Positions 1 to 64,000 of a stretch of DNA of 64,000 nt are shown one piece after another. A program made the position numbers and the translations under genes. The first letter of the stretch is position 1, and every line of letters starts with the position of its first letter. The notes beneath the pieces were generated by a model. That model ran no database searches. It was not told the origin of the DNA and was given only the letters and a program-made list of their open reading frames with translations. This DNA is from Acidiferrobacter sp. (GTDB lineage Bacteria; Pseudomonadota; Gammaproteobacteria; Acidiferrobacterales; Acidiferrobacteraceae): positions 1 to 64,000 of the forward strand of contig DAIDMD010000122.1 of assembly GCA_027449165.1 (NCBI GenBank). The letters run 5' to 3'.

Positions 1-779
1 CAGGTGAGCAGGGCCACGGCAGTCGCGATGTTGGTGTTCAGCACCGCGGCCGCGGCGTCGGCGTTGGCGAAGTAGGGGTCGCCGCCGTTGAACCCGTCCC
101 AGCCCAGCCACAGGATGCCGGCGCCCGCCAGGGTCACGAGCACGCTATTGGGCAGGAACGACTCGCGATCGCGCTGGAGCCGCGGGCCGATCATCGCCGC
201 CGCCGTGAACCCCGAAATGCCGGCCGCGAGATGGATGACGTAACCGCCGGAGAAGTCGGCGACCCCCATGGTCCCAAGCCAGCCCCCACCCCACAGGCTG
301 AAGGCCCCGACCGTATAGACGACCGTAAGCCATATGGGCACGAAGACCATCCAGGCGCGGAAGTTCATGCGACCAAGGAGCGATCCGGCGAGGATGATGA
401 GGGTGATCGCGGCGAACACGAACTGGAAAAAGACCATGGTCGCCATCGGAAAGGCGAGTCCCGGCATGCCGCCCGCCGCCGCCGGTATGGTCGCCCGGCC
501 CTCTTCCAGGACCGACGAGATAATGGGCCCGGGGTGTCCGAGGAAGGTCGTGAGTTCGGGTCCGAAGCTCATGTTGTAGGCCCATAGGACCCAGGCAACG
601 AGCACCGCGGCAAACGCGTAAAGCGCCATGAAGGCCGAGTTGACCGCCCATTTCTTTTTGACGATTCCTCCGTAGAGGATGACAAGACCCGGGACACTTT
701 GAAGGCCGACGATAGTGGCGGCCGTCAACTGCCACGCGTTGTCGCCGGCGTTCAGCCAGCTCGGTGCAGGTATCAGCAT
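1..779 (-). CDS. amt: Ammonium transporter (Amt family), 3' part outside window
   Basis: Minus strand from ATG at 779 reads [56 protein letters not shown]..., typical Amt/MEP N-terminus; not in the supplied ORF list because it runs off the window edge. Confidence 0.9.
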
Positions 780-813
780 AATTCCCCCAATTTGTGAAAT
801 GCGACTGGACCAA

Positions 814-830
814 GGCAAAAACCGTGCCTA
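814..830 (-). promoter_or_regulatory. Putative sigma54 (-24/-12) promoter of amt
   Basis: Minus strand TAGGCACGGTTTTTGCC: GG-N10-GC spacing with GGCACG...TTGC core, about 35 nt upstream of the amt start codon. Confidence 0.65.
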
Positions 831-1125
831 CGGCCGGACCGGGTCGTTTAAGGGGGCTAATGTTGAGTTTGCAGGAAATTTCTGGATACGCCGGCTTGTC
901 GGCCGCGCACCGGATGGGGGCGTTTTCGGAAATCGGTGCCCGTTTATGGGGCACGGCACGGGGTCGGTGCCGGCGCGCGATACCGGGCGGCCGCCCGGCC
1001 TCGGGCATGCGCCCTTGTCGAGCGATGGTCGGTCGACTAGGATGGCCCCTCCGAGGCGCGGGGCCCCGGGCGCGGTCTGCGCTGTAGGGCGGCGCCCGGG
1101 AGGCGGTGGCCGCAAAGAGGGGGTG

Positions 1126-2157
1126 GTGTTGAAGGTTCTGGTTACCGGGGGCACGGGTTATATCGGTTCACACACGGCGGTTCGCCTCATGGAGACCGGC
1201 CACGAGGTCGTCTTATGGGATAACCTCTCTAACAGCCGCGCGGCGGTTGTGGCGCGCATAGCCGAGATCGTCGGGACGCGCCCGGAATTCGCGCAGGGCG
1301 ACGTGCGCGACGCGGCGGCCTTGGAGCGGCTTTTTCGTGATCAGGCCTTCGATGCAGTGATCCATTTCGCGGGCCTCAAGGCCGTCGGGGAGTCGGTCCA
1401 AAGGCCGCTGCTCTATTATGAAAACAATGTCCAGGGAACGATCACGCTGTTGCGCGCGATGCAGAAGGCCGGCGTCACAACCTTCGTATTTTCGTCGTCG
1501 GCCACGGTATATGGCGATCCGGCCTCCGTTCCCATACGCGAGGACTTCCCGCGGGCGGCCACCAATGCCTACGGGCGTTCCAAGATCATGATCGAAGACG
1601 TGCTGGCCGATTTGGCGGCCGCCGACGCCCGCTGGCGGATCGCCCGCCTGCGCTACTTCAATCCGGTCGGGGCCCATGCGAGCGGTCTCATAGGGGAGGA
1701 CCCCCGGGACGTCCCCAACAATCTGATGCCTTACATCTGCCAGGTCGCGGTGGGGCGCCGACCCGTGTTGCGGGTCTTTGGCGGCGATTACGAGACCCCG
1801 GATGGCACCGGGGTGCGCGACTACATCCATGTCCTGGATCTCGCCGAGGGGCATGTGGCGGCGCTGCGCCATCTGCAGGCCCATGAGGGGATGCTCACCG
1901 TGAACCTGGGTACCGGCCGCGGCTATTCCGTTTTGGAGATGGCGGAGGCCTTCGGGCGGGCCTGCGGGCGGCCCATCCCCTACGAGGTGCAGGCGCGCCG
2001 GCCCGGGGATATCGCCCAGTGTTATGCCGATCCGTCGGCGGCCCATAGGGTTCTTGGGTGGCGGGCGGTCTACGATCTCGACCGTATGTGCGCGGACGCG
2101 TGGCGCTGGCAGGAGCGCAATCCCGAGGGCTACGGCACGTCAACCACCCCGCCCTGA
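1126..2157 (+). CDS. galE: UDP-glucose/UDP-N-acetylglucosamine 4-epimerase (GalE family)
   Basis: VLKVLVTGGTGYIGSHTAVRLMETGHEVV...SSSATVYGDP...YGRSK...YFNPVGAHASGLIGEDP; SDR GalE signature. GTG start inferred inside the 715..2157 ORF. Confidence 0.92.
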   Translation: MLKVLVTGGTGYIGSHTAVRLMETGHEVVLWDNLSNSRAAVVARIAEIVGTRPEFAQGDVRDAAALERLFRDQAFDAVIHFAGLKAVGESVQRPLLYYENNVQGTITLLRAMQKAGVTTFVFSSSATVYGDPASVPIREDFPRAATNAYGRSKIMIEDVLADLAAADARWRIARLRYFNPVGAHASGLIGEDPRDVPNNLMPYICQVAVGRRPVLRVFGGDYETPDGTGVRDYIHVLDLAEGHVAALRHLQAHEGMLTVNLGTGRGYSVLEMAEAFGRACGRPIPYEVQARRPGDIAQCYADPSAAHRVLGWRAVYDLDRMCADAWRWQERNPEGYGTSTTPP

Positions 2158-2178
2158 AGGCCGGCGCTTGTCCCTGTA

Positions 2179-3305
2179 CTAGGCCGCGAGGGTCCGCGGC
2201 GGTTCCGAGACCTTGGGCCGATTGACTGCGGCCCTGGCCCGGGAACGGATGTTCCGGGCCGCGTTCACGTCGGCATGGTCTGTGTGTCCACAGGCCACGC
2301 AGCGGAACTCTGCTTGGGAGGGGCGGTTGGCCCGGTCGATGTGCCCGCAACCGGCACATTCCCGGCTGGTGTTGCGGGGGTCGACGATCTCCAGTCTCAC
2401 CCCGGCCCTTTGCGCTTTGTAGGCGACGTAGTGCCGGAGTTGATGGAAGGCCCAACCGCCCATCCTCGCCCGTTGTGCCTTGCGAAACCGTGTCCGGTCG
2501 CGGATGCCCTTTAAGTCTTCCAGGGCCAGTCCGCGCCCGGTGTCTTGGGCCTTGGCAACGAGCGATTTGGAGATCTGATGATTGATGTCTTTGCGAAAAC
2601 GGGCCTCCTGTCCGGAGAGCGTGCGCAGTTTGTGGCGAATGGCCTTAGGTCTGTATCCGCGGCGTTTACGCCCCGCCGCCGCCTTCTGCAGGAGGCATCT
2701 GTGGGTGTGGTGGCGGATGCGACAGGCCTCAAGGCCCTCTCCGCTGTGCCGGCCGCCATCGCTGTCGGTGGCGAGATTGACCACGCCCAGATCGACACCC
2801 AGAAAGTCGGTCGTTGGCGTCTTGGTGCCATCGGGCAGATCGACCGTCACCAGCAGGAACCATTTTCCGTCACGGCGGCGCACGAGGTCGCACTGGCCCT
2901 TGGCGGCGCTGAACCGCTCGGACTGGTAGGCGCCCATGATAAACGGCACGATGATCCGGCCCGAAAGCGTCAAGAGGCTCACCCGATCCATTCCCTTGAA
3001 GCTCATGAGGCGCAGGTCTAGGGCATGGCGGCGAAGGGACGGAAACGGGGCCGTTTCCCCTTGTCCCGTTTATAGGCCTCGCAGGTCTGGGCGATACACC
3101 GCACCGCCATCTGCGCCGAGAGATCAAACCGCGTACGCAGTTCCCGATAATAAAGCCTCTGCAAGAGGACCTTGTTGGCGGTCTTTCGGGCGAAGGCCTC
3201 GCCCGCCAGCCAATCCGCCGCCGCGTTGAAGGCCCGCATCGTGGCCTCCAACGCCGCCACCTGATCCGGTGCGGGCAGAAGGCGTGTTTGCAGGGCCCGC
3301 TTCAT
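2179..3305 (-). pseudogene. tnpB: TnpB RNA-guided endonuclease, split by a 1-nt frameshift
   Basis: N-terminal part (MKRALQTRLLPAPDQVAAL...RPRFRPFAAMP*) 3305-3018 and C-terminal part (LRLMSFKG...GVDLGVVNLAT...ALEDLKG...CAGC...CVAC...HADVNAARN) 3006-2179 lie in adjacent frames. A one-base insertion at CCCTA|GACCTG would restore TAY GAC CTG (Y-D-L). RuvC D/E/D residues and the zinc ribbon are present. Confidence 0.85.
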
Positions 3306-3380
3306 GGTTTGCCTAGTAGAGACGATAGCCCCATGGATCAACCATGGTGCAGCGACCGCTTCGCGATCGGCGCTCTGTCT

Positions 3381-3400
3381 CCCCGGCATCAATGCCGGGG
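3381..3400. repeat. Perfect inverted repeat, likely IS left-end hairpin
   Basis: CCCCGGCAT-CA-ATGCCGGGG upstream of tnpB start. Confidence 0.7.
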
Positions 3401-3531
3401 CTTCTCGCGCGTTTTTGGTGACAAGGTGGCCCGGTCTCGGTATGCCGCCCGCTCCCGCGGGGGCCGGCCGGGCCGTGCGCGGCCTGTCGGTCAAGATCGG
3501 GGGCCGGATGATCGGGCGTCGTCCCCCGCCG

Positions 3532-4914
3532 CTAATGAGTCCACGGCTGGAGCATGAAGGTCTGGTACTCGACGGCCTCCATGTCACGGTCGAGCCAGAC
3601 GAGGCCCACGAGCACCGAGACGAGCGCCGATAGCGAGAAGCCGTATCCATAGAAGTAGAGGCCGAGATGGGTGCTTACGATGGAGAGCCCGAGATTTAGG
3701 CCGAGGAAGATCGCGGTCAAGTTGACCACGCGCGCCCGGCGGTCGAGATAGAAGAAGATGTTGAGGATACCCATGAGCGCCACCTGGAGGCCCGTGCCGA
3801 CCACATCGATCTTGAAGAGCGGGACATAGAGCAGGGATATCCCGAGGGCCCTGAGGACCGCGGGCCCGACGACGAAGGCCAGGACGGTGGTGAGCGACTG
3901 GACCTTGATGATGTCGAAGATCCCGGTCTTGGCGCTGGTCACCATGCCGTTGCGCATATTGCGGATATAGGAAAGGCTCGCGCCCTCGCGCACGCCTTCG
4001 TAGAAGCGGTCGTAGTATTCGACGAAATCGGTCTCGACGCGCATCAGGAACACGGCCATTCCGGGGATGATGGCGAGGTAGGCTAGAAAGATCGGGAGGT
4101 CGTATATGGCGGATGCGCGCAGCGGACCGATCACGTCCTGGCTCGTGCTCGGCGTGAACCAGAAGACGAACTTGTCGGCCCAGATCGCGGCGTTATAGAA
4201 AAACCCGCAGACCATGAGCGACCAGTACATGCGGCCGCGCTTCAAGAAATCGAAGGCCAGGAAGTCCCGCGAAGGGTAGTCGCGGTAGACGATGGCGAGC
4301 AGCCCCGCGAACAGCAGGCACTGCCCCAACAGAAAGGCGAGCAATAGACCCACGAGCCCATAGGGGCGCAGCAGCAGTCCGAGACCGAGCGCGGCCCCGT
4401 AGGCGGCGACGAAGCATGCCACGATGGCGCGATAGTGCTTGAGGCCGGTCAGCATCACCGCGACGACCCACACGCCGGTCAGGAGGGCGAAAAGTGCGGT
4501 CATGAGCAGCCGGTAGACGAGGCCCGTCCCCGCGAACAAATAGACCGAGGCGAGCGTGGCCAGCGCGAAGGCGCTCCCCATGGCCACGATCAGCAGACCG
4601 TTCAGGTTGGGCAGAATGCGATGGTGTTCCCGGGCGAAGGCCCGGTCGGCGACATAGCGCGTGAAGGCGAGCTGCCAGACGCCGCAAAAAATGAGGCTCG
4701 TCGCTATGAGGTACGTGACCGACGTCTGGAATTCGCTTATGAGGCGCGGTGGAAAGACGTGGTTTATGCTGAGAAAGCCCAGAAAGATGACCCCCAGTAT
4801 GGAGACGACCCACGGCCCCGCGCCGACGATGCCGGCATAGGAGTAGGCGCGGACGATACCGAGATAGTCGTTGTGGCGCATGAGCTTGCGAAGCTCGAAA
4901 CCTATGCCCGCCAT
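3532..4914 (-). CDS. pelG: PelG, Pel exopolysaccharide transporter (multi-TM)
   Basis: MAGIGFELRKLMRHNDYLGIVRAYSYAGIVGAGPWVVSILGV..., last gene of the collinear pel operon. Confidence 0.95.
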   Translation of the reverse strand: MAGIGFELRKLMRHNDYLGIVRAYSYAGIVGAGPWVVSILGVIFLGFLSINHVFPPRLISEFQTSVTYLIATSLIFCGVWQLAFTRYVADRAFAREHHRILPNLNGLLIVAMGSAFALATLASVYLFAGTGLVYRLLMTALFALLTGVWVVAVMLTGLKHYRAIVACFVAAYGAALGLGLLLRPYGLVGLLLAFLLGQCLLFAGLLAIVYRDYPSRDFLAFDFLKRGRMYWSLMVCGFFYNAAIWADKFVFWFTPSTSQDVIGPLRASAIYDLPIFLAYLAIIPGMAVFLMRVETDFVEYYDRFYEGVREGASLSYIRNMRNGMVTSAKTGIFDIIKVQSLTTVLAFVVGPAVLRALGISLLYVPLFKIDVVGTGLQVALMGILNIFFYLDRRARVVNLTAIFLGLNLGLSIVSTHLGLYFYGYGFSLSALVSVLVGLVWLDRDMEAVEYQTFMLQPWTH

Positions 4915-4983
4915 GACCAGCTCCCCCGGTCGTCGTGGCGGCGGTGCGGCGCCCGCGCGGTCCGCAGACCCAAATGGCGCGTC

Positions 4984-6501
4984 TTAAGCATCGTAAGCCT
5001 CCTGATAGAGTTTCCGGTATTCTTGGAACATCAGGGTATCCGTGTAATAGGCCTCGACGCGGGCGATGGCCGCCGCCTGGGCGCTACGCCAGCGGGCCGG
5101 GTCGGTGAGCAGCGCGGTGGCGGCCTGGGCCAGCGCCTGCGGATCGGCGATTCCGATGATGTCTCCGGCGGACCCGAGGGCGTCGCCTTCGCCGCCGAAG
5201 ACCAGGCGGCGGCAGGCCCCTACATCGGTGCAGATCGCAGGCACACCCGCGGCGAAACCCTCGAGCAGCACCAACGGGAGCCCTTCGCTGATTGAACTCA
5301 AGATGAGCAGGTGGATCCTGGGCAGGATGTCGGTGACCGGCTGGAACCCCTTGAAGTGGACGTGCGCGGCGAGATCGAGGTTGTCCACGAGATTGCGGCA
5401 CTCGGCGGCATACACCGGGTCCTCGTCCTCGGGGCCCACGATCCAGCCCTGTGCGCCCGGGATTTCATCGAGAACCGCGGGCATGGCGCGGATAAAGGTC
5501 TTGATGTCCTTGATCGGCGTGACGCGGCCAAGCAGGCACAAGACCGGCGCGCCAAACGGCGGCTCGGGGCGCAGCGCGCGCAGGGCGGCGAACGGCTCGG
5601 TCGGCACGCCGTTGGGGATGATGAGGCTGCGTTGCTGGTCGGCGCCGTCGGCAATCTGCCGCTCCCGTGCCGCCGGGTACAAGGCCACGATCTTGTCCGC
5701 GGCGTCGTAGCAGGTTCGCCCCAGCGACTCGAAGAACGCGATCCAGAGTTCGCGGAGATAGCTGATTTCGCTCGGGTCGCGTTCCAGCCGGCTGCGGCGG
5801 TCGGCGACCCACGCGGCATTCAGGAGATCGATGCGGCGCTCCTTGGTGTAGATGCCGTGTTCGCTCAATATCAAAGGCCGTCCGGTGTGCCAGTGCAGGA
5901 GTGCGCCGAGCAGCCCGGCGTAGCCCGTGGAGACCGTATGATAGACGCGCGCCGGCGGCAGCTGGCGGGCAACGGCCGCAAGCCTCCAGATCGGCAGGTG
6001 CATGTTGCGTACCGTCCAGAAGTAATCGACGAACGAGGGATCGGTGCAGCGCTCCTCGTACGATTGGGTGATGTAATCCCAGCTGTCCTCGCCGTACAGG
6101 AATTCCGCGAGCGGGATTCCCCCGCCATCGTTGGCGTAGAAGGCGAGGTGGCGCAGAGGCTCCGGCAGGGACGGCCGTTCTTTGCGGCGGAGGGTCGTGT
6201 GGATGTCGCGCAGGCAGGCCGCGGTGCCGGGCGCGCGGCGCGGCGTCTCGGGCGGCGGCATGTCGTCCGGCGCGAAGAGGTAATGCGCCTCGAGATGCAC
6301 GAGGTTCTCCGGGAGCGTGTATTTCGGGTCGCCATAGTCCTCCGGGCGGCTCCCCAGGAACACGATTCCGAAGCGGTATTCCGGCATCCCTTGCATGATC
6401 TGGTTGACCCATGACGAGACGCCCCCGCTCACATACGGGAAGGTGCCTTCGAGCAGCAGCATGACATCGGCCGAGGCCGCCTTGGGAAACGCAATCGTCA
6501 T
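4984..6501 (-). CDS. pelF: PelF glycosyltransferase (GT4)
   Basis: MTIAFPKAASADVMLLLEGTFPYVSGGVSSWVNQIMQGMPEYRFGIVFLGS...; ATG at 6501 overlaps the pelE stop (ATGA). Confidence 0.95.
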   Translation of the reverse strand: MTIAFPKAASADVMLLLEGTFPYVSGGVSSWVNQIMQGMPEYRFGIVFLGSRPEDYGDPKYTLPENLVHLEAHYLFAPDDMPPPETPRRAPGTAACLRDIHTTLRRKERPSLPEPLRHLAFYANDGGGIPLAEFLYGEDSWDYITQSYEERCTDPSFVDYFWTVRNMHLPIWRLAAVARQLPPARVYHTVSTGYAGLLGALLHWHTGRPLILSEHGIYTKERRIDLLNAAWVADRRSRLERDPSEISYLRELWIAFFESLGRTCYDAADKIVALYPAARERQIADGADQQRSLIIPNGVPTEPFAALRALRPEPPFGAPVLCLLGRVTPIKDIKTFIRAMPAVLDEIPGAQGWIVGPEDEDPVYAAECRNLVDNLDLAAHVHFKGFQPVTDILPRIHLLILSSISEGLPLVLLEGFAAGVPAICTDVGACRRLVFGGEGDALGSAGDIIGIADPQALAQAATALLTDPARWRSAQAAAIARVEAYYTDTLMFQEYRKLYQEAYDA

Positions 6502-7487
6502 GGGGTGGGACTCCAGAGCCGGATCACGGGTCCTATCGTGGGGAGGTCGAGTAGTGACGGAAAATCCCGCCCCAGATCCTTCAGGGCCGAATAATCTCCG
6601 AGCCGAAAGCGGGTCTCGGCGAGATAGGGGAGGACCTGTCCGGGTGCGGCGTTTAGATTCAGGGCGCGCTCGCAATGGGTGCGGGCGGCCAGATAATGGC
6701 CCTCGAGCATGGCGATGCGGCCCATAAGGACATGAAGGGTGGCATCCTCCGGGCGGCGCCCCAGGGCCGCCAGGGCATGGGTTTGCGCACGGCGGATCGC
6801 GTGCGCCCGCAGATGGTCGCGCGAGAGGTCCTGGTAGAGGAGTTCCCAGTACAGAAAGGCCAAGCGCTTTTCGAGCGCGCTGGCGTCGTCGTCTGGTCCC
6901 AGAGACCGTCGTTGCACCAGCGCCTCGTTGATGGCCTCCGCCAGATCCCCTTCGCGCTGATCGAGTAGCCCGTAGGCCAGCAGGCGCAGGTCCTCTTCGG
7001 GATGGCGCAAGGCGGCGCGCGCAAGCGGCGAGGTCTGGCGCGAGAGACGGGGGTCGAGGGCGAGTAGGGCGCGCACGCCGCGCGCGGTCCCCGCATCCTT
7101 GGCCCGTAATATCGCCCACGCGCCCCCGGCCCCCATGTGGCGCTGGCGCCCTCGCATCTCGGCGCCGAAGGCCGGCAGGCCCAAAGTCCGCGGCTCCAGC
7201 ACCGGCATGCGGCTGTTCAGCCGCGCGATGCCCAGGGCTACGAGGGCGGCGATCGGCAGCCCCAGGACCGGGACCGCGACGATGAGTGTCGCAAAGAGTC
7301 CGTATCCGTGCCTCCGGTAGGGGTCCGGCAGCAGGCGCGTCAAGGGGCCCGCCAGCAGCAGCGCCAGCACGCCGTTGCCGGCCACGATGAATAGAAACAG
7401 GGATCGCGGCGAAAGGCCCCGAAATGGGCGCGCGATGCCCGATAGCGAGGCGTGGGACAGGGCGTAGGACGCGAAATCAGGCGTCAT
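6498..7487 (-). CDS. pelE: PelE (TM segments plus TPR-like region)
   Basis: Two N-terminal TM segments, then helical repeats; located between pelD and pelF as in canonical pelABCDEFG. Confidence 0.85.
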   Translation of the reverse strand: MTPDFASYALSHASLSGIARPFRGLSPRSLFLFIVAGNGVLALLLAGPLTRLLPDPYRRHGYGLFATLIVAVPVLGLPIAALVALGIARLNSRMPVLEPRTLGLPAFGAEMRGRQRHMGAGGAWAILRAKDAGTARGVRALLALDPRLSRQTSPLARAALRHPEEDLRLLAYGLLDQREGDLAEAINEALVQRRSLGPDDDASALEKRLAFLYWELLYQDLSRDHLRAHAIRRAQTHALAALGRRPEDATLHVLMGRIAMLEGHYLAARTHCERALNLNAAPGQVLPYLAETRFRLGDYSALKDLGRDFPSLLDLPTIGPVIRLWSPTP

Positions 7488-8799
7488 GGCTCGCCTCCGC
7501 CGCCGCGCTCAGCATCGGCAGGGCGTCGCCGCCCCCGATCGCGCGAATCGTTGTCGAATAGGTCTCGGGGCCGGGTTTTAGTCCAAACCGCTCCGCAAGC
7601 CGCGCCTTGACGCGGTCGATGTAACCCTCGGCCACAACCCGGTTGCTAAACGGCATGAGCGTGACGAGCCGGCACGCGTCGGGGCCCGTGATGCGCCAGT
7701 TGTCGTCGAGCCCGCGCGCAAGCGTCGCAAGGTCGTCTAGTATCTGGTCGCACGGAGCCGCTTTCGCGATCGCGATCGTGACGAGACTGCTTTGGAGATT
7801 GAGCTCGCGGGCGGCGCGCGCCAGCTTGACCGTTTCGGCCGCGAACCGCGGCGGACAGTGTGGCAGCGTCTTTAGAACATCTTGGGCGATGCGCGCGGCA
7901 TAGACGTCGTCTGCGAAGTAGGCCAGCAGAACGCTGATCGTAAGGAGGTTTTCGTCGTTCAGGAACAGGAACGGCATGGCCGCAACCACGAGTAGGCCCA
8001 GCATCGTCCCATCGGACGCCAGCAGGGGGGCTGCCACGAGGTAGGCGCTGTGCTCTCCGTCCTTGAGCGAGTTCACCGCCCAGTAGGCGGTCCGTCGCCT
8101 TTCGAGGCAGCGCGTGATCAGGATATCGTCGCGATCGAGATCGAAGGCCGCGCCGATGTGGGCGCAAGCCACCGGGTCGACGGCGTCTCCCGAGACCGCG
8201 TACAACGCCGCCTGCTCGAAGCCGCCATGGTAGGCGGTCAGGTGCAGCAATCGCGCGGCGACATCGCCCGCCAGTCCGTTGCCCTGGGTGACGAGCGCGC
8301 GCCGTAGTTCCAGAAGCGAATCGCGCAAGGTGACGGGTTTGCCGATGATGGTCTGCTCGAGGCGGTCGTGTGAGATCCGCGTCGTATGCAGCGTGCGCGT
8401 GAGCCCCTCGAGTTGTTGCGTGGCGTAGGTGCTCATCTGCTCTGAGCGGCGCAGGCGCAGGATCCACATGGAGCCGTATTCGCCGGACAGCAGCGTGAGC
8501 ATGATGCCGCCCAGGAATTGTTCTTGGGGAAGGCGATGGATATGTAGGGCCGGCAACCCGAGACGCGCGGCGACCAACGACAGGATCAAGACCGCCAGCG
8601 ACAAGACGGCCGGCGCCAGGCCGTAGCGCAGGGCCACCAGGACCGGGGCCAGCCACAGCCAGGGGAAGGTGGCGTCCACCAGAAACGGATCGTGCGGCCT
8701 TAGCGCAAAGGCGATCGCGATCGCGATGGCCGGGATCGCGATCGCTTCCGCCCAGGCCCGAGCTTGGGGAGACGGCGCGATATGATTGCGCAGGGTCAC
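7477..8799 (-). CDS. pelD: PelD, membrane c-di-GMP receptor (GAF plus degenerate GGDEF)
   Basis: From GTG at 8799: VTLRNHIAPSPQARAWAEAIAIPAIAIAIAFAL..., TM helices, GAF-like and degenerate GGDEF regions; RGLD (RxxD-type) at 7705-7716. Overlaps the pelC stop. Confidence 0.88.
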   Translation of the reverse strand: MTLRNHIAPSPQARAWAEAIAIPAIAIAIAFALRPHDPFLVDATFPWLWLAPVLVALRYGLAPAVLSLAVLILSLVAARLGLPALHIHRLPQEQFLGGIMLTLLSGEYGSMWILRLRRSEQMSTYATQQLEGLTRTLHTTRISHDRLEQTIIGKPVTLRDSLLELRRALVTQGNGLAGDVAARLLHLTAYHGGFEQAALYAVSGDAVDPVACAHIGAAFDLDRDDILITRCLERRRTAYWAVNSLKDGEHSAYLVAAPLLASDGTMLGLLVVAAMPFLFLNDENLLTISVLLAYFADDVYAARIAQDVLKTLPHCPPRFAAETVKLARAARELNLQSSLVTIAIAKAAPCDQILDDLATLARGLDDNWRITGPDACRLVTLMPFSNRVVAEGYIDRVKARLAERFGLKPGPETYSTTIRAIGGGDALPMLSAAAEASHDA

Positions 8800-9317
8800 G
8801 AGAGCAGCCTTTGGACCATGGCGTTCAAGGCGTTTTCGGCGAGCACGCCGACGCTCTCGCGGGGCGAACCGCTCCGGCTGGCGGTCGCCGTCCAGATGAT
8901 GCGCCCGCTGCGCACGCTCACGAGATTCATGGTGACGGCGACCGCCGGCTGTCCGTCCAGGCCTATGGTGTAGCGCCACTCCTGGACCGCGCCCTCGACG
9001 ATGTAGCGGGCGCCCATCGCCCGGGCCTTTCGGAGCAGGGTCGCGGGGTTGGGTTCGAGGCCGAGCGGCAGGCGGTTGCGGCGGCCGACGGCCATCGCGC
9101 TCGCGGTCTTGAGGCCGTGGGCCTGCAGGAGGCTTGCGGCCATGGACGCCGCGCGCGAGCCGGCCCCCGGGGTCGTCGTGTAGTTGGCGAATGGGGCGAC
9201 CGCGACCGCGGCGGTGCGCGCGAAGGGCACCGCGCGGCTGGCGTGGAGAGTGCTGTCCGCGCAGCCAGACAGCGTGATGCATATCGTAATGCAAGAGATG
9301 CGCTTTATCAGGGCCAT
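8796..9317 (-). CDS. pelC: PelC outer-membrane lipoprotein
   Basis: MALIKRISCITICITLSGCADSTLHASRAVPFARTAAVAVAPFANYTTTPGAG...; lipobox-like LSGC. Confidence 0.9.
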   Translation of the reverse strand: MALIKRISCITICITLSGCADSTLHASRAVPFARTAAVAVAPFANYTTTPGAGSRAASMAASLLQAHGLKTASAMAVGRRNRLPLGLEPNPATLLRKARAMGARYIVEGAVQEWRYTIGLDGQPAVAVTMNLVSVRSGRIIWTATASRSGSPRESVGVLAENALNAMVQRLLS

Positions 9318-9326
9318 GATCCCCTC

Positions 9327-12122
9327 CTAAGGTTTGAAGTAGTAGTCGTAGCGCAGGCCGATCGCCTGCAGGCGGTTGTCGATGCCGACACCCCCTTGGC
9401 TGCGCGTGTAGTAGACGGCCAAGTGGTCTGAGCCTATGAGCGGTGTTGCAACCCCGACGGAAATGTCGTAGCCGGCATGCGTGACGCTGTTGTCGAAGAC
9501 CTCCAGATCGAAAAACGGGCGCAGGCCCGGGGCGTAATGGCGCCGGTAGGTCTCCCCGAAGTGCATGTCGAGGCCCGCCTGGACATAGCTTTGCGGCACG
9601 AAAAAGCCGATCCCCGCACCGCCCGGGGGCAGGAGCGGTACGAGTACGGCCGGCACGGTGCCGGTCGCCCGGTAATGGGCGAACGACAAGGCCGCACCGA
9701 CCGTAAGATCGGGGTATGCCAGGCGGATCTTGTGGTCATAGTGAAAGTTTGCGATAAGGCCGGTTCCAAGGGCCCCGCCTCCCTGGGCGCTGAATCGGCG
9801 ATAGGAAAGCCGCCCGTTTATGGTGTCGCGTGCCGTCAGCGCCTGGGCGTCCATTATGCTCATGCCGTCTTTGACTCCCCCGAGGTACAGCGACGGAAGG
9901 TCGTAGGCGCGCATGTGGTAGTTCAGGCGTATCGTCTGCGTGGTGCGCGGCCAGAACGCCGTTGCCCAGCTTGCCTGGGCGTAGAGGAAGCGCGTCACGG
10001 CCGATCGGCGGCCCAGCGTCAGGCGGTAGGCGCCGGACGGACGCCATAGGCCGATCGCGAAGTGTTCAGACCGATCGAAGCGCGGGACGGCGCCGATGAG
10101 CGCCGGGTCGGTGCGGCCATCCAGACTGTTGCGGACCCCGGCCTCTATCTCGGTCCCGGGGTTTACCATGTGGCGCGTCGCGATGCCCTCGATCAGGGCA
10201 CTGAAGCCGGCACTCCGCAGGTATCGGATCCGGCCCGTCAGGCGGTCGGACTGGCGCAGCAAGAGCCGCCGGTATTCGTGGGCGAGCGGGGCGTCGGAGC
10301 GGCTCGCGCTCAGGCTCGCGAAGGCTTCCGATACGGCCCGGGCCGGTTCCCCGATCGCCGCGGCGGCGTCCACCCGGCCCGTCCGCGGAAGGGTGAGGCT
10401 GTGGCGGGCGAGCAGCGCGCGCAGCTGCATCCCGTTGTGGTCGCCCTGGGCTACGGCAAGGGCCGCCCATGGGGGCGCGTGGCGGGCATAGCCTTCCACC
10501 GCGTAGCCCGCGGGGGCGTAGGCGCTGCGTGCCAGTGCATAACCAAGCAGGATGTCGCGGCTTACCCCTCCTGGCCGTCCTTCGGCGCCCTGGGCAAGCA
10601 GCGCCATGGCGACCGGGGCGGTTGCCAGATCGATGGCCAGGGCGGCGCGCTTTCGGGCCTTGTGGCGTAGGTCGCCGGCCTGGGGCGCGAGGAGCGTGGC
10701 AAAGGCGCGTCGGCGCACAGATATTGCTGCGCCCGGGCGGCCGTCCTTGGCAAGGCTGTCGGCAAACGGCAACAACAGCCGCGGATCGTTCGGGTGGCGG
10801 CGCAGCAGGGCTTCCAGATAGGGAATCGCGAGGCGCGGCTCGTTTATGGTGAGGAAGGACAGGGCGTACGGGAGCCAGAGCGAGCGGTTGCGGTCGACGG
10901 TCGGCGCCCACGACAGCAAGGTGGCCGCGAGGCGCGGGGCGCGGCCCGTCGCCACGAAAAACCAGAGATAGGACCCAAGGATGGCGCCGTTGCCGGGAAA
11001 GCGCCGCAAGGCCTCGCGGTAGACGCGCTCGGCGTTCCGATAATGCCGTTGCACGGCCTGGCAGCGGGCGAGCCCGGTCCAATAGTAGGGGTTGGCGGTA
11101 AGCCGCCCGGCGTCACCGGCGGTGACTTGCGCGAAGGTCCGAACGAGCAGGGCGCGTGAGCGCAGCCGCTCGGCCAGGCTGAGCATGGCGAAAAAGAAGT
11201 TCGGGCTGTGGTAACGCCGGAAGCCTTCCAGGGCAAGCAGATACGATGTCCGCGGGTGCCGGCGTTCGCCGAGAAGTACGAGATGGGCGAGATCGGCGCG
11301 GGTCGCCGTGCCCCGCGCATAGAGGGCCTGGGCGGCCGAGAGCGCCGTCGGAAAGTCCTGGCGCATCCAGGCGAGCGCCCCCAACGTATGGTAATAGCTG
11401 AAGTGGCGCGTCGACACCGAGGCGGCGTGCCGGACCAGCAGCCGGTAGGCGCGGCCGGGGTGTCCGCTGCGGTAAAAGAGCGACGCCTCGGTCAGCAGAA
11501 CGCGGGCGGTGGCGCCGTACCGGTGATCGTAGGCGCGCAACGCGGCGAGCTCTTGCGTCTGCGCCCCGAGGCTGTTTTCCAGCGTTATGATAGACCAAAG
11601 GTAACGCCGGCGCGGGGTCTTGCGCATGGCCTGCTGGAGCCAGGCGATGGCCCGCCGGGGATGGCCTTGCAGTTGGTAGAGGCGGCTCATCTCCTCGACG
11701 AGGGCCGGTGCGCCCGGATGGCGTTTGAGGCGCAGGGCGAGCAGCTGGGTCAGGTGGGTGAAGGCCGACAGGCCGCTTGCCAAGGTCCATGCCGGCTTGA
11801 GGTAGGAGATCTGGCCGTGGCCTGCGAGATAGACGAGGGAGCGCAAGGCGACATGGTCATGCCCGGTCCACAACGCGGTCTTGGCGAGCCGCCGGCGCCA
11901 GGCGAGGTCGTGCGGGCGGTTTCCGACCGCCGTCAAGGCCACATCATAGGCCGCCTGCACGTCGCCGGAATTCAGGAATACCTTATAGGAAAGCGCGTAG
12001 TCGCGCCGATTATAGGGCGTTTGCGGAAGGGCCGGGGCGGCCGCGGCGAAGGCTACGGGCCACGGTCCCATCACGGCCGTCACGGCCGCGCCAAGGGCGA
12101 GGAATCGGCGTATGTTCACCAT
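9327..12122 (-). CDS. pelB: PelB C-terminal moiety: signal peptide, TPRs and OM beta-barrel
   Basis: MVNIRRFLALGAAVTAVMGPWPVAFAAAAPALPQ (signal peptide), long TPR-like region, C-terminal beta-barrel ending ...GLRYDYYFKP (aromatic-rich end). The ORF may begin at TTG 12128. Confidence 0.88.
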   Translation of the reverse strand: MVNIRRFLALGAAVTAVMGPWPVAFAAAAPALPQTPYNRRDYALSYKVFLNSGDVQAAYDVALTAVGNRPHDLAWRRRLAKTALWTGHDHVALRSLVYLAGHGQISYLKPAWTLASGLSAFTHLTQLLALRLKRHPGAPALVEEMSRLYQLQGHPRRAIAWLQQAMRKTPRRRYLWSIITLENSLGAQTQELAALRAYDHRYGATARVLLTEASLFYRSGHPGRAYRLLVRHAASVSTRHFSYYHTLGALAWMRQDFPTALSAAQALYARGTATRADLAHLVLLGERRHPRTSYLLALEGFRRYHSPNFFFAMLSLAERLRSRALLVRTFAQVTAGDAGRLTANPYYWTGLARCQAVQRHYRNAERVYREALRRFPGNGAILGSYLWFFVATGRAPRLAATLLSWAPTVDRNRSLWLPYALSFLTINEPRLAIPYLEALLRRHPNDPRLLLPFADSLAKDGRPGAAISVRRRAFATLLAPQAGDLRHKARKRAALAIDLATAPVAMALLAQGAEGRPGGVSRDILLGYALARSAYAPAGYAVEGYARHAPPWAALAVAQGDHNGMQLRALLARHSLTLPRTGRVDAAAAIGEPARAVSEAFASLSASRSDAPLAHEYRRLLLRQSDRLTGRIRYLRSAGFSALIEGIATRHMVNPGTEIEAGVRNSLDGRTDPALIGAVPRFDRSEHFAIGLWRPSGAYRLTLGRRSAVTRFLYAQASWATAFWPRTTQTIRLNYHMRAYDLPSLYLGGVKDGMSIMDAQALTARDTINGRLSYRRFSAQGGGALGTGLIANFHYDHKIRLAYPDLTVGAALSFAHYRATGTVPAVLVPLLPPGGAGIGFFVPQSYVQAGLDMHFGETYRRHYAPGLRPFFDLEVFDNSVTHAGYDISVGVATPLIGSDHLAVYYTRSQGGVGIDNRLQAIGLRYDYYFKP

Positions 12123-12124
12123 GG

Positions 12125-12985
12125 TCAAGGCATGCGCAGCAGTTGCTTGGCGTAGCGCGCCGCGACCGCGGGTTCATTCGCGGCGCGCGCCAGCGCGATC
12201 ATTCGTCGCAGGATGGCGGGCCGCCCCTCAAGGCCGCCGAGATGGCGGCCGCCCTCGCGGACTGCGAGCGCGACCTCATTGTGGCTTTGCAAGGCCTGCA
12301 TGGCCCCCAGGAAATAGCGGGCCGCCGCCGCGCGTGTCGGCGCGTAGTGTTCGGCCGAGAAATAGAGATGCGCCGCCAGCCGGGGGTGACCAAGGCCGTA
12401 GGCCGCGGCCGCCGCCAGCGCATAGTAGGCCGGGCGACGGGCATGGCCGCGCCGCGCCAGATCCCGGTAAATCGCGATCGCGGTTTTCTGATCATGGATG
12501 ACGACCGCCTCGCGCGCCAGACCGCGCAGCGCCCGTGGTCCGGCCCCCGGACGCAATTGGTCGATGAGCAGGCGTAGGGTATGGTCGTTATGCGAGCGCG
12601 CGGCGCTCCCTCTGGGATAGCGGTCGTTCATCGCGAGCAGGTCGCGATAGTAGAGCCAGCGGATGCGTTGCCGGGAGGCGCCGGCTTGGGTGCGGGCCAG
12701 CAGCGGCGCGAGGGCGCGCAGCGCGGCAATGTCGTGGCCGGTCTCGATCTCGCGGCGCACCAGCAAAAGCGTGATGGCCCGCCTGTGGTTGTCGCGGGCA
12801 AGGGCCTTCGCGAAATAGAGGCCGATCGCCGGTGTGCGCGACTCTTGGATCCGCCGCAAGAACGCCCCCGGGTTGAAGAGCAGCGCAAGTGTAAGCACGA
12901 TGCCGAGCGCAAGGCCCGCGACCAGGGTCGGGGGCGCAAGGCGTTCGCGCGCGCCGTCAGGGGCATGCAGCCGTGAAATGACCAT
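12125..12985 (-). CDS. PelB N-terminal-like protein: one TM helix plus TPR
   Basis: PPTLVAGLALGIVLTLALLFNPGAFLRRIQESRTPAIGLYFAKALARDNHRRAITLLLVRREIETG..., single N-terminal TM and helical repeats; sits exactly between pelA and the pelB barrel ORF. Confidence 0.8.
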   Translation of the reverse strand: MVISRLHAPDGARERLAPPTLVAGLALGIVLTLALLFNPGAFLRRIQESRTPAIGLYFAKALARDNHRRAITLLLVRREIETGHDIAALRALAPLLARTQAGASRQRIRWLYYRDLLAMNDRYPRGSAARSHNDHTLRLLIDQLRPGAGPRALRGLAREAVVIHDQKTAIAIYRDLARRGHARRPAYYALAAAAAYGLGHPRLAAHLYFSAEHYAPTRAAAARYFLGAMQALQSHNEVALAVREGGRHLGGLEGRPAILRRMIALARAANEPAVAARYAKQLLRMP

Positions 12986-15770
12986 GGTGCGCCTCCAGGT
13001 GGTAGGTCATCAGGGATCCGTCGGGTCGTCCCCGAAGGACAAGGTCGCCGTCCATGACCCGGCAGCCGGCGGCATTCGCCAGCCGGAAGGAAAGCGGCGC
13101 GTTGCCCCGGAGGGCGAAGGAAAGGGCCGCCCCGTGGTAGGAGGCGGCGCGGATCGCGGCGTTGGCGTCGTGAAGAAAGGGCACGCGGGGGCGCATCGGC
13201 GTAAGCCGGATCCGTACCGTCTTTCCGGCGGGCACCGGGGCGATATGGATGTAGCGCACCGCGCCGTGGCGATCGAACCCCGCCAGGCCGCGGCTGCCGC
13301 GCAGCCGCGGGTAGCCAAGCCGCGCCGGGATGCGCCATTCCTGCGCGGCCCCGGCATCGCTTATGTACCAGCTGTGCGCGCCACGCGCGACCACCGCATG
13401 CCCGAAATCCACCGCGATGCGGGCGAAGTGGGATGGGAAGACCGGGTCCGTTCTTTGGCGAAGGGCCCAGGCGATCACGGTACGCAAGGCGCGCAGACCG
13501 GCGACCCGCGCCCCGGAATAGAAGTGATAGTAGATGTCGAGCGGCTTCAGGCGTCTGGGTGTGTCGGTCAGCTTGAAGGTCTGAATCGCCCGGACATAGC
13601 CGTAATAGTAGGGGCTCGTCCAACTGTGGGTGTAGACGTTCTCGTCTTGCATGGGCGAATAGACCTGGAAATGGCGGCCCTTGAAGATCCCGAGGCCGCG
13701 CACCTTCGTCACGAATGGCTCGGCGTAGGTCTCGGTGGCCCCGCCGCCGTTTAAGTTGAGGACGTGCGCGCGGTAGCTCAAGGCCAGCACACGGGCATCA
13801 GGATCGCAATCCCCGGACCATTGCACGAGCGAGACGCGCTTGCCGCGCGGGGCGATGTGGCGGTCTATCCACCGGTCGGCCCACACGATCTCCTTGCGGG
13901 CGCTGAATCGGGTGTAGCCGGGGACCGCCAACGCGTATCCGTAACGCAGGTTGCCCTTATGGCCCATGAGGCCGGGGTCGCGTTCCAGGGCCGGCCAGTC
14001 GAAGGGGTGGGAAAAGGTGTGGGATGCGACCTCGACCCATGGGAGGGCTGCGATCCGCCGCGCGATCGCCGTGAGCTTCGTGGCCGCCTTGGGGAACAGC
14101 CCATGGGGCGTGAAGTAGGAGACGATAAAGGATGCCGAGGTGGGGATGCGGTACTTCTCCAAGATCTGCTTCAAGATGACTGCGCCGGCGTACTGGTCCC
14201 GATAGCGGTAGATCCAGCTCTTATTGGCGAAGCCGTCGCCGTCGATCTGCGCCATGAGCATGCGCCGGCCGCTCTCGGTGGTGGTGTCCGGAACGGGCAT
14301 GGGCGGCAGGCGCAAGGCCTTGCGAAAGAACCGGAACGGGTTCAGGACCCATGCCGCCGGGGCCTTGCCTTTGCGGTGCGGCACCGCGCCAAGAGCGCTT
14401 ACGACGTCCGGCGACAGGGCGTAGCCGCCCCAGGGCGTAAGGCCGATCGCATCTTCGGTCTGCCCCTGCGCATCGCGCAGCGCAAGCAGCGTCCGGCCCT
14501 TGCGCAACGCGAGCGGCAGAAAATTGTCGGGCGCCGCCGGCACCGGGTGCGTCTCGAACCCGACGTAGCGCGGGTCGCTGAATGCCACGCGGTTTTGGAC
14601 CAAGCCGCGCGGGATGCGCCCGGCCGACAGGCCGAGCGCGCGCAGTTGTCCGGCGTCGGCTGGGAACCCGAAGCTCCCGAGCACCGCGACCGGCACCCCA
14701 TCGCGCATCTGGCGGCGCAGCCAGCGATAGAGCGCGGCGCCCTGCGTCACATGATTGTTCTCGAACCATGTGACGATACCCGCATAACGGCCGGCCAGGG
14801 TTCCGCGCGGCAGCCCGTCGGCCACGTTGCGGATGCGCGTGCTGTAGCCCAGATAATTCAGCGGCATCGCGGCATACCAGTTGAGCGACGTATGCTGAGC
14901 ATCCTCGGGTCCGCTGTAGAGCATGAGGATCTTGCGTGGCATGACGCGAATCGTACTGACGCCGAGCAGCGAGAGCCGGCCGTCGGCCACATACGGGGTA
15001 ATCCCCAAGGCGGCGATGCGCCGGGCGTCGGCGACCGCCTGCCGTCGCCGGCCGGGGGGGAGATAGTCGATGGCTATGACCGGCAGCCCCAGACGGCGAG
15101 CCCCGGCGAGCTTTTGCAACAAGGACCGGCGTGTCGCCGCCGCCACCTGCACATAGCGGCCGGTCCTTTGATCCCAGCCGTCGAACAAGGACTCGGCGGC
15201 GACCGCCGACACGAGCGTGCGAATGGCTGGCAGGATGGCAAATCCCCGATTGAGTATGAGCCGGGCCTCGGGGTGCGAGGCCTTGATCGCGCGGATCAGG
15301 CGGATGAGCCCCTGGCGTTGCCGGGCCCGGCCCGCCTTGGTCGCCACGGCCTGACGGTAGGCGTCGATGTCGTCGAGAAAAAACCCGCGATAGCCCCGGC
15401 GCCATAACGGCGCGAGCACATCGTGAAGGAAGTCCCGCCGACATGTCCGGCGCGCCTCGTCGAGGATGGCCGTACCCCAGGTCCGATCCTTTCCGAGCAC
15501 GCAGCGCGGCGGGATTCGCCGGTATTCGCCCGGCGAGGCCTCGCCGACGGCCGCGTAGGCGAACGCGCGCTCCCGGCCCTGGTCGAAGCGGCGCGGGGAG
15601 AAGGCCGAGTCCGGCTGAACCACCACCCAACGAAAGGCCTGCAGCGCGTGGCGCGGAGGGTGAGCGCCATAATAGAAGGCGATACTGAAGGGGCGCGCCT
15701 GAGCGGACAGCGCCAGCACGAACATCGCTGCGAGCGCGGCTAGGCCGAGTTTGAGGTCATGTAACCGCAT
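12957..15770 (-). CDS. pelA: PelA, glycoside hydrolase / deacetylase
   Basis: MRLHDLKLGLAALAAMFVLALSAQARPFSIAFYYGAHPP...; N-terminal glycosidase-like region, deacetylase-like motifs (QIDGDGFANKSW, EVASHTFSHPFDW). Confidence 0.93.
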   Translation of the reverse strand: MRLHDLKLGLAALAAMFVLALSAQARPFSIAFYYGAHPPRHALQAFRWVVVQPDSAFSPRRFDQGRERAFAYAAVGEASPGEYRRIPPRCVLGKDRTWGTAILDEARRTCRRDFLHDVLAPLWRRGYRGFFLDDIDAYRQAVATKAGRARQRQGLIRLIRAIKASHPEARLILNRGFAILPAIRTLVSAVAAESLFDGWDQRTGRYVQVAAATRRSLLQKLAGARRLGLPVIAIDYLPPGRRRQAVADARRIAALGITPYVADGRLSLLGVSTIRVMPRKILMLYSGPEDAQHTSLNWYAAMPLNYLGYSTRIRNVADGLPRGTLAGRYAGIVTWFENNHVTQGAALYRWLRRQMRDGVPVAVLGSFGFPADAGQLRALGLSAGRIPRGLVQNRVAFSDPRYVGFETHPVPAAPDNFLPLALRKGRTLLALRDAQGQTEDAIGLTPWGGYALSPDVVSALGAVPHRKGKAPAAWVLNPFRFFRKALRLPPMPVPDTTTESGRRMLMAQIDGDGFANKSWIYRYRDQYAGAVILKQILEKYRIPTSASFIVSYFTPHGLFPKAATKLTAIARRIAALPWVEVASHTFSHPFDWPALERDPGLMGHKGNLRYGYALAVPGYTRFSARKEIVWADRWIDRHIAPRGKRVSLVQWSGDCDPDARVLALSYRAHVLNLNGGGATETYAEPFVTKVRGLGIFKGRHFQVYSPMQDENVYTHSWTSPYYYGYVRAIQTFKLTDTPRRLKPLDIYYHFYSGARVAGLRALRTVIAWALRQRTDPVFPSHFARIAVDFGHAVVARGAHSWYISDAGAAQEWRIPARLGYPRLRGSRGLAGFDRHGAVRYIHIAPVPAGKTVRIRLTPMRPRVPFLHDANAAIRAASYHGAALSFALRGNAPLSFRLANAAGCRVMDGDLVLRGRPDGSLMTYHLEAHHGHFTAACP

Positions 15771-15795
15771 CAGGGTGTCGCCGCTGAGAAAACAC

Positions 15796-15827
15796 GATCC
15801 CTTCGCGGCCAGGGCCGCGAAGGGATC
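15796..15827. repeat. Perfect 15-bp inverted repeat in the pel operon 5' leader
   Basis: GATCCCTTCGCGGCC-AG-GGCCGCGAAGGGATC, about 25 bp upstream of the pelA ATG (15770). Confidence 0.9.
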
Positions 15828-16145
15828 ACCGAAGCCCAAACGGGACCGCCGCGCCGAACGTCCAAACCCCCGTTCTCGCGCGTCAGCCCGTTATGTCGGG
15901 CGCCATTTTCCGCGTGTTTCCCTGATGGTTATCACGAAAGCGCACGGGCCTACCCCGGCCCGTTCTTTACTACGCCTCGGTTGTGTCTTGCGTCTGCGCG
16001 ATTATTATTTGCCTTTTAAATCCCGCCGAACCGCCGATGCCAAGACACGCCCATGGGAAAATTATAGGGCAGAGCCCTTGGCGTGTCCACCGTTCCGCGC
16101 AAATCGTCCGTTTGTCCGGGTGTGTCCGGGACGCCTCAGCTTATC

Positions 16146-17330
16146 CTATCGTGTCCGGATGAGTTCCGGTCCGGGCCGCGTGCCGAAGACGCCAAACGCG
16201 TCGAGCAACGCCTGGGGCGCGATGTCGCACAGGCATTCGGCGCGGCCGCCGTTGCCGCAGCCGTCGAGTTCGCAGGCCCGGCAGGAATGGTCGGTGGTGA
16301 CCAGGCGGTACCGTACCTGCCACGGATGGAATCGGCGTTCGTCTCCGGGGCCGAAGCAGGCGATCACCGGGACACCCATCGCCGCCGCGAGGTGCATGGG
16401 GCCGGAATCCGCCCCCACGAAGAGGCGCGACGCCTGGGCGAGGGCGGCAAGCTCGGCGAGCGTGACGGCGCCGGCGAGATTGTGGACGCGGCCGCCTCGA
16501 TCCTGGCACAGGGACTGGGCGAAGGCCTGCTGCCAGGCGTCGCGGCCGCTTATGATGACGACGTGTTCGCCCTGGTCCTCGCAATGGTCGAGAAAGTCCC
16601 GGCAGAGGGCGCCATCCAAGGTTCGGCTCCGTTGGCCGGCGAGCGGCGCGAACAGCACGAAGCCTCCGCGGGGGATCCCGCGCGCGGCGAGCAGGGAGGC
16701 GATGCGCGCGCTGGCCGCGGCTCCGGGTTCGATGACGGCGTGTCGCGCCTGTGGGCGCGGGCTGAGACCGAGGCGCCGCAAGAGGTCGAGATGGATCTCG
16801 GCCGCGTGGCGGGGGGTTTGGTGGGCGTGGGGCGGCGGCAGGGTATGGGTAAAGAGCCGCCGCCAGAAAAAGCGTTTGAGGGGGGAGCCGTGCATCGCTG
16901 CCGAAGCGCCCACGGCATAGGGGATACGGAGCAGGGCGATGAGCGCCGGTCCCCAGGAGCCGTCGGTGGTGTGGGGCGACTGGATGAGCAGATCGTAGCC
17001 GCGCCGGCGCAAGGTCCGGATCAAGGCCCGGCGCCGGCCGGCGGTGCGTAGAAGCCCCTTCCGGCGCCAGTCGGCGTCTATGGCGTGGACCGCCGCTATT
17101 GCCGGGTTATGGCAGAAGAGATCGATTAGCGATTGGTGCGCCATGACGTCGATCCGGCAGTCCGGAATCAAGTCCTTCAACGCGGTGATGAGCACCGACG
17201 AGAGCACGGCGTCCCCGAGCAGCTGCGGCGCGATGATAAGCACCCGTCGCAGGCAGGCCGCGGGGACGGCATCGCGGGGCGCGGATAAGTTGCCGCAGGC
17301 CCCGCAAGCCGGGTCGTGCCCTCGTGTCAT
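16146..17330 (-). CDS. Glycosyltransferase family 9 (heptosyltransferase-like)
   Basis: LRRVLIIAPQLLGDAVLSSVLITALKDLIPDCRIDVMAH...FVGADSGPMHLAAAMGVPVIACFGPGDERRFHPW; GT9 signature. Confidence 0.88.
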   Translation of the reverse strand: MTRGHDPACGACGNLSAPRDAVPAACLRRVLIIAPQLLGDAVLSSVLITALKDLIPDCRIDVMAHQSLIDLFCHNPAIAAVHAIDADWRRKGLLRTAGRRRALIRTLRRRGYDLLIQSPHTTDGSWGPALIALLRIPYAVGASAAMHGSPLKRFFWRRLFTHTLPPPHAHQTPRHAAEIHLDLLRRLGLSPRPQARHAVIEPGAAASARIASLLAARGIPRGGFVLFAPLAGQRSRTLDGALCRDFLDHCEDQGEHVVIISGRDAWQQAFAQSLCQDRGGRVHNLAGAVTLAELAALAQASRLFVGADSGPMHLAAAMGVPVIACFGPGDERRFHPWQVRYRLVTTDHSCRACELDGCGNGGRAECLCDIAPQALLDAFGVFGTRPGPELIRTR

Positions 17331-18619
17331 CAGGTCCCTCGGGACGGGGCCATGTCGCCTTCCGGCCGCAGCGGATGGGGGCCGGAGCGGCCGGGCACCG
17401 GCGGCCGCGCGGGTGTGCCAGGGCTCGGCTGTGGGGCCGCCGGGGCGTGCCGGACCCATGAGGTGTTGCCTGCCCCATCGCCTGCGCGACCGTCGGGCAC
17501 GCAGGCCTCGGCATGGCGCAAGGCCTCGTGCCAGCAGGCCAGGAAGGCCTCGTCGCCGGCCTGCGCCTGATGCACGGGGACCGCGCAGTCCCGCCAGTCG
17601 ATCTCGATGCCAAAGCGCCCGGCCAGCGCGGCCGACAGGGTGCGCCGCCCGGCCTCGGTGGAGAGCGTCTCGATCGGCATCACGATGTCGGCATGGCGTT
17701 GCGACAGGGCGGTGCCCAGGGCGAAGACGGCGGCGAACGCGCGCATGGTGATCGCAGGGTCGGCAATGGCCAACTGCTCGGCCTCGCGCAAGGCCTGCCC
17801 GGCGTCGCTCGTGCGCGGCAAGGCGTCGAGATTCAGGGACGCAAGATAATCGGAGATCCACCGGTCCCGGCGGCTCGTCAACAAGATGACGAGCGGGCGG
17901 GTCACGAAATAGAGATCTCCCAGGGTCTTTTTACGGCCGAGCGCCGAGCGCCATAGGCCCAGGCCGTCGCGGGTCAGGGCGATGTGGACGCCCGGCATGT
18001 AGCGCGTAAACCAGGCGGCGCGGCCGGTCGAGCGGCAGAAACCGAAGACGGCGCGGCGCTTAAGGGCACACGCCTGCGCGACGAGGCCGTTCAGGTAGGC
18101 CTGCTGTTCGGGTAGGGGCTCGTCGTTCACAAAGTAATAGGTATAGGCAAAGGCGTGCTCGAATCCGCGCACGCCGCCCCCGGGCGCGAGCAGGGGCGCG
18201 AACTCGCGGTAATAGGGTGCATCGAGCGATGGATGGCCGGATGGCCAGGACGTGGCGGTCGCCCCTTCGATGGTCTCGTGCGTCAATGTCTCCAGCGATT
18301 CATGGAAGGGCTCGTAGAAGGCGAGATATTGGGGAGACGACCGGAATTTGCTCCAGACGTAGGTCGACCCGGCGCGCCAGGGGGCATGGATCCAGATAGG
18401 GGCCGTGTAAGGATCGCAATCGTGCAGACGACCCGATGCCGGCGGCGTCGGGCCGCGCCGCCGCGCCTCGAGGCGCGCAATCTCGCGCGTCAGGGCCACG
18501 TGCCGGCGGCCGAGCAGGCGCAGCTTCGACTTCATATGCCGCGAGCGGACATGAAGCTGGGCGAGCCGCAGCGCCAGGGCGGCTCGTTGCCAGAGGCGCG
18601 ACAGCCGCGGCGCGCCCAT
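17330..18619 (-). CDS. Sulfotransferase-like protein
   Basis: PIWIHAPWRAGSTYVWSKFRSSPQYLAFYEPFHESL: resembles a sulfotransferase PAPS-binding loop; stop/start overlap with the GT9 gene. Confidence 0.6.
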   Translation of the reverse strand: MGAPRLSRLWQRAALALRLAQLHVRSRHMKSKLRLLGRRHVALTREIARLEARRRGPTPPASGRLHDCDPYTAPIWIHAPWRAGSTYVWSKFRSSPQYLAFYEPFHESLETLTHETIEGATATSWPSGHPSLDAPYYREFAPLLAPGGGVRGFEHAFAYTYYFVNDEPLPEQQAYLNGLVAQACALKRRAVFGFCRSTGRAAWFTRYMPGVHIALTRDGLGLWRSALGRKKTLGDLYFVTRPLVILLTSRRDRWISDYLASLNLDALPRTSDAGQALREAEQLAIADPAITMRAFAAVFALGTALSQRHADIVMPIETLSTEAGRRTLSAALAGRFGIEIDWRDCAVPVHQAQAGDEAFLACWHEALRHAEACVPDGRAGDGAGNTSWVRHAPAAPQPSPGTPARPPVPGRSGPHPLRPEGDMAPSRGT

Positions 18620-18887
18620 TAGCTGGCCGATCTGTCGGCCGCAAAGGCGGCTTTGTCGGGGAATCGGCGGGCGACCCCGTATCGGGCATTGTCGGTGTTC
18701 ATCTGCATGTTATGGTAGGCACGACGATAGCGGCTCATTGTTACCGTTTGTAAAGGCCAGGGGTCCGGAAGTTCCGTTGCGGCGCCTTTGCAGCGGCCGG
18801 GGGGACCGTCTAGACTAGCCGGTCCGGCGGGCCAAGCCGGCGCGCTGAAAACAAGAATACCGAGATACTATCAAAGGAGATGATGAT

Positions 18888-19391
18888 ATGAGCAATCGTT
18901 TTGTGATGGCGGGCCTCGCGGCCTTGTGCATGTGCCCGGCGGCGAGCTTCGCGCGCGTCTGGATCGGCGGCGACGTGGGGATAACCGGCGGGGCGCTTGC
19001 CGGTACCTCGCCCGTGGGTGTGTATGGGGGCCTTTCGACACGGTCGTTCCCGGTCGGGCTGGAGGTGGGCTACCAGGTATTGAGCGTGAACCCCTCGGAT
19101 ATCGGCTTGTTTACCGCGACCGCCCTGTATCGGGCCTCCATAGCCCGGGTCCCGGGCATGCATTTCCTGGCGCGTGTCGGCGTTGCCAACATCAATAGTG
19201 ACCCCAACGCCTATATCCGCAACAGCACGCGGCCGATCATAGGCGCGGGGGTGAGTTATCGCGTCATGCGCCAGCTCGATCTTCGCGCCGAATACGACGT
19301 GATCGTGGATCCGCGCGTGGCCCCGGGGGCGCCGAGGCAAAACGGCGACGAGTTGCTGGCGGGTGTGACCTACCAATTCGGGGTGCGCTGA
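18888..19391 (+). CDS. Outer-membrane beta-barrel protein (YfaZ/OMP-type)
   Basis: Signal peptide MSNRFVMAGLAALCMCPAASFA, alternating strands, C-terminal ...LLAGVTYQFGVR; strong RBS AAAGGAG upstream. Confidence 0.7.
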   Translation: MSNRFVMAGLAALCMCPAASFARVWIGGDVGITGGALAGTSPVGVYGGLSTRSFPVGLEVGYQVLSVNPSDIGLFTATALYRASIARVPGMHFLARVGVANINSDPNAYIRNSTRPIIGAGVSYRVMRQLDLRAEYDVIVDPRVAPGAPRQNGDELLAGVTYQFGVR

Positions 19392-19494
19392 GGCCCAAGG
19401 GGCGGGGGGGCGTGTCAGTTGCACCTCCCCCGACTTCGCACTCGCCCTTTGCCGAAGCGGCCGCTGACCGGCCCGCTCGGCGGCCAGCGATCTT

Positions 19495-20250
19495 CTAGAT
19501 CAGGTATTTGATCCCCACGGCGGCCAGGACCGCGAGCGTAGCGTGCAGAAAGGTGCGCTGGTTGATCCGCATGTGCAGGTGGTTGCCGAGGTAGAGTCCG
19601 AGGGCTGCGGCCGGCGCCATGGCCGCGAAAACGACCGTCAGCGGCCAGGTGAGCAGGCCGAAGGCGATATAAAGCCCGCCGCGTGCGATATTGTCCGTCA
19701 AGGCGATGGCCTGGAACGTCGCGCGAAACGCCCGTTTGTCGAGATGGCGCATCTGGAGGTAGGCCACCAGCGGCGGACCTCCGCCCCCATAAAGGCTGCC
19801 GATGATGCCGCCGAACACGCCCAGCGGAAGCGCCCAGGGGCGCGCTATCTGCGCTGCCCGGTCGGGTCTGGCGACGAGCGCGTAGACGACGTAAGCCAGA
19901 ATAAAAAGGCCCAGGAACCGCGTCAGGCTTTGGGCATCGGTGTGGACCAGGATGACCGCCCCGGCCGCGAGGCCGGCCAGCGAGCCCGGGATCAGCCAGG
20001 ACAGCTCCCCCCATTGCATCTCCCGGAAGTCGTAGGCCCCGAGCAATACCGACCCCAGCAGATCGAGCAGCAAGACCACGGGGACCACTTCCTTGACAGG
20101 GAAGCTCAACGACAGCAGGGCGACGGCAATGAGGCCCGATCCGAAGCCTATCGTCGCGCGGACATAGAAGGCCGCAAACACCACGACCTCCAGAAAAAGC
20201 CATAAGCTCGGCCTCTGCACGAGCCCGGCGATCGCAAGCGGGACCATCAT
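19495..20250 (-). CDS. TauE/SafE family sulfite exporter-like permease
   Basis: FGSGLIAVALLSLSFPVKEVVPVVLLLDLLGS...FGGIIGSLYGGGGPPLVAYLQMR; TauE/SafE features. Confidence 0.85.
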   Translation of the reverse strand: MMVPLAIAGLVQRPSLWLFLEVVVFAAFYVRATIGFGSGLIAVALLSLSFPVKEVVPVVLLLDLLGSVLLGAYDFREMQWGELSWLIPGSLAGLAAGAVILVHTDAQSLTRFLGLFILAYVVYALVARPDRAAQIARPWALPLGVFGGIIGSLYGGGGPPLVAYLQMRHLDKRAFRATFQAIALTDNIARGGLYIAFGLLTWPLTVVFAAMAPAAALGLYLGNHLHMRINQRTFLHATLAVLAAVGIKYLI

Positions 20251-20759
20251 GGCGCGGGCGGTTCTCCATAGTCGGGCGGGGGTCGTGACGCAGGGCCCCC
20301 CGGATTTCTTGGTCTTTTTTTAGGGCCGCGCGTCTGCGCAACCCGGTTCGATCGCAGAGAGGGTGGGCGTGACGCGGGCGCCCAGGGCCGGCCGTGCGGT
20401 CACCAACGCCACCGCCTGTCGGGACCCCGACGGTGTCTCGATGCGCGTGCCGTGCCCCGGTGCCGCCTGGGGCGCCCTTTATAAAGGTGGCCGTACGCGA
20501 GCCGGATGGTAGTGCATGTCGGGAAGGGGTTCAATGGCCGGTGGCGCGGACATCCCCCAAGGATGGGCGTTCGCGCGGGTTCGGCTATACTGCCAGAAAA
20601 TTAAGGGGAAGGGGAGTCGCATGAGCGACCCTGTCTGGGCATCTCGGAGCGCTCGCGGGCTACCGGCTGCCCACGATTCCGGCGCGTGCCGCGGGATCCT
20701 CGCGGGCGGCAGCCCCCGCGCCAGGCCGCCGGCCGCCTATCCCGGGAGGACCGCGGGCC

Positions 20760-23384
20760 ATGGCTGAGGCCGGGGCGGGCGCGCCGGGACGACGGTTGGC
20801 GGCGATCTTCGGCGGGCTCGCGGCGGTCTCGGTCGCGGTGGCCGTTTTCTGCGGGGTCGGGGTCTGGCGGGAGGCGCGCCGCGAGGCCTGGCACAGCCTT
20901 TCCGGCGCCGCGCGTCTCGTGGCCGTGACCGCGCGACTGCATTTGGCGAACGACCAGGCCGCCCTTGAGGGTCTGGGCCGGGCGATCGCCCGGGTCCCGC
21001 GGCCGGATGGCGGAAGAGACGGCGCGCGGATCGGCCGGCTGGGACGCCGGTTCAGCGCGCGCCATCCGGAGTTCGTCGGTCTGGCGGTGTTCGGCCCTCG
21101 CGGATCGTTGTGGTGGCGGGCGGGGGCGGCGCCCCGACGGATCCCGGGCGCCGGGCGGGCGATCGGGCGAGGTCGGGCGCGGACCGTGTTCTGGGTGGGG
21201 CGCTCGGGCGGCGGGCCCGATGTGCCGCTGGGGGTCGCGGTGCGCAGCCGGGGGCGGGTCCGTTTCCTCATAGGGGCCTTATTAGCCCTCGACCAGGGGC
21301 GGTGGCTGTGGCCGGGCGGTGTTCTTTCGGCGCACACCGTGGTCGGTCTTTCCTGGACCGACGGGCGCATCGCCGGTGCTTGGCCTGCGCGCCGCGCCGT
21401 GCCGGCGGCCGTCATTTTGCCGGTGGCGGCCAGTGCGCCCGGCGGCCGCTTCACCGTCGATCTCGGGAGGCGCACGGGTTTGAATCTCGGCGTCTCCCGG
21501 CCGATACCCGGATATCCGTTTAGGGCGTTTGCCCTGCGGCCGCAACGGGTCGTGGAGGCCCGCGGACTTCGCCAGGCCTATCCGGCCGCCGTTTGGCTCC
21601 TCGTGGTCCTGGCGTCGATCGCGTTTTTGTATCGCCGGGCCATCCGCGGCGAGATCCGGCTGGCGCGGGAGCGGGCCTTGGCGCAGGCCCGGTGGTCCGA
21701 AACGGGGGCGCAGGCCGAGGGGACCTTGCAGTCGCTTGCGGAGGCGGTGATCGCGACCGATCGAGAGGGCCGCATCGCCACCCTGAACCGGGCCGCCGAA
21801 CGGCTCACCGGGTGGACGCAGGGCGAGGTCCGCGGGCGAGCGCTCAACGAGGTCTTGCCCTGTCTCGACGAATACAGCGGCGACCTGCTCGACCCCTTGG
21901 CGGCCGATCGCGATGGACACCGCCCGGGCCCCGGGGAGGCGTTTTTTTTCCATCGCGATGGCCGCAGCATCCCGGTGGAGTACACCGCCGCCCCGCGTTA
22001 CGGGTCGGACGGCCGGGTATCCGGGTTCGTTTTGTCGCTCCGGAACGCCGCAGAAAAGCGCCTGCTTGCCGAACGGCTGGCCCATCAGGCCACCCACGAT
22101 GCCTTGACCGAGCTGCCCAACCGCATCCTGTTCAACGAACGCCTCGAGCGGGCGCTGGCCGAGGCCAAGGAAACCGGGAGGATGGTGGCGCTCCTGTTCC
22201 TGGACGTGGACGGATTCAAACGGGTCAACGACACGCTCGGCCACAGTACCGGCGACCGCGTCCTGGTGCTCATAGCCGAGCGCCTGCGGCGCACGGTGCG
22301 GGCCGCGGATACCCTGGGGCGTCTCGGCGGGGACGAGTTTGCGGTGGTGTTGCCGGGGCTCAGGGCGCGCCAGGACGCCTTGCCGGTGGTCCACAAAATC
22401 ATGGCGATCTTTCGCGAGCCCCTGGTCGTGGCCCTGGGCGAGGTCTCCTTGGGCGTCAGCGTCGGGATCGCCGTCTACCCGGAAGACGGCGCCGACGGCC
22501 GCACGCTCGTGCGCGTCGCCGATGCCGCCATGTACGAGGCCAAGGCCGGCGGGAAGAACGCCTATCGCTTTTTCCACAGCCGCGATGCTCACCGCTCCTC
22601 GGCCTACCCGCTGGCGATCGCCGCCGACCTGCGCCGGGCCCTCGAGCGCGACGAATTTTGTCTCGTCTACCAGCCCCAGGTGCAGGCGGGCAGCGGGCGG
22701 GTGGTGGCGATGGAGGCCCTGCTCCGGTGGATGCATCCCGTCGAGGGGGTCAAGTATCCCGGGGAATTTCTGTTGGCCGTGGAGGAGGCGGGGCTTGCGG
22801 CCGAGCTCGGCGCATGGGTGCTGCGGCAGGCCTGCCGGCAGAACCGCCGGTGGCGCGATCTCGGTCTTGGCGTGTTTCCGGTGGCGGTCAATGTGTCGGG
22901 CCGGCAGTGCGTCGAGGCGGGCTTGGGTGCGGTGATCGGCGAGATCCTGCGCGAACAGGGCCTGACGCCCGGCGATCTCGTCTTGGAGCTCGCCGAGGAG
23001 CTGCTCGTCGCCCCGGCGGCCGGGCTTGGCGGGGAGCTGGCGGATTTGCGGGAGCGGGGGGTGCGGCTTGCCGTGCAAAATTTCGGGGGCGCCTCGTCGA
23101 CCCTCGGCATGCTGCAGCGGCTGCGGGTCGACGCCCTCAAGATCGAATCGACGTTCATCGCCGGGATCGGCGAGAGCTATAACGATGCGGTGGTCCTGGC
23201 CGTCATCGCGCTTGGCCGCGCGCTCGACATGCGGGTGATCGCGGCCGGGGTCGAGACCGCGGCCCAGTACCGGTTTCTGACGGAGGCCGGTTGCGATGCG
23301 CTGCAGGGGCGTTACATCGCCGCGCCGCTCGACGACGAGGCGGCCACCGCCTATCTGCGCGCCCGGGGCGATCCTGACGGTTGA
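20760..23384 (+). CDS. Membrane PAS-GGDEF-EAL protein (GGDEF intact with I-site; EAL degenerate)
   Basis: TM-bounded sensor, PAS (LAEAVIATDREGRIATLNRAAERLTGW), RAAD-N5-GGDEF, EALLRW; DDFGTG replaced by QNFGGA and AEGVET by AAGVET. Confidence 0.9.
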   Translation: MAEAGAGAPGRRLAAIFGGLAAVSVAVAVFCGVGVWREARREAWHSLSGAARLVAVTARLHLANDQAALEGLGRAIARVPRPDGGRDGARIGRLGRRFSARHPEFVGLAVFGPRGSLWWRAGAAPRRIPGAGRAIGRGRARTVFWVGRSGGGPDVPLGVAVRSRGRVRFLIGALLALDQGRWLWPGGVLSAHTVVGLSWTDGRIAGAWPARRAVPAAVILPVAASAPGGRFTVDLGRRTGLNLGVSRPIPGYPFRAFALRPQRVVEARGLRQAYPAAVWLLVVLASIAFLYRRAIRGEIRLARERALAQARWSETGAQAEGTLQSLAEAVIATDREGRIATLNRAAERLTGWTQGEVRGRALNEVLPCLDEYSGDLLDPLAADRDGHRPGPGEAFFFHRDGRSIPVEYTAAPRYGSDGRVSGFVLSLRNAAEKRLLAERLAHQATHDALTELPNRILFNERLERALAEAKETGRMVALLFLDVDGFKRVNDTLGHSTGDRVLVLIAERLRRTVRAADTLGRLGGDEFAVVLPGLRARQDALPVVHKIMAIFREPLVVALGEVSLGVSVGIAVYPEDGADGRTLVRVADAAMYEAKAGGKNAYRFFHSRDAHRSSAYPLAIAADLRRALERDEFCLVYQPQVQAGSGRVVAMEALLRWMHPVEGVKYPGEFLLAVEEAGLAAELGAWVLRQACRQNRRWRDLGLGVFPVAVNVSGRQCVEAGLGAVIGEILREQGLTPGDLVLELAEELLVAPAAGLGGELADLRERGVRLAVQNFGGASSTLGMLQRLRVDALKIESTFIAGIGESYNDAVVLAVIALGRALDMRVIAAGVETAAQYRFLTEAGCDALQGRYIAAPLDDEAATAYLRARGDPDG

Positions 23385-23456
23385 ATTTTGGCGGTCCTGC
23401 CCCCACTGTGCGGGCAGGTATCCTGGCAACGGCGGCAAGAGGGACCGCAAGCGGCG

Positions 23457-25328
23457 ATGACGACGACCGAAAAACAGACATTGGGCTTTCAGACCGAGGT
23501 GCGCCAGCTCCTCGATCTCATGATCCATTCGCTCTACAGCGACAAGGACATATTTCTGCGCGAGCTCGTCTCGAACGCCTCCGACGCGGCCGACAAGCTG
23601 CGATTCGAGGCGCTGCGCGACGAATCCCTGTACGAGGGCGATTCCGACCTGAAGATCCGGGTGCTCGTCGACAAGGCGGCGCGGACCGTGACGATCGCCG
23701 ACAACGGGATCGGGATGACGCGCGACGAGGTGATCTCGCACATCGGGACGATCGCCCGTTCCGGCACGCGGCAGTTTTTCGAGAGGTTGACCGGCGACGA
23801 GGCCAAGGACGCGCGCCTCATAGGACAGTTCGGCGTGGGGTTCTATTCGGCCTTCATGGTCGCCGATCGGGTGACGCTGCTGACCCGCCGGGCCGGCACG
23901 CCCCCGGCGGAGGGCGTGGTGTGGGAATCGGCCGGTGCGGGCGAGTACACCGTGGAGACGGTGGAGCGTCCGGAGCGCGGGACCACGGTCGTGTTGCACC
24001 TGCGCGAGGGCGAGGATGAGTTCTTAGACGACCATCGCCTGAAGGCCATCCTGCGGCGGTATTCGGACCACATCACCCTGCCGATTGTGATGCCCGGGGC
24101 CGATGGGGCATTGGAGACCGTCAACAAGGCCTCGGCGCTATGGGCCCGGCCCCGCGGCGAGGTCACCGAGCTCGAGTACGACGAGTTCTACAAGCATGTG
24201 GCGCACGACTTCGAGGCGCCGCTGGCGCGCGTCCACAGTCGCGTGGAGGGCAAGCAGGAATACACCATCCTGTTGTTCATCCCGCGTCGCGCGCCCTTCG
24301 ATCTCTTCGATCGCGACCGGCGCCATGGCGTGAAGCTCTATGTGCGCCGGGTCTTCATCATGGACGATGCCGAGCAGTTGATGCCGAATTATCTGCGCTT
24401 CGTCCGCGGGGTGATCGATGCCGCCGATCTGCCCTTGAACGTGTCGCGCGAGATCCTGCAAAAGAGCCGCGACATCGACACCCTGCGCAGCGGCGCCACG
24501 CGCAAGGTCCTCGATCTCCTCGCCGAGCTCGCGGAGAAGGAACCGGAGAAATACCGGACCTTTTGGACGGAGTTCGGGGTTGTGTTGAAGGAAGGGGTGG
24601 TTGAGGACGCGGCCAATCGCGACCGCATCGCCAAGCTCCTGCGTTTTCAGACGACCGCCGACCCCGGCGACATGGTATCGCTCGCCGAATATGTCGGGCG
24701 CATGGTCAAGGGCCAGGACAAGATCTATTACGTGACCGCCGAAAGTCTACCGGCCGACCGCCGCAGCCCGCATCTCGAGATCTTCCGCCGCAAGGGGATC
24801 GAGGTCCTGCTGCTGACCGACCGGATCGACGAATGGCTCGTGACCCATCTGTCCGAGTTCGAGGGCAAGGCGCTGCGGTCGGTGGCCAAGGGCGATCTCG
24901 ACCTGAAGGGGGTCGGCACGGACGAGGGGGAGGCGGATACCCCCAAGGCCGAGGAGCCGGAGTGGAAGGCCTTTACCGACCGCATGGCGAAGGTCCTGGG
25001 CGACAAGGTCAAGGAGGTGCGCCTAAGCCGGAGGTTGACCGAATCCCCGGCGTGCCTGGTGGCCGGCGAGCACGACCTGGGCATCCACCTCGAGCGGCTC
25101 CTGAAGGCCGCCGGGCAAGACACCCCGGGCAGCCGCCCGGTCCTCGAGATCAATCCCAGCCATCCGTTGGTCACGCGCCTGCGCGCCGAGTCCTCGGACG
25201 AGCGGTTCGCCGATTGGACCGCGCTGTTGTTCGATCAGGCGATACTCGCCGAGGGCGGGACGCTGGAGGATGGGGCGGGCTTCGTGCACCGCCTGAACGG
25301 CTTGTTATTGGGCCTGCAGGGCGCATAG
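23457..25328 (+). CDS. htpG: Hsp90 chaperone HtpG
   Basis: [53 protein letters not shown]... Confidence 0.98.
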
Positions 25329-25427
25329 TATGGGCGCCGGCCGCGGCCTTAAGGCGCCGGGCCTTGCAGACGGGGGCCGCGGGGCACGCGGCGGAGACGG
25401 CGGCGGTATCGGGGGCGGGGCTTTAAT

Positions 25428-26315
25428 GTGAATGTGCTGTATGAATCGCGGCTCCACCTGCCGCTTTTGCATCGCGGCAAGGTGCGGGACCTCTACGACG
25501 CCGGCCCCGACCACCTGCTCGTCGTGACCACCGATCGCCTGTCGGCCTTCGACTGTGTCCTGCCGGATCCGATCCCCGGAAAGGGCCGTATCCTGAACGC
25601 GATGTCGCGGTTTTGGTTTGCGCGCACGCGCGGGATCGTCGCCAACCACCTCTCGGATCGGCCGCTTGCGTCGGTCCTGCCCGGTGCGGCGGAGCGGGCC
25701 ACGGTGGCCGACCGGGCCGTGGTCGTCCGGCGCCTGAAGCCGCTGCCGATCGAGGCCATCGTGCGCGGTTACCTGGCCGGGTCCGGCTGGAAGGAGTACC
25801 GCCGGACCGGGGCGGTGTGCGGGATCGCCCTGCCGCCGGGGCTGCGCGAGGCCGAGCGGCTCCCCGAGCCCGTGTTTACGCCTTCGACCAAGGCCGCCGC
25901 CGGGGCCCATGACGAGAATATCGATTACGCCCAGGCCGAGGCCCTGCTCGGTGCGGGGCTTGCGCGCGCGGTGCGCGAGACGAGCCTGCGGATTTATACC
26001 GAGGCCGCCGCGTTCGCGGCCTCCCGCGGGGTCATCATCGCCGACACCAAATTCGAGTTCGCCGCGGACGGGGAGGGCCGCCTGGTCCTGATCGACGAGG
26101 TCCTGACGCCGGACTCGTCGCGGTTCTGGCCCGAGGCCTCCTACCGGCCGGGGACGAGCCCGCCGAGCTTCGACAAGCAGTATGTCCGGGATTACCTGGA
26201 GACCCTGGACTGGGACAAGCGCCCCCCGGCGCCGCACCTGCCCCCGGAGGTCGTGTCTCAGACCGTGGCGCGTTACGAGGAGGCCCTGCGGGTGCTGACC
26301 GCCCCGGCAGCGTAG
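25428..26315 (+). CDS. purC: Phosphoribosylaminoimidazole-succinocarboxamide synthase
   Basis: [51 protein letters not shown]...KFEFA. Confidence 0.97.
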
Positions 26316-26373
26316 GCCCCGGCCCGAGGCTGGCTGGCGCCACGGGCTTGTGCTAACGTGCCGCCAAAGGTCT

Positions 26374-26458
<85 letters not shown>

Positions 26459-26582
26459 AAACCCGAGGCGTGCCCCGTCCCCGGGCCCGCCGGACGGGTC
26501 CCGTCTTGGCCGTTTGCCGGTAAGCCGGTATGATCAAGCCGGAACCGCGTTTCCCATTTACCCCTTTTCGTGAGAAGGCAGC

Positions 26583-27875
26583 ATGCAGGTATCCATTGAA
26601 GCTACGGGCGGGCTCGGCCGGCGGATGACGGTGGCGGTTCCCGCGGAACAGTTCGAACGCGAGTTCGCGGAGCGGCTGAAGCGTCTGTCGCGAACCGCGC
26701 GGCTGGCCGGCTTCCGCCCGGGGCGCGCACCTCTGAAGATCGTCGAGGCCCAGTTTGGCGGCAAGCTCCTAGACGAGGTGGCGCAGGACCTGATGCGCGA
26801 CAGTTTCTACGAGGCCTTGAACCGCGAAGGCCTGAAGGCGGCGGGGGGGCCCATGATCGAGCCGAAGGCCTTGGCCCGCGGCCAGGATATGCAGTATGTG
26901 GCGGTCTTCGAGGTCTACCCGGAGGTCCCGCGGCTCGATCTCAAGGGGGTTACGGTCGAGTGTCCGAGCTGTACGGTCACCGATGCCGACGTCGAGCAAA
27001 CCATCGAGGTGATGCGCAAGCAGCGCCGGACGTTTAAGGCGGTGGACCGGGCGGCGGCCGACGGCGACCGCCTGACGATCGATTTCACCGGGACCCTGGA
27101 CGGCGCGGACTTTCCGGGCGGCAGCGCCACGGGCCATACCCTGATCCTGGGCGCCGGACAATTGCTGGCCGACTTCGAGGCCGGTCTCAAGGGGGCGACC
27201 GCCGGGGCGGTCCTCGATATCCCGGTCGCGTTCCCGGCCGACTATGGGGCGCAGGCGCTGGCCGGTAAGACCGCGCAGTTCCGCGTGACTGTCCATGAGG
27301 TCGCCGAGCCCGTGCTCCCGTCCCTCGATGAGGCGTTCGCCGCATCGCTCGGCGTCACCGAAGGCGGGATCGAGGCGCTGCGCGCTGAGGTCCGCCAGAA
27401 CCTCGAGCGCGAGGCCGGTCGCCGGATCCGCGAGCGGATCAAAGGCGAGATATTCAAGCGCCTGCGGGAGGTGAACCCGATGGATCTGCCCCAGATTCTG
27501 GTCGAGAACGAGGCCACCCGGCTCCGGGAGGAGGCGCGCAGCCAGCTTACGCGCCAGGGTCTGCGCGCCGAGGACCTGCCGGCCGACAACGCCGCGTTCC
27601 GCGAGCGGGCGTCGGAGCGGGTGGCGCTTGGCATCATCCTGTCCGAGCTGATCCGCGCGCGCGATCTCAAGGCCGATGCCGCGAAGGTGCGTGCGCGCGT
27701 CGAGGAAATGGCCGCGGACTACGACGATCCGGCGCGTTTCGTCGACTGGTATTATACCGACCGCGGGCGGGTGGCGGAGGCGGAATCGCTGGTCCTCGAG
27801 GATCAGGCGGTGGAGCAGTTGTTGGCCGAGGCGCAGGTGGCCGAGAAGGCCCTGCGTTTCGAGGAGTTGACCTGA
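26583..27875 (+). CDS. tig: Trigger factor
   Basis: [54 protein letters not shown]...; upstream of clpPX. Confidence 0.97.
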
Positions 27876-27894
27876 AAATGACCTGGGACCGTCC

Positions 27895-28518
27895 ATGACA
27901 AAGACCGAATTCGCGGCCGATCTTGCGCCGCACGCGCAGCTCGTGCCGATGGTGATCGAGACCACGGGTCGCGGTGAGCGCGCCTACGACATCTATTCAC
28001 GGATGCTGAAGGAGCGCCTGATCTTCCTCGTGGGCCCGGTCGAGGACCATATGGCGAACCTGGTGGTGGCGCAGCTCCTGTTTCTCGAGTCCGAGAACCC
28101 GGACAAGGACATCCACATCTATATCAATTCCCCGGGGGGCGCTGTGACCGCGGGGCTTGCCATCTACGATACCATGCAGTTCATAAAGCCTGATGTGAGC
28201 ACCGTCTGCATCGGTCAAGCAGCCAGCATGGGGGCCCTGCTGCTCGCCGGCGGCGCCAAGGGCAAGCGTTACGCCCTCCCGCATGCGCGTATGATGGTCC
28301 ATCAGCCCTCCGGAGGGTTCCAGGGGCAGGCCACGGATATCGACATCCACGCGCGCGAGATCCTCCGGGTGCGAGAACGATTGAACGGCATTTTGGTCAA
28401 ACATACGGGTCAGGAGCTCAAACGGATCGAGCAGGATACCGAGCGCGATAACTTCATGGACGGCGGCGAGGCGGTGGCGTACGGTCTGATTGACTCGGTG
28501 ATCGATAAGCGTAAATAG
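27895..28518 (+). CDS. clpP: ATP-dependent Clp protease proteolytic subunit
   Basis: ...[63 protein letters not shown]. Confidence 0.99.
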
Positions 28519-28603
28519 GGGGATATGCTAGACTGGAATACAAAGCGCGAGGCCTTCGTGCGCCAAGGCGCACGCCGCCGGCGGTTCCCTTGAGCGAGGT
28601 TCA

Positions 28604-29899
<1,296 letters not shown>

Positions 29900-29984
29900 A
29901 GCCGGCCGCGGTCCTCGCGGGCGCACGGCCCGGGCCGCGGTCAGGGTTGATTTTGGGCCAGCCCGGGCCCATCTATGGACCGTA

Positions 29985-30009
29985 AACCGCCGGGGTCGCC
30001 CCGGCGGTT
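29985..30009. terminator. Perfect 11-bp hairpin between clpX and lon (terminator or attenuator candidate)
   Basis: AACCGCCGGGG-TCG-CCCCGGCGGTT followed by CCTTCC; no long T-tract. Confidence 0.45.
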
Positions 30010-30045
30010 CCTTCCGCTTCGGCGCCAGGCGTCACGAGGGCATTT

Positions 30046-32469
<2,424 letters not shown>

Positions 32470-32541
32470 GGCGGTAAGGCCGCGGCGGCGCCGCGCGTCC
32501 GATCCGCACAGGGGCTCGGCGGGCGCCCCGGGGGTTTTGCC

Positions 32542-32571
32542 TTGACAGCGACACAGGCCCGCTTGTATAAG
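32542..32571 (+). promoter_or_regulatory. Sigma70-type promoter for the HU gene
   Basis: TTGACA (32542-32547), 18-bp spacer, TATAAG (32566-32571), about 65 nt upstream of the HU start. Confidence 0.7.
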
Positions 32572-32636
32572 ACGAGATTGATCGCGAGGCCGGCGTCAAA
32601 GACCGGCATTTGGGACCACTAGCAGGGGAGCACCAG

Positions 32637-32909
32637 GTGAATAAATCCGAACTGATCGAGAAAGTGGCCGAACAGGCCGATCTCAACAAGGCCGAGGCCG
32701 CCCGTGCGGTGGATGCCGTGTTCGATGCCATAACGAAGGGTCTGCGTAACGGCGAGACCATCAATCTGGTGGGCTTCGGGACCTTCTCGGTGGGCGAGCG
32801 CGCGGCCCGCAGCGGCCGCAATCCGCGGACCGGCGAGACGATCGACATCGCCGCCTCGCGCAACCCGCGCTTCAAGGCTGGAAAGGGCCTGAAGGATGCC
32901 GTAAATTAG
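32637..32909 (+). CDS. hup: DNA-binding protein HU
   Basis: [71 protein letters not shown]...; GTG start. Confidence 0.97.
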
Positions 32910-32939
32910 CATCCTCCCGGTGGGTCGGCCGCCGTGTCC

Positions 32940-33015
32940 GGGTGCTTAGCTCAGTTGGTAGAGCGTCGCCCTTACAAGGCGAATGTCGGGGGTTCGAATC
33001 CCTCAGCACCCACCA
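32940..33015 (+). tRNA. tRNA-Val (anticodon TAC)
   Basis: GGGTGCTTAGCTCAGTTGGTAGAGCGTCGCCCTTACAAGGCGAATGTCGGGGGTTCGAATCCCTCAGCACCCACCA. Confidence 0.96.
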
Positions 33016-33296
33016 AGACTGCCGCTCGGGGCGGTTATTTGGGATGGCAAGCGATCGCGGCGGCCCAAGAGGGGTCGCGGGCATTGCCGCCATACCTGGA
33101 TACATGCTCTAATAGATAGGATGATCCGCGGGAAGATCGGTGCGCGCCATCGACGCGCCCGGGTCGTTTCGGGGGATTTCCATTTTTATCGATGTGAAGA
33201 TCCGACCTTCCCGGTCCGCGCAAGACGCGAGGATCCGCGGAAACCGCAACTTGCAATGGATATGGGGTGGTCATCGGTATCCCCATACCGCCTTTG

Positions 33297-33373
33297 GGAG
33301 TGGTAGTTCAGTTGGTTAGAATACCGGCCTGTCACGCCGGGGGTCGCGGGTTCGAGTCCCGTCCACTCCGCCA
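33297..33373 (+). tRNA. tRNA-Asp (anticodon GTC)
   Basis: GGAGTGGTAGTTCAGTTGGTTAGAATACCGGCCTGTCACGCCGGGGGTCGCGGGTTCGAGTCCCGTCCACTCCGCCA. Confidence 0.97.
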
Positions 33374-33413
33374 ATTTCCGAGGACAGGTCTTTTGTGAGG
33401 CCTGTCTAACGCT

Positions 33414-35327
33414 ATGCTCAACGCGCTTCGAGAAAAGACCCAGGGACTGATGGGTGCGGCCCTCCTTGTCATCCTGGTGGTGCCCTTCGTTCTTTGGGGG
33501 GTCAGTTCCTATTTCGGCGGGGCCTCGCAGGTGTATGTGGCCCGCGGGCACGGCCTGCGGATCACCCAGGCGGAATTCGCCGAGGCGTTGGCCCACCAGC
33601 GGGTGGCGCTGGAGCACGCCTTCGGGAAGAACCTGAACCCGGCGGCCTTGAGCGGCGGCAAGTTCAAGAAGGCCGTGCTTCAGGGCCTCATCAACAAGAC
33701 CCTCTTGATCCACTCGGCCATCAAGGCGGGTTATGTGACCAATCCCGACGAGCTGGCCTTCGAGATCCGGCATATTCCGGCGTTTCGCGTACACGGGCAT
33801 TTCAGCGCCCAACGGTACCGGGAGCTATTGGCCGCGCAGGGCCTTACCGTGGCTGGTTTCGAGCGGCGCGTGCGGGATCTGACGCTCTTGAACCAGGTCA
33901 AGGCGGGATTGCTCATGAGCGCGTTCGTGCCGCAACAGGTGGTCGCCCATGCCGCGCGGCTCCTGGGGCAGAAGCGGGCATTCTCCTATGTCGTGCTGGC
34001 GCCGCGGGCCTTCGCGCCCCGGGGTCCGGTGAGCGGCGCGCGCATCGCCCGCTACTACGCCAAGCATGCCCAGGCCTTCCGGTTGCCACAGGAGGTTCGG
34101 ATCGCCTATGTCGTGCTGTCGCCGCACGCGGTGATGCGGACCATGCCCCATAAGGTGGGGATGGCGGCCTTGCGAAGGGCCTATCAGGCGCATATCGCGC
34201 AATTCACGAATCCAGAGCAGCGGCTCGTGCGCCACATCATGATCGCGCTGGCCCCGCACCCGACCGCAAAGGCCGTGGCCGAGGCCAAGGCCCGGCTCGC
34301 CGCGCTGCGCGCTCAGATCCTCCACGGCGCATCGTTTGCAGCGCTCGCCAGACGCTATTCCCAGGACCCCGCATCGGCGGCCCAGGGCGGCAACCTGGGC
34401 TTTGTGACGGAGGGGGATTTGTCGAAGCCCGTCGGACAGGCGGTCTTCGCGCTCCCCCTTCACCAGGTGAGCGCGCCCATCGTCGGCCGCTCCGGGGTGC
34501 ATCTTTTCGAGGTCACCGCCGTGCGGCCGGCGACGGTCATCCCGTTTGCCAAGGTGCGGGCGGCGCTCAAGCAGCTGGTGCTGAAGGAGCGGGCGCGTCG
34601 CCGCATGTATCACCTGTCCGAGCGGCTCCGAAACGCCGCTTTCGAACACCCTCATAGTGTGGCGCCGGCGGCGCGCAGACTCCGGCTCACCGTCCACGAG
34701 AGCGGCTGGTTTGCGCGTACGGGCGGGGCCGGGATCGCCGCCTTGCCGCAGGTGGTGAAGGCGGTATTCGCCCCGAAGGTCCTGGCGGGCCGTCGCAATA
34801 CCCATGCGATCACGGTGGGGACCGATGCCCTGGTGGTGGCCCATGTGATCGGCCGCAAGGCGGGCCGCGCCGAGCCTCTGGCCACCGCCCGGCCGGTCAT
34901 CGTGCGCGATATTCGCGCCGCCATCGCCCGCCGGCGCGTCAAGGCCCGCGAGGCCCTGCTCGTGAAGGAGCTCCGCAAGGGGGCGCCCCTCGCGACGCTG
35001 GCCCGCCAGATGCATCTGGTCGTCGCCGCGCCGGCGCCGGCCGAGGCGGTGACGCCCGGGCTGCCGCAGGCGCTGCTGAAGGCGGTCTTTCGGACACCCC
35101 CGTCGGCCGCCGGCCACCCGGTGCCCGGGACCGTCGCCTTGGGTCAGGGGCAGCGCGCGGTATTCGTGGTACGGCAGGTGATCCCCGGGGCGGTGAAGCC
35201 TACGAGCGCGCGCTATATTCAGCTCGAGCGCTCGCTGATCGGCGACAGCGGCGTGGCCACCTATCTCGCCTACATGGAAAGCCTGCGCGCGCGCGCCCAC
35301 ATCCACATCAACGCCCAGGCCCTCTAG
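33414..35327 (+). CDS. ppiD: Peptidylprolyl isomerase PpiD (SurA-N like, parvulin domain)
   Basis: MLNALREKTQGLMGAALLVILVVPFVLWGVSSYFGG...; parvulin core VRHIMIAL...YSQDPASAAQGGNLGFV. Confidence 0.92.
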   Translation: MLNALREKTQGLMGAALLVILVVPFVLWGVSSYFGGASQVYVARGHGLRITQAEFAEALAHQRVALEHAFGKNLNPAALSGGKFKKAVLQGLINKTLLIHSAIKAGYVTNPDELAFEIRHIPAFRVHGHFSAQRYRELLAAQGLTVAGFERRVRDLTLLNQVKAGLLMSAFVPQQVVAHAARLLGQKRAFSYVVLAPRAFAPRGPVSGARIARYYAKHAQAFRLPQEVRIAYVVLSPHAVMRTMPHKVGMAALRRAYQAHIAQFTNPEQRLVRHIMIALAPHPTAKAVAEAKARLAALRAQILHGASFAALARRYSQDPASAAQGGNLGFVTEGDLSKPVGQAVFALPLHQVSAPIVGRSGVHLFEVTAVRPATVIPFAKVRAALKQLVLKERARRRMYHLSERLRNAAFEHPHSVAPAARRLRLTVHESGWFARTGGAGIAALPQVVKAVFAPKVLAGRRNTHAITVGTDALVVAHVIGRKAGRAEPLATARPVIVRDIRAAIARRRVKAREALLVKELRKGAPLATLARQMHLVVAAPAPAEAVTPGLPQALLKAVFRTPPSAAGHPVPGTVALGQGQRAVFVVRQVIPGAVKPTSARYIQLERSLIGDSGVATYLAYMESLRARAHIHINAQAL

Positions 35328-35368
35328 GCGCGGCGGCCTTACGGCCGTCCCGCCTTCCGGCCGGACCC

Positions 35369-36160
35369 TCAGTCCGCGCCTTCCCCCATACCGACCATGT
35401 GATAGCCGGAGTCCACGTAGAGGATCTCGCCGGTGATGCCCGATGCGAGATCCGATGACAAGAAGGCGGCGGCGTGACCGACCTCTTCTATGGTTACGCC
35501 GCGCCGAAGCGGGGCGTTGTGCTCATAGTAGTCGAGCATCCTCCGGAAATCGCTGATACCGGCAGCCGCCAGGGTCTTGATCGGGCCTGCGGAAATCCCG
35601 TTGACGCGAACGCCGTGGCGGCCCAGGCTTTGGGCGAGATAGCGGACATTGGCCTCGAGACTCGCCTTGGCGAGCCCCATGACGTTGTAGTGGGGCACCA
35701 CGCGCGTCGCACCAAGATAAGACAAGGTGAGCAGCGAGCCCTTGCGCGGGATGATCGCCGGCCGCGCGCCCTTGGCAAGCGCCGCGAAACTATAGGAGCT
35801 GATATTGTGGGCCTCGAGGAAGCCCTCGCGGGTCACGGCATCCAAATAGTCGCCCTCGAGCTGGTCGCGGGGCGCATAGGCCACCGAGTGGATCAGGGCG
35901 TCGAAGCCGTCCGGCCAGGCCTTCCGGAGACCCTCGAACAGGGCGGCAATGTCCTCGTCACGGCCCACGTCGCAGGGCAACACGATGTGGCTTTCGGTCA
36001 GGGCCGCCAGCCCCTCGACCCGGCTCTGGACCTTCTCGTTTTGGTAGGTATAGGCGATTTCGGCGCCCTGGGCGTGCATGGCCTGCGCGATGCCCCAGGC
36101 TATCGACCGTTCGTTCAATGCGCCGACGACGAGGGCGCGTTTACCCGCCAAAAATCCCAT
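35369..36160 (-). CDS. fabI: Enoyl-ACP reductase (NADH)
   Basis: [43 protein letters not shown]...; FabI. Confidence 0.95.
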
Positions 36161-36423
36161 GAGGCTTTCTCCGTTGAATATGTGATCAGGCCACGGATCG
36201 GAATCCGGGGCCCTGTGGCCAAGCGATCCGCCGTCACCCGGATCATTATCGGGGCCCGTATCCTTGAGGACCGGCGCCATCCGCCGCTGCCCGGCCTGGC
36301 CGCCAAGGGGGATAGGGGGACCGCGACGGATCGCAGTCTAGCGCCAATTCGCGTGCGACTGAAGCCGCCACTTCCGGCGGCCGTCCGCCGGGGTCCCGGG
36401 GGGTCAGGCGGCTTGGCCGGACG

Positions 36424-37920
36424 TTACTCCGTCACGCGGGTCTTGGCCATCGCCGATGGGACCATGGAGGGGGACGCCCAGATCAGTATGCGCTGGCCGA
36501 GCCGCAGGACGTCATGGGCATTGAGGACATTCCAGCGCTCAAGCTGCCCGACGTAGACGCGATAGCGCTCGGCAATGCTCCACAGGGTGTCGCCGGGCCG
36601 TACCCGGTGGATGATCTTCACCAGCCGCGGTCCCCGGCGGGCCAGCGTCACCTCCGGGCGCGGGCTGTGGTGCCGGGACACGACGAGCTGCCGTCCGGCC
36701 ATGGGGATCAGGAGGCTTTGGCCGACGCGCAGGAGATTGCTGTAGAGGTGGTTGGTCGAGCGGATCGACGCGACGCTCACGCCGTATTCGCGGGCGATAC
36801 CGTACAAGGTATCCCCCGGCACCACGCGATGCCGTGCCCACTGCATGCGGTCTTGCGGCGGAAGCTGGCTCAGGCCCTCGATCAGCGCGGCCTTGGTGGC
36901 CACCGGCACGAGGATCGTATGCGGACCGTTCGGGGCCGTCGCCCACTGCGTGAAGCCCGGGTTGATGGCGTAGAGCTGTTTCAGGGACATGTTGGCGAGC
37001 CGGGCGATCACGCTGAGGTCGATCTGCGAGCCGGTGTTGACCCGCACGAAGTAGGGACTGTTGGGGATCGCGTGCAGGGTCAGGCCGTATTTCGCGGGGT
37101 CGCGCACGATGTTCACGAACGCCATGAGCTTGGGCACGTAGTGCTCGGTCTGCAGCGGCAGTCTCAGGTCGCGATAGTGCGTGCCGAGCCCTAGGGCCTT
37201 GTTATGCGCGATGGCGGCCTCGACCGTGCCTTGGCCGGCGTTGTAGGCGGCCAGCGCGAGGTTCCAGCTGTGGAATTGGTTGTGGAGCGATTGAAGGAAG
37301 TCGAGCGCGGCGTTCGTGGAGGCGATGATGTCGCGCTCGCCGTTGTACCACCAGTTGTTCTTCAGGCCCCAGAGCCGGCCGGTGGACGGCTCGAACTGCC
37401 AGAGCCCCATGGCCGCCGATCGCGAGTATGCGTCCGGCGAATACCCGCTTTCGATCGCCGGCAGCAATGCGATCTCCATCGGCATGTTGCGCTTGCTCAC
37501 GTCCTGCACGATCTGGTAGAGGTACAGGTTGGCGCGCTGCAGCATGTGATCGACATACTGGGGATTGTTCGCGAACCACTGTTCGTAGCGCGCGACACGC
37601 GGGCCTTCCATGCGCGGCAGCCGCAGTCCGGCACGGATCCGGTTCCAGAGGTTCGTGTATTTCTTGTCGCTCACATCCACGGCGTGCGCTGCCCGGGTGT
37701 CCTTGATCGCCGGGACCGGACATTCCCCCACCTTCACTACCGCCGGGGGGCGTGTCGAAGGTTCGGGTGTGGCGTGCGCCGGTGTGGCGTCCGGTTCGGC
37801 GGGCGATGAGGACCCGGCGGAGGCGAGCTGCGGCATGGGTACCGTCGCGCAGCCTACCAGGCTTGTGAGCAGGATACCGAGGCCCGCGAAGCGAAGCGCC
37901 TTAGATGAAGCGGTGGTCAT
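36424..37920 (-). CDS. mltD: Membrane-bound lytic murein transglycosylase D with LysM domains
   Basis: SLT core (MPMEIALLPAIESGYSPDAYSRSAAMGLWQFEPSTGRLWGLKNN) plus LysM repeats (VVPGDTLYGIAREYGV, RVRPGDTLWSIAERYRV). Confidence 0.95.
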   Translation of the reverse strand: MTTASSKALRFAGLGILLTSLVGCATVPMPQLASAGSSSPAEPDATPAHATPEPSTRPPAVVKVGECPVPAIKDTRAAHAVDVSDKKYTNLWNRIRAGLRLPRMEGPRVARYEQWFANNPQYVDHMLQRANLYLYQIVQDVSKRNMPMEIALLPAIESGYSPDAYSRSAAMGLWQFEPSTGRLWGLKNNWWYNGERDIIASTNAALDFLQSLHNQFHSWNLALAAYNAGQGTVEAAIAHNKALGLGTHYRDLRLPLQTEHYVPKLMAFVNIVRDPAKYGLTLHAIPNSPYFVRVNTGSQIDLSVIARLANMSLKQLYAINPGFTQWATAPNGPHTILVPVATKAALIEGLSQLPPQDRMQWARHRVVPGDTLYGIAREYGVSVASIRSTNHLYSNLLRVGQSLLIPMAGRQLVVSRHHSPRPEVTLARRGPRLVKIIHRVRPGDTLWSIAERYRVYVGQLERWNVLNAHDVLRLGQRILIWASPSMVPSAMAKTRVTE

Positions 37921-37982
37921 GTAAGAACGCCGTGGTCATAACCCCGAACTATAGGTTCTGGCAGACGCTTCGTCAACGAGGT

Positions 37983-38756
37983 TTATCCTTTAAAACCATC
38001 CTTCCAGCGCCGCAGTGTCGCGAAGACGGCGGCATCGGTGTCCGTTTCCCGGCCGCCCATCGTGGCGGCGGCACGCCGCACGCCAGGTTGGGAGGTGCGG
38101 AGAAAGGGGTTGACCGCCCGTTCGTCGGCGATTGTGGTGGGGATCGTCGGCTGGCCGGCAGCGAGCAGGCGACGGGCGCGGCGTTCGCCGGCGAGGACGG
38201 CGGCGTTGTCGGGCTCGACGAGCCGGGCGAACGCGAGATTGGCGAGCGTGTATTCATGGCCGCAGTAGACCCGTGTTTCAGGGGGGAGGGCCGCGAGCCG
38301 CATCAGGGAGGCGTGCATCTGAAAGGCGGTGCCCTCGAAGAGCCGGCCGCATCCGGCCGCAAACAGGGTGTCTCCGGAAAACACGCGGCCTGCCCCGACA
38401 TAGGCGACATGCCCGCGGGTATGTCCGGGCACGCCAAGGACCCGATAAAATCCGGCCCGGTCCGATCCGACGACGTCGCCGTCCTGGATTGGGTGGGTGA
38501 CGCCGGGGATGGATTCGGCGGCCGGGCCGTATACGGGGATCGCGTACCGTTGGGCCAGGGCCGGGACGCCGTCCACGTGGTCGCCGTGGTGATGGGTGCA
38601 CAGCACGAAGGCCGGTGACAGCCCGTGCGCGGCGAGCGCGTCCATGACCGGACCGGCATCCCCGGGATCCACGACCGCTACAAGACCGGGTTCCGGTCCG
38701 GGGGCAAGCCAGATATAGTTGTCGCGAAAGGCCTGGGCTGCGATCACGTCGTCCAT
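37983..38756 (-). CDS. gloB: Hydroxyacylglutathione hydrolase (glyoxalase II)
   Basis: MDDVIAAQAFRDNYIWLA...CTHHHGDHVDGV (THxHxDH motif). Confidence 0.95.
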   Translation of the reverse strand: MDDVIAAQAFRDNYIWLAPGPEPGLVAVVDPGDAGPVMDALAAHGLSPAFVLCTHHHGDHVDGVPALAQRYAIPVYGPAAESIPGVTHPIQDGDVVGSDRAGFYRVLGVPGHTRGHVAYVGAGRVFSGDTLFAAGCGRLFEGTAFQMHASLMRLAALPPETRVYCGHEYTLANLAFARLVEPDNAAVLAGERRARRLLAAGQPTIPTTIADERAVNPFLRTSQPGVRRAAATMGGRETDTDAAVFATLRRWKDGFKG

Positions 38757-38779
38757 GCCAAGGAGTGTGAGGACAAGAG

Positions 38780-39532
38780 ATGGGGGAGTCAACGGATGAG
38801 GGCGAGGACGCGCGTATCGACCGCCTGCGGGCATGGTTCGCGGGGTCGCTGGGCGAATCCCTGCAGGCCATCGAGGCCCATCGGCTGCGCGAGGTCCTGC
38901 CGGCCCTGCCGGGCACCTTCGCGGTCCAGTGCGGCTGGTTAGGGCGCCGCGACCTTCTCGAATCGAGTCCCACGGCCGTGCATGTGCTGGTCGATCCGCA
39001 GCCGGCGGCGAACGGGCCGCAGTGGGTGGCGGGCCGTGCGGAGGCACTGCCTTTCGACAGCAAGTCGGTGCAGGTCATGGTGTTGCCGCATTCCCTCGAC
39101 GTGTCGGCGGCGCCGCACCAGCTGTTGCGCGAGGCCCATCGCGCGCTGGTACCGGAGGGCCATATCGTGATCCTCGGCTTCAATACGGCAAGCCTCTGGA
39201 GGGTTCCGTGCCTGGTGCGGCGGCCGGCCGCGCGCCCGCCCTGGTGCGGGGGGTGGATCGGCGTCCGGCGGCTGCGCGACTGGTTGTCTTTGCTCGACTT
39301 CGAATTGACGCAGGGGGTGATGCTGTACTACCGCCCGCCGCTGCGGCGCCAGCGCTGGATGGATCGGTTGTTTTTCCTGGAGCGTATGGGCGATCGTTGG
39401 TGGCCCCTGGGGGGCGCCGTGTACGTGCTGGTGGCGAAGAAGCGGGTGGCCGGCGTCACGCCCATCCTGCCGGCCTTGCGCCGCGCCCGCGTCCGCACGG
39501 TCTCGCAACCGGCCGGGGCCCGCTATGGCTAA
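38780..39532 (+). CDS. SAM-dependent methyltransferase (YafS-like)
   Basis: ...[51 protein letters not shown]; gene order gloB/yafS/rnhA/dnaQ. Confidence 0.85.
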
Positions 39533-39968
39533 GGTCGTGATTCATACCGACGGCGCGTGCCGCGGCAATCCCGGCCCCGGGGGCTGGGGCGCGGTTCTGG
39601 AGGCGGGCGGCCGCGAGCGCACGCTCTCCGGCGCGGAGCCGGCGACCACCAACAACCGCATGGAGCTGTTGGCGGCAATCTCGGCCCTGAAGGCCCTGAA
39701 TCGCCCGTGCGACGTGGAACTCGTGACCGATTCGCAGTATGTCCGTCGAGGCATCACCGAGTGGCTTGCGCAATGGAAGCGGCGGGGATGGTTGACCGCC
39801 GCCCGGCAGCCGGTCGCGAACGCCGATCTCTGGCAGGAGCTGGACGCCGCGGCAAGCCGCCACACGATCCACTGGCGATGGGTAAGGGGCCATTCCGGCC
39901 ACCCGGGCAACGAACGGGCGGATCGCCTCGCCAACGAGGCCATAGACCGCCTTCTCGGTCGCGGTTAA
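39525..39968 (+). CDS. rnhA: Ribonuclease HI
   Basis: [52 protein letters not shown]. Confidence 0.98.
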
Positions 39969-39977
39969 GGGGCACGA

Positions 39978-40700
39978 ATGATGATACGGCAGATCGTACT
40001 GGATACCGAAACCACGGGCCTGGAGCCCGCGGACGGACACAGAATCATAGAGGTAGGCGCGATCGAGCTGGTCGACCGGCGCCTCACCGGGCGGCGTTTC
40101 CATCAGTATCTGAACCCCGACCGCGAGATCGACGCGGCGGCCATCGAGATCCACGGCATCACCAATGCCATGCTCGAAGACAAGCCGCGCTTCGCGGACG
40201 TGGCCGCGCAGTTTCTCGCCTTCGTCGAGGGCGCGGAACTCTTGATCCATAACGCCCCATTTGACGTGGGCTTCCTGAACGCCGAACTCGCCCGGGCGAT
40301 CGCGCAGGGGTGCGCGCTTCCCGTGACCGCGCTCGAGGAATGCTGCACCGTGCAGGATACCTTGAAGCTCGCAAGGACCCTGCACCCCGGCCAGAAGAAC
40401 AACCTCGACGCCCTCTGCCGCCGCTACAGTATCGACAACAGCCAACGGGTCGTGCACGGCGCGCTGCTCGATGCCGAGATCCTGGCGGATGTGTACCTGG
40501 CGATGACCGGCGGCCAGACGGCCTTGTTTTCCGAGGAGGCGACCAAGGTCGAGGCGGCGGCGGCCGATGGCTTCGCCTTCGAGGGGGGCGAGCCGCTCGT
40601 GATCGCGCCGTCGCCCGAGGAGCTCGCCGCCCACGAGGCCTACCTGGAGACCCTCGACCAAAAGAGCGGCGGCCGTTGCCTCTGGAAGTTGCTCGGCTGA
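39978..40700 (+). CDS. dnaQ: DNA polymerase III epsilon subunit
   Basis: MMIRQIVLDTETTGLEPADGHRIIEVGAIELVDRRLTGRRFHQYLNPDREID. Confidence 0.98.
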   Translation: MMIRQIVLDTETTGLEPADGHRIIEVGAIELVDRRLTGRRFHQYLNPDREIDAAAIEIHGITNAMLEDKPRFADVAAQFLAFVEGAELLIHNAPFDVGFLNAELARAIAQGCALPVTALEECCTVQDTLKLARTLHPGQKNNLDALCRRYSIDNSQRVVHGALLDAEILADVYLAMTGGQTALFSEEATKVEAAAADGFAFEGGEPLVIAPSPEELAAHEAYLETLDQKSGGRCLWKLLG

Positions 40701-40707
40701 CGGGTCG

Positions 40708-41880
40708 TCAGGGCCCGGTGGCGCGGATCGGACCGCGCCCGCTGAACGTAAAGGCGAGCGCCCCGGCGGCGAGCAGCGCCGCCAGCGTCAGGAAGGCCAA
40801 ACGGTAGCCGCTCGCCCCTATGAGCGCGCCGGTGAGCACCGGCCCAGTGGCCTGACCGACGTCCATGATGGTCCGTAACACGCCCATGCTCGCCCCAAAG
40901 CCTCCGGAACGCGCTCGGTCGCCCACCAGGGCCCCGGTCGCTGCCGTGGTCGCCGCGAACCCCGCCCCAAAGGCGGCGTTGATGAGCAGGAGCGGCCCGA
41001 AGCGGGCGGTAAACGGCAGGGCGGCTACGGAAAGCGCCCCCACCACGAGGCCGGTCAGGATGAGGGCGCGGCGTCCGAGGCGGTCGGACAGGGCCCCGAG
41101 CCGCGGTTTGAACAAGACCACGATGCCAAGCTGCGTCCCGAGCAGCAGGCCGATGGTCCAGGCCGGCCAGCCGCGCTGCTCGGCGTAAATGGCGAGGAAG
41201 GCCTCGACCGACCCGAAGACGAGATATTGCAGGGCCTCGATGAGGCTTGTGACGAGCACCACGCGATCGGCGAGCACGGCCGCCGTGCGGCTGGCCCCGG
41301 TGGTGTTGCGGTCCACCGCCGGGGCCGGCGCGGCGTCGCCGCCGGTGCGCAGCCCGAGGCTCAGTGCCAGCACGCCGGCGACCGCGCAGCCGATGTAGAC
41401 CCCCGGAAAACCGGTTGCGGAGATCAAGGCCCCCCCGAGAAACGGCGCGATCGAGCGCCCGACGGTACTGACCGAGCTGTAGATGCCCAGCGCATGGCCG
41501 CGGCTCTCGGGATAGCGCGCGGCGATCTCGGCGCCGACGACGGTCCCGAAGATGGCCGTCGCAAAGCCGTGATAAAAGCGCACGATGGCGAGCTCGCCTA
41601 TGGTATGGACGAGCAGGTACAGAAAGGGCGCGGTGGCGAACACGAACAGCGCCGCGATAAGCAGCGGCCGGGCGCCCAGGCGGTCGCGCAGCAGGCCCGC
41701 GGGCAGGCTGATCAGGATGCCCGGGACCGTCGAGGCCATGACCGCCCAGCCGATGAGCTCCGGGGGCGCGCCGAGCGATTGCGCAAAGAGCGGCAGGGCC
41801 GGGGTCTTGGCCATCGTGGAACTCAGGAGCGCGAGAGCCCCGGTGAGCGAGATGGCCGTCAGAAACGAGAGTTTGCGCAC
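40708..41880 (-). CDS. MFS transporter
   Basis: 12-TM pattern; LPAGLLRDRLGARPLL and LGALSDRLGRRALI MFS motifs. Confidence 0.88.
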   Translation of the reverse strand: MRKLSFLTAISLTGALALLSSTMAKTPALPLFAQSLGAPPELIGWAVMASTVPGILISLPAGLLRDRLGARPLLIAALFVFATAPFLYLLVHTIGELAIVRFYHGFATAIFGTVVGAEIAARYPESRGHALGIYSSVSTVGRSIAPFLGGALISATGFPGVYIGCAVAGVLALSLGLRTGGDAAPAPAVDRNTTGASRTAAVLADRVVLVTSLIEALQYLVFGSVEAFLAIYAEQRGWPAWTIGLLLGTQLGIVVLFKPRLGALSDRLGRRALILTGLVVGALSVAALPFTARFGPLLLINAAFGAGFAATTAATGALVGDRARSGGFGASMGVLRTIMDVGQATGPVLTGALIGASGYRLAFLTLAALLAAGALAFTFSGRGPIRATGP

Positions 41881-42099
41881 GAGCGGCTAGGGGGTTTGCG
41901 AAGACATGAACGGGTGCGCAACCTCTGTGATCGGGCCAGCAATCCGCCGAGGATACCGCGAAACGGCCCTCAAGGGGAGTCCGCCCCGCAGCCCTCGGCA
42001 GGGCCGGCCGATCGAAAAGACGTCATCCGGATACCGGGCGGCCTGCTCGTAGGCTTGGGTCGCTTGGATGGGAGGTCTTTCAAGCAGGGGAGCGCCGCG

Positions 42100-42451
42100 A
42101 GGGAGCCAACAATCTGGCGTTCGATGTCATCCCGCACGGTTTGGCGTGACCGGAATCCTGCCGGGGCGGGATGCTCGGCAACGCTTAAAAGCACCGGTTC
42201 CGGGCAAAGTGTCTCCAGCAGCACCAGCCGCTCTTTCGCTATCACGCGCCCGGCAAGATGATCGTATTTGCGTGGGTCCAGAGGACGATACCAAGCGCGT
42301 CTACGAAAGCGGCGACGTCCGCGAGCGTTCCACAGGATTCTGGAAGGCGGACAGCCGCCTGATGATCGGGGCGTCGCTTACGGCGACGGCGCAGAAGGAG
42401 TCACTGCGGATGCGGGAGTCGCTGGCAAGGGCGGCCGCCACGCCGTGCTAG
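42100..42451 (+). pseudogene. YhaV-like toxin remnant (frameshifted)
   Basis: Reading across frames: LAFDVIPH..., KHRFRAKCLQQHQPLFRYHAPGKMIVFAWV / EDDTKRVYESGDV / RAFHRILEGGQPPDD / SLTATAQKESLRMRESL, collinear with the YhaV core (..RVKF..RYRLFFRY..KVIILGWMNDENTLRTYG..DAYTVFSKMLKRGHPPADW). At least three frame shifts and two in-frame stops. Confidence 0.7.
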
Positions 42452-42614
42452 TCGCGCGGAACGCTCGGAGCGTGGAGAATGCCGATACGCCGTGGGCGCC
42501 GCCGCTCGTACGGGGGCCGGGCCCGCTGGCGGTTGGATAGCGATGCGAGGGGGGGATGCGCGAACTGGCGAGACCACCGGGATCATGGAAGCTGCCGGCA
42601 ACGGAGGGGCCGCG

Positions 42615-43523
42615 ATGCCCCGGCGGGGATTTGTGACGGCGGCCCCCGAGCGCTCGGGCTGCGTGACCCTGCCCGACGGCCGGATCCTCGCCTACGGCGA
42701 TTACGGGTCCCCGTCGGGGATCCCCGTCCTGTATTGTCACGGGTTCCCCAGCTCTTCGCGCGAGGCCGGCCTGCTGGCGCCGGTCCTAGCCGCCGAGGGG
42801 GCGCGTCTCATTGCCCCGGACCGGCCGGGCTATGGACGGTCCAGCCCGCTGGCGGGCCGGACTTTGAAGGGTTTCGCCGACGACATCGCGATCCTGCTCG
42901 ATCGGCTCGGGTTGCCGGGGGCGGCGGTCATCGGCGTCTCGGGGGGCGGTCCTTACGCCTTGTCGCTGCTCGCGAATCTGCCGGAGCGGGTCGGGCGGGG
43001 CGCGTTGGTGGGCGCACTCGGGCCTCCCGCGGCGCTGGCCGCGTGCCGCGCCGATCTCTTCCTGGCCGCGCGCTGGGCCTTGCGGCTTACGGATCGTTGG
43101 CCTTGCGTGGCGCCGCTCCTGGCCAGACCCGTAGTGCGCGCCCTGCGCCTCAGGGGCCGTTTGCGGCTCGGTCTGCGCCTGGCCTCGAGCGCCGATCGCG
43201 AGGTGTTGGCGGACCCCGCAGTCCTCGACGTCCTCGTGGCCGCGCAACGCGACGGCCTCTCGCAAGGGGCGCGCGTTGCGGCGCAGGATCTCCTCTTGTA
43301 TGTGCGGCCCTGGGACTTCTCGCTGGCGGGTCTACGGTCGCCCTGCACCCTCTGGCAGGGCACGGCCGACCGGATCGTCCCGGCGGGTATGGCGGTCGCG
43401 CTGAGCGGGATGCTCCCGGCCGCCCGTCTGCGTCTGGTGGCGGGCGAGGGGCATTATTCCCTGCCGATCCGTTACCGGGCCGCCATCCTGCGCGATCTCA
43501 TGCGGGATGCCGGACGGTCTTGA
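42615..43523 (+). CDS. Alpha/beta hydrolase
   Basis: GRILAYGDYGSPSGIPVLYCHGFPSSSREAGLL...VIGVSGGGPYAL (GxSxG nucleophile). Start could be upstream at 42492. Confidence 0.85.
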   Translation: MPRRGFVTAAPERSGCVTLPDGRILAYGDYGSPSGIPVLYCHGFPSSSREAGLLAPVLAAEGARLIAPDRPGYGRSSPLAGRTLKGFADDIAILLDRLGLPGAAVIGVSGGGPYALSLLANLPERVGRGALVGALGPPAALAACRADLFLAARWALRLTDRWPCVAPLLARPVVRALRLRGRLRLGLRLASSADREVLADPAVLDVLVAAQRDGLSQGARVAAQDLLLYVRPWDFSLAGLRSPCTLWQGTADRIVPAGMAVALSGMLPAARLRLVAGEGHYSLPIRYRAAILRDLMRDAGRS

Positions 43524-45282
43524 GCCACTGGGCGATCGACCGGGCATCGAGCTCAGGCGCCAAGGCCAGTCCCTGCCCATAGCAGCAGCCGAGCAGGTCC
43601 GCGGCCTGTTGGCCGGCCGGGTCGTCCACCCTGCAGGCATAGAGCGGCAGTCCCAGGGCGGCGATGCCGGCCGTCAGGGCGCGCAGCAGCCGTGCCGCTG
43701 CCGGGTTGTCGGCGGGATCGCACTTGACGCCGTGCAAGGGGGTGGCGCTGATGTGCGTGAGGCTCGCGCGTCGATGCCCCCGAAAATGATCGACCAGGAG
43801 GCGAAATCCCTGCTCATTCAGGGTTGCAGCGAGCCGCTGGACGGCCTGCGGATGGGCGAGCAGGGCCTCATCCGGCAGCTCCAGGGCGACGGGGAAATCG
43901 CCGCCATAGATATCCTCGCGCCAGTCCGTGAGCCGGGCCGGCAGCCGCGGATCGTAGAGGTCGGCGGCGTGGATGTTGATGTGTAGGGGGACCGGCGGCG
44001 GCCCGTGCGTGGTCCAGTCGCGCCGGGTCGAGGCGAGCAGGCGATCCAGCAGCTGCCTGCGCAGGGTCCCTTCCGTAAGGTCGGATACGGCCTCTTCACG
44101 CACGGTCGTCCCGTTGGTTCGGCGCCAGCGCAGCCGGGCCTCGAGCCCCACCGTCCGTCCGGCGCGATCGACGATCGGCTGGTAGTGGGGCCGCCAAAGG
44201 TCGCCCTCCAGGGCCCGCTCGATGTCGCGGCGCAGCTGCGTGCGCAGCGTGAGGCGCGCGGTGTTGGCGCGCTCGAAGCAGCGGTACTGGTCTCCGCCGT
44301 CGCGCTTGGCTTCATACATGGCCTGGTCGGCGTGCTGGAGCAAGACCTCGGGCGGGTGATCATCGAACGGGTAGATCGTAAGGCCGGCGCTAATCGTGAT
44401 GCCCAGGGTGTGCCCCTGAAACAGGATCGGTTGGCGCACCGCGCGCAGCACGCGGGTCAGTATGGTCTCGACCTGCTCGAGATGGGTGATGTCTTCCATG
44501 AGGATCACGAATTCGTCGCCGCCGTAGCGGCCCACGGTATCGGCCAGGCGCAGAGACTCCGTGAGCCGCCCGGCCACGGACGTGAGCAGGTGGTCGCCGG
44601 CCTCGTGCCCCAGTTCGTCGTTGATCCCCTTGAAGCCGTCGATGTCGAGCAGGGCGATGACGAGCAGGCGGTCGTCGCGGGCGGCGCGCCCGCGGGCATG
44701 GGCTAGCCGGTCCATGAGCACCGCGCGGTTGGGGAGGCCCGTGAGGGTATCCTGGCGGGCATCGCGGGTCAGCGCCGCCTCAAGCGCCGAGCGGTAGCAG
44801 GCATTCCCCATGAAGGCGGTCAGGGCCTCCACCAGCCCGAGCTTGCGTCGCCCGGGCGCGCGCGGCAAGCGGCGGCGCCAGGCGAGCACCAGGGCGCCTT
44901 CGACGCGTCCCGCGATCCTCATGGGCACCACGAGGTGGGACGCCACGCCGAGGGCGGCGAATTCGGGGACGGCCAGCGGGTCCGGGATCGGGCCGGCGGC
45001 ATACAAGGTCTCGCCCAGGCCCGGGATCGGGCCGGCGGTGTCGGGGCCGCCGGCCCAGCGCACAGGCTGCGGGTCGCCACCGCCGGGGTCGAGCGCGAAA
45101 AAGAGCTGGTAGCGCAATTGTTCCCCGTGGCGCCGCACCAGCCCCGCATAGTCGGCGTCGACCGCCAGGGCCGCGGCGCGTGCGGCGTTCAGGAAGAACC
45201 GGTCGAATTCCAGCGTGGTCGCAAGTTCATGAAAGAGCTGTTCGGGCAAAGGCGACGACGAGGCGTGTCTGGGTGTGGCCAT
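43498..45282 (-). CDS. GAF-GGDEF-EAL protein (GGDEF intact with I-site; EAL degenerate)
   Basis: GAF-like N-terminus, RLAD-N5-GGDEF, C-terminal EAL-like with LEARLRW, VDHFRG instead of DDFGTG, and no AEGVE motif. Confidence 0.88.
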   Translation of the reverse strand: MATPRHASSSPLPEQLFHELATTLEFDRFFLNAARAAALAVDADYAGLVRRHGEQLRYQLFFALDPGGGDPQPVRWAGGPDTAGPIPGLGETLYAAGPIPDPLAVPEFAALGVASHLVVPMRIAGRVEGALVLAWRRRLPRAPGRRKLGLVEALTAFMGNACYRSALEAALTRDARQDTLTGLPNRAVLMDRLAHARGRAARDDRLLVIALLDIDGFKGINDELGHEAGDHLLTSVAGRLTESLRLADTVGRYGGDEFVILMEDITHLEQVETILTRVLRAVRQPILFQGHTLGITISAGLTIYPFDDHPPEVLLQHADQAMYEAKRDGGDQYRCFERANTARLTLRTQLRRDIERALEGDLWRPHYQPIVDRAGRTVGLEARLRWRRTNGTTVREEAVSDLTEGTLRRQLLDRLLASTRRDWTTHGPPPVPLHINIHAADLYDPRLPARLTDWREDIYGGDFPVALELPDEALLAHPQAVQRLAATLNEQGFRLLVDHFRGHRRASLTHISATPLHGVKCDPADNPAAARLLRALTAGIAALGLPLYACRVDDPAGQQAADLLGCCYGQGLALAPELDARSIAQWLKTVRHPA

Positions 45283-45909
45283 AAACCGTCCTCCAGGGAT
45301 CTGCGAATCACGCCCAGGGCCTCGGCCATGACGGGCGCGCAGAAGACGGACCGTGCCCGGTCCCGCTCATTTCATCATAGACGGTCGGCGTCGGGGGTGG
45401 CAGATCCACGGCGCGAACGGAACAAGGGGGACGATATACGGGACGGGTGGATCCGGGGGCGCCGCGCGGCCGCTCCCCTTGGCCGCGGGGCCATGACCAT
45501 GACCCTGCGGACCGGTTTTCAGTCGCTGCTCGGTTTGCTATCAGGCCTTGGCTTGCCGCCCGAGGCATTTCCCGCCCGGGCCGCACCGGTTGCCGATTCG
45601 TGCCGGAAGGCCTGCATCCTGTGCGAGGGTCTCCAGGCCATCGGCCTGCGCCGGCAATCCCTCGTTATTGGGCCACGTCAACCAGGCCGCGGGGGGATAC
45701 GGGCGGCTGAAGGATTTTACCGCGATTCCTCTCGCGACCGGGGTCGCGGGGTTTCCTTGCGGGGCCCTATGAAAGGGGCGCCTTGAGGCAGCGCGCACGC
45801 TAAAGGTGGGTGGGGCGCCCCGAGATCGCACCCTAGCGGATTCGCGCGCCCTTGATCGGCGGGCCGCCCGCCCCCATATCGCGCGGGTGGCGTAGGCCGG
45901 AGAGCGGAT

Positions 45910-46083
45910 ATGGCGAAGGATCTGAAGCGAACGTTCATGGCCGTGGGGCTGGTGCTGCTGGGGCTCTGGGCGGTCTTGTTTATGATGCATATCCTGTTCG
46001 CGTTGGTTTGGGTATTTTTTTGGATCGGGCTTATCGGTATCCTGGTGGCGGCGGTCCTGCACGCCGTGGAGCGGTTTGTCTGA
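45910..46083 (+). CDS. Small membrane protein (57 aa)
   Basis: MAKDLKRTFMAVGLVLLGLWAVLFMMHILFALVWVFFWIGLIGILVAAVLHAVERFV*: basic N-terminus, two hydrophobic segments. Below the supplied ORF-track cutoff. Confidence 0.55.
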   Translation: MAKDLKRTFMAVGLVLLGLWAVLFMMHILFALVWVFFWIGLIGILVAAVLHAVERFV

Positions 46084-46156
46084 TCCGGGCGGGGATGTGC
46101 TAAGGTGGAGTGCGTGACAACGATACGTTTGTGCCGTTTCTACGGTAAGGAGGGCC

Positions 46157-46846
46157 TTGATGGCTCGTTCTAATCTGTTCCCCGATGCCCCGGCCACGGG
46201 TTACCAGAGTGGTTATTCGGTCACGACGGTCATCCACAGGACCTACCTGTTGCTGGCCGCGACCCTGTTGTTTAGCACCTTGACGGCCGTCATCGGCATG
46301 CGCGCGGCGTTCGCCTACCAGCATCCGATCCTGATCATGATCGCGGCCTTCGCGAGCCTGTTCGCGGTCCAATGGACGGGCGGCCGCAACAGCCCCATGG
46401 CCGTGCCGCTGGTCTTTGCGTTCACCGGCCTCATGGGGCTTTCGCTCGGTCCGGTGATCGCGATGTACATGCGGCTGCCGGCCGGTCCGACCATCGTCGC
46501 CGAGGCCCTGCTCGGGACCGCGGTGATATTCGGGAGCCTGTCGATCTACGCCCTGGTGTCGCGCCGCAATTTCAATTATCTGGGCGGCTTCCTGATGACC
46601 GGGCTTGTGATCGTGGTCCTGGCATCGCTGGCCAATCTCTTCTTCCATATGGCGGGCCTGCAGCTCGTTGTGGCGGGCATGGCGCTGCTGGTCTTTTCCG
46701 GACTCGTCTTGTTCGATACGAGCCGCATGATCAATAGCGGCGAGACCCGCCCGGTCCTCATCGCCGTGGGTCTCTATCTCGACATCCTGAACCTGTTCAT
46801 GGCGCTGCTCGAGATCCTGGGGGCCCTTCAGGGCCGACGGGAGTAG
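46157..46846 (+). CDS. Bax inhibitor-1/YccA family membrane protein
   Basis: Seven-TM pattern, FTGLMGLSLGPVIAMY..., C-terminal LVLFDTSRMINSGETRPVLIAVGLYLDILNLFMALLEIL. Confidence 0.9.
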   Translation: MMARSNLFPDAPATGYQSGYSVTTVIHRTYLLLAATLLFSTLTAVIGMRAAFAYQHPILIMIAAFASLFAVQWTGGRNSPMAVPLVFAFTGLMGLSLGPVIAMYMRLPAGPTIVAEALLGTAVIFGSLSIYALVSRRNFNYLGGFLMTGLVIVVLASLANLFFHMAGLQLVVAGMALLVFSGLVLFDTSRMINSGETRPVLIAVGLYLDILNLFMALLEILGALQGRRE

Positions 46847-47273
46847 GCGTCCGCGAGGACACCGGGCCGCCATCGGCCGGCCGGTGGGGTCCGGCGGCGC
46901 TTCGCGGGATACCGGGGCCCTCGATAGAAAAGTTGCCTGAAGCCCTGTCTGCGCACTCCCCCTCTTGGGCGATTTTCGACCCGGTCTTACGCGCGGCGGA
47001 GATCGCAGCGGCCGGTGGGGTCTTGGGTCGGGCCTTTGCCTTGCGGGCACGTCCGGTGGTAGTTTGTCGGCCATGCGAGCCGGTCCAACCGATCTTTCGC
47101 AGGTAGGGGCGCAAGGCCCCGAACCGGCCGTCGTCAGGCAATCCGCGCCTGGGGAGACGTGAGGGCCGGGCGCCCGGGTGGCCACACCTCCGCGTTCTGG
47201 TCGTTGAACCAGGAAACCCCGTTGCAAGCCCGGCAGGTGCTTGACGGCGGGAGACTTCATTCGGAGGAGCGGC

Positions 47274-47786
47274 ATGGGCAGTCGGGGGATCGTGCGGTGG
47301 GCGCGCATCGTTCTGGGTGTGTCGGGCTTGGTCTGGGCGGGCGCAGGGTTCGCGGGATCCTTACCGGGGGGGCTGCAGGGGGCCGTGGCGCGCGGGGCCC
47401 GCATCTTTAACGACGACACCTTCGGAAGCCGTGTGCGGCCCGTGCCCGATGCCGCGAGCGCGTTCGCCGACATGGGCCGCGCCGGCGGCGCCGGGCCGCA
47501 GTTTATGACCTGCGCGGCCTGCCATATCCATGGGGGTCTTACCCGCGGGCGGCTTCCCGACGGACGGCGGATCGCGAGCCTGCGCAATGCCGCCGCCGTG
47601 TTCCCGCGCTACAGCGCCAAATCCCATCGGATCGTGACCCTGGAAGACCAGATCCGGCATTGCGTCAAAGACGGGATCGTCGGGCGGCCCCCGGCCTTCG
47701 GGGGCCGGACGATGGCCGATCTCGTGAGCTATCTGCATTCCATCGCCGCCGGCCAGCGCGTCGCGATCGGCGGACCGTTCCATTAA
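47274..47786 (+). CDS. Periplasmic c-type cytochrome (single CxxCH)
   Basis: Signal peptide MGSRGIVRWARIVLGVSGLVWAGAGFAG, CAACH heme motif at 47511-47525, then VTLEDQIRHCVKDGIVGRPP. Confidence 0.8.
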   Translation: MGSRGIVRWARIVLGVSGLVWAGAGFAGSLPGGLQGAVARGARIFNDDTFGSRVRPVPDAASAFADMGRAGGAGPQFMTCAACHIHGGLTRGRLPDGRRIASLRNAAAVFPRYSAKSHRIVTLEDQIRHCVKDGIVGRPPAFGGRTMADLVSYLHSIAAGQRVAIGGPFH

Positions 47787-47790
47787 AGGC

Positions 47791-49356
47791 ATGGGCGAAC
47801 CGGAATTCCCGTTGCGGATCGGAGGGGCCCCGGAGGGCGGGATCCGGGACCGAACGGGTCCGGCCGGTCCGGACGGAGGCGGGACCGGACCTGCGACCGA
47901 CCCCCCGGTGCGGGTGCTGTTCGTCGCCTCCGAGTGCGCCCCTTGGGTCAAGACCGGCGGGCTTGCGGACGTCGTCGCGGCGTTGCCCGCGGCGCTCGTG
48001 GCCGCAGGCCTCGACGTGCGCGTGTGCCTCCCCTTCTATCGATCCATCCGCCGCGAGGTCGGCGAGGCGCCGGCGTGCGCCACGGTGCTGGGGGCGCTCG
48101 TGCGCGAGGCCACGCTCCCGTCCGGCGTCCCCGTCTACCTGATCGATGCGCCATGGCTCTTCGGGCGCGACGGCGGGCCCTATCAGGACGGCGAAGGGCG
48201 GGATTGGCGGGACAATGCCCAGCGCTTCGGGCTGTTCGCGCGCGTCTGCGCGTCCCTGGCCTCGGACGAGACGCCGCTCCTCTGGCGTCCCGACGTCTTT
48301 CATGGACACGACTGGCAGGCCGGTCTCGGCCCGATGTGGCTGAAGACCGCCTTGCCCGGGGCGGCCCCATCGGTCATGACCATCCATAACCTTGCCTTCC
48401 AGGGCCTGTTTCCGCCCGAGACCGTGAACGCGCTGCGCCTGCCCCCCGGGGTGTATGCCGTGGAGGGCGTGGAGTTTTACGGGCGACTGTCGTTTCTGAA
48501 GGCCGGTCTGCATTATGCCGATGTCTTGACGACGGTCAGTCCCACCTACGCCCGCGAGATCCAAGAGGAGGCCCAGGGTTGCGGGCTGCACGGCCTGTTG
48601 GCCCGCCGCCGCGCCGACCTGACGGGGATCGTGAACGGCATCGACGACATCGTCTGGAACCCGGCCACCGACCCGCTCATCACCGCCCGCTACGACAGCA
48701 AGACCCTGGCCGAAAAGCGTTTCAATAAGGAGGCGCTGCAGCGCCGCTTCGACCTGGTCGTCGATCCGACGCGGCCCCTCTTCGGCATGGTCGGCCGCCT
48801 CACCTGGCAGAAGGGCGTCGATCTGGTGGCCGAGATTGCCGATCGCCTCGTTCAGGCCGGGGGCCAGCTCGCCGTGCTCGGAACGGGCGAACGGGGGCTC
48901 GAGGACTCGCTGCGCGTGCTCGCCAGGCGCCATCGCGGCGCCATCGCGGTGCGCATCGGATTCGAGGAGGGACTCGCCCACGAGATCGAGGCCGGCGCCG
49001 ATCTCTTCCTCATGCCATCGCGTTTCGAGCCGTGCGGGCTCAATCAGATGTACAGCCAGCGCTACGGCACGCCCCCCGTGGCGCGCGCCACGGGGGGGCT
49101 GGCCGATACGATCCGCGCAGTCGGCCCCGGCGATTGCGCGGGCAGCGGCTTTTTGTTCGAGGAGGCGACCGGCACGGCCCTGTGGGAGGCTGTGGAGCAG
49201 GCGCTCGCCGCCTATCGCGACGCCTCGTGCTGGACGCGCATCATGTGCCACGGCATGCGCCAGGACTTTTCCTGGACGCGAAGCGCCCTGCGCTACCGCG
49301 CGCTCTATCACGCGCTCGTCTCGGGTGCCGCCGCGCGGCGGCGCATGCCGGGCTAG
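47791..49356 (+). CDS. glgA: Glycogen synthase
   Basis: VLFVASECAPWVKTGGLADVVAALPAAL...PSRFEPCGLNQMYSQRYGTPPVARATGGLADTI. Confidence 0.97.
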   Translation: MGEPEFPLRIGGAPEGGIRDRTGPAGPDGGGTGPATDPPVRVLFVASECAPWVKTGGLADVVAALPAALVAAGLDVRVCLPFYRSIRREVGEAPACATVLGALVREATLPSGVPVYLIDAPWLFGRDGGPYQDGEGRDWRDNAQRFGLFARVCASLASDETPLLWRPDVFHGHDWQAGLGPMWLKTALPGAAPSVMTIHNLAFQGLFPPETVNALRLPPGVYAVEGVEFYGRLSFLKAGLHYADVLTTVSPTYAREIQEEAQGCGLHGLLARRRADLTGIVNGIDDIVWNPATDPLITARYDSKTLAEKRFNKEALQRRFDLVVDPTRPLFGMVGRLTWQKGVDLVAEIADRLVQAGGQLAVLGTGERGLEDSLRVLARRHRGAIAVRIGFEEGLAHEIEAGADLFLMPSRFEPCGLNQMYSQRYGTPPVARATGGLADTIRAVGPGDCAGSGFLFEEATGTALWEAVEQALAAYRDASCWTRIMCHGMRQDFSWTRSALRYRALYHALVSGAAARRRMPG

Positions 49357-50372
49357 GGGTCGCCGCGCATGCGCGCCCAGCCGTAGGCCGCGGTGCCCAT
49401 GAGGGTGGCGTCGGGATTGACGACCACCCTGAGCGGGATACGCCCCAGGAGTTTCGCGAACCGGCCCTTGGCGCAAAAGGCGTCCACGAAACGGCGTTCG
49501 TCCATGAGCGGCAAGAGTCGCGGAGGGATGCCGCCCGCGATGTAGACGCCCCCCAGGGCCAAGACCTTGAGGGCGAGGTTGCCGGCCTCGGCGGCCAGGA
49601 TGGTCAGGAAGGCGTCGGTCGCCGCGCGGCATATCGGGCACGGGGCGCCGGGCCGCAGGGCCCCGTCGACGATGAGCGGGGTGCGGTCGGGGCTCGCGGC
49701 CAGCGCGGCCGCGAATTCCGGGGCCTCGCGCCCGGGGTCCTGCTCGCGAAAGAATTCGTAGAGGTGCGGGATGCCGATGCCTGAACAGACGTGTTCGTAG
49801 CTCACATGGTCGTAGCGGCGCCGCAGGTAGTCGACCAGACCGGCCAGCGCCGGCGTGGGCGGGGCGAAATCGGCGTGGCCGCCCTCCGAAGGCTGCGGCA
49901 GATAGCGGGTGCCGTCCCAGATGAGGAAGGCCTCGCCGAGGCCCGTGCCCGGGGCGATGATCGCCTTGGCCGCGGCGGCGGTTTCGATGCCGGCATTCAC
50001 GGTCTTCAGGTCGGCCGCCTGCAGCACCGGGATGGCGTGGGCGATGGCCGCGAGGTCGTTTAGGATGGTGACCGAGGCGAACCCGAGATCGGCGCGCAAC
50101 GCGGCGCCATCGACCTTCCAGGGGAGGCTGGTGAGATGCGCGCGGCCGTTTATGACCGGGCCGGCGACATCCAGGCAGGCGTGGCGGACGGTCAGGCCGG
50201 TGGTCGCGAGAAACTCGGTAAGCAGGGTCTTCAGGTCCGGGTATCGGCCGCTCGGGAGGCGGGCACGGCCAAGCGGCCGCGCAAGTCCCCCCTGCGCGGA
50301 TACGACGAGGAGGTCGGTCTTGGTCCCCCCGATGTCGCCTATCAGCAAAAGGTCGCCGTCTGGATCGGTCAC
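49353..50372 (-). CDS. glk: Glucokinase
   Basis: LLLIGDIGGTKTDLLVVSAQGG...IIAPGTGLGEAFLIWDG...EGGHADFAP; GTG start inferred. Confidence 0.92.
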   Translation of the reverse strand: MTDPDGDLLLIGDIGGTKTDLLVVSAQGGLARPLGRARLPSGRYPDLKTLLTEFLATTGLTVRHACLDVAGPVINGRAHLTSLPWKVDGAALRADLGFASVTILNDLAAIAHAIPVLQAADLKTVNAGIETAAAAKAIIAPGTGLGEAFLIWDGTRYLPQPSEGGHADFAPPTPALAGLVDYLRRRYDHVSYEHVCSGIGIPHLYEFFREQDPGREAPEFAAALAASPDRTPLIVDGALRPGAPCPICRAATDAFLTILAAEAGNLALKVLALGGVYIAGGIPPRLLPLMDERRFVDAFCAKGRFAKLLGRIPLRVVVNPDATLMGTAAYGWARMRGDP

Positions 50373-50548
50373 AGTGCCCTCCCGCGCGCGGTCGCCGCGA
50401 TGCACGCACCCCATAATACAGCATAGGCCGTTCGCGCCGGACGCGCGGCCGGCCCTGGAAAAACCGGCTGGACGGCGCTAGTGTGCCGCAAGGGCGGGCC
50501 GCCGTCGGACGGGCGGCCGATCGGAGGACGATACCGGCGGGAGGGGTG

Positions 50549-51562
50549 ATGATGCGCATAGGGATGGTGGGTTTGGGGCGCATGGGCGCCAATATGGCGC
50601 GGCGCCTGATGCACGCGGGACACGAGGTCGTCGGCTATGCCCGCAGCCGGGCGACGGTCGACGCCTTCACGGCGCAAGGGGGGCTGGGCGCCCGCGGGCT
50701 TGCCGACCTCGTCGGCCAACTGCCCGCGCCGCGCGTTGTCTGGTGCATGGTGCCGGCGGCCACGGTCGACGCCCTGCTTACGGAGCTCGTGCCGCTGCTC
50801 GCGCCGGGCGACATCGTGGTCGATGGCGGGAATTCCTTCTATCAGGACGATATCCGCCGCTCGCGCGCGCTCGGCGGGTCCGGGCTGCACTATGTCGACG
50901 TCGGCACGAGCGGTGGCGTGTGGGGTCTCGAGCGCGGGTATTGCCTGATGATAGGCGGGGAGGCCTCGGCGGTGGCCGCGCTCGATCCGGTCTTCCAGGC
51001 CCTGGCCCCGGGCGTCGCGGCGGCGCCGCCGACCCCCGGCCGTGCCCTGGGCTTGGGGTCGGCGGAGCGCGGCTACCTGCACTGCGGGCCGCATGGCGCC
51101 GGTCATTTCGTGAAAATGGTCCACAACGGGATCGAATACGGCCTTATGGCCGCCTACGCCGAGGGTCTCAACATCCTGAAGGGCGCCGGCGCCGGCGCGG
51201 CGGCGCACGCCGAGGACGCGGAGACCGCGCCTCTGCGGCATCCGGAGCATTTCCAATACGATTTCGATGTTGCCGAGGTCGCGGAGCTGTGGCGGCGCGG
51301 CAGCGTCGTGGGTTCCTGGCTGCTCGATCTGACGGCAGCCGCGCTTTCGGGCGATCGCGAGCTCGCGGGCTTCGCGGGCCGGGTGGCGGATTCCGGGGAG
51401 GGTCGCTGGACGGTCCAGGCGGCGGTCGAGGTGGGCGTCCCCGCGCCGGTCATCACGTCGGCGCTTTACGCGCGATTCAATTCGCGCGGGCACGGCGATT
51501 TCGCCGACCGGGTCCTGGCCGCCATGCGCTATCAGTTCGGCGGGCACGTCGAGAAGGGGTGA
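50549..51562 (+). CDS. gnd: 6-phosphogluconate dehydrogenase, decarboxylating (short NAD-type)
   Basis: MMRIGMVGLGRMGANMARRLMHAGHEVVGYARS...VDVGTSGGVWGLERGYCLMIGG...HCGPHGAGHFVKMVHNGIEYG. Confidence 0.93.
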   Translation: MMRIGMVGLGRMGANMARRLMHAGHEVVGYARSRATVDAFTAQGGLGARGLADLVGQLPAPRVVWCMVPAATVDALLTELVPLLAPGDIVVDGGNSFYQDDIRRSRALGGSGLHYVDVGTSGGVWGLERGYCLMIGGEASAVAALDPVFQALAPGVAAAPPTPGRALGLGSAERGYLHCGPHGAGHFVKMVHNGIEYGLMAAYAEGLNILKGAGAGAAAHAEDAETAPLRHPEHFQYDFDVAEVAELWRRGSVVGSWLLDLTAAALSGDRELAGFAGRVADSGEGRWTVQAAVEVGVPAPVITSALYARFNSRGHGDFADRVLAAMRYQFGGHVEKG

Positions 51563-51724
51563 CCGCCGCAGAGACGTAGGATAGGGCTTTGTCGTGTTTC
51601 GGGGCTTGCACAAATCGCAATGCCGCGTTAGGGTCTGATCAGAGCGGCGCCCGAACCCTGGGCCGCGGCGTTGCAGGAAGCGCGGCCACGGAACGACCGG
51701 AAACGACTATCAGGAGGGACCGTC

Positions 51725-53407
51725 ATGGACAACCGATTCGATAGGCCGCGCGGCGATGGCGCGCCGGGCGCCGAACGCGATCATCGTGCGCTCACCGAAA
51801 GCGTCCAATGGCGGGCCCTTGCGAGCCATTTTCGGGCCGTGGAGGGGCTTACGCTGCGCGACCTCTTCGATGCGGATCCCGATCGGGGGGTGGCGCTCGC
51901 GGCCGAAGGCGGCGGCCTCTATCTCGATTATTCCAAAAATCGCGTAACGCGGGAGACGGTTCGGCTGCTCGTCGACCTCGCGCGCGCCCGCGGCTTGGAG
52001 GCCCGGCGCGACGCCATGTTCCGCGGCGAGCGCATCAACGTTACGGAGGACCGCCCGGTCCTGCACGTCGCGTTGCGTGCTCCGAAGGGGGTGGCGATCG
52101 TAGTCGACGGGCGCGATGTCGTCCTCGACGTCCATGCGGTCCTCGAACAGATGGCGGAATTCGCCGACCGGGTGCGCAACGGCCTCTGGACGGGCCATAC
52201 CGGCAAACGGATCCGCACGGTGATCAATATCGGTATCGGCGGCTCCTATCTCGGCCCGGAGATGGCCTGTCGGGCGTTGCGGACGTTCGCCGATCCCGGC
52301 ATCGCGGTGCGCTTTGTGGCCAACATCGACGGCGAGGCGTTTCGCGCCGCGACCGCCGATCTGGACCCTGCGGAGACGCTTTTTATCGTATGCTCGAAGA
52401 CCTTCACGACCGAGGAAACGATGGCCAACGCGCGCGCGGCGCGCCAGTGGTGCATCGCGGGTCTCGGCACCGACGCCGCGGTCGCCTCGCACTTCGTCGC
52501 GGTCTCGACCAATGCCGCCGAGGTCGCGCGCTTTGGCATCGATACCGCCCGCATGTTCGTGTTCTGGGACTGGGTGGGGGGGCGCTACTCGCTCGGGTCG
52601 GCGGTCGGCCTGTCCTTGATGATAGCGATAGGCCCCGCGAGGTTTCGGGAGATGCTCGCGGGCTTTCGGGATATGGACGAGCATTTTTGCGCGGCCCCGC
52701 TCGAGCGGAACCTGCCGGTCCTCTTGGGGGTGTTGGGGATCTGGTACAACAACTTTTTCGGGATGGAGACGCAGGCGATACTGCCTTATGCGCACGGCCT
52801 GGGGCGTCTGCCGGCCTATCTCGAGCAGTTGCAGATGGAGAGCAACGGCAAGCACGTCGACATCGCCGGGCGCCCGGTGGCCTACGACACCGGCCCGATC
52901 GTCTGGGGCGAGCCCGGAGTCGACGCCCAGCACTCGTTCTACCAATTGCTGCATCAGGGGACCAAGGCCATACCGTGCGACCTGATCGGGTTCTGCCGGT
53001 CGCAGGCGGATCTGCCCGGCCACCAGGACCTTCTGATCGCCAACCTCCTGGCCCAGGCGGAGGCGCTCGCCTTCGGGCAGTCGGCCGCCCGGCTCGCCGA
53101 GCAGGGCGTCCCGGCGGCCCAGATCCCGTATCGGGTCTGTGAGGGCAACCGTCCGACCAATGTGATCCTGGGCGAGAGCCTGTCGCCGCGCACCCTGGGG
53201 GCGCTCGTGGCGCTCTACGAGCACGCCGTTTTTACCCAAGGGGTCGTCTGGGGGATCGATTCCTTCGACCAGTGGGGGGTCGAACTCGGCAAGGTGCTCG
53301 CGCGGCGGATCGCAACCGAGATACGAGGCCGCGCCCATGAACCGGCGCACGACAGCTCGACCCGCACCCTGATCGGGCGCTATCTGGCCCGGCGTGTCGG
53401 GGGCTGA
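51725..53407 (+). CDS. pgi: Glucose-6-phosphate isomerase
   Basis: ...[18 protein letters not shown]...[13 protein letters not shown]...[20 protein letters not shown]...[17 protein letters not shown]. Confidence 0.97.
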
Positions 53408-53482
53408 CCGGGCCGGAGGACCCGGGGCGCCAGCCGGTTGGCCGGCGCCTTATCCATTTGTCAAAACGAGGACCGCTGCGGC

Positions 53483-54748
53483 ATGGACCAGGCACCCCGA
53501 TTCGTAAGTCAGCTCACCCGCAACACCTTGGCGCTCATCCTGGCCGGGGGCCGGGGCTCGCGATTGAAGCATTTGACGTTGTGGCGCGCGAAACCGGCGG
53601 TGCCGTTCGGCGGCAAGTTTCGGGTGATCGATTTCCCTTTGTCGAACTGCGTGAACTCCGGCATCCGCCGCATCGGCGTCCTCACCCAGTACAAGGCCCA
53701 TTCGCTGATCCATCATATCCATAAGGGCTGGGGGAGTTTGAGCGGCGATTTCGGCGAGTTCGTCGAGCTCCTCCCGGCCCAGCAACGGATCGAATCCTCG
53801 TGGTACGCGGGGACCGCCGATGCCGTCTACCAGAACCTCGATATCGTCCGCAACCACAATCCGGATTTCATCCTGATTTTGGCCGGCGACCACGTCTACA
53901 AGATGGATTACGGGCCCATGATCGCCGACCACGTGCGCAAGGGCGCGGATCTCACCGTGGGCTGTGTGCACGTCCCGCTCGAGCGCGCGAGCGATTTCGG
54001 CGTCATGGCGACCGACGAGAGCGGGCGGATCGTTCGTTTCGACGAGAAGCCGGAGGTCCCCATGCCCACCGTGCCGGGGGTCGACACGGCGCTCGCCTCG
54101 ATGGGCATTTACGTCTTTAGCGCGGGCTTCCTCTACGAGCAGCTCGTCAAGGACGCCGACACCAAGGCCTCGCGGCACGATTTCGGGCACAACGTGATCC
54201 CCGGGGCCATAGGCCGCTACCGGGTCATGGCCTACGCCTTCTCGGGCAACGGCAGCGGACAGTCGGCCTATTGGCGGGACGTCGGGACGCTGGACGCCTA
54301 CTGGGAGGCCAACATGGAACTGGTCGGCGTGACCCCGGAACTCAATCTGTACGACACCTCCTGGCCGATCTGGACCCACCAGGAGCAGCATCCGCCGGCC
54401 AAGTTCATTTTCGATCAGGATGACGGGCGCCGGGGGATGGCCGTGGATTCCATGGTATCCGGCGGCTGCGTGATTTCCGGGGCCCATATCCGCCACTCGC
54501 TGCTCTTTTCGGCCGTGCATGCGCACTCCTATGCCGAGGTGATCGACTCGGTGGTCATGGGCGATGTCGACATCGGCCGGCACAGCCGTATCCGGCGCGC
54601 GGTCATCGACAAGGGGTGCCGCATACCCGAGGGCAGCATCATAGGATGGGATCGCGAGGAGGACGCGCGCCGCTATCATGTCACCCCGGAGGGCGTGACC
54701 GTGGTGACGCCCGAGATGCTGGGCCAGGATCTGCACCATGTCCGATAA
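53483..54748 (+). CDS. glgC: Glucose-1-phosphate adenylyltransferase
   Basis: NTLALILAGGRGSRLKHLTLWRAKPAVPFGGKFRVIDFPLSNCVNSGIRRIGVLTQYKAHSLI. Confidence 0.97.
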   Translation: MDQAPRFVSQLTRNTLALILAGGRGSRLKHLTLWRAKPAVPFGGKFRVIDFPLSNCVNSGIRRIGVLTQYKAHSLIHHIHKGWGSLSGDFGEFVELLPAQQRIESSWYAGTADAVYQNLDIVRNHNPDFILILAGDHVYKMDYGPMIADHVRKGADLTVGCVHVPLERASDFGVMATDESGRIVRFDEKPEVPMPTVPGVDTALASMGIYVFSAGFLYEQLVKDADTKASRHDFGHNVIPGAIGRYRVMAYAFSGNGSGQSAYWRDVGTLDAYWEANMELVGVTPELNLYDTSWPIWTHQEQHPPAKFIFDQDDGRRGMAVDSMVSGGCVISGAHIRHSLLFSAVHAHSYAEVIDSVVMGDVDIGRHSRIRRAVIDKGCRIPEGSIIGWDREEDARRYHVTPEGVTVVTPEMLGQDLHHVR

Positions 54749-56438
54749 AGGACGCCTCAACCTCGTCTTGTGTTGGCACATGCATCAGCCGCAGTATCGG
54801 CGCCTGTCCGATGGCCAGTATCAGCAGCCCTGGGTCTACCTGCACGCCATCAAGGACTACATCGACATGGCCGCGCATATCGAGGCGGTCCCCGGTGCGC
54901 GGGCGGTAGTCAATTTCTCGCCCATCCTGCTCGATCAGATCGCCGATTACGCCGGACAAGTCGAGGCCTATCTGCGCGACAGGACGCCGTTGCGCGATCC
55001 GCTGCTCGCGGCCCTGGCCGGCCATTGGCCGCCGGCCGGACCGCAGCGGGCGGCGCTCATCGCGGCCTGCCTCAAGGCCAATAAGTCGCGCATGATCGAC
55101 CGGTTCCCGGTCTTCAGGCGCTTGGCCGAGCTCGCCGCGCCGGTGATCGCAGACCCGGAGCTTTCCGGCTACCTCGGCGACCACTATCTGCGGGACCTCG
55201 TGATCTGGCATCACCTGGGCTGGCTCGGCGAGACCGTGCGCCGCACCGACGCGCGCGTGGAAGGGTTGATGCGCCGTGGCCGGGATTTCGACGAGGAGTC
55301 GGTCGGGCTCATGCTTTCGGTGGTGGCCGAGATCCTGACGGGCCTCATGCCCCGTTACCGCCGGCTTGCGGCAAGCGGCCAGGTGGAGTTGTCCTTTACG
55401 CCGTATTCCCACCCCATCGTGCCGCTGCTGCTCGATTTCGCGGCGGCGCGCGAGGCGCAGCCGGACATCCGGCTGCCGGCGGCCCCGGGCTATCCGGGCG
55501 GGGAGGAGCGGGCCCGCTGGCAGATCCGCGCGGGCCAGGAGGGGTTCGCCCGGCACTTCGGGTTCCGGCCGGCGGGCTGCTGGCCTGCGGAAGGGGGCGT
55601 CAGCGCCCGGATGCTCGGGCTGCTCGATGAGGCAGGCGTGAAGTGGGCGGCGTCGGGCGAGCGCGTGTTGCGCCACAGCATGCAGGCAAGCGGCCGGGAT
55701 TGCGGCCATGCCACGCGTCACCGGGCCTACGCCGAGCCGGGGCGGGCCTTGCGCTGCTTCTTCCGGGACGACGGTCTCTCGGACCTGATCGGGTTCTCAT
55801 ACGCCGATTGGCATGCCGACGACGCGGTCGGCAATCTCATCTCCCACCTCGAGACGATCGCCCATGCCGCCGATCCCGATACCGATCCGCTGGTCTCCAT
55901 CATCATGGACGGAGAGAACGCCTGGGAGTATTACCCCGAGAACGCCTATTATTTTCTGCGAACGCTCTACGAGCGGCTCGCCGCCCACCCCATGATCCGC
56001 CTCACGACCTTCTCCGATTATCTGGCCGCGGGCCACGCCCCGGTGGCCCTCCCGCCGCTCGTCGCCGGCAGTTGGGTGAACGGGACCTTTGCGACCTGGA
56101 TCGGCTGTACCGACAAGAACCGCGCCTGGGAGATGCTCGTGCAGGCGAAGACCGACTATGATCGGGTCATGGCCCTGGGCCAGTTGTCGCCCGAGGATGT
56201 CGCGCGCGCCGCCGAGGCCCTGGCGGTGTGCGAGGGCTCCGATTGGAGCTGGTGGCTCGGCGATTACAACCCCCGTGAATCGGTCGAGGAATTCGAGCGT
56301 CTGTATCGCCGGCATCTCGCCGATCTCTATCACATCCTGGGCGAGCCGCCGCCCCCCCTGATCGGAGAGCCGTTCGCGCAGCACGGCACCGATCACGCCG
56401 GGCATACAGGGGCCATGCGGACGTCCGGGGCGGTATGA
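54738..56438 (+). CDS. Glycoside hydrolase family 57 protein
   Basis: LNLVLCWHMHQPQYRR...WPAEGGVSARMLGLLDEAGVKWAASGE...IIMDGENAWEYYPENAYYFLRTLY; GH57 motifs. Confidence 0.92.
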   Translation: MSDKGRLNLVLCWHMHQPQYRRLSDGQYQQPWVYLHAIKDYIDMAAHIEAVPGARAVVNFSPILLDQIADYAGQVEAYLRDRTPLRDPLLAALAGHWPPAGPQRAALIAACLKANKSRMIDRFPVFRRLAELAAPVIADPELSGYLGDHYLRDLVIWHHLGWLGETVRRTDARVEGLMRRGRDFDEESVGLMLSVVAEILTGLMPRYRRLAASGQVELSFTPYSHPIVPLLLDFAAAREAQPDIRLPAAPGYPGGEERARWQIRAGQEGFARHFGFRPAGCWPAEGGVSARMLGLLDEAGVKWAASGERVLRHSMQASGRDCGHATRHRAYAEPGRALRCFFRDDGLSDLIGFSYADWHADDAVGNLISHLETIAHAADPDTDPLVSIIMDGENAWEYYPENAYYFLRTLYERLAAHPMIRLTTFSDYLAAGHAPVALPPLVAGSWVNGTFATWIGCTDKNRAWEMLVQAKTDYDRVMALGQLSPEDVARAAEALAVCEGSDWSWWLGDYNPRESVEEFERLYRRHLADLYHILGEPPPPLIGEPFAQHGTDHAGHTGAMRTSGAV

Positions 56439-57925
56439 CAGGCCCGGGGCCGCGCTCTACGCCGGTCCTGGATCGCCGCCGCCTGGGCGTCCTGCTGCAT
56501 CCGAGTTCGCTGCCTGGAGACGGACCCAGGGGGACGCTCGGTCCGGACGCACGGCGCTTCGTGGGGGTCTTGGCCGCCGCCGGGGCGAGTGTCTGGCAGG
56601 TGCTGCCTTTGGGGCCGTGCGGCGGCGGCTCGCCCTACAATAGCCTATCCGCCCACGCCGGTGACCCCGCGCTCATAAGCCTCGGGGATCTCGCCGACCA
56701 GGGCTGGATCGAGGTCTCCGAGGCGCGGGCCGGCGCGGCCGACGGGCCGGCCCGCGCCGCAGCGTTCGGTTCCGCGTATCGGCGTTTCCGGGACAAGGGC
56801 GGGGCCGCGGAGCAGGCCGAGTTCGGCGATTTCCGGCAGCGCCATCGCGCCTGGCTGCCCGATTACTGCGCCTACGAATGCATCAAGGCGGACCAGGGCG
56901 GGGCGCCCTGGTGGCAGTGGCCCCCAACCCTCAAGGATCGCGATCCGGCGGCGCTCGCGGCGCTGGCCGGAACGGAGCCCTGCGAGGCCGCGGCCTTCGC
57001 CCAGTTCCTCTTCTTCCGCCAATGGCACGCGCTCAAGGACTACGCAGCGGCGCACGGCATCCATTTCTTCGGGGACATGCCGATCTTCGTCGCTGAAGAC
57101 AGCGCCGATGTCTGGGCGCATCGCGATCTCTTCGTCCTGGACAAGACCGGGCGGCCCGAGATCGTGACCGGCGTGCCGCCCGATTACTTCTCGGAGCATG
57201 GCCAGCGCTGGGGGAACCCGCATTATCGGTGGGCGCGCATGGCCGCCGACGGTTTCGCCTGGTGGCGGGAGCGGGTCCGCACGCAGCGCGAACTCTTCGA
57301 TTGGCTGCGGATCGACCACTTCCGGGGCTTCGTGGCGTCCTGGGCGATACCGGCGACCGCGCCGACCGCCGCCGGCGGCGAATGGATGCCGGTGCCCGGT
57401 GACGCCCTGCTCTCGGCCTTGCAAAACGCCTTCGGGGAGCTCCCCTTGGTCGCCGAGGACCTGGGCCTCATCACCGACGATGTCTATAGCCTGCGCGACC
57501 GCTACGCTCTGCCGGGCATGCGGGTCTTGCAGTTCGGTTTCGACGGCGACCCCGGTAATCCGCATCTGCCCCACAACTATGTGCCCAATTGCGTGGCCTA
57601 TACCGGGACCCACGACAACGACACCTCGGCCGGCTGGTATGCGCATCTGACGGAGCCGCAGCGGGCGGTCGTCCGCGACTATCTTCCCGATGCCGGCGCC
57701 GAGCCGCCGTGGGCGGCCATGCGGGCCGTGATCGCCTCGGTCGCGCGCCTTGCCGTCGTCCCCTGGCAGGACGTGCTGGGCCTTGGGAGCGCCGCGCGCA
57801 TGAATACCCCCGGGGTCAGTACCGGCAATTGGGGATTTCGGTTCCGGTGGGAGGACGTCGGCGATCCGGCGCTCCATCACCTGGCGCGGCTCGCCTTTCT
57901 CTATGGGCGGGGCAGCGGGAGATAG
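56435..57925 (+). CDS. malQ: 4-alpha-glucanotransferase
   Basis: RRLGVLLHPSSLPGDGPRGTLGPDARRFV...WQVLPLGPCGGGSPYNSLSAHAG...RIDHFRGFVASWAIP. Confidence 0.95.
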   Translation: MTGPGPRSTPVLDRRRLGVLLHPSSLPGDGPRGTLGPDARRFVGVLAAAGASVWQVLPLGPCGGGSPYNSLSAHAGDPALISLGDLADQGWIEVSEARAGAADGPARAAAFGSAYRRFRDKGGAAEQAEFGDFRQRHRAWLPDYCAYECIKADQGGAPWWQWPPTLKDRDPAALAALAGTEPCEAAAFAQFLFFRQWHALKDYAAAHGIHFFGDMPIFVAEDSADVWAHRDLFVLDKTGRPEIVTGVPPDYFSEHGQRWGNPHYRWARMAADGFAWWRERVRTQRELFDWLRIDHFRGFVASWAIPATAPTAAGGEWMPVPGDALLSALQNAFGELPLVAEDLGLITDDVYSLRDRYALPGMRVLQFGFDGDPGNPHLPHNYVPNCVAYTGTHDNDTSAGWYAHLTEPQRAVVRDYLPDAGAEPPWAAMRAVIASVARLAVVPWQDVLGLGSAARMNTPGVSTGNWGFRFRWEDVGDPALHHLARLAFLYGRGSGR

Positions 57926-58411
57926 CACCGCTTCATCCGCTGACCAGGGCGGGGCTGGCGCCCAACCCAAGCCAAACGGAAAATCGCCATGGCGCTCGGC
58001 CTCGGGAAATACACCGTTTTGCGCGTAGATGGTGGACAACCGGCCTTGGGCTGGTATCCTCCTTTGTACAAAGAGCCGGTGGCGAAGGGCGTGGCGGACA
58101 GGAACGGATCGGGCGCTTTCGCGGCAGTTCTGTCGTCTGCCAGGCTCATCGCGTGTCGGACGCCTGCCTCGGCGAAGGTCTCCGATACGGCAGGGGCGGC
58201 TGCGTGGACGGCGGGCACTGCATCAAGAACCAACCCCTTATAAAGCCCGCGCCGCCGCGCTCGTACGGCGAGACGGGCGCGGGTCTGAGGGCCATCGGAG
58301 GCGAAACCCCGGCTGATGGGGCGGTGTAACCCGAGAGCGAGCGCCCAACGGCGGCGTGCCCCGCCATCGGGCATGACCCGGCGCCCGAACACTGACGATT
58401 TGGGGTGTGCC

Positions 58412-60127
58412 ATGGCCGCAACGAATTTCAAGACCGAAAACAATACATTCAGAAAGCTCATCGGCAACGGTCTGACCTACAGGATCCCCCGTTTCCAGCG
58501 GGACTACAGCTGGACCAGCGACGAGTGGGAGGATCTATGGATGGACATGTCGGCCACGTTGAAGGCCGACGGCGAATCCGCCCATTACATGGGATACCTA
58601 GTGTTGCAGTCGGCCGACGACAAAACCTTTGATGTGATCGACGGCCAGCAGCGCCTGACTACGATTAGTATTATCGTGCTTGCCATTCTGAAGAACCTTC
58701 AACGTCTCATCGATTCGGGAAACGAACCCGAGGCGAACAGGCGCCGCAAGGAGCAGATCCAGCAGACCTATGTCGGCTACCTGGATCCGGTGACTCTGGT
58801 CGCACGTCCCAAATTGAGCCTCAATCGCAACAACAATGGCTACTATCAGACCTACTTGGTTCCCCTGGGCCATCTTCCGCAGCGGGGGTTTCGCGCGTCC
58901 GAGCACCTTCTCCGCAAGGCCTTCGAGTGGTTTGATAAGAAGGTTGCCGCATACCTCAAGGAAAGCACCGGCGATGAAGGTATGCGCCTTGCGAAATTGG
59001 TCGAGGACATCAGTGATCGCCTGTTTTTTACAGTGATCACCGTCACAGACGAATTGAACGCGTATAAAGTCTTCGAGACGCTGAATGCGCGCGGTGTGCG
59101 GCTCTCCGCAACCGATCTCTTGAAGAACTACTTGTTCTCGGTACTCGATCGCGGCGGTGAGACGGACCACGAGCTGCGCAGCCTTGAGGATCGGTGGGAA
59201 GCGATCGTCGGGCGGCTGCAATCGGAAAACTTTCCGGACTTCCTTCGTATTCACTGGAACAGCCGCCGGTCGTTCGCGCGGCAAGCCGATCTGTTTAAGA
59301 CAATCCGCGCACAAGTCAGGGCACCGGAAGCGGTGTTTCGGCTGTTACGCGAGATGGAGGAAGATCTCGACACCTACCTCGCCCTGTCCGTGCCGGAGCC
59401 ATCCGACTGGACCCGGGAAGACAAGAATCTGGCAAGCGCCTTGAAGAGTTTCCGTGTGCGCCAGCCCTTCCCCCTGCTATTGGCGGCGAAGCGAATTTTC
59501 GATGCGCCGGATTTCACGGGCCTATTGCGGGCCACGGTAGTCATTTCCATGCGGTTCAATGTCATAGGATCCTATAGCGCTGCTGAGCAAGAGCGCAAAT
59601 ACAATGAAGTCGCCGAGCGTGTCGCAAGGAGGGAACTGACGAAGCTCGGACCGGTCCTATCGGCGATGCGAAGTATTTACCCGGACGATACCACGTTTCA
59701 AGCCGCCTTCGCGGAAAAGACAATCCGGACTACAGATGCACGCAACAACCGCGTGGTTCGCTTCATCCTGTGTGCCCTGGAAAAACACCTTTCCGGGCAG
59801 GATTACAGCTTCACAAGCGATGCGTTCAATGTCGAACACGTGTTGCCCCAAAACGCGCCCGATGGCTGGGGAGGTTTTAGCAACGACGACGCGGAAGCGC
59901 TGGTCTATCGGCTGGGGAATATGACGCTACTGCAGACCGGCTCCAATAGGGAGCTGGCTGCAGCGGGATATGCCGATAAGCGCGCCGATTATCGGAAAAG
60001 CGGCTTCGCCATCACAAGAAAGCTCGCGGATGACAACGCGGAATGGACGCCGGAGAGGATTGCCGCCCACCAAAATTGGATGGCCCGTCAGGCCACGGCA
60101 ATCTGGCGTATCGCCCAGTTGAGCTAA
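58412..60127 (+). CDS. DUF262 / DUF1524 (HNH) protein, GmrSD/type IV restriction-like
   Basis: LTYRIPRFQRDYSWTSDEWEDLW...DVIDGQQRLTTISIIVLAIL... and C-terminal NVEHVLPQN...YRLGNMTLLQTGSNRELAAAGYADKRADYRKS. Confidence 0.88.
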   Translation: MAATNFKTENNTFRKLIGNGLTYRIPRFQRDYSWTSDEWEDLWMDMSATLKADGESAHYMGYLVLQSADDKTFDVIDGQQRLTTISIIVLAILKNLQRLIDSGNEPEANRRRKEQIQQTYVGYLDPVTLVARPKLSLNRNNNGYYQTYLVPLGHLPQRGFRASEHLLRKAFEWFDKKVAAYLKESTGDEGMRLAKLVEDISDRLFFTVITVTDELNAYKVFETLNARGVRLSATDLLKNYLFSVLDRGGETDHELRSLEDRWEAIVGRLQSENFPDFLRIHWNSRRSFARQADLFKTIRAQVRAPEAVFRLLREMEEDLDTYLALSVPEPSDWTREDKNLASALKSFRVRQPFPLLLAAKRIFDAPDFTGLLRATVVISMRFNVIGSYSAAEQERKYNEVAERVARRELTKLGPVLSAMRSIYPDDTTFQAAFAEKTIRTTDARNNRVVRFILCALEKHLSGQDYSFTSDAFNVEHVLPQNAPDGWGGFSNDDAEALVYRLGNMTLLQTGSNRELAAAGYADKRADYRKSGFAITRKLADDNAEWTPERIAAHQNWMARQATAIWRIAQLS

Positions 60128-60420
60128 AAGGCGGCGGAGAATCGCCGCGGGTCGAAAATCGGATCTGCAAGGAAACTGCGGCCCGGAACGGGTGGATGGG
60201 TCTGGCGTGCCAGAAACAGCGCCCGTGTGGCCGTTTTCCTGAAACATACGAATACGTTGCCGCCTCCCCTTGAAAATGCGTGGCAGCAGGTCAAGATCTG
60301 AGGCGTTGTGGCCTGCATATGCCAGCCTACGTCAGGATGGGGCGATCGCACGCGGTGTCGCCCGCGCAAGCCGCCCTCGGAATCCACGAGGCGTAGCCTT
60401 GGCGCGCACCCCCATCGCGC

Positions 60421-60837
60421 TTGCGCGCAACACCTGCAGTCGACGTGCCCGAACGGGAAGAGACAAGGAGTCCCTGGCTCATCCGGCATTTGGTTCTCAC
60501 CACCGCAAACCTGGACTCCTGCGTGGAGTTTTATACGCGGGTGCTGGGGATGAAATTGGAGACCTTTGCGGGGGCTTGCCGCCGGTCGAGCGCAAAGCCT
60601 CGAAATATCAAGGGAAGAGGGTTCGGAACCCAAGGCCCATTTGCCGATGCCAAGCGCCTTGGATTTGTGTTGCATTACGGGCGTGCCGCTAGAGCGAGTG
60701 ATTCGGATACTCGAATCCGCAGGGTAACCAATTGAAGAAGGCCCCGTGCTGGATACCGGGGCCAGGTCGAAGATTCGGTCGGTGTATGTGCGAGACCCGA
60801 TCGCAACCTGATCGAGATACCGAAGGTTGTAAAGTGA
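60421..60837 (+). pseudogene. VOC/glyoxalase-family pseudogene
   Basis: IRHLVLTTANLDSCVEFYTRVLGMKLETFAG continues across frames as GRGFGTQGPFADAKRLGFVLHY / ITGVPLERVIRILESAG*PIEEGPVLDTGARSKIRSVYVRDP / DRNLIEIPKVVK*; multiple frameshifts plus one in-frame stop. Confidence 0.8.
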
Positions 60838-60857
60838 GCCCGATCCGCGCCGGTGTT

Positions 60858-60882
60858 GGCACACCCCTATGCGGGGTGTGCC
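60858..60882. repeat. Perfect 10-bp hairpin downstream of glgP
   Basis: GGCACACCCC-TATGC-GGGGTGTGCC, about 33 bp beyond the glgP stop; no T-tract on either side. Confidence 0.6.
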
Positions 60883-60914
60883 GGTGGGGTCAGAGGCCCG
60901 AGGGCCCCTGGCGT

Positions 60915-63470
60915 CTATAGCCATACCATGCAGCCTGTCTCGAAGCGATGGGCGAGCAGGGTGTGGTAGGGATAGGCGCGGATGCGCAGTATCTGGGACC
61001 CCGCGGTCTGGGGTTTGTGGTCGAGACGAAAGACGAGGCGCCCCTCGTCGTCGGCGCCGTCGGCGACGAACCGCGCCTCTTCGCGCCGGATCGTTTCGCC
61101 GATGTCGTCCAGGGTCTCGAACAGGCACTCCACGATCAGATCGTCCGGCCCTAAGCCGTTGCCGTGCACGAGAACGGTGAGACGCAGGGGCTCGCCCACA
61201 TGCAGCGCCTCGGGGATGTCCCGGCCGCGTTCGAGCCAGACCCCGGGCCAGGCAGCCATCACCTGCCGTTTCCACGAGGCCAGCGTCCGGCCGCCCGCCG
61301 CGTCGCCGGCGGACAGGAGACGGGCGTGGCGCGCAGCCTTGTGATAGTAGTCGCGCGCGTACTCGAGCACCATGCGCTCGGCGTTGAAGACCGGCATCGC
61401 CCGGCGCATCGCCGCCTTGGACATCGCGATCCACGGCCGGGAGTAGCCGTGTTCGGCGGCCTCGAAGTAGAGGGGCACGACCTGCTGTTCGAGGACGTCC
61501 AGAAGCTCCGTACCCTCCTCGCGGGCGCGCTGATCATGGTCGATGAGGCCCTTGTGCGGGCAGATCCCCCAGCCGTTGTCGCCGGCATAGCCTTCGCCCC
61601 ACCAGCCGTCGAGGATGCTGAGATTGATCACGCCGTTGATGGCGGCCTTTTGTCCGGATGTCCCGCTCGCCTCCAGTGGATACTCCGGGGTGTTCAGCCA
61701 GATGTCGACACCGGTCACGAGCCGGCGGGCGAGCGCAAGGTCATAGCCCTCGATCAGGATGATCTTGCCGGCGAATTCGCGGCGCCGCGAGAATTCGTGG
61801 ATCAACCGGATGAGGTTCTGTCCGGGGTGGTCGTGGGGGTGGGCCTTGCCGGCGAAAAGCAGCAGGACCGGACGTTCCGGGTCGTTGAGCAGGCGCTCGA
61901 GCCGTGCAGGGTCCTCGAACAGGAGGTCGGCGCGCTTATAGGTCGCAAAGCGCCGCGCAAAGCCGATCACAAGCGGCCCCTTGGCGTCGGGCTCCAGCTG
62001 GCGCGTGAGCTGGCGGATGAGGCTTTCACCGACCCCGTTGCGGCGATATTGGCGAGTGACGCGCGACTTGACGGCCTCCAGCATCGTGCCCTTCAAGGAT
62101 TGATGCACGCTCCAGTAGCTGTGATCGGGTATGGCGTCGATACGTTCCCAATAGCCGGGCTCCGTCAGCTTGTTGCGCCACTCGCTGCCGAAGCGTACAT
62201 CGAAGAGGCTGCTCCATTCGTGGGCGAGGAAGGTCGCGACGTGCACCCCGTTGGTCACATGACCGACCGGGTTCTCGGCCCACGGGATCTGTGGCCAGAC
62301 GTAGGCCTCCATGCGCGAGGCGACGCCCCCGTGGATGCGGCTCACGCCGTTGTGCCGGCGCGATCCGCGCAGGGCCAGCGCGGTCATGTTGAACCCACCC
62401 TGGCTGATGGGGCTCGACCCGAGGGATTTCAGTTCGGCCAGACCGACTCCGAGTTCGGCCACATAGGGATCGAGGTAGCGGCCGAAGAGCTCCTCGTCGA
62501 AGATGTCGTGCCCCGCGGGCACCGGCGTGTGCGTGGTGAACACCGTGCCGGCGGCCACGATCTCCAGGGCCGTATCGAAATCCCGCCCCAGCGCGGTGTG
62601 CTCGCGGCAGCGCTCGAGGATCTGGAAGGCGGGATGGCCTTCGTTGATGTGCCAGACGGCCGGGTCGAGGCCGAGCGCGCGCAGGGCCCGGACTCCGCCT
62701 ATCCCCAGGACGATCTCCTGTTGAAGCCGGGTCTCCCGATCGCCCCCGTAGAGCTGGCAGGTGATGCCGCGGTCGGCGTCGGCGTTGTCGGGGATATCGC
62801 TATCGAGCAGGTAAAGACAGATGCGGCCGGCGGCGACGCGCCAGACCTTGAGCGCCACGGCGCGCCCCGGAAAAGGGACCGACACCCGCAGCTCGCAGCC
62901 CCCGGGGTCGCAGACCGGGCTTACGGGCAGGTCCGCGAGCAAGGCCGGCGCGGTCCCGACGATCTGGTTGCCCTGGGCGTCTATGGTCTGCGTGAAGTAT
63001 CCCTGGCGGTAGAGGAGCCCCACGGCCACGAACGGAAGGCCGAGATCGCTCGCCGCCTTGCAGTGGTCGCCCGCAAGGATACCCAGGCCGCCGGAGTAGA
63101 TCTGCAGGCTCTCGTGGAACCCGAACTCGGCGCAAAAGTAGGCAACGAGGTCGGTCTTGGGGTCCAGATCCGTGAGTTTGGCGGACAGGCGCACCGCATG
63201 GTAGGTGTCATATAGCGACAGGGCGCGCTGGTACTCCTCGAGGAACAAGGGATCTTGCGCCGCCTCGTCGAGCCGCGCCTGCGCGACGCGCCGCAGCATG
63301 AGTTTAGGATTGCGCCCGCAGCGCTCCCAGAGTGCCGGATCGAGCCGCACGAACAGCGCGCGGATCGGCCGGTTCCAGCTGTAGAGGAGGTCGGCTGCGA
63401 GTTCTGTAAGGCGTTCCAGTCGTTGCGGAATGAGCGGCTGGACTTCCAGGGGGTAGCGGGTACCGGGCAC
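60915..63470 (-). CDS. glgP: Alpha-glucan (glycogen) phosphorylase, DUF3417-containing type
   Basis: LAADLLYSWNRPIRALFVRLDPALWERCGRNPKLML...FCAEFGFHESLQIYSGGLGILAGDHCKAASDLGLPFVAVGLLYRQGYF. Confidence 0.96.
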   Translation of the reverse strand: MPGTRYPLEVQPLIPQRLERLTELAADLLYSWNRPIRALFVRLDPALWERCGRNPKLMLRRVAQARLDEAAQDPLFLEEYQRALSLYDTYHAVRLSAKLTDLDPKTDLVAYFCAEFGFHESLQIYSGGLGILAGDHCKAASDLGLPFVAVGLLYRQGYFTQTIDAQGNQIVGTAPALLADLPVSPVCDPGGCELRVSVPFPGRAVALKVWRVAAGRICLYLLDSDIPDNADADRGITCQLYGGDRETRLQQEIVLGIGGVRALRALGLDPAVWHINEGHPAFQILERCREHTALGRDFDTALEIVAAGTVFTTHTPVPAGHDIFDEELFGRYLDPYVAELGVGLAELKSLGSSPISQGGFNMTALALRGSRRHNGVSRIHGGVASRMEAYVWPQIPWAENPVGHVTNGVHVATFLAHEWSSLFDVRFGSEWRNKLTEPGYWERIDAIPDHSYWSVHQSLKGTMLEAVKSRVTRQYRRNGVGESLIRQLTRQLEPDAKGPLVIGFARRFATYKRADLLFEDPARLERLLNDPERPVLLLFAGKAHPHDHPGQNLIRLIHEFSRRREFAGKIILIEGYDLALARRLVTGVDIWLNTPEYPLEASGTSGQKAAINGVINLSILDGWWGEGYAGDNGWGICPHKGLIDHDQRAREEGTELLDVLEQQVVPLYFEAAEHGYSRPWIAMSKAAMRRAMPVFNAERMVLEYARDYYHKAARHARLLSAGDAAGGRTLASWKRQVMAAWPGVWLERGRDIPEALHVGEPLRLTVLVHGNGLGPDDLIVECLFETLDDIGETIRREEARFVADGADDEGRLVFRLDHKPQTAGSQILRIRAYPYHTLLAHRFETGCMVWL

Positions 63471-63841
63471 GTGATGACCTTTTGCGATGGCAAGTTAGGG
63501 GATGGGCGCTCTTCGGTCAGCGTGCAGTTATTATGCCACAGGCGGAGCGCGCCTCGTTATCCTTAGCCTATAGACCGCCCGAGGCGCTGCTGGTTCTTCG
63601 GGCGGCCGGGTCTCTCGGGGGCGGCTGGCCTCGTGCGGCGCCGCCGCCGATCCTGACCCGCTTGGGTGCAGGCGCACCATATCATGGCCGTGGAAAGGAT
63701 AGGCCGCGCGCGGGGCCTCGGGGCCGGACCGCCCACGTTTCGGCACTTGTCAGGATCGGACATGGTCCGTAACATGGGTCGACGAGCCGGGCCCGGACCG
63801 CGCGTCCCGGGCGTGTGGTCCTTGGCAAGGGAGGGTGGTGC

Positions 63842-64000
63842 ATGCCGGGTGGCAGGGGAGCGAGGCGCCAGGCGCCGATCGGCAGTACGGACGCGTGGTT
63901 TAGTGCGGAGGACATCTACCTCTTTCGCGAAGGGCGGCACGTCAGGCTGTATGAAAAACTGGGTGCGCACCTTGTGCGCTCGGCCGACGGCGCGGGCGTG
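63842..64000 (+). CDS. glgB: 1,4-alpha-glucan branching enzyme, N-terminus (truncated by window end)
   Basis: MPGGRGARRQAPIGSTDAWFSAEDIYLFREGRHVRLYEKLGAHLVRSADGAGV; LF-EG-H-RLYEKLGAH is typical of GlgB. Confidence 0.8.
   Translation, partial: MPGGRGARRQAPIGSTDAWFSAEDIYLFREGRHVRLYEKLGAHLVRSADGAGV

Follow-up and report, generated by a model that had tools for sequence, protein, structure and literature searches.

PelB has been depicted as a single rod that connects the inner membrane with the outer one and guides the sugar between them. In the DNA analysed here, a stretch of 64,000 nucleotides from Acidiferrobacter sp. (the window), two open reading frames take the place of pelB between pelA and pelC. 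This raises the questions whether they encode one PelB in two pieces, whether the split is real, and how a polymer would pass from one piece to the other. The genome (G000) is a draft of 2.08 Mb in 171 contigs and 77% complete. L039, labelled Acidiferrobacteraceae, is its closest named relative in a scan of genome contigs.

The pel operon lies on the minus strand with the gene order pelA, 286-residue ORF, 931-residue ORF, pelC, pelD, pelE, pelF and pelG. The product of pelA (12957–15770; from the ORF list, start codon chosen by eye) has a GH114-type hydrolase at its N-terminus (PF03537), and the gene overlaps that of the 286-residue protein by 29 nt. A pelC-like lipoprotein (8796–9317) is recognised by an LpoB/GNA1162-like match and an LSGC lipobox in the sequence, pelD (7477–8820, start approximate) by PF16963 PelD_GGDEF (E = 8e-24), the glycosyltransferase gene pelF (4984–6498) by NF038011 (701 bits, E = 7e-211) and pelG (3532–4914) by PF16933 (E = 1e-150). 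With pelA, C, D, F and G identified in this way and a pelE-like membrane/TPR protein (6498–7487) assigned by its position and a weak TPR match, the locus belongs to the pelABCDEFG type. According to the Pfam and NCBIfam family matches, the operon genes other than pelB are intact, and the operon is apparently complete with a fissioned pelB gene. Directly downstream of pelG, TnpB-like ORFs (IS200/IS605-type, with a CxxC zinc motif) are located at 2179–3650.

The upstream piece, PelB-N (286 residues, 12125–12985, minus strand), has a single hydrophobic stretch at about residues 19–37 (12875–12931) with a Kyte-Doolittle 19-residue mean of 2.31 and the residues RER just before it. A signal-peptidase-like site of the AXA type was looked for nearby by simple rules and none was seen; an uncleaved transmembrane helix is predicted. 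AlphaFold also places a helix at 19–37, with low local confidence. A phmmer search of PelB-N against the PDB yielded nothing credible (best E = 0.89) and no family matched in Pfam or NCBIfam, so the identity of the protein is visible by profile-profile comparison only. In hhalign, the profile of eight PelB-N orthologues aligns with that of 13 one-piece PelBs at positions 4–292 (probability 99.7, E = 6e-26). The second-best placement has a probability of 0.5%, the match survives removal of the transmembrane region (probability 99.3, E = 6e-21), and control profiles, either reversed or shuffled, remain below 1%. PelB-N is thus the equivalent of residues ~1–286 of one-piece PelB. The part of PelB that consists of the N-terminal inner-membrane helix and the TPRs next to it is present, but on a separate 286-residue protein. 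The AlphaFold model is reliable in its last third only. There the C-terminus forms a full helix pair (residues 256–268 and 272–283, pLDDT 86–94), which indicates a cut between repeats. Foldseek with this model retrieved generic TPR proteins only, and its result therefore does not count here towards the identification as PelB.

The downstream piece, PelB-C (931 residues, 9327–12122, minus strand, ATG at 12122), corresponds to residues ~290–1193 of one-piece PelB. Residues 42–913 align in phmmer with 290–1177 of the PelB chain in PDB entry 9h80 (E = 1e-33), and hhalign places the PelB-C family at profile positions 294–1214 (probability 100, E = 1e-74). The N-terminus, MVNIRRFLALGAAVTAVMGPWPVAFA followed by AAA, looks like a cleavable signal peptide (12045–12122); cleavage is likely after residue 26, between VAFA and AAA. 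Signal peptides were called by simple rules (hydropathy and the small-residue −3/−1 rule), and by these rules one is present in every PelB-C orthologue. The TPR scaffold of PelB is found as TPR_15 (E = 1e-50), TPR_19 and others. It is followed by the C-terminal β-barrel domain, a 16-strand barrel in PelB, at 9339–10259 (B-barrel_PelB_C, PF24604; E = 1e-50, 176.6 bits, above the cut-off). By alignment offset, positions 11559–11873 are equivalent to residues 332–436 of Pseudomonas aeruginosa PelB, a fragment that has been crystallised and lies inside the PelA-binding repeats. AlphaFold, run with two-row alignments, yielded a poor model of PelB-C (mean pLDDT 39), which was likewise not used to establish identity.

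The complementary profile ranges and the clean controls indicate that both proteins cover PelB once, in order and without a real gap or overlap. The signal peptide of PelB-C is the only surplus over one-piece PelB. An earlier note on this DNA had placed two ORFs between pelA and pelC at 12985–12125 and 12122–9327, and these coordinates and the sizes are correct. It had described the smaller protein as helical repeats behind an N-terminal transmembrane helix and the larger one as a signal peptide, TPRs and a barrel, and had proposed that both together amount to PelB in the same order; all of this holds, since the hhalign ranges are colinear and complete. The profile match of 12125–12985 to the PelB N-terminus, on which that proposal had been made to depend, is present. 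Hydropathy, signal peptide and profile placement also agree with its picture of an anchored TPR piece and a separately exported TPR-barrel piece.

At the junction (12119–12128, minus strand) the TGA of PelB-N (12127–12125) is followed after 2 nt by the ATG of PelB-C (12122) in a different frame. Two frames separated by merely 2 nt could point to a single ORF broken by a sequencing or assembly frameshift. Such an error can practically be dismissed and was rejected, because the same break recurs in 15 loci of separate genomes, among them the single-contig genomes G005 and G759. Furthermore, the signal peptide on the downstream ORF has no counterpart in one-piece PelB, and G006 shows a frame offset that differs from the other split loci. 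The earlier note's view of the junction as genuine stands, and the survey of pel loci that it had suggested finds the break at the same profile position in all split loci. PelB is present in 9 of 14 genomes of the window's genus, and all eight same-genus loci covering the region, including that of G005, carry both pelB genes. The seven split loci elsewhere comprise two-piece (G576, G649, G678, G759 and G549) and three-piece forms (G014 and G691). In every split locus the break lies at profile positions 284–293/294–300, each upstream piece has a transmembrane helix and each downstream piece a signal peptide. A single polypeptide across both membranes is not encoded in these loci; the pieces are separate ORFs in 15 of 15, and the window's PelB is a two-gene protein. 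In L091 (G678; minus strand, 3127–5939) a frame change near PelB-C residue 175 is either an error or a real disruption.

In 12 of the 15 split loci the two genes share 4 nt at the junction (ATGA or GTGA, with stop and start codon overlapping); in the other three, stop and start codon are 2–5 nt apart. The downstream frame is open for 4–84 codons upstream of the PelB-C start, varying among the loci, as programmed frameshifting or readthrough that additionally yields a fused protein in the cell could use. This is hardly conceivable, however, as frame offset and overlap length vary among the loci and the fused product would hold a signal peptide amid the repeats. It is also unlikely, if less extremely so, that PelB-N is a remnant that is decaying or can be spared, with PelB-C sufficing alone in the manner of PgaA, whose architecture PelB-C resembles by itself. 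The reduced exported PelB of G371, which does without these repeats, speaks for that idea. Against it, none of the 15 split loci has lost PelB-N, and dN/dS shows purifying selection on this gene within the window's genus (0.17–0.32, compared with 0.18–0.29 for PelB-C), on which grounds a decaying remnant was rejected. The variable spacing and frame of the junction together with these dN/dS values for practical purposes exclude sequencing error, frameshifting and decay. Judged from the sequences, the split is real and old.

The distribution of the split was examined almost wholly within Pseudomonadota. Among 17 genomes above the PF24604 cut-off in an even sample of the phylum, 15 have one long frame, one is the window's genome and one has a short exported PelB (G371); in the class sample, 8 of 16 are split. 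The PelF tree groups its 11 split loci in one clade (97/97) and places the 22 fused loci outside it, which corresponds to a single change. The PelB tree agrees, again with one clade of split loci (94/95) and one change. At the position of the break, eight sister one-piece PelBs contain a linker of 34–108 poorly conserved residues, compared with 2–4 residues in 14 others. The linker-type sisters include Azonexus hydrophilus (34 residues) and Cupriavidus metallidurans CH34 (99 residues). The linker lies exactly where the split proteins are cut, which indicates that the fission cut a pre-existing hinge. In the deep-branching split member G649, Pro-rich remnants are found on both sides, as a tail of PelB-N and as a long lead before the first PelB-C repeat. 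The fused sister-group protein of G062 has 4 residues at this position and lacks the linker; the history of the linker thus needs one extra change, and G062 must have lost the linker or branched off earlier.

The simplest history would begin with continuous repeats, into which a linker was inserted; the linker would then have been cut and a signal peptide gained. The polarity from one piece to two rests on the placement of fused loci around the split clade, in a PelF tree rooted on Cetobacterium with thin root sampling and a long outgroup branch. With the same root, the nesting of the split loci as one clade among fused loci makes it very unlikely that the split is ancestral and the Pseudomonas-type PelB a later fusion, and the tails of G649 resemble linker leftovers. 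The related exporters PgaA and BcsC, which are signal-peptide TPR-barrel proteins, would fit an ancestral split.

In the three-piece loci (G014: L067 3744–4691, 4601–6316 and 6313–7806; G691: L094 2907–6918; all minus strand) the exported part is in turn divided between two proteins, both of which start with what resembles a signal peptide. The middle piece reaches profile position 735–737, and the match of the barrel piece sets in at 765–826. In P. aeruginosa PelB the TPRs end at residue 726, where the alpha-rich region begins (PMC12022489), so the second cut is also near a module border. G549, a relative of G014 and G691, has the first cut only. In G014 and G691 the signal peptide of the middle piece is separated from its first repeat by ~75 additional residues. 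This N-terminal extension is conserved (WWxAPGSL...KTGKGxxYLxQGGVSPSWYxPP), also occurs in G549 and is missing from most other PelBs examined.

Regarding function, PelA binds TPR9–14 of PelB, TPR1–9 are proposed to take the polymer from PelDEFG (PMC12022489), and PelC requires the stalk and the last TPRs of PelB (PMC12141448). By alignment, the anchor and the earliest repeats fall on PelB-N, while PelB-C begins a little ahead of the block that binds PelA and comprises all the rest; the exported piece has the repeats for PelA binding as well as the alpha-rich region and barrel. The AlphaFold3 model of PelB has a kink after TPR8 (PMC12022489). The break is near this kink, not at it, and no link between the two was drawn. 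We consider it likely that PelB underwent fission at an acquired linker into a receiver, PelB-N, and an exporter, PelB-C, with hand-over of the polymer without a covalent bridge. As the sequences show, a one-piece ancestor gained a flexible linker between two TPR blocks, and in one descendant lineage the linker was cut, leaving PelB-N anchored in the membrane and PelB-C exported by its gained signal peptide. PelB-N would reside in the inner membrane beside the PelDEFG synthase and receive the new polymer. PelB-C would insert its barrel in the outer membrane, surrounded by the PelC ring, and bind PelA. The polymer may then pass from PelB-N to PelB-C through a loose or transient contact between the blocks, via PelA, or both. 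The overlap of stop and start codons suggests that synthesis of the two pieces is coupled and nearly equal.

The docking of PelB-N and PelB-C may be non-covalent, indirect or absent. The earlier note had inferred that assembly would need an intermolecular TPR-TPR contact. In this version the blocks would dock end to end, with their TPRs joined across the interface into a single uninterrupted superhelix. This is possible but doubtful. The cut separates whole repeats, and in the models each of the new ends resembles a full helix pair, the second at low confidence; furthermore, the first PelB-C repeat has a conserved Y/F-x4-Y-x-L-A/S-Y/W motif. The motif is, however, common to the fused sister PelBs and was dropped as a sign of a new docking interface. 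The ~75 residues that precede the first repeat in G014 and G691 also argue against such stacking. Given the floppy linker of the sister proteins, the solenoid was probably interrupted at this point before fission, and stacking no longer follows from the ancestry of the two pieces. Returning to hand-over without a covalent bridge, it is on balance plausible, taken as a whole, that a clade of Pel machines exists without any covalent periplasmic bridge. Its exporter would be divided at natural module borders, with a first cut at the hinge between repeats and, in some members, a second one close to where the TPRs meet the alpha-rich region and barrel, and the polymer would be passed between modules that are separately anchored or exported.

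The window family matches P. aeruginosa PelB (1193 residues; PDB entries 9h80 and 5WFT) end to end by profile and shares its operon position, domain order, barrel family and the partners PelC and PelA. P. aeruginosa PelB differs in being one polypeptide with an uncleaved N-terminal anchor, and the Pseudomonas type has ~3 residues at the window's cut point. The sister-group PelBs of A. hydrophilus and C. metallidurans CH34 have the same post-junction motif and a loose linker at the junction but are still one chain. In PgaA and BcsC, and likewise in AlgK/AlgE, a TPR scaffold feeds an outer-membrane barrel. These proteins differ from the window in serving other polymers, and we know of no inner-membrane-anchored TPR partner of the PelB-N kind in any of them. 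AlgK and AlgE are separate proteins (PMC12022489). The legend of Fig. 5 iii in a 2020 study already notes 'pelB fission' in aquatic thermophilic species, with pelB divided into separate loci as in the window (PMC7112194). Fission of pelB as such is thus known. Searches of the open-access literature turned up no account of where pelB breaks, of the gained signal peptide, of the linker precursor or of a three-piece form.

That a lineage has long kept PelB in two or three pieces, each anchored or exported on its own, suggests that a covalent tie from membrane to membrane is not required. The split marks module ends and provides natural parts that can be expressed separately when the complex is to be reconstituted. 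Annotation pipelines tend to give the pieces no more than the name of a TPR or hypothetical protein, and a pel locus of this kind may then look as if it had no intact pelB.

Other arrangements of pelB were also encountered. In G009 (contig 2, L068 at ~174 kb and L069 at ~736 kb) pelB is interrupted after roughly residue 643, and the barrel and pelC–F lie ~560 kb away. The same 513-residue ORF, probably from a mobile element, is present at both ends and suggests a rearrangement between element copies. The short exported PelB of G371 (L061, minus strand, 5026–6930; ~618 residues) matches profile positions 637–1213 only and adjoins a 317-residue PelA-like ORF, forming a reduced Pel export locus. 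In the alphaproteobacterium Azospirillum thermophilum (plasmid NZ_CP029356; L136, 1108–5830) and in G421 (L066, 1181–5816), scaffold and putative barrel come from adjacent genes as in the window, but the division appears to lie between scaffold and barrel and the match to PelB is weak. The pieces are a TPR scaffold of ~1020 residues with an N-terminal membrane helix and a putative barrel of ~530 residues with a signal peptide (~1019 and 527 residues in A. thermophilum). On Cereibacter and Sulfitobacter plasmids (L135 and L139) pelF–pelG, with no annotated PelB, stand beside a Wza-like gene of the 'polysaccharide biosynthesis/export family', which suggests another outer-membrane route.
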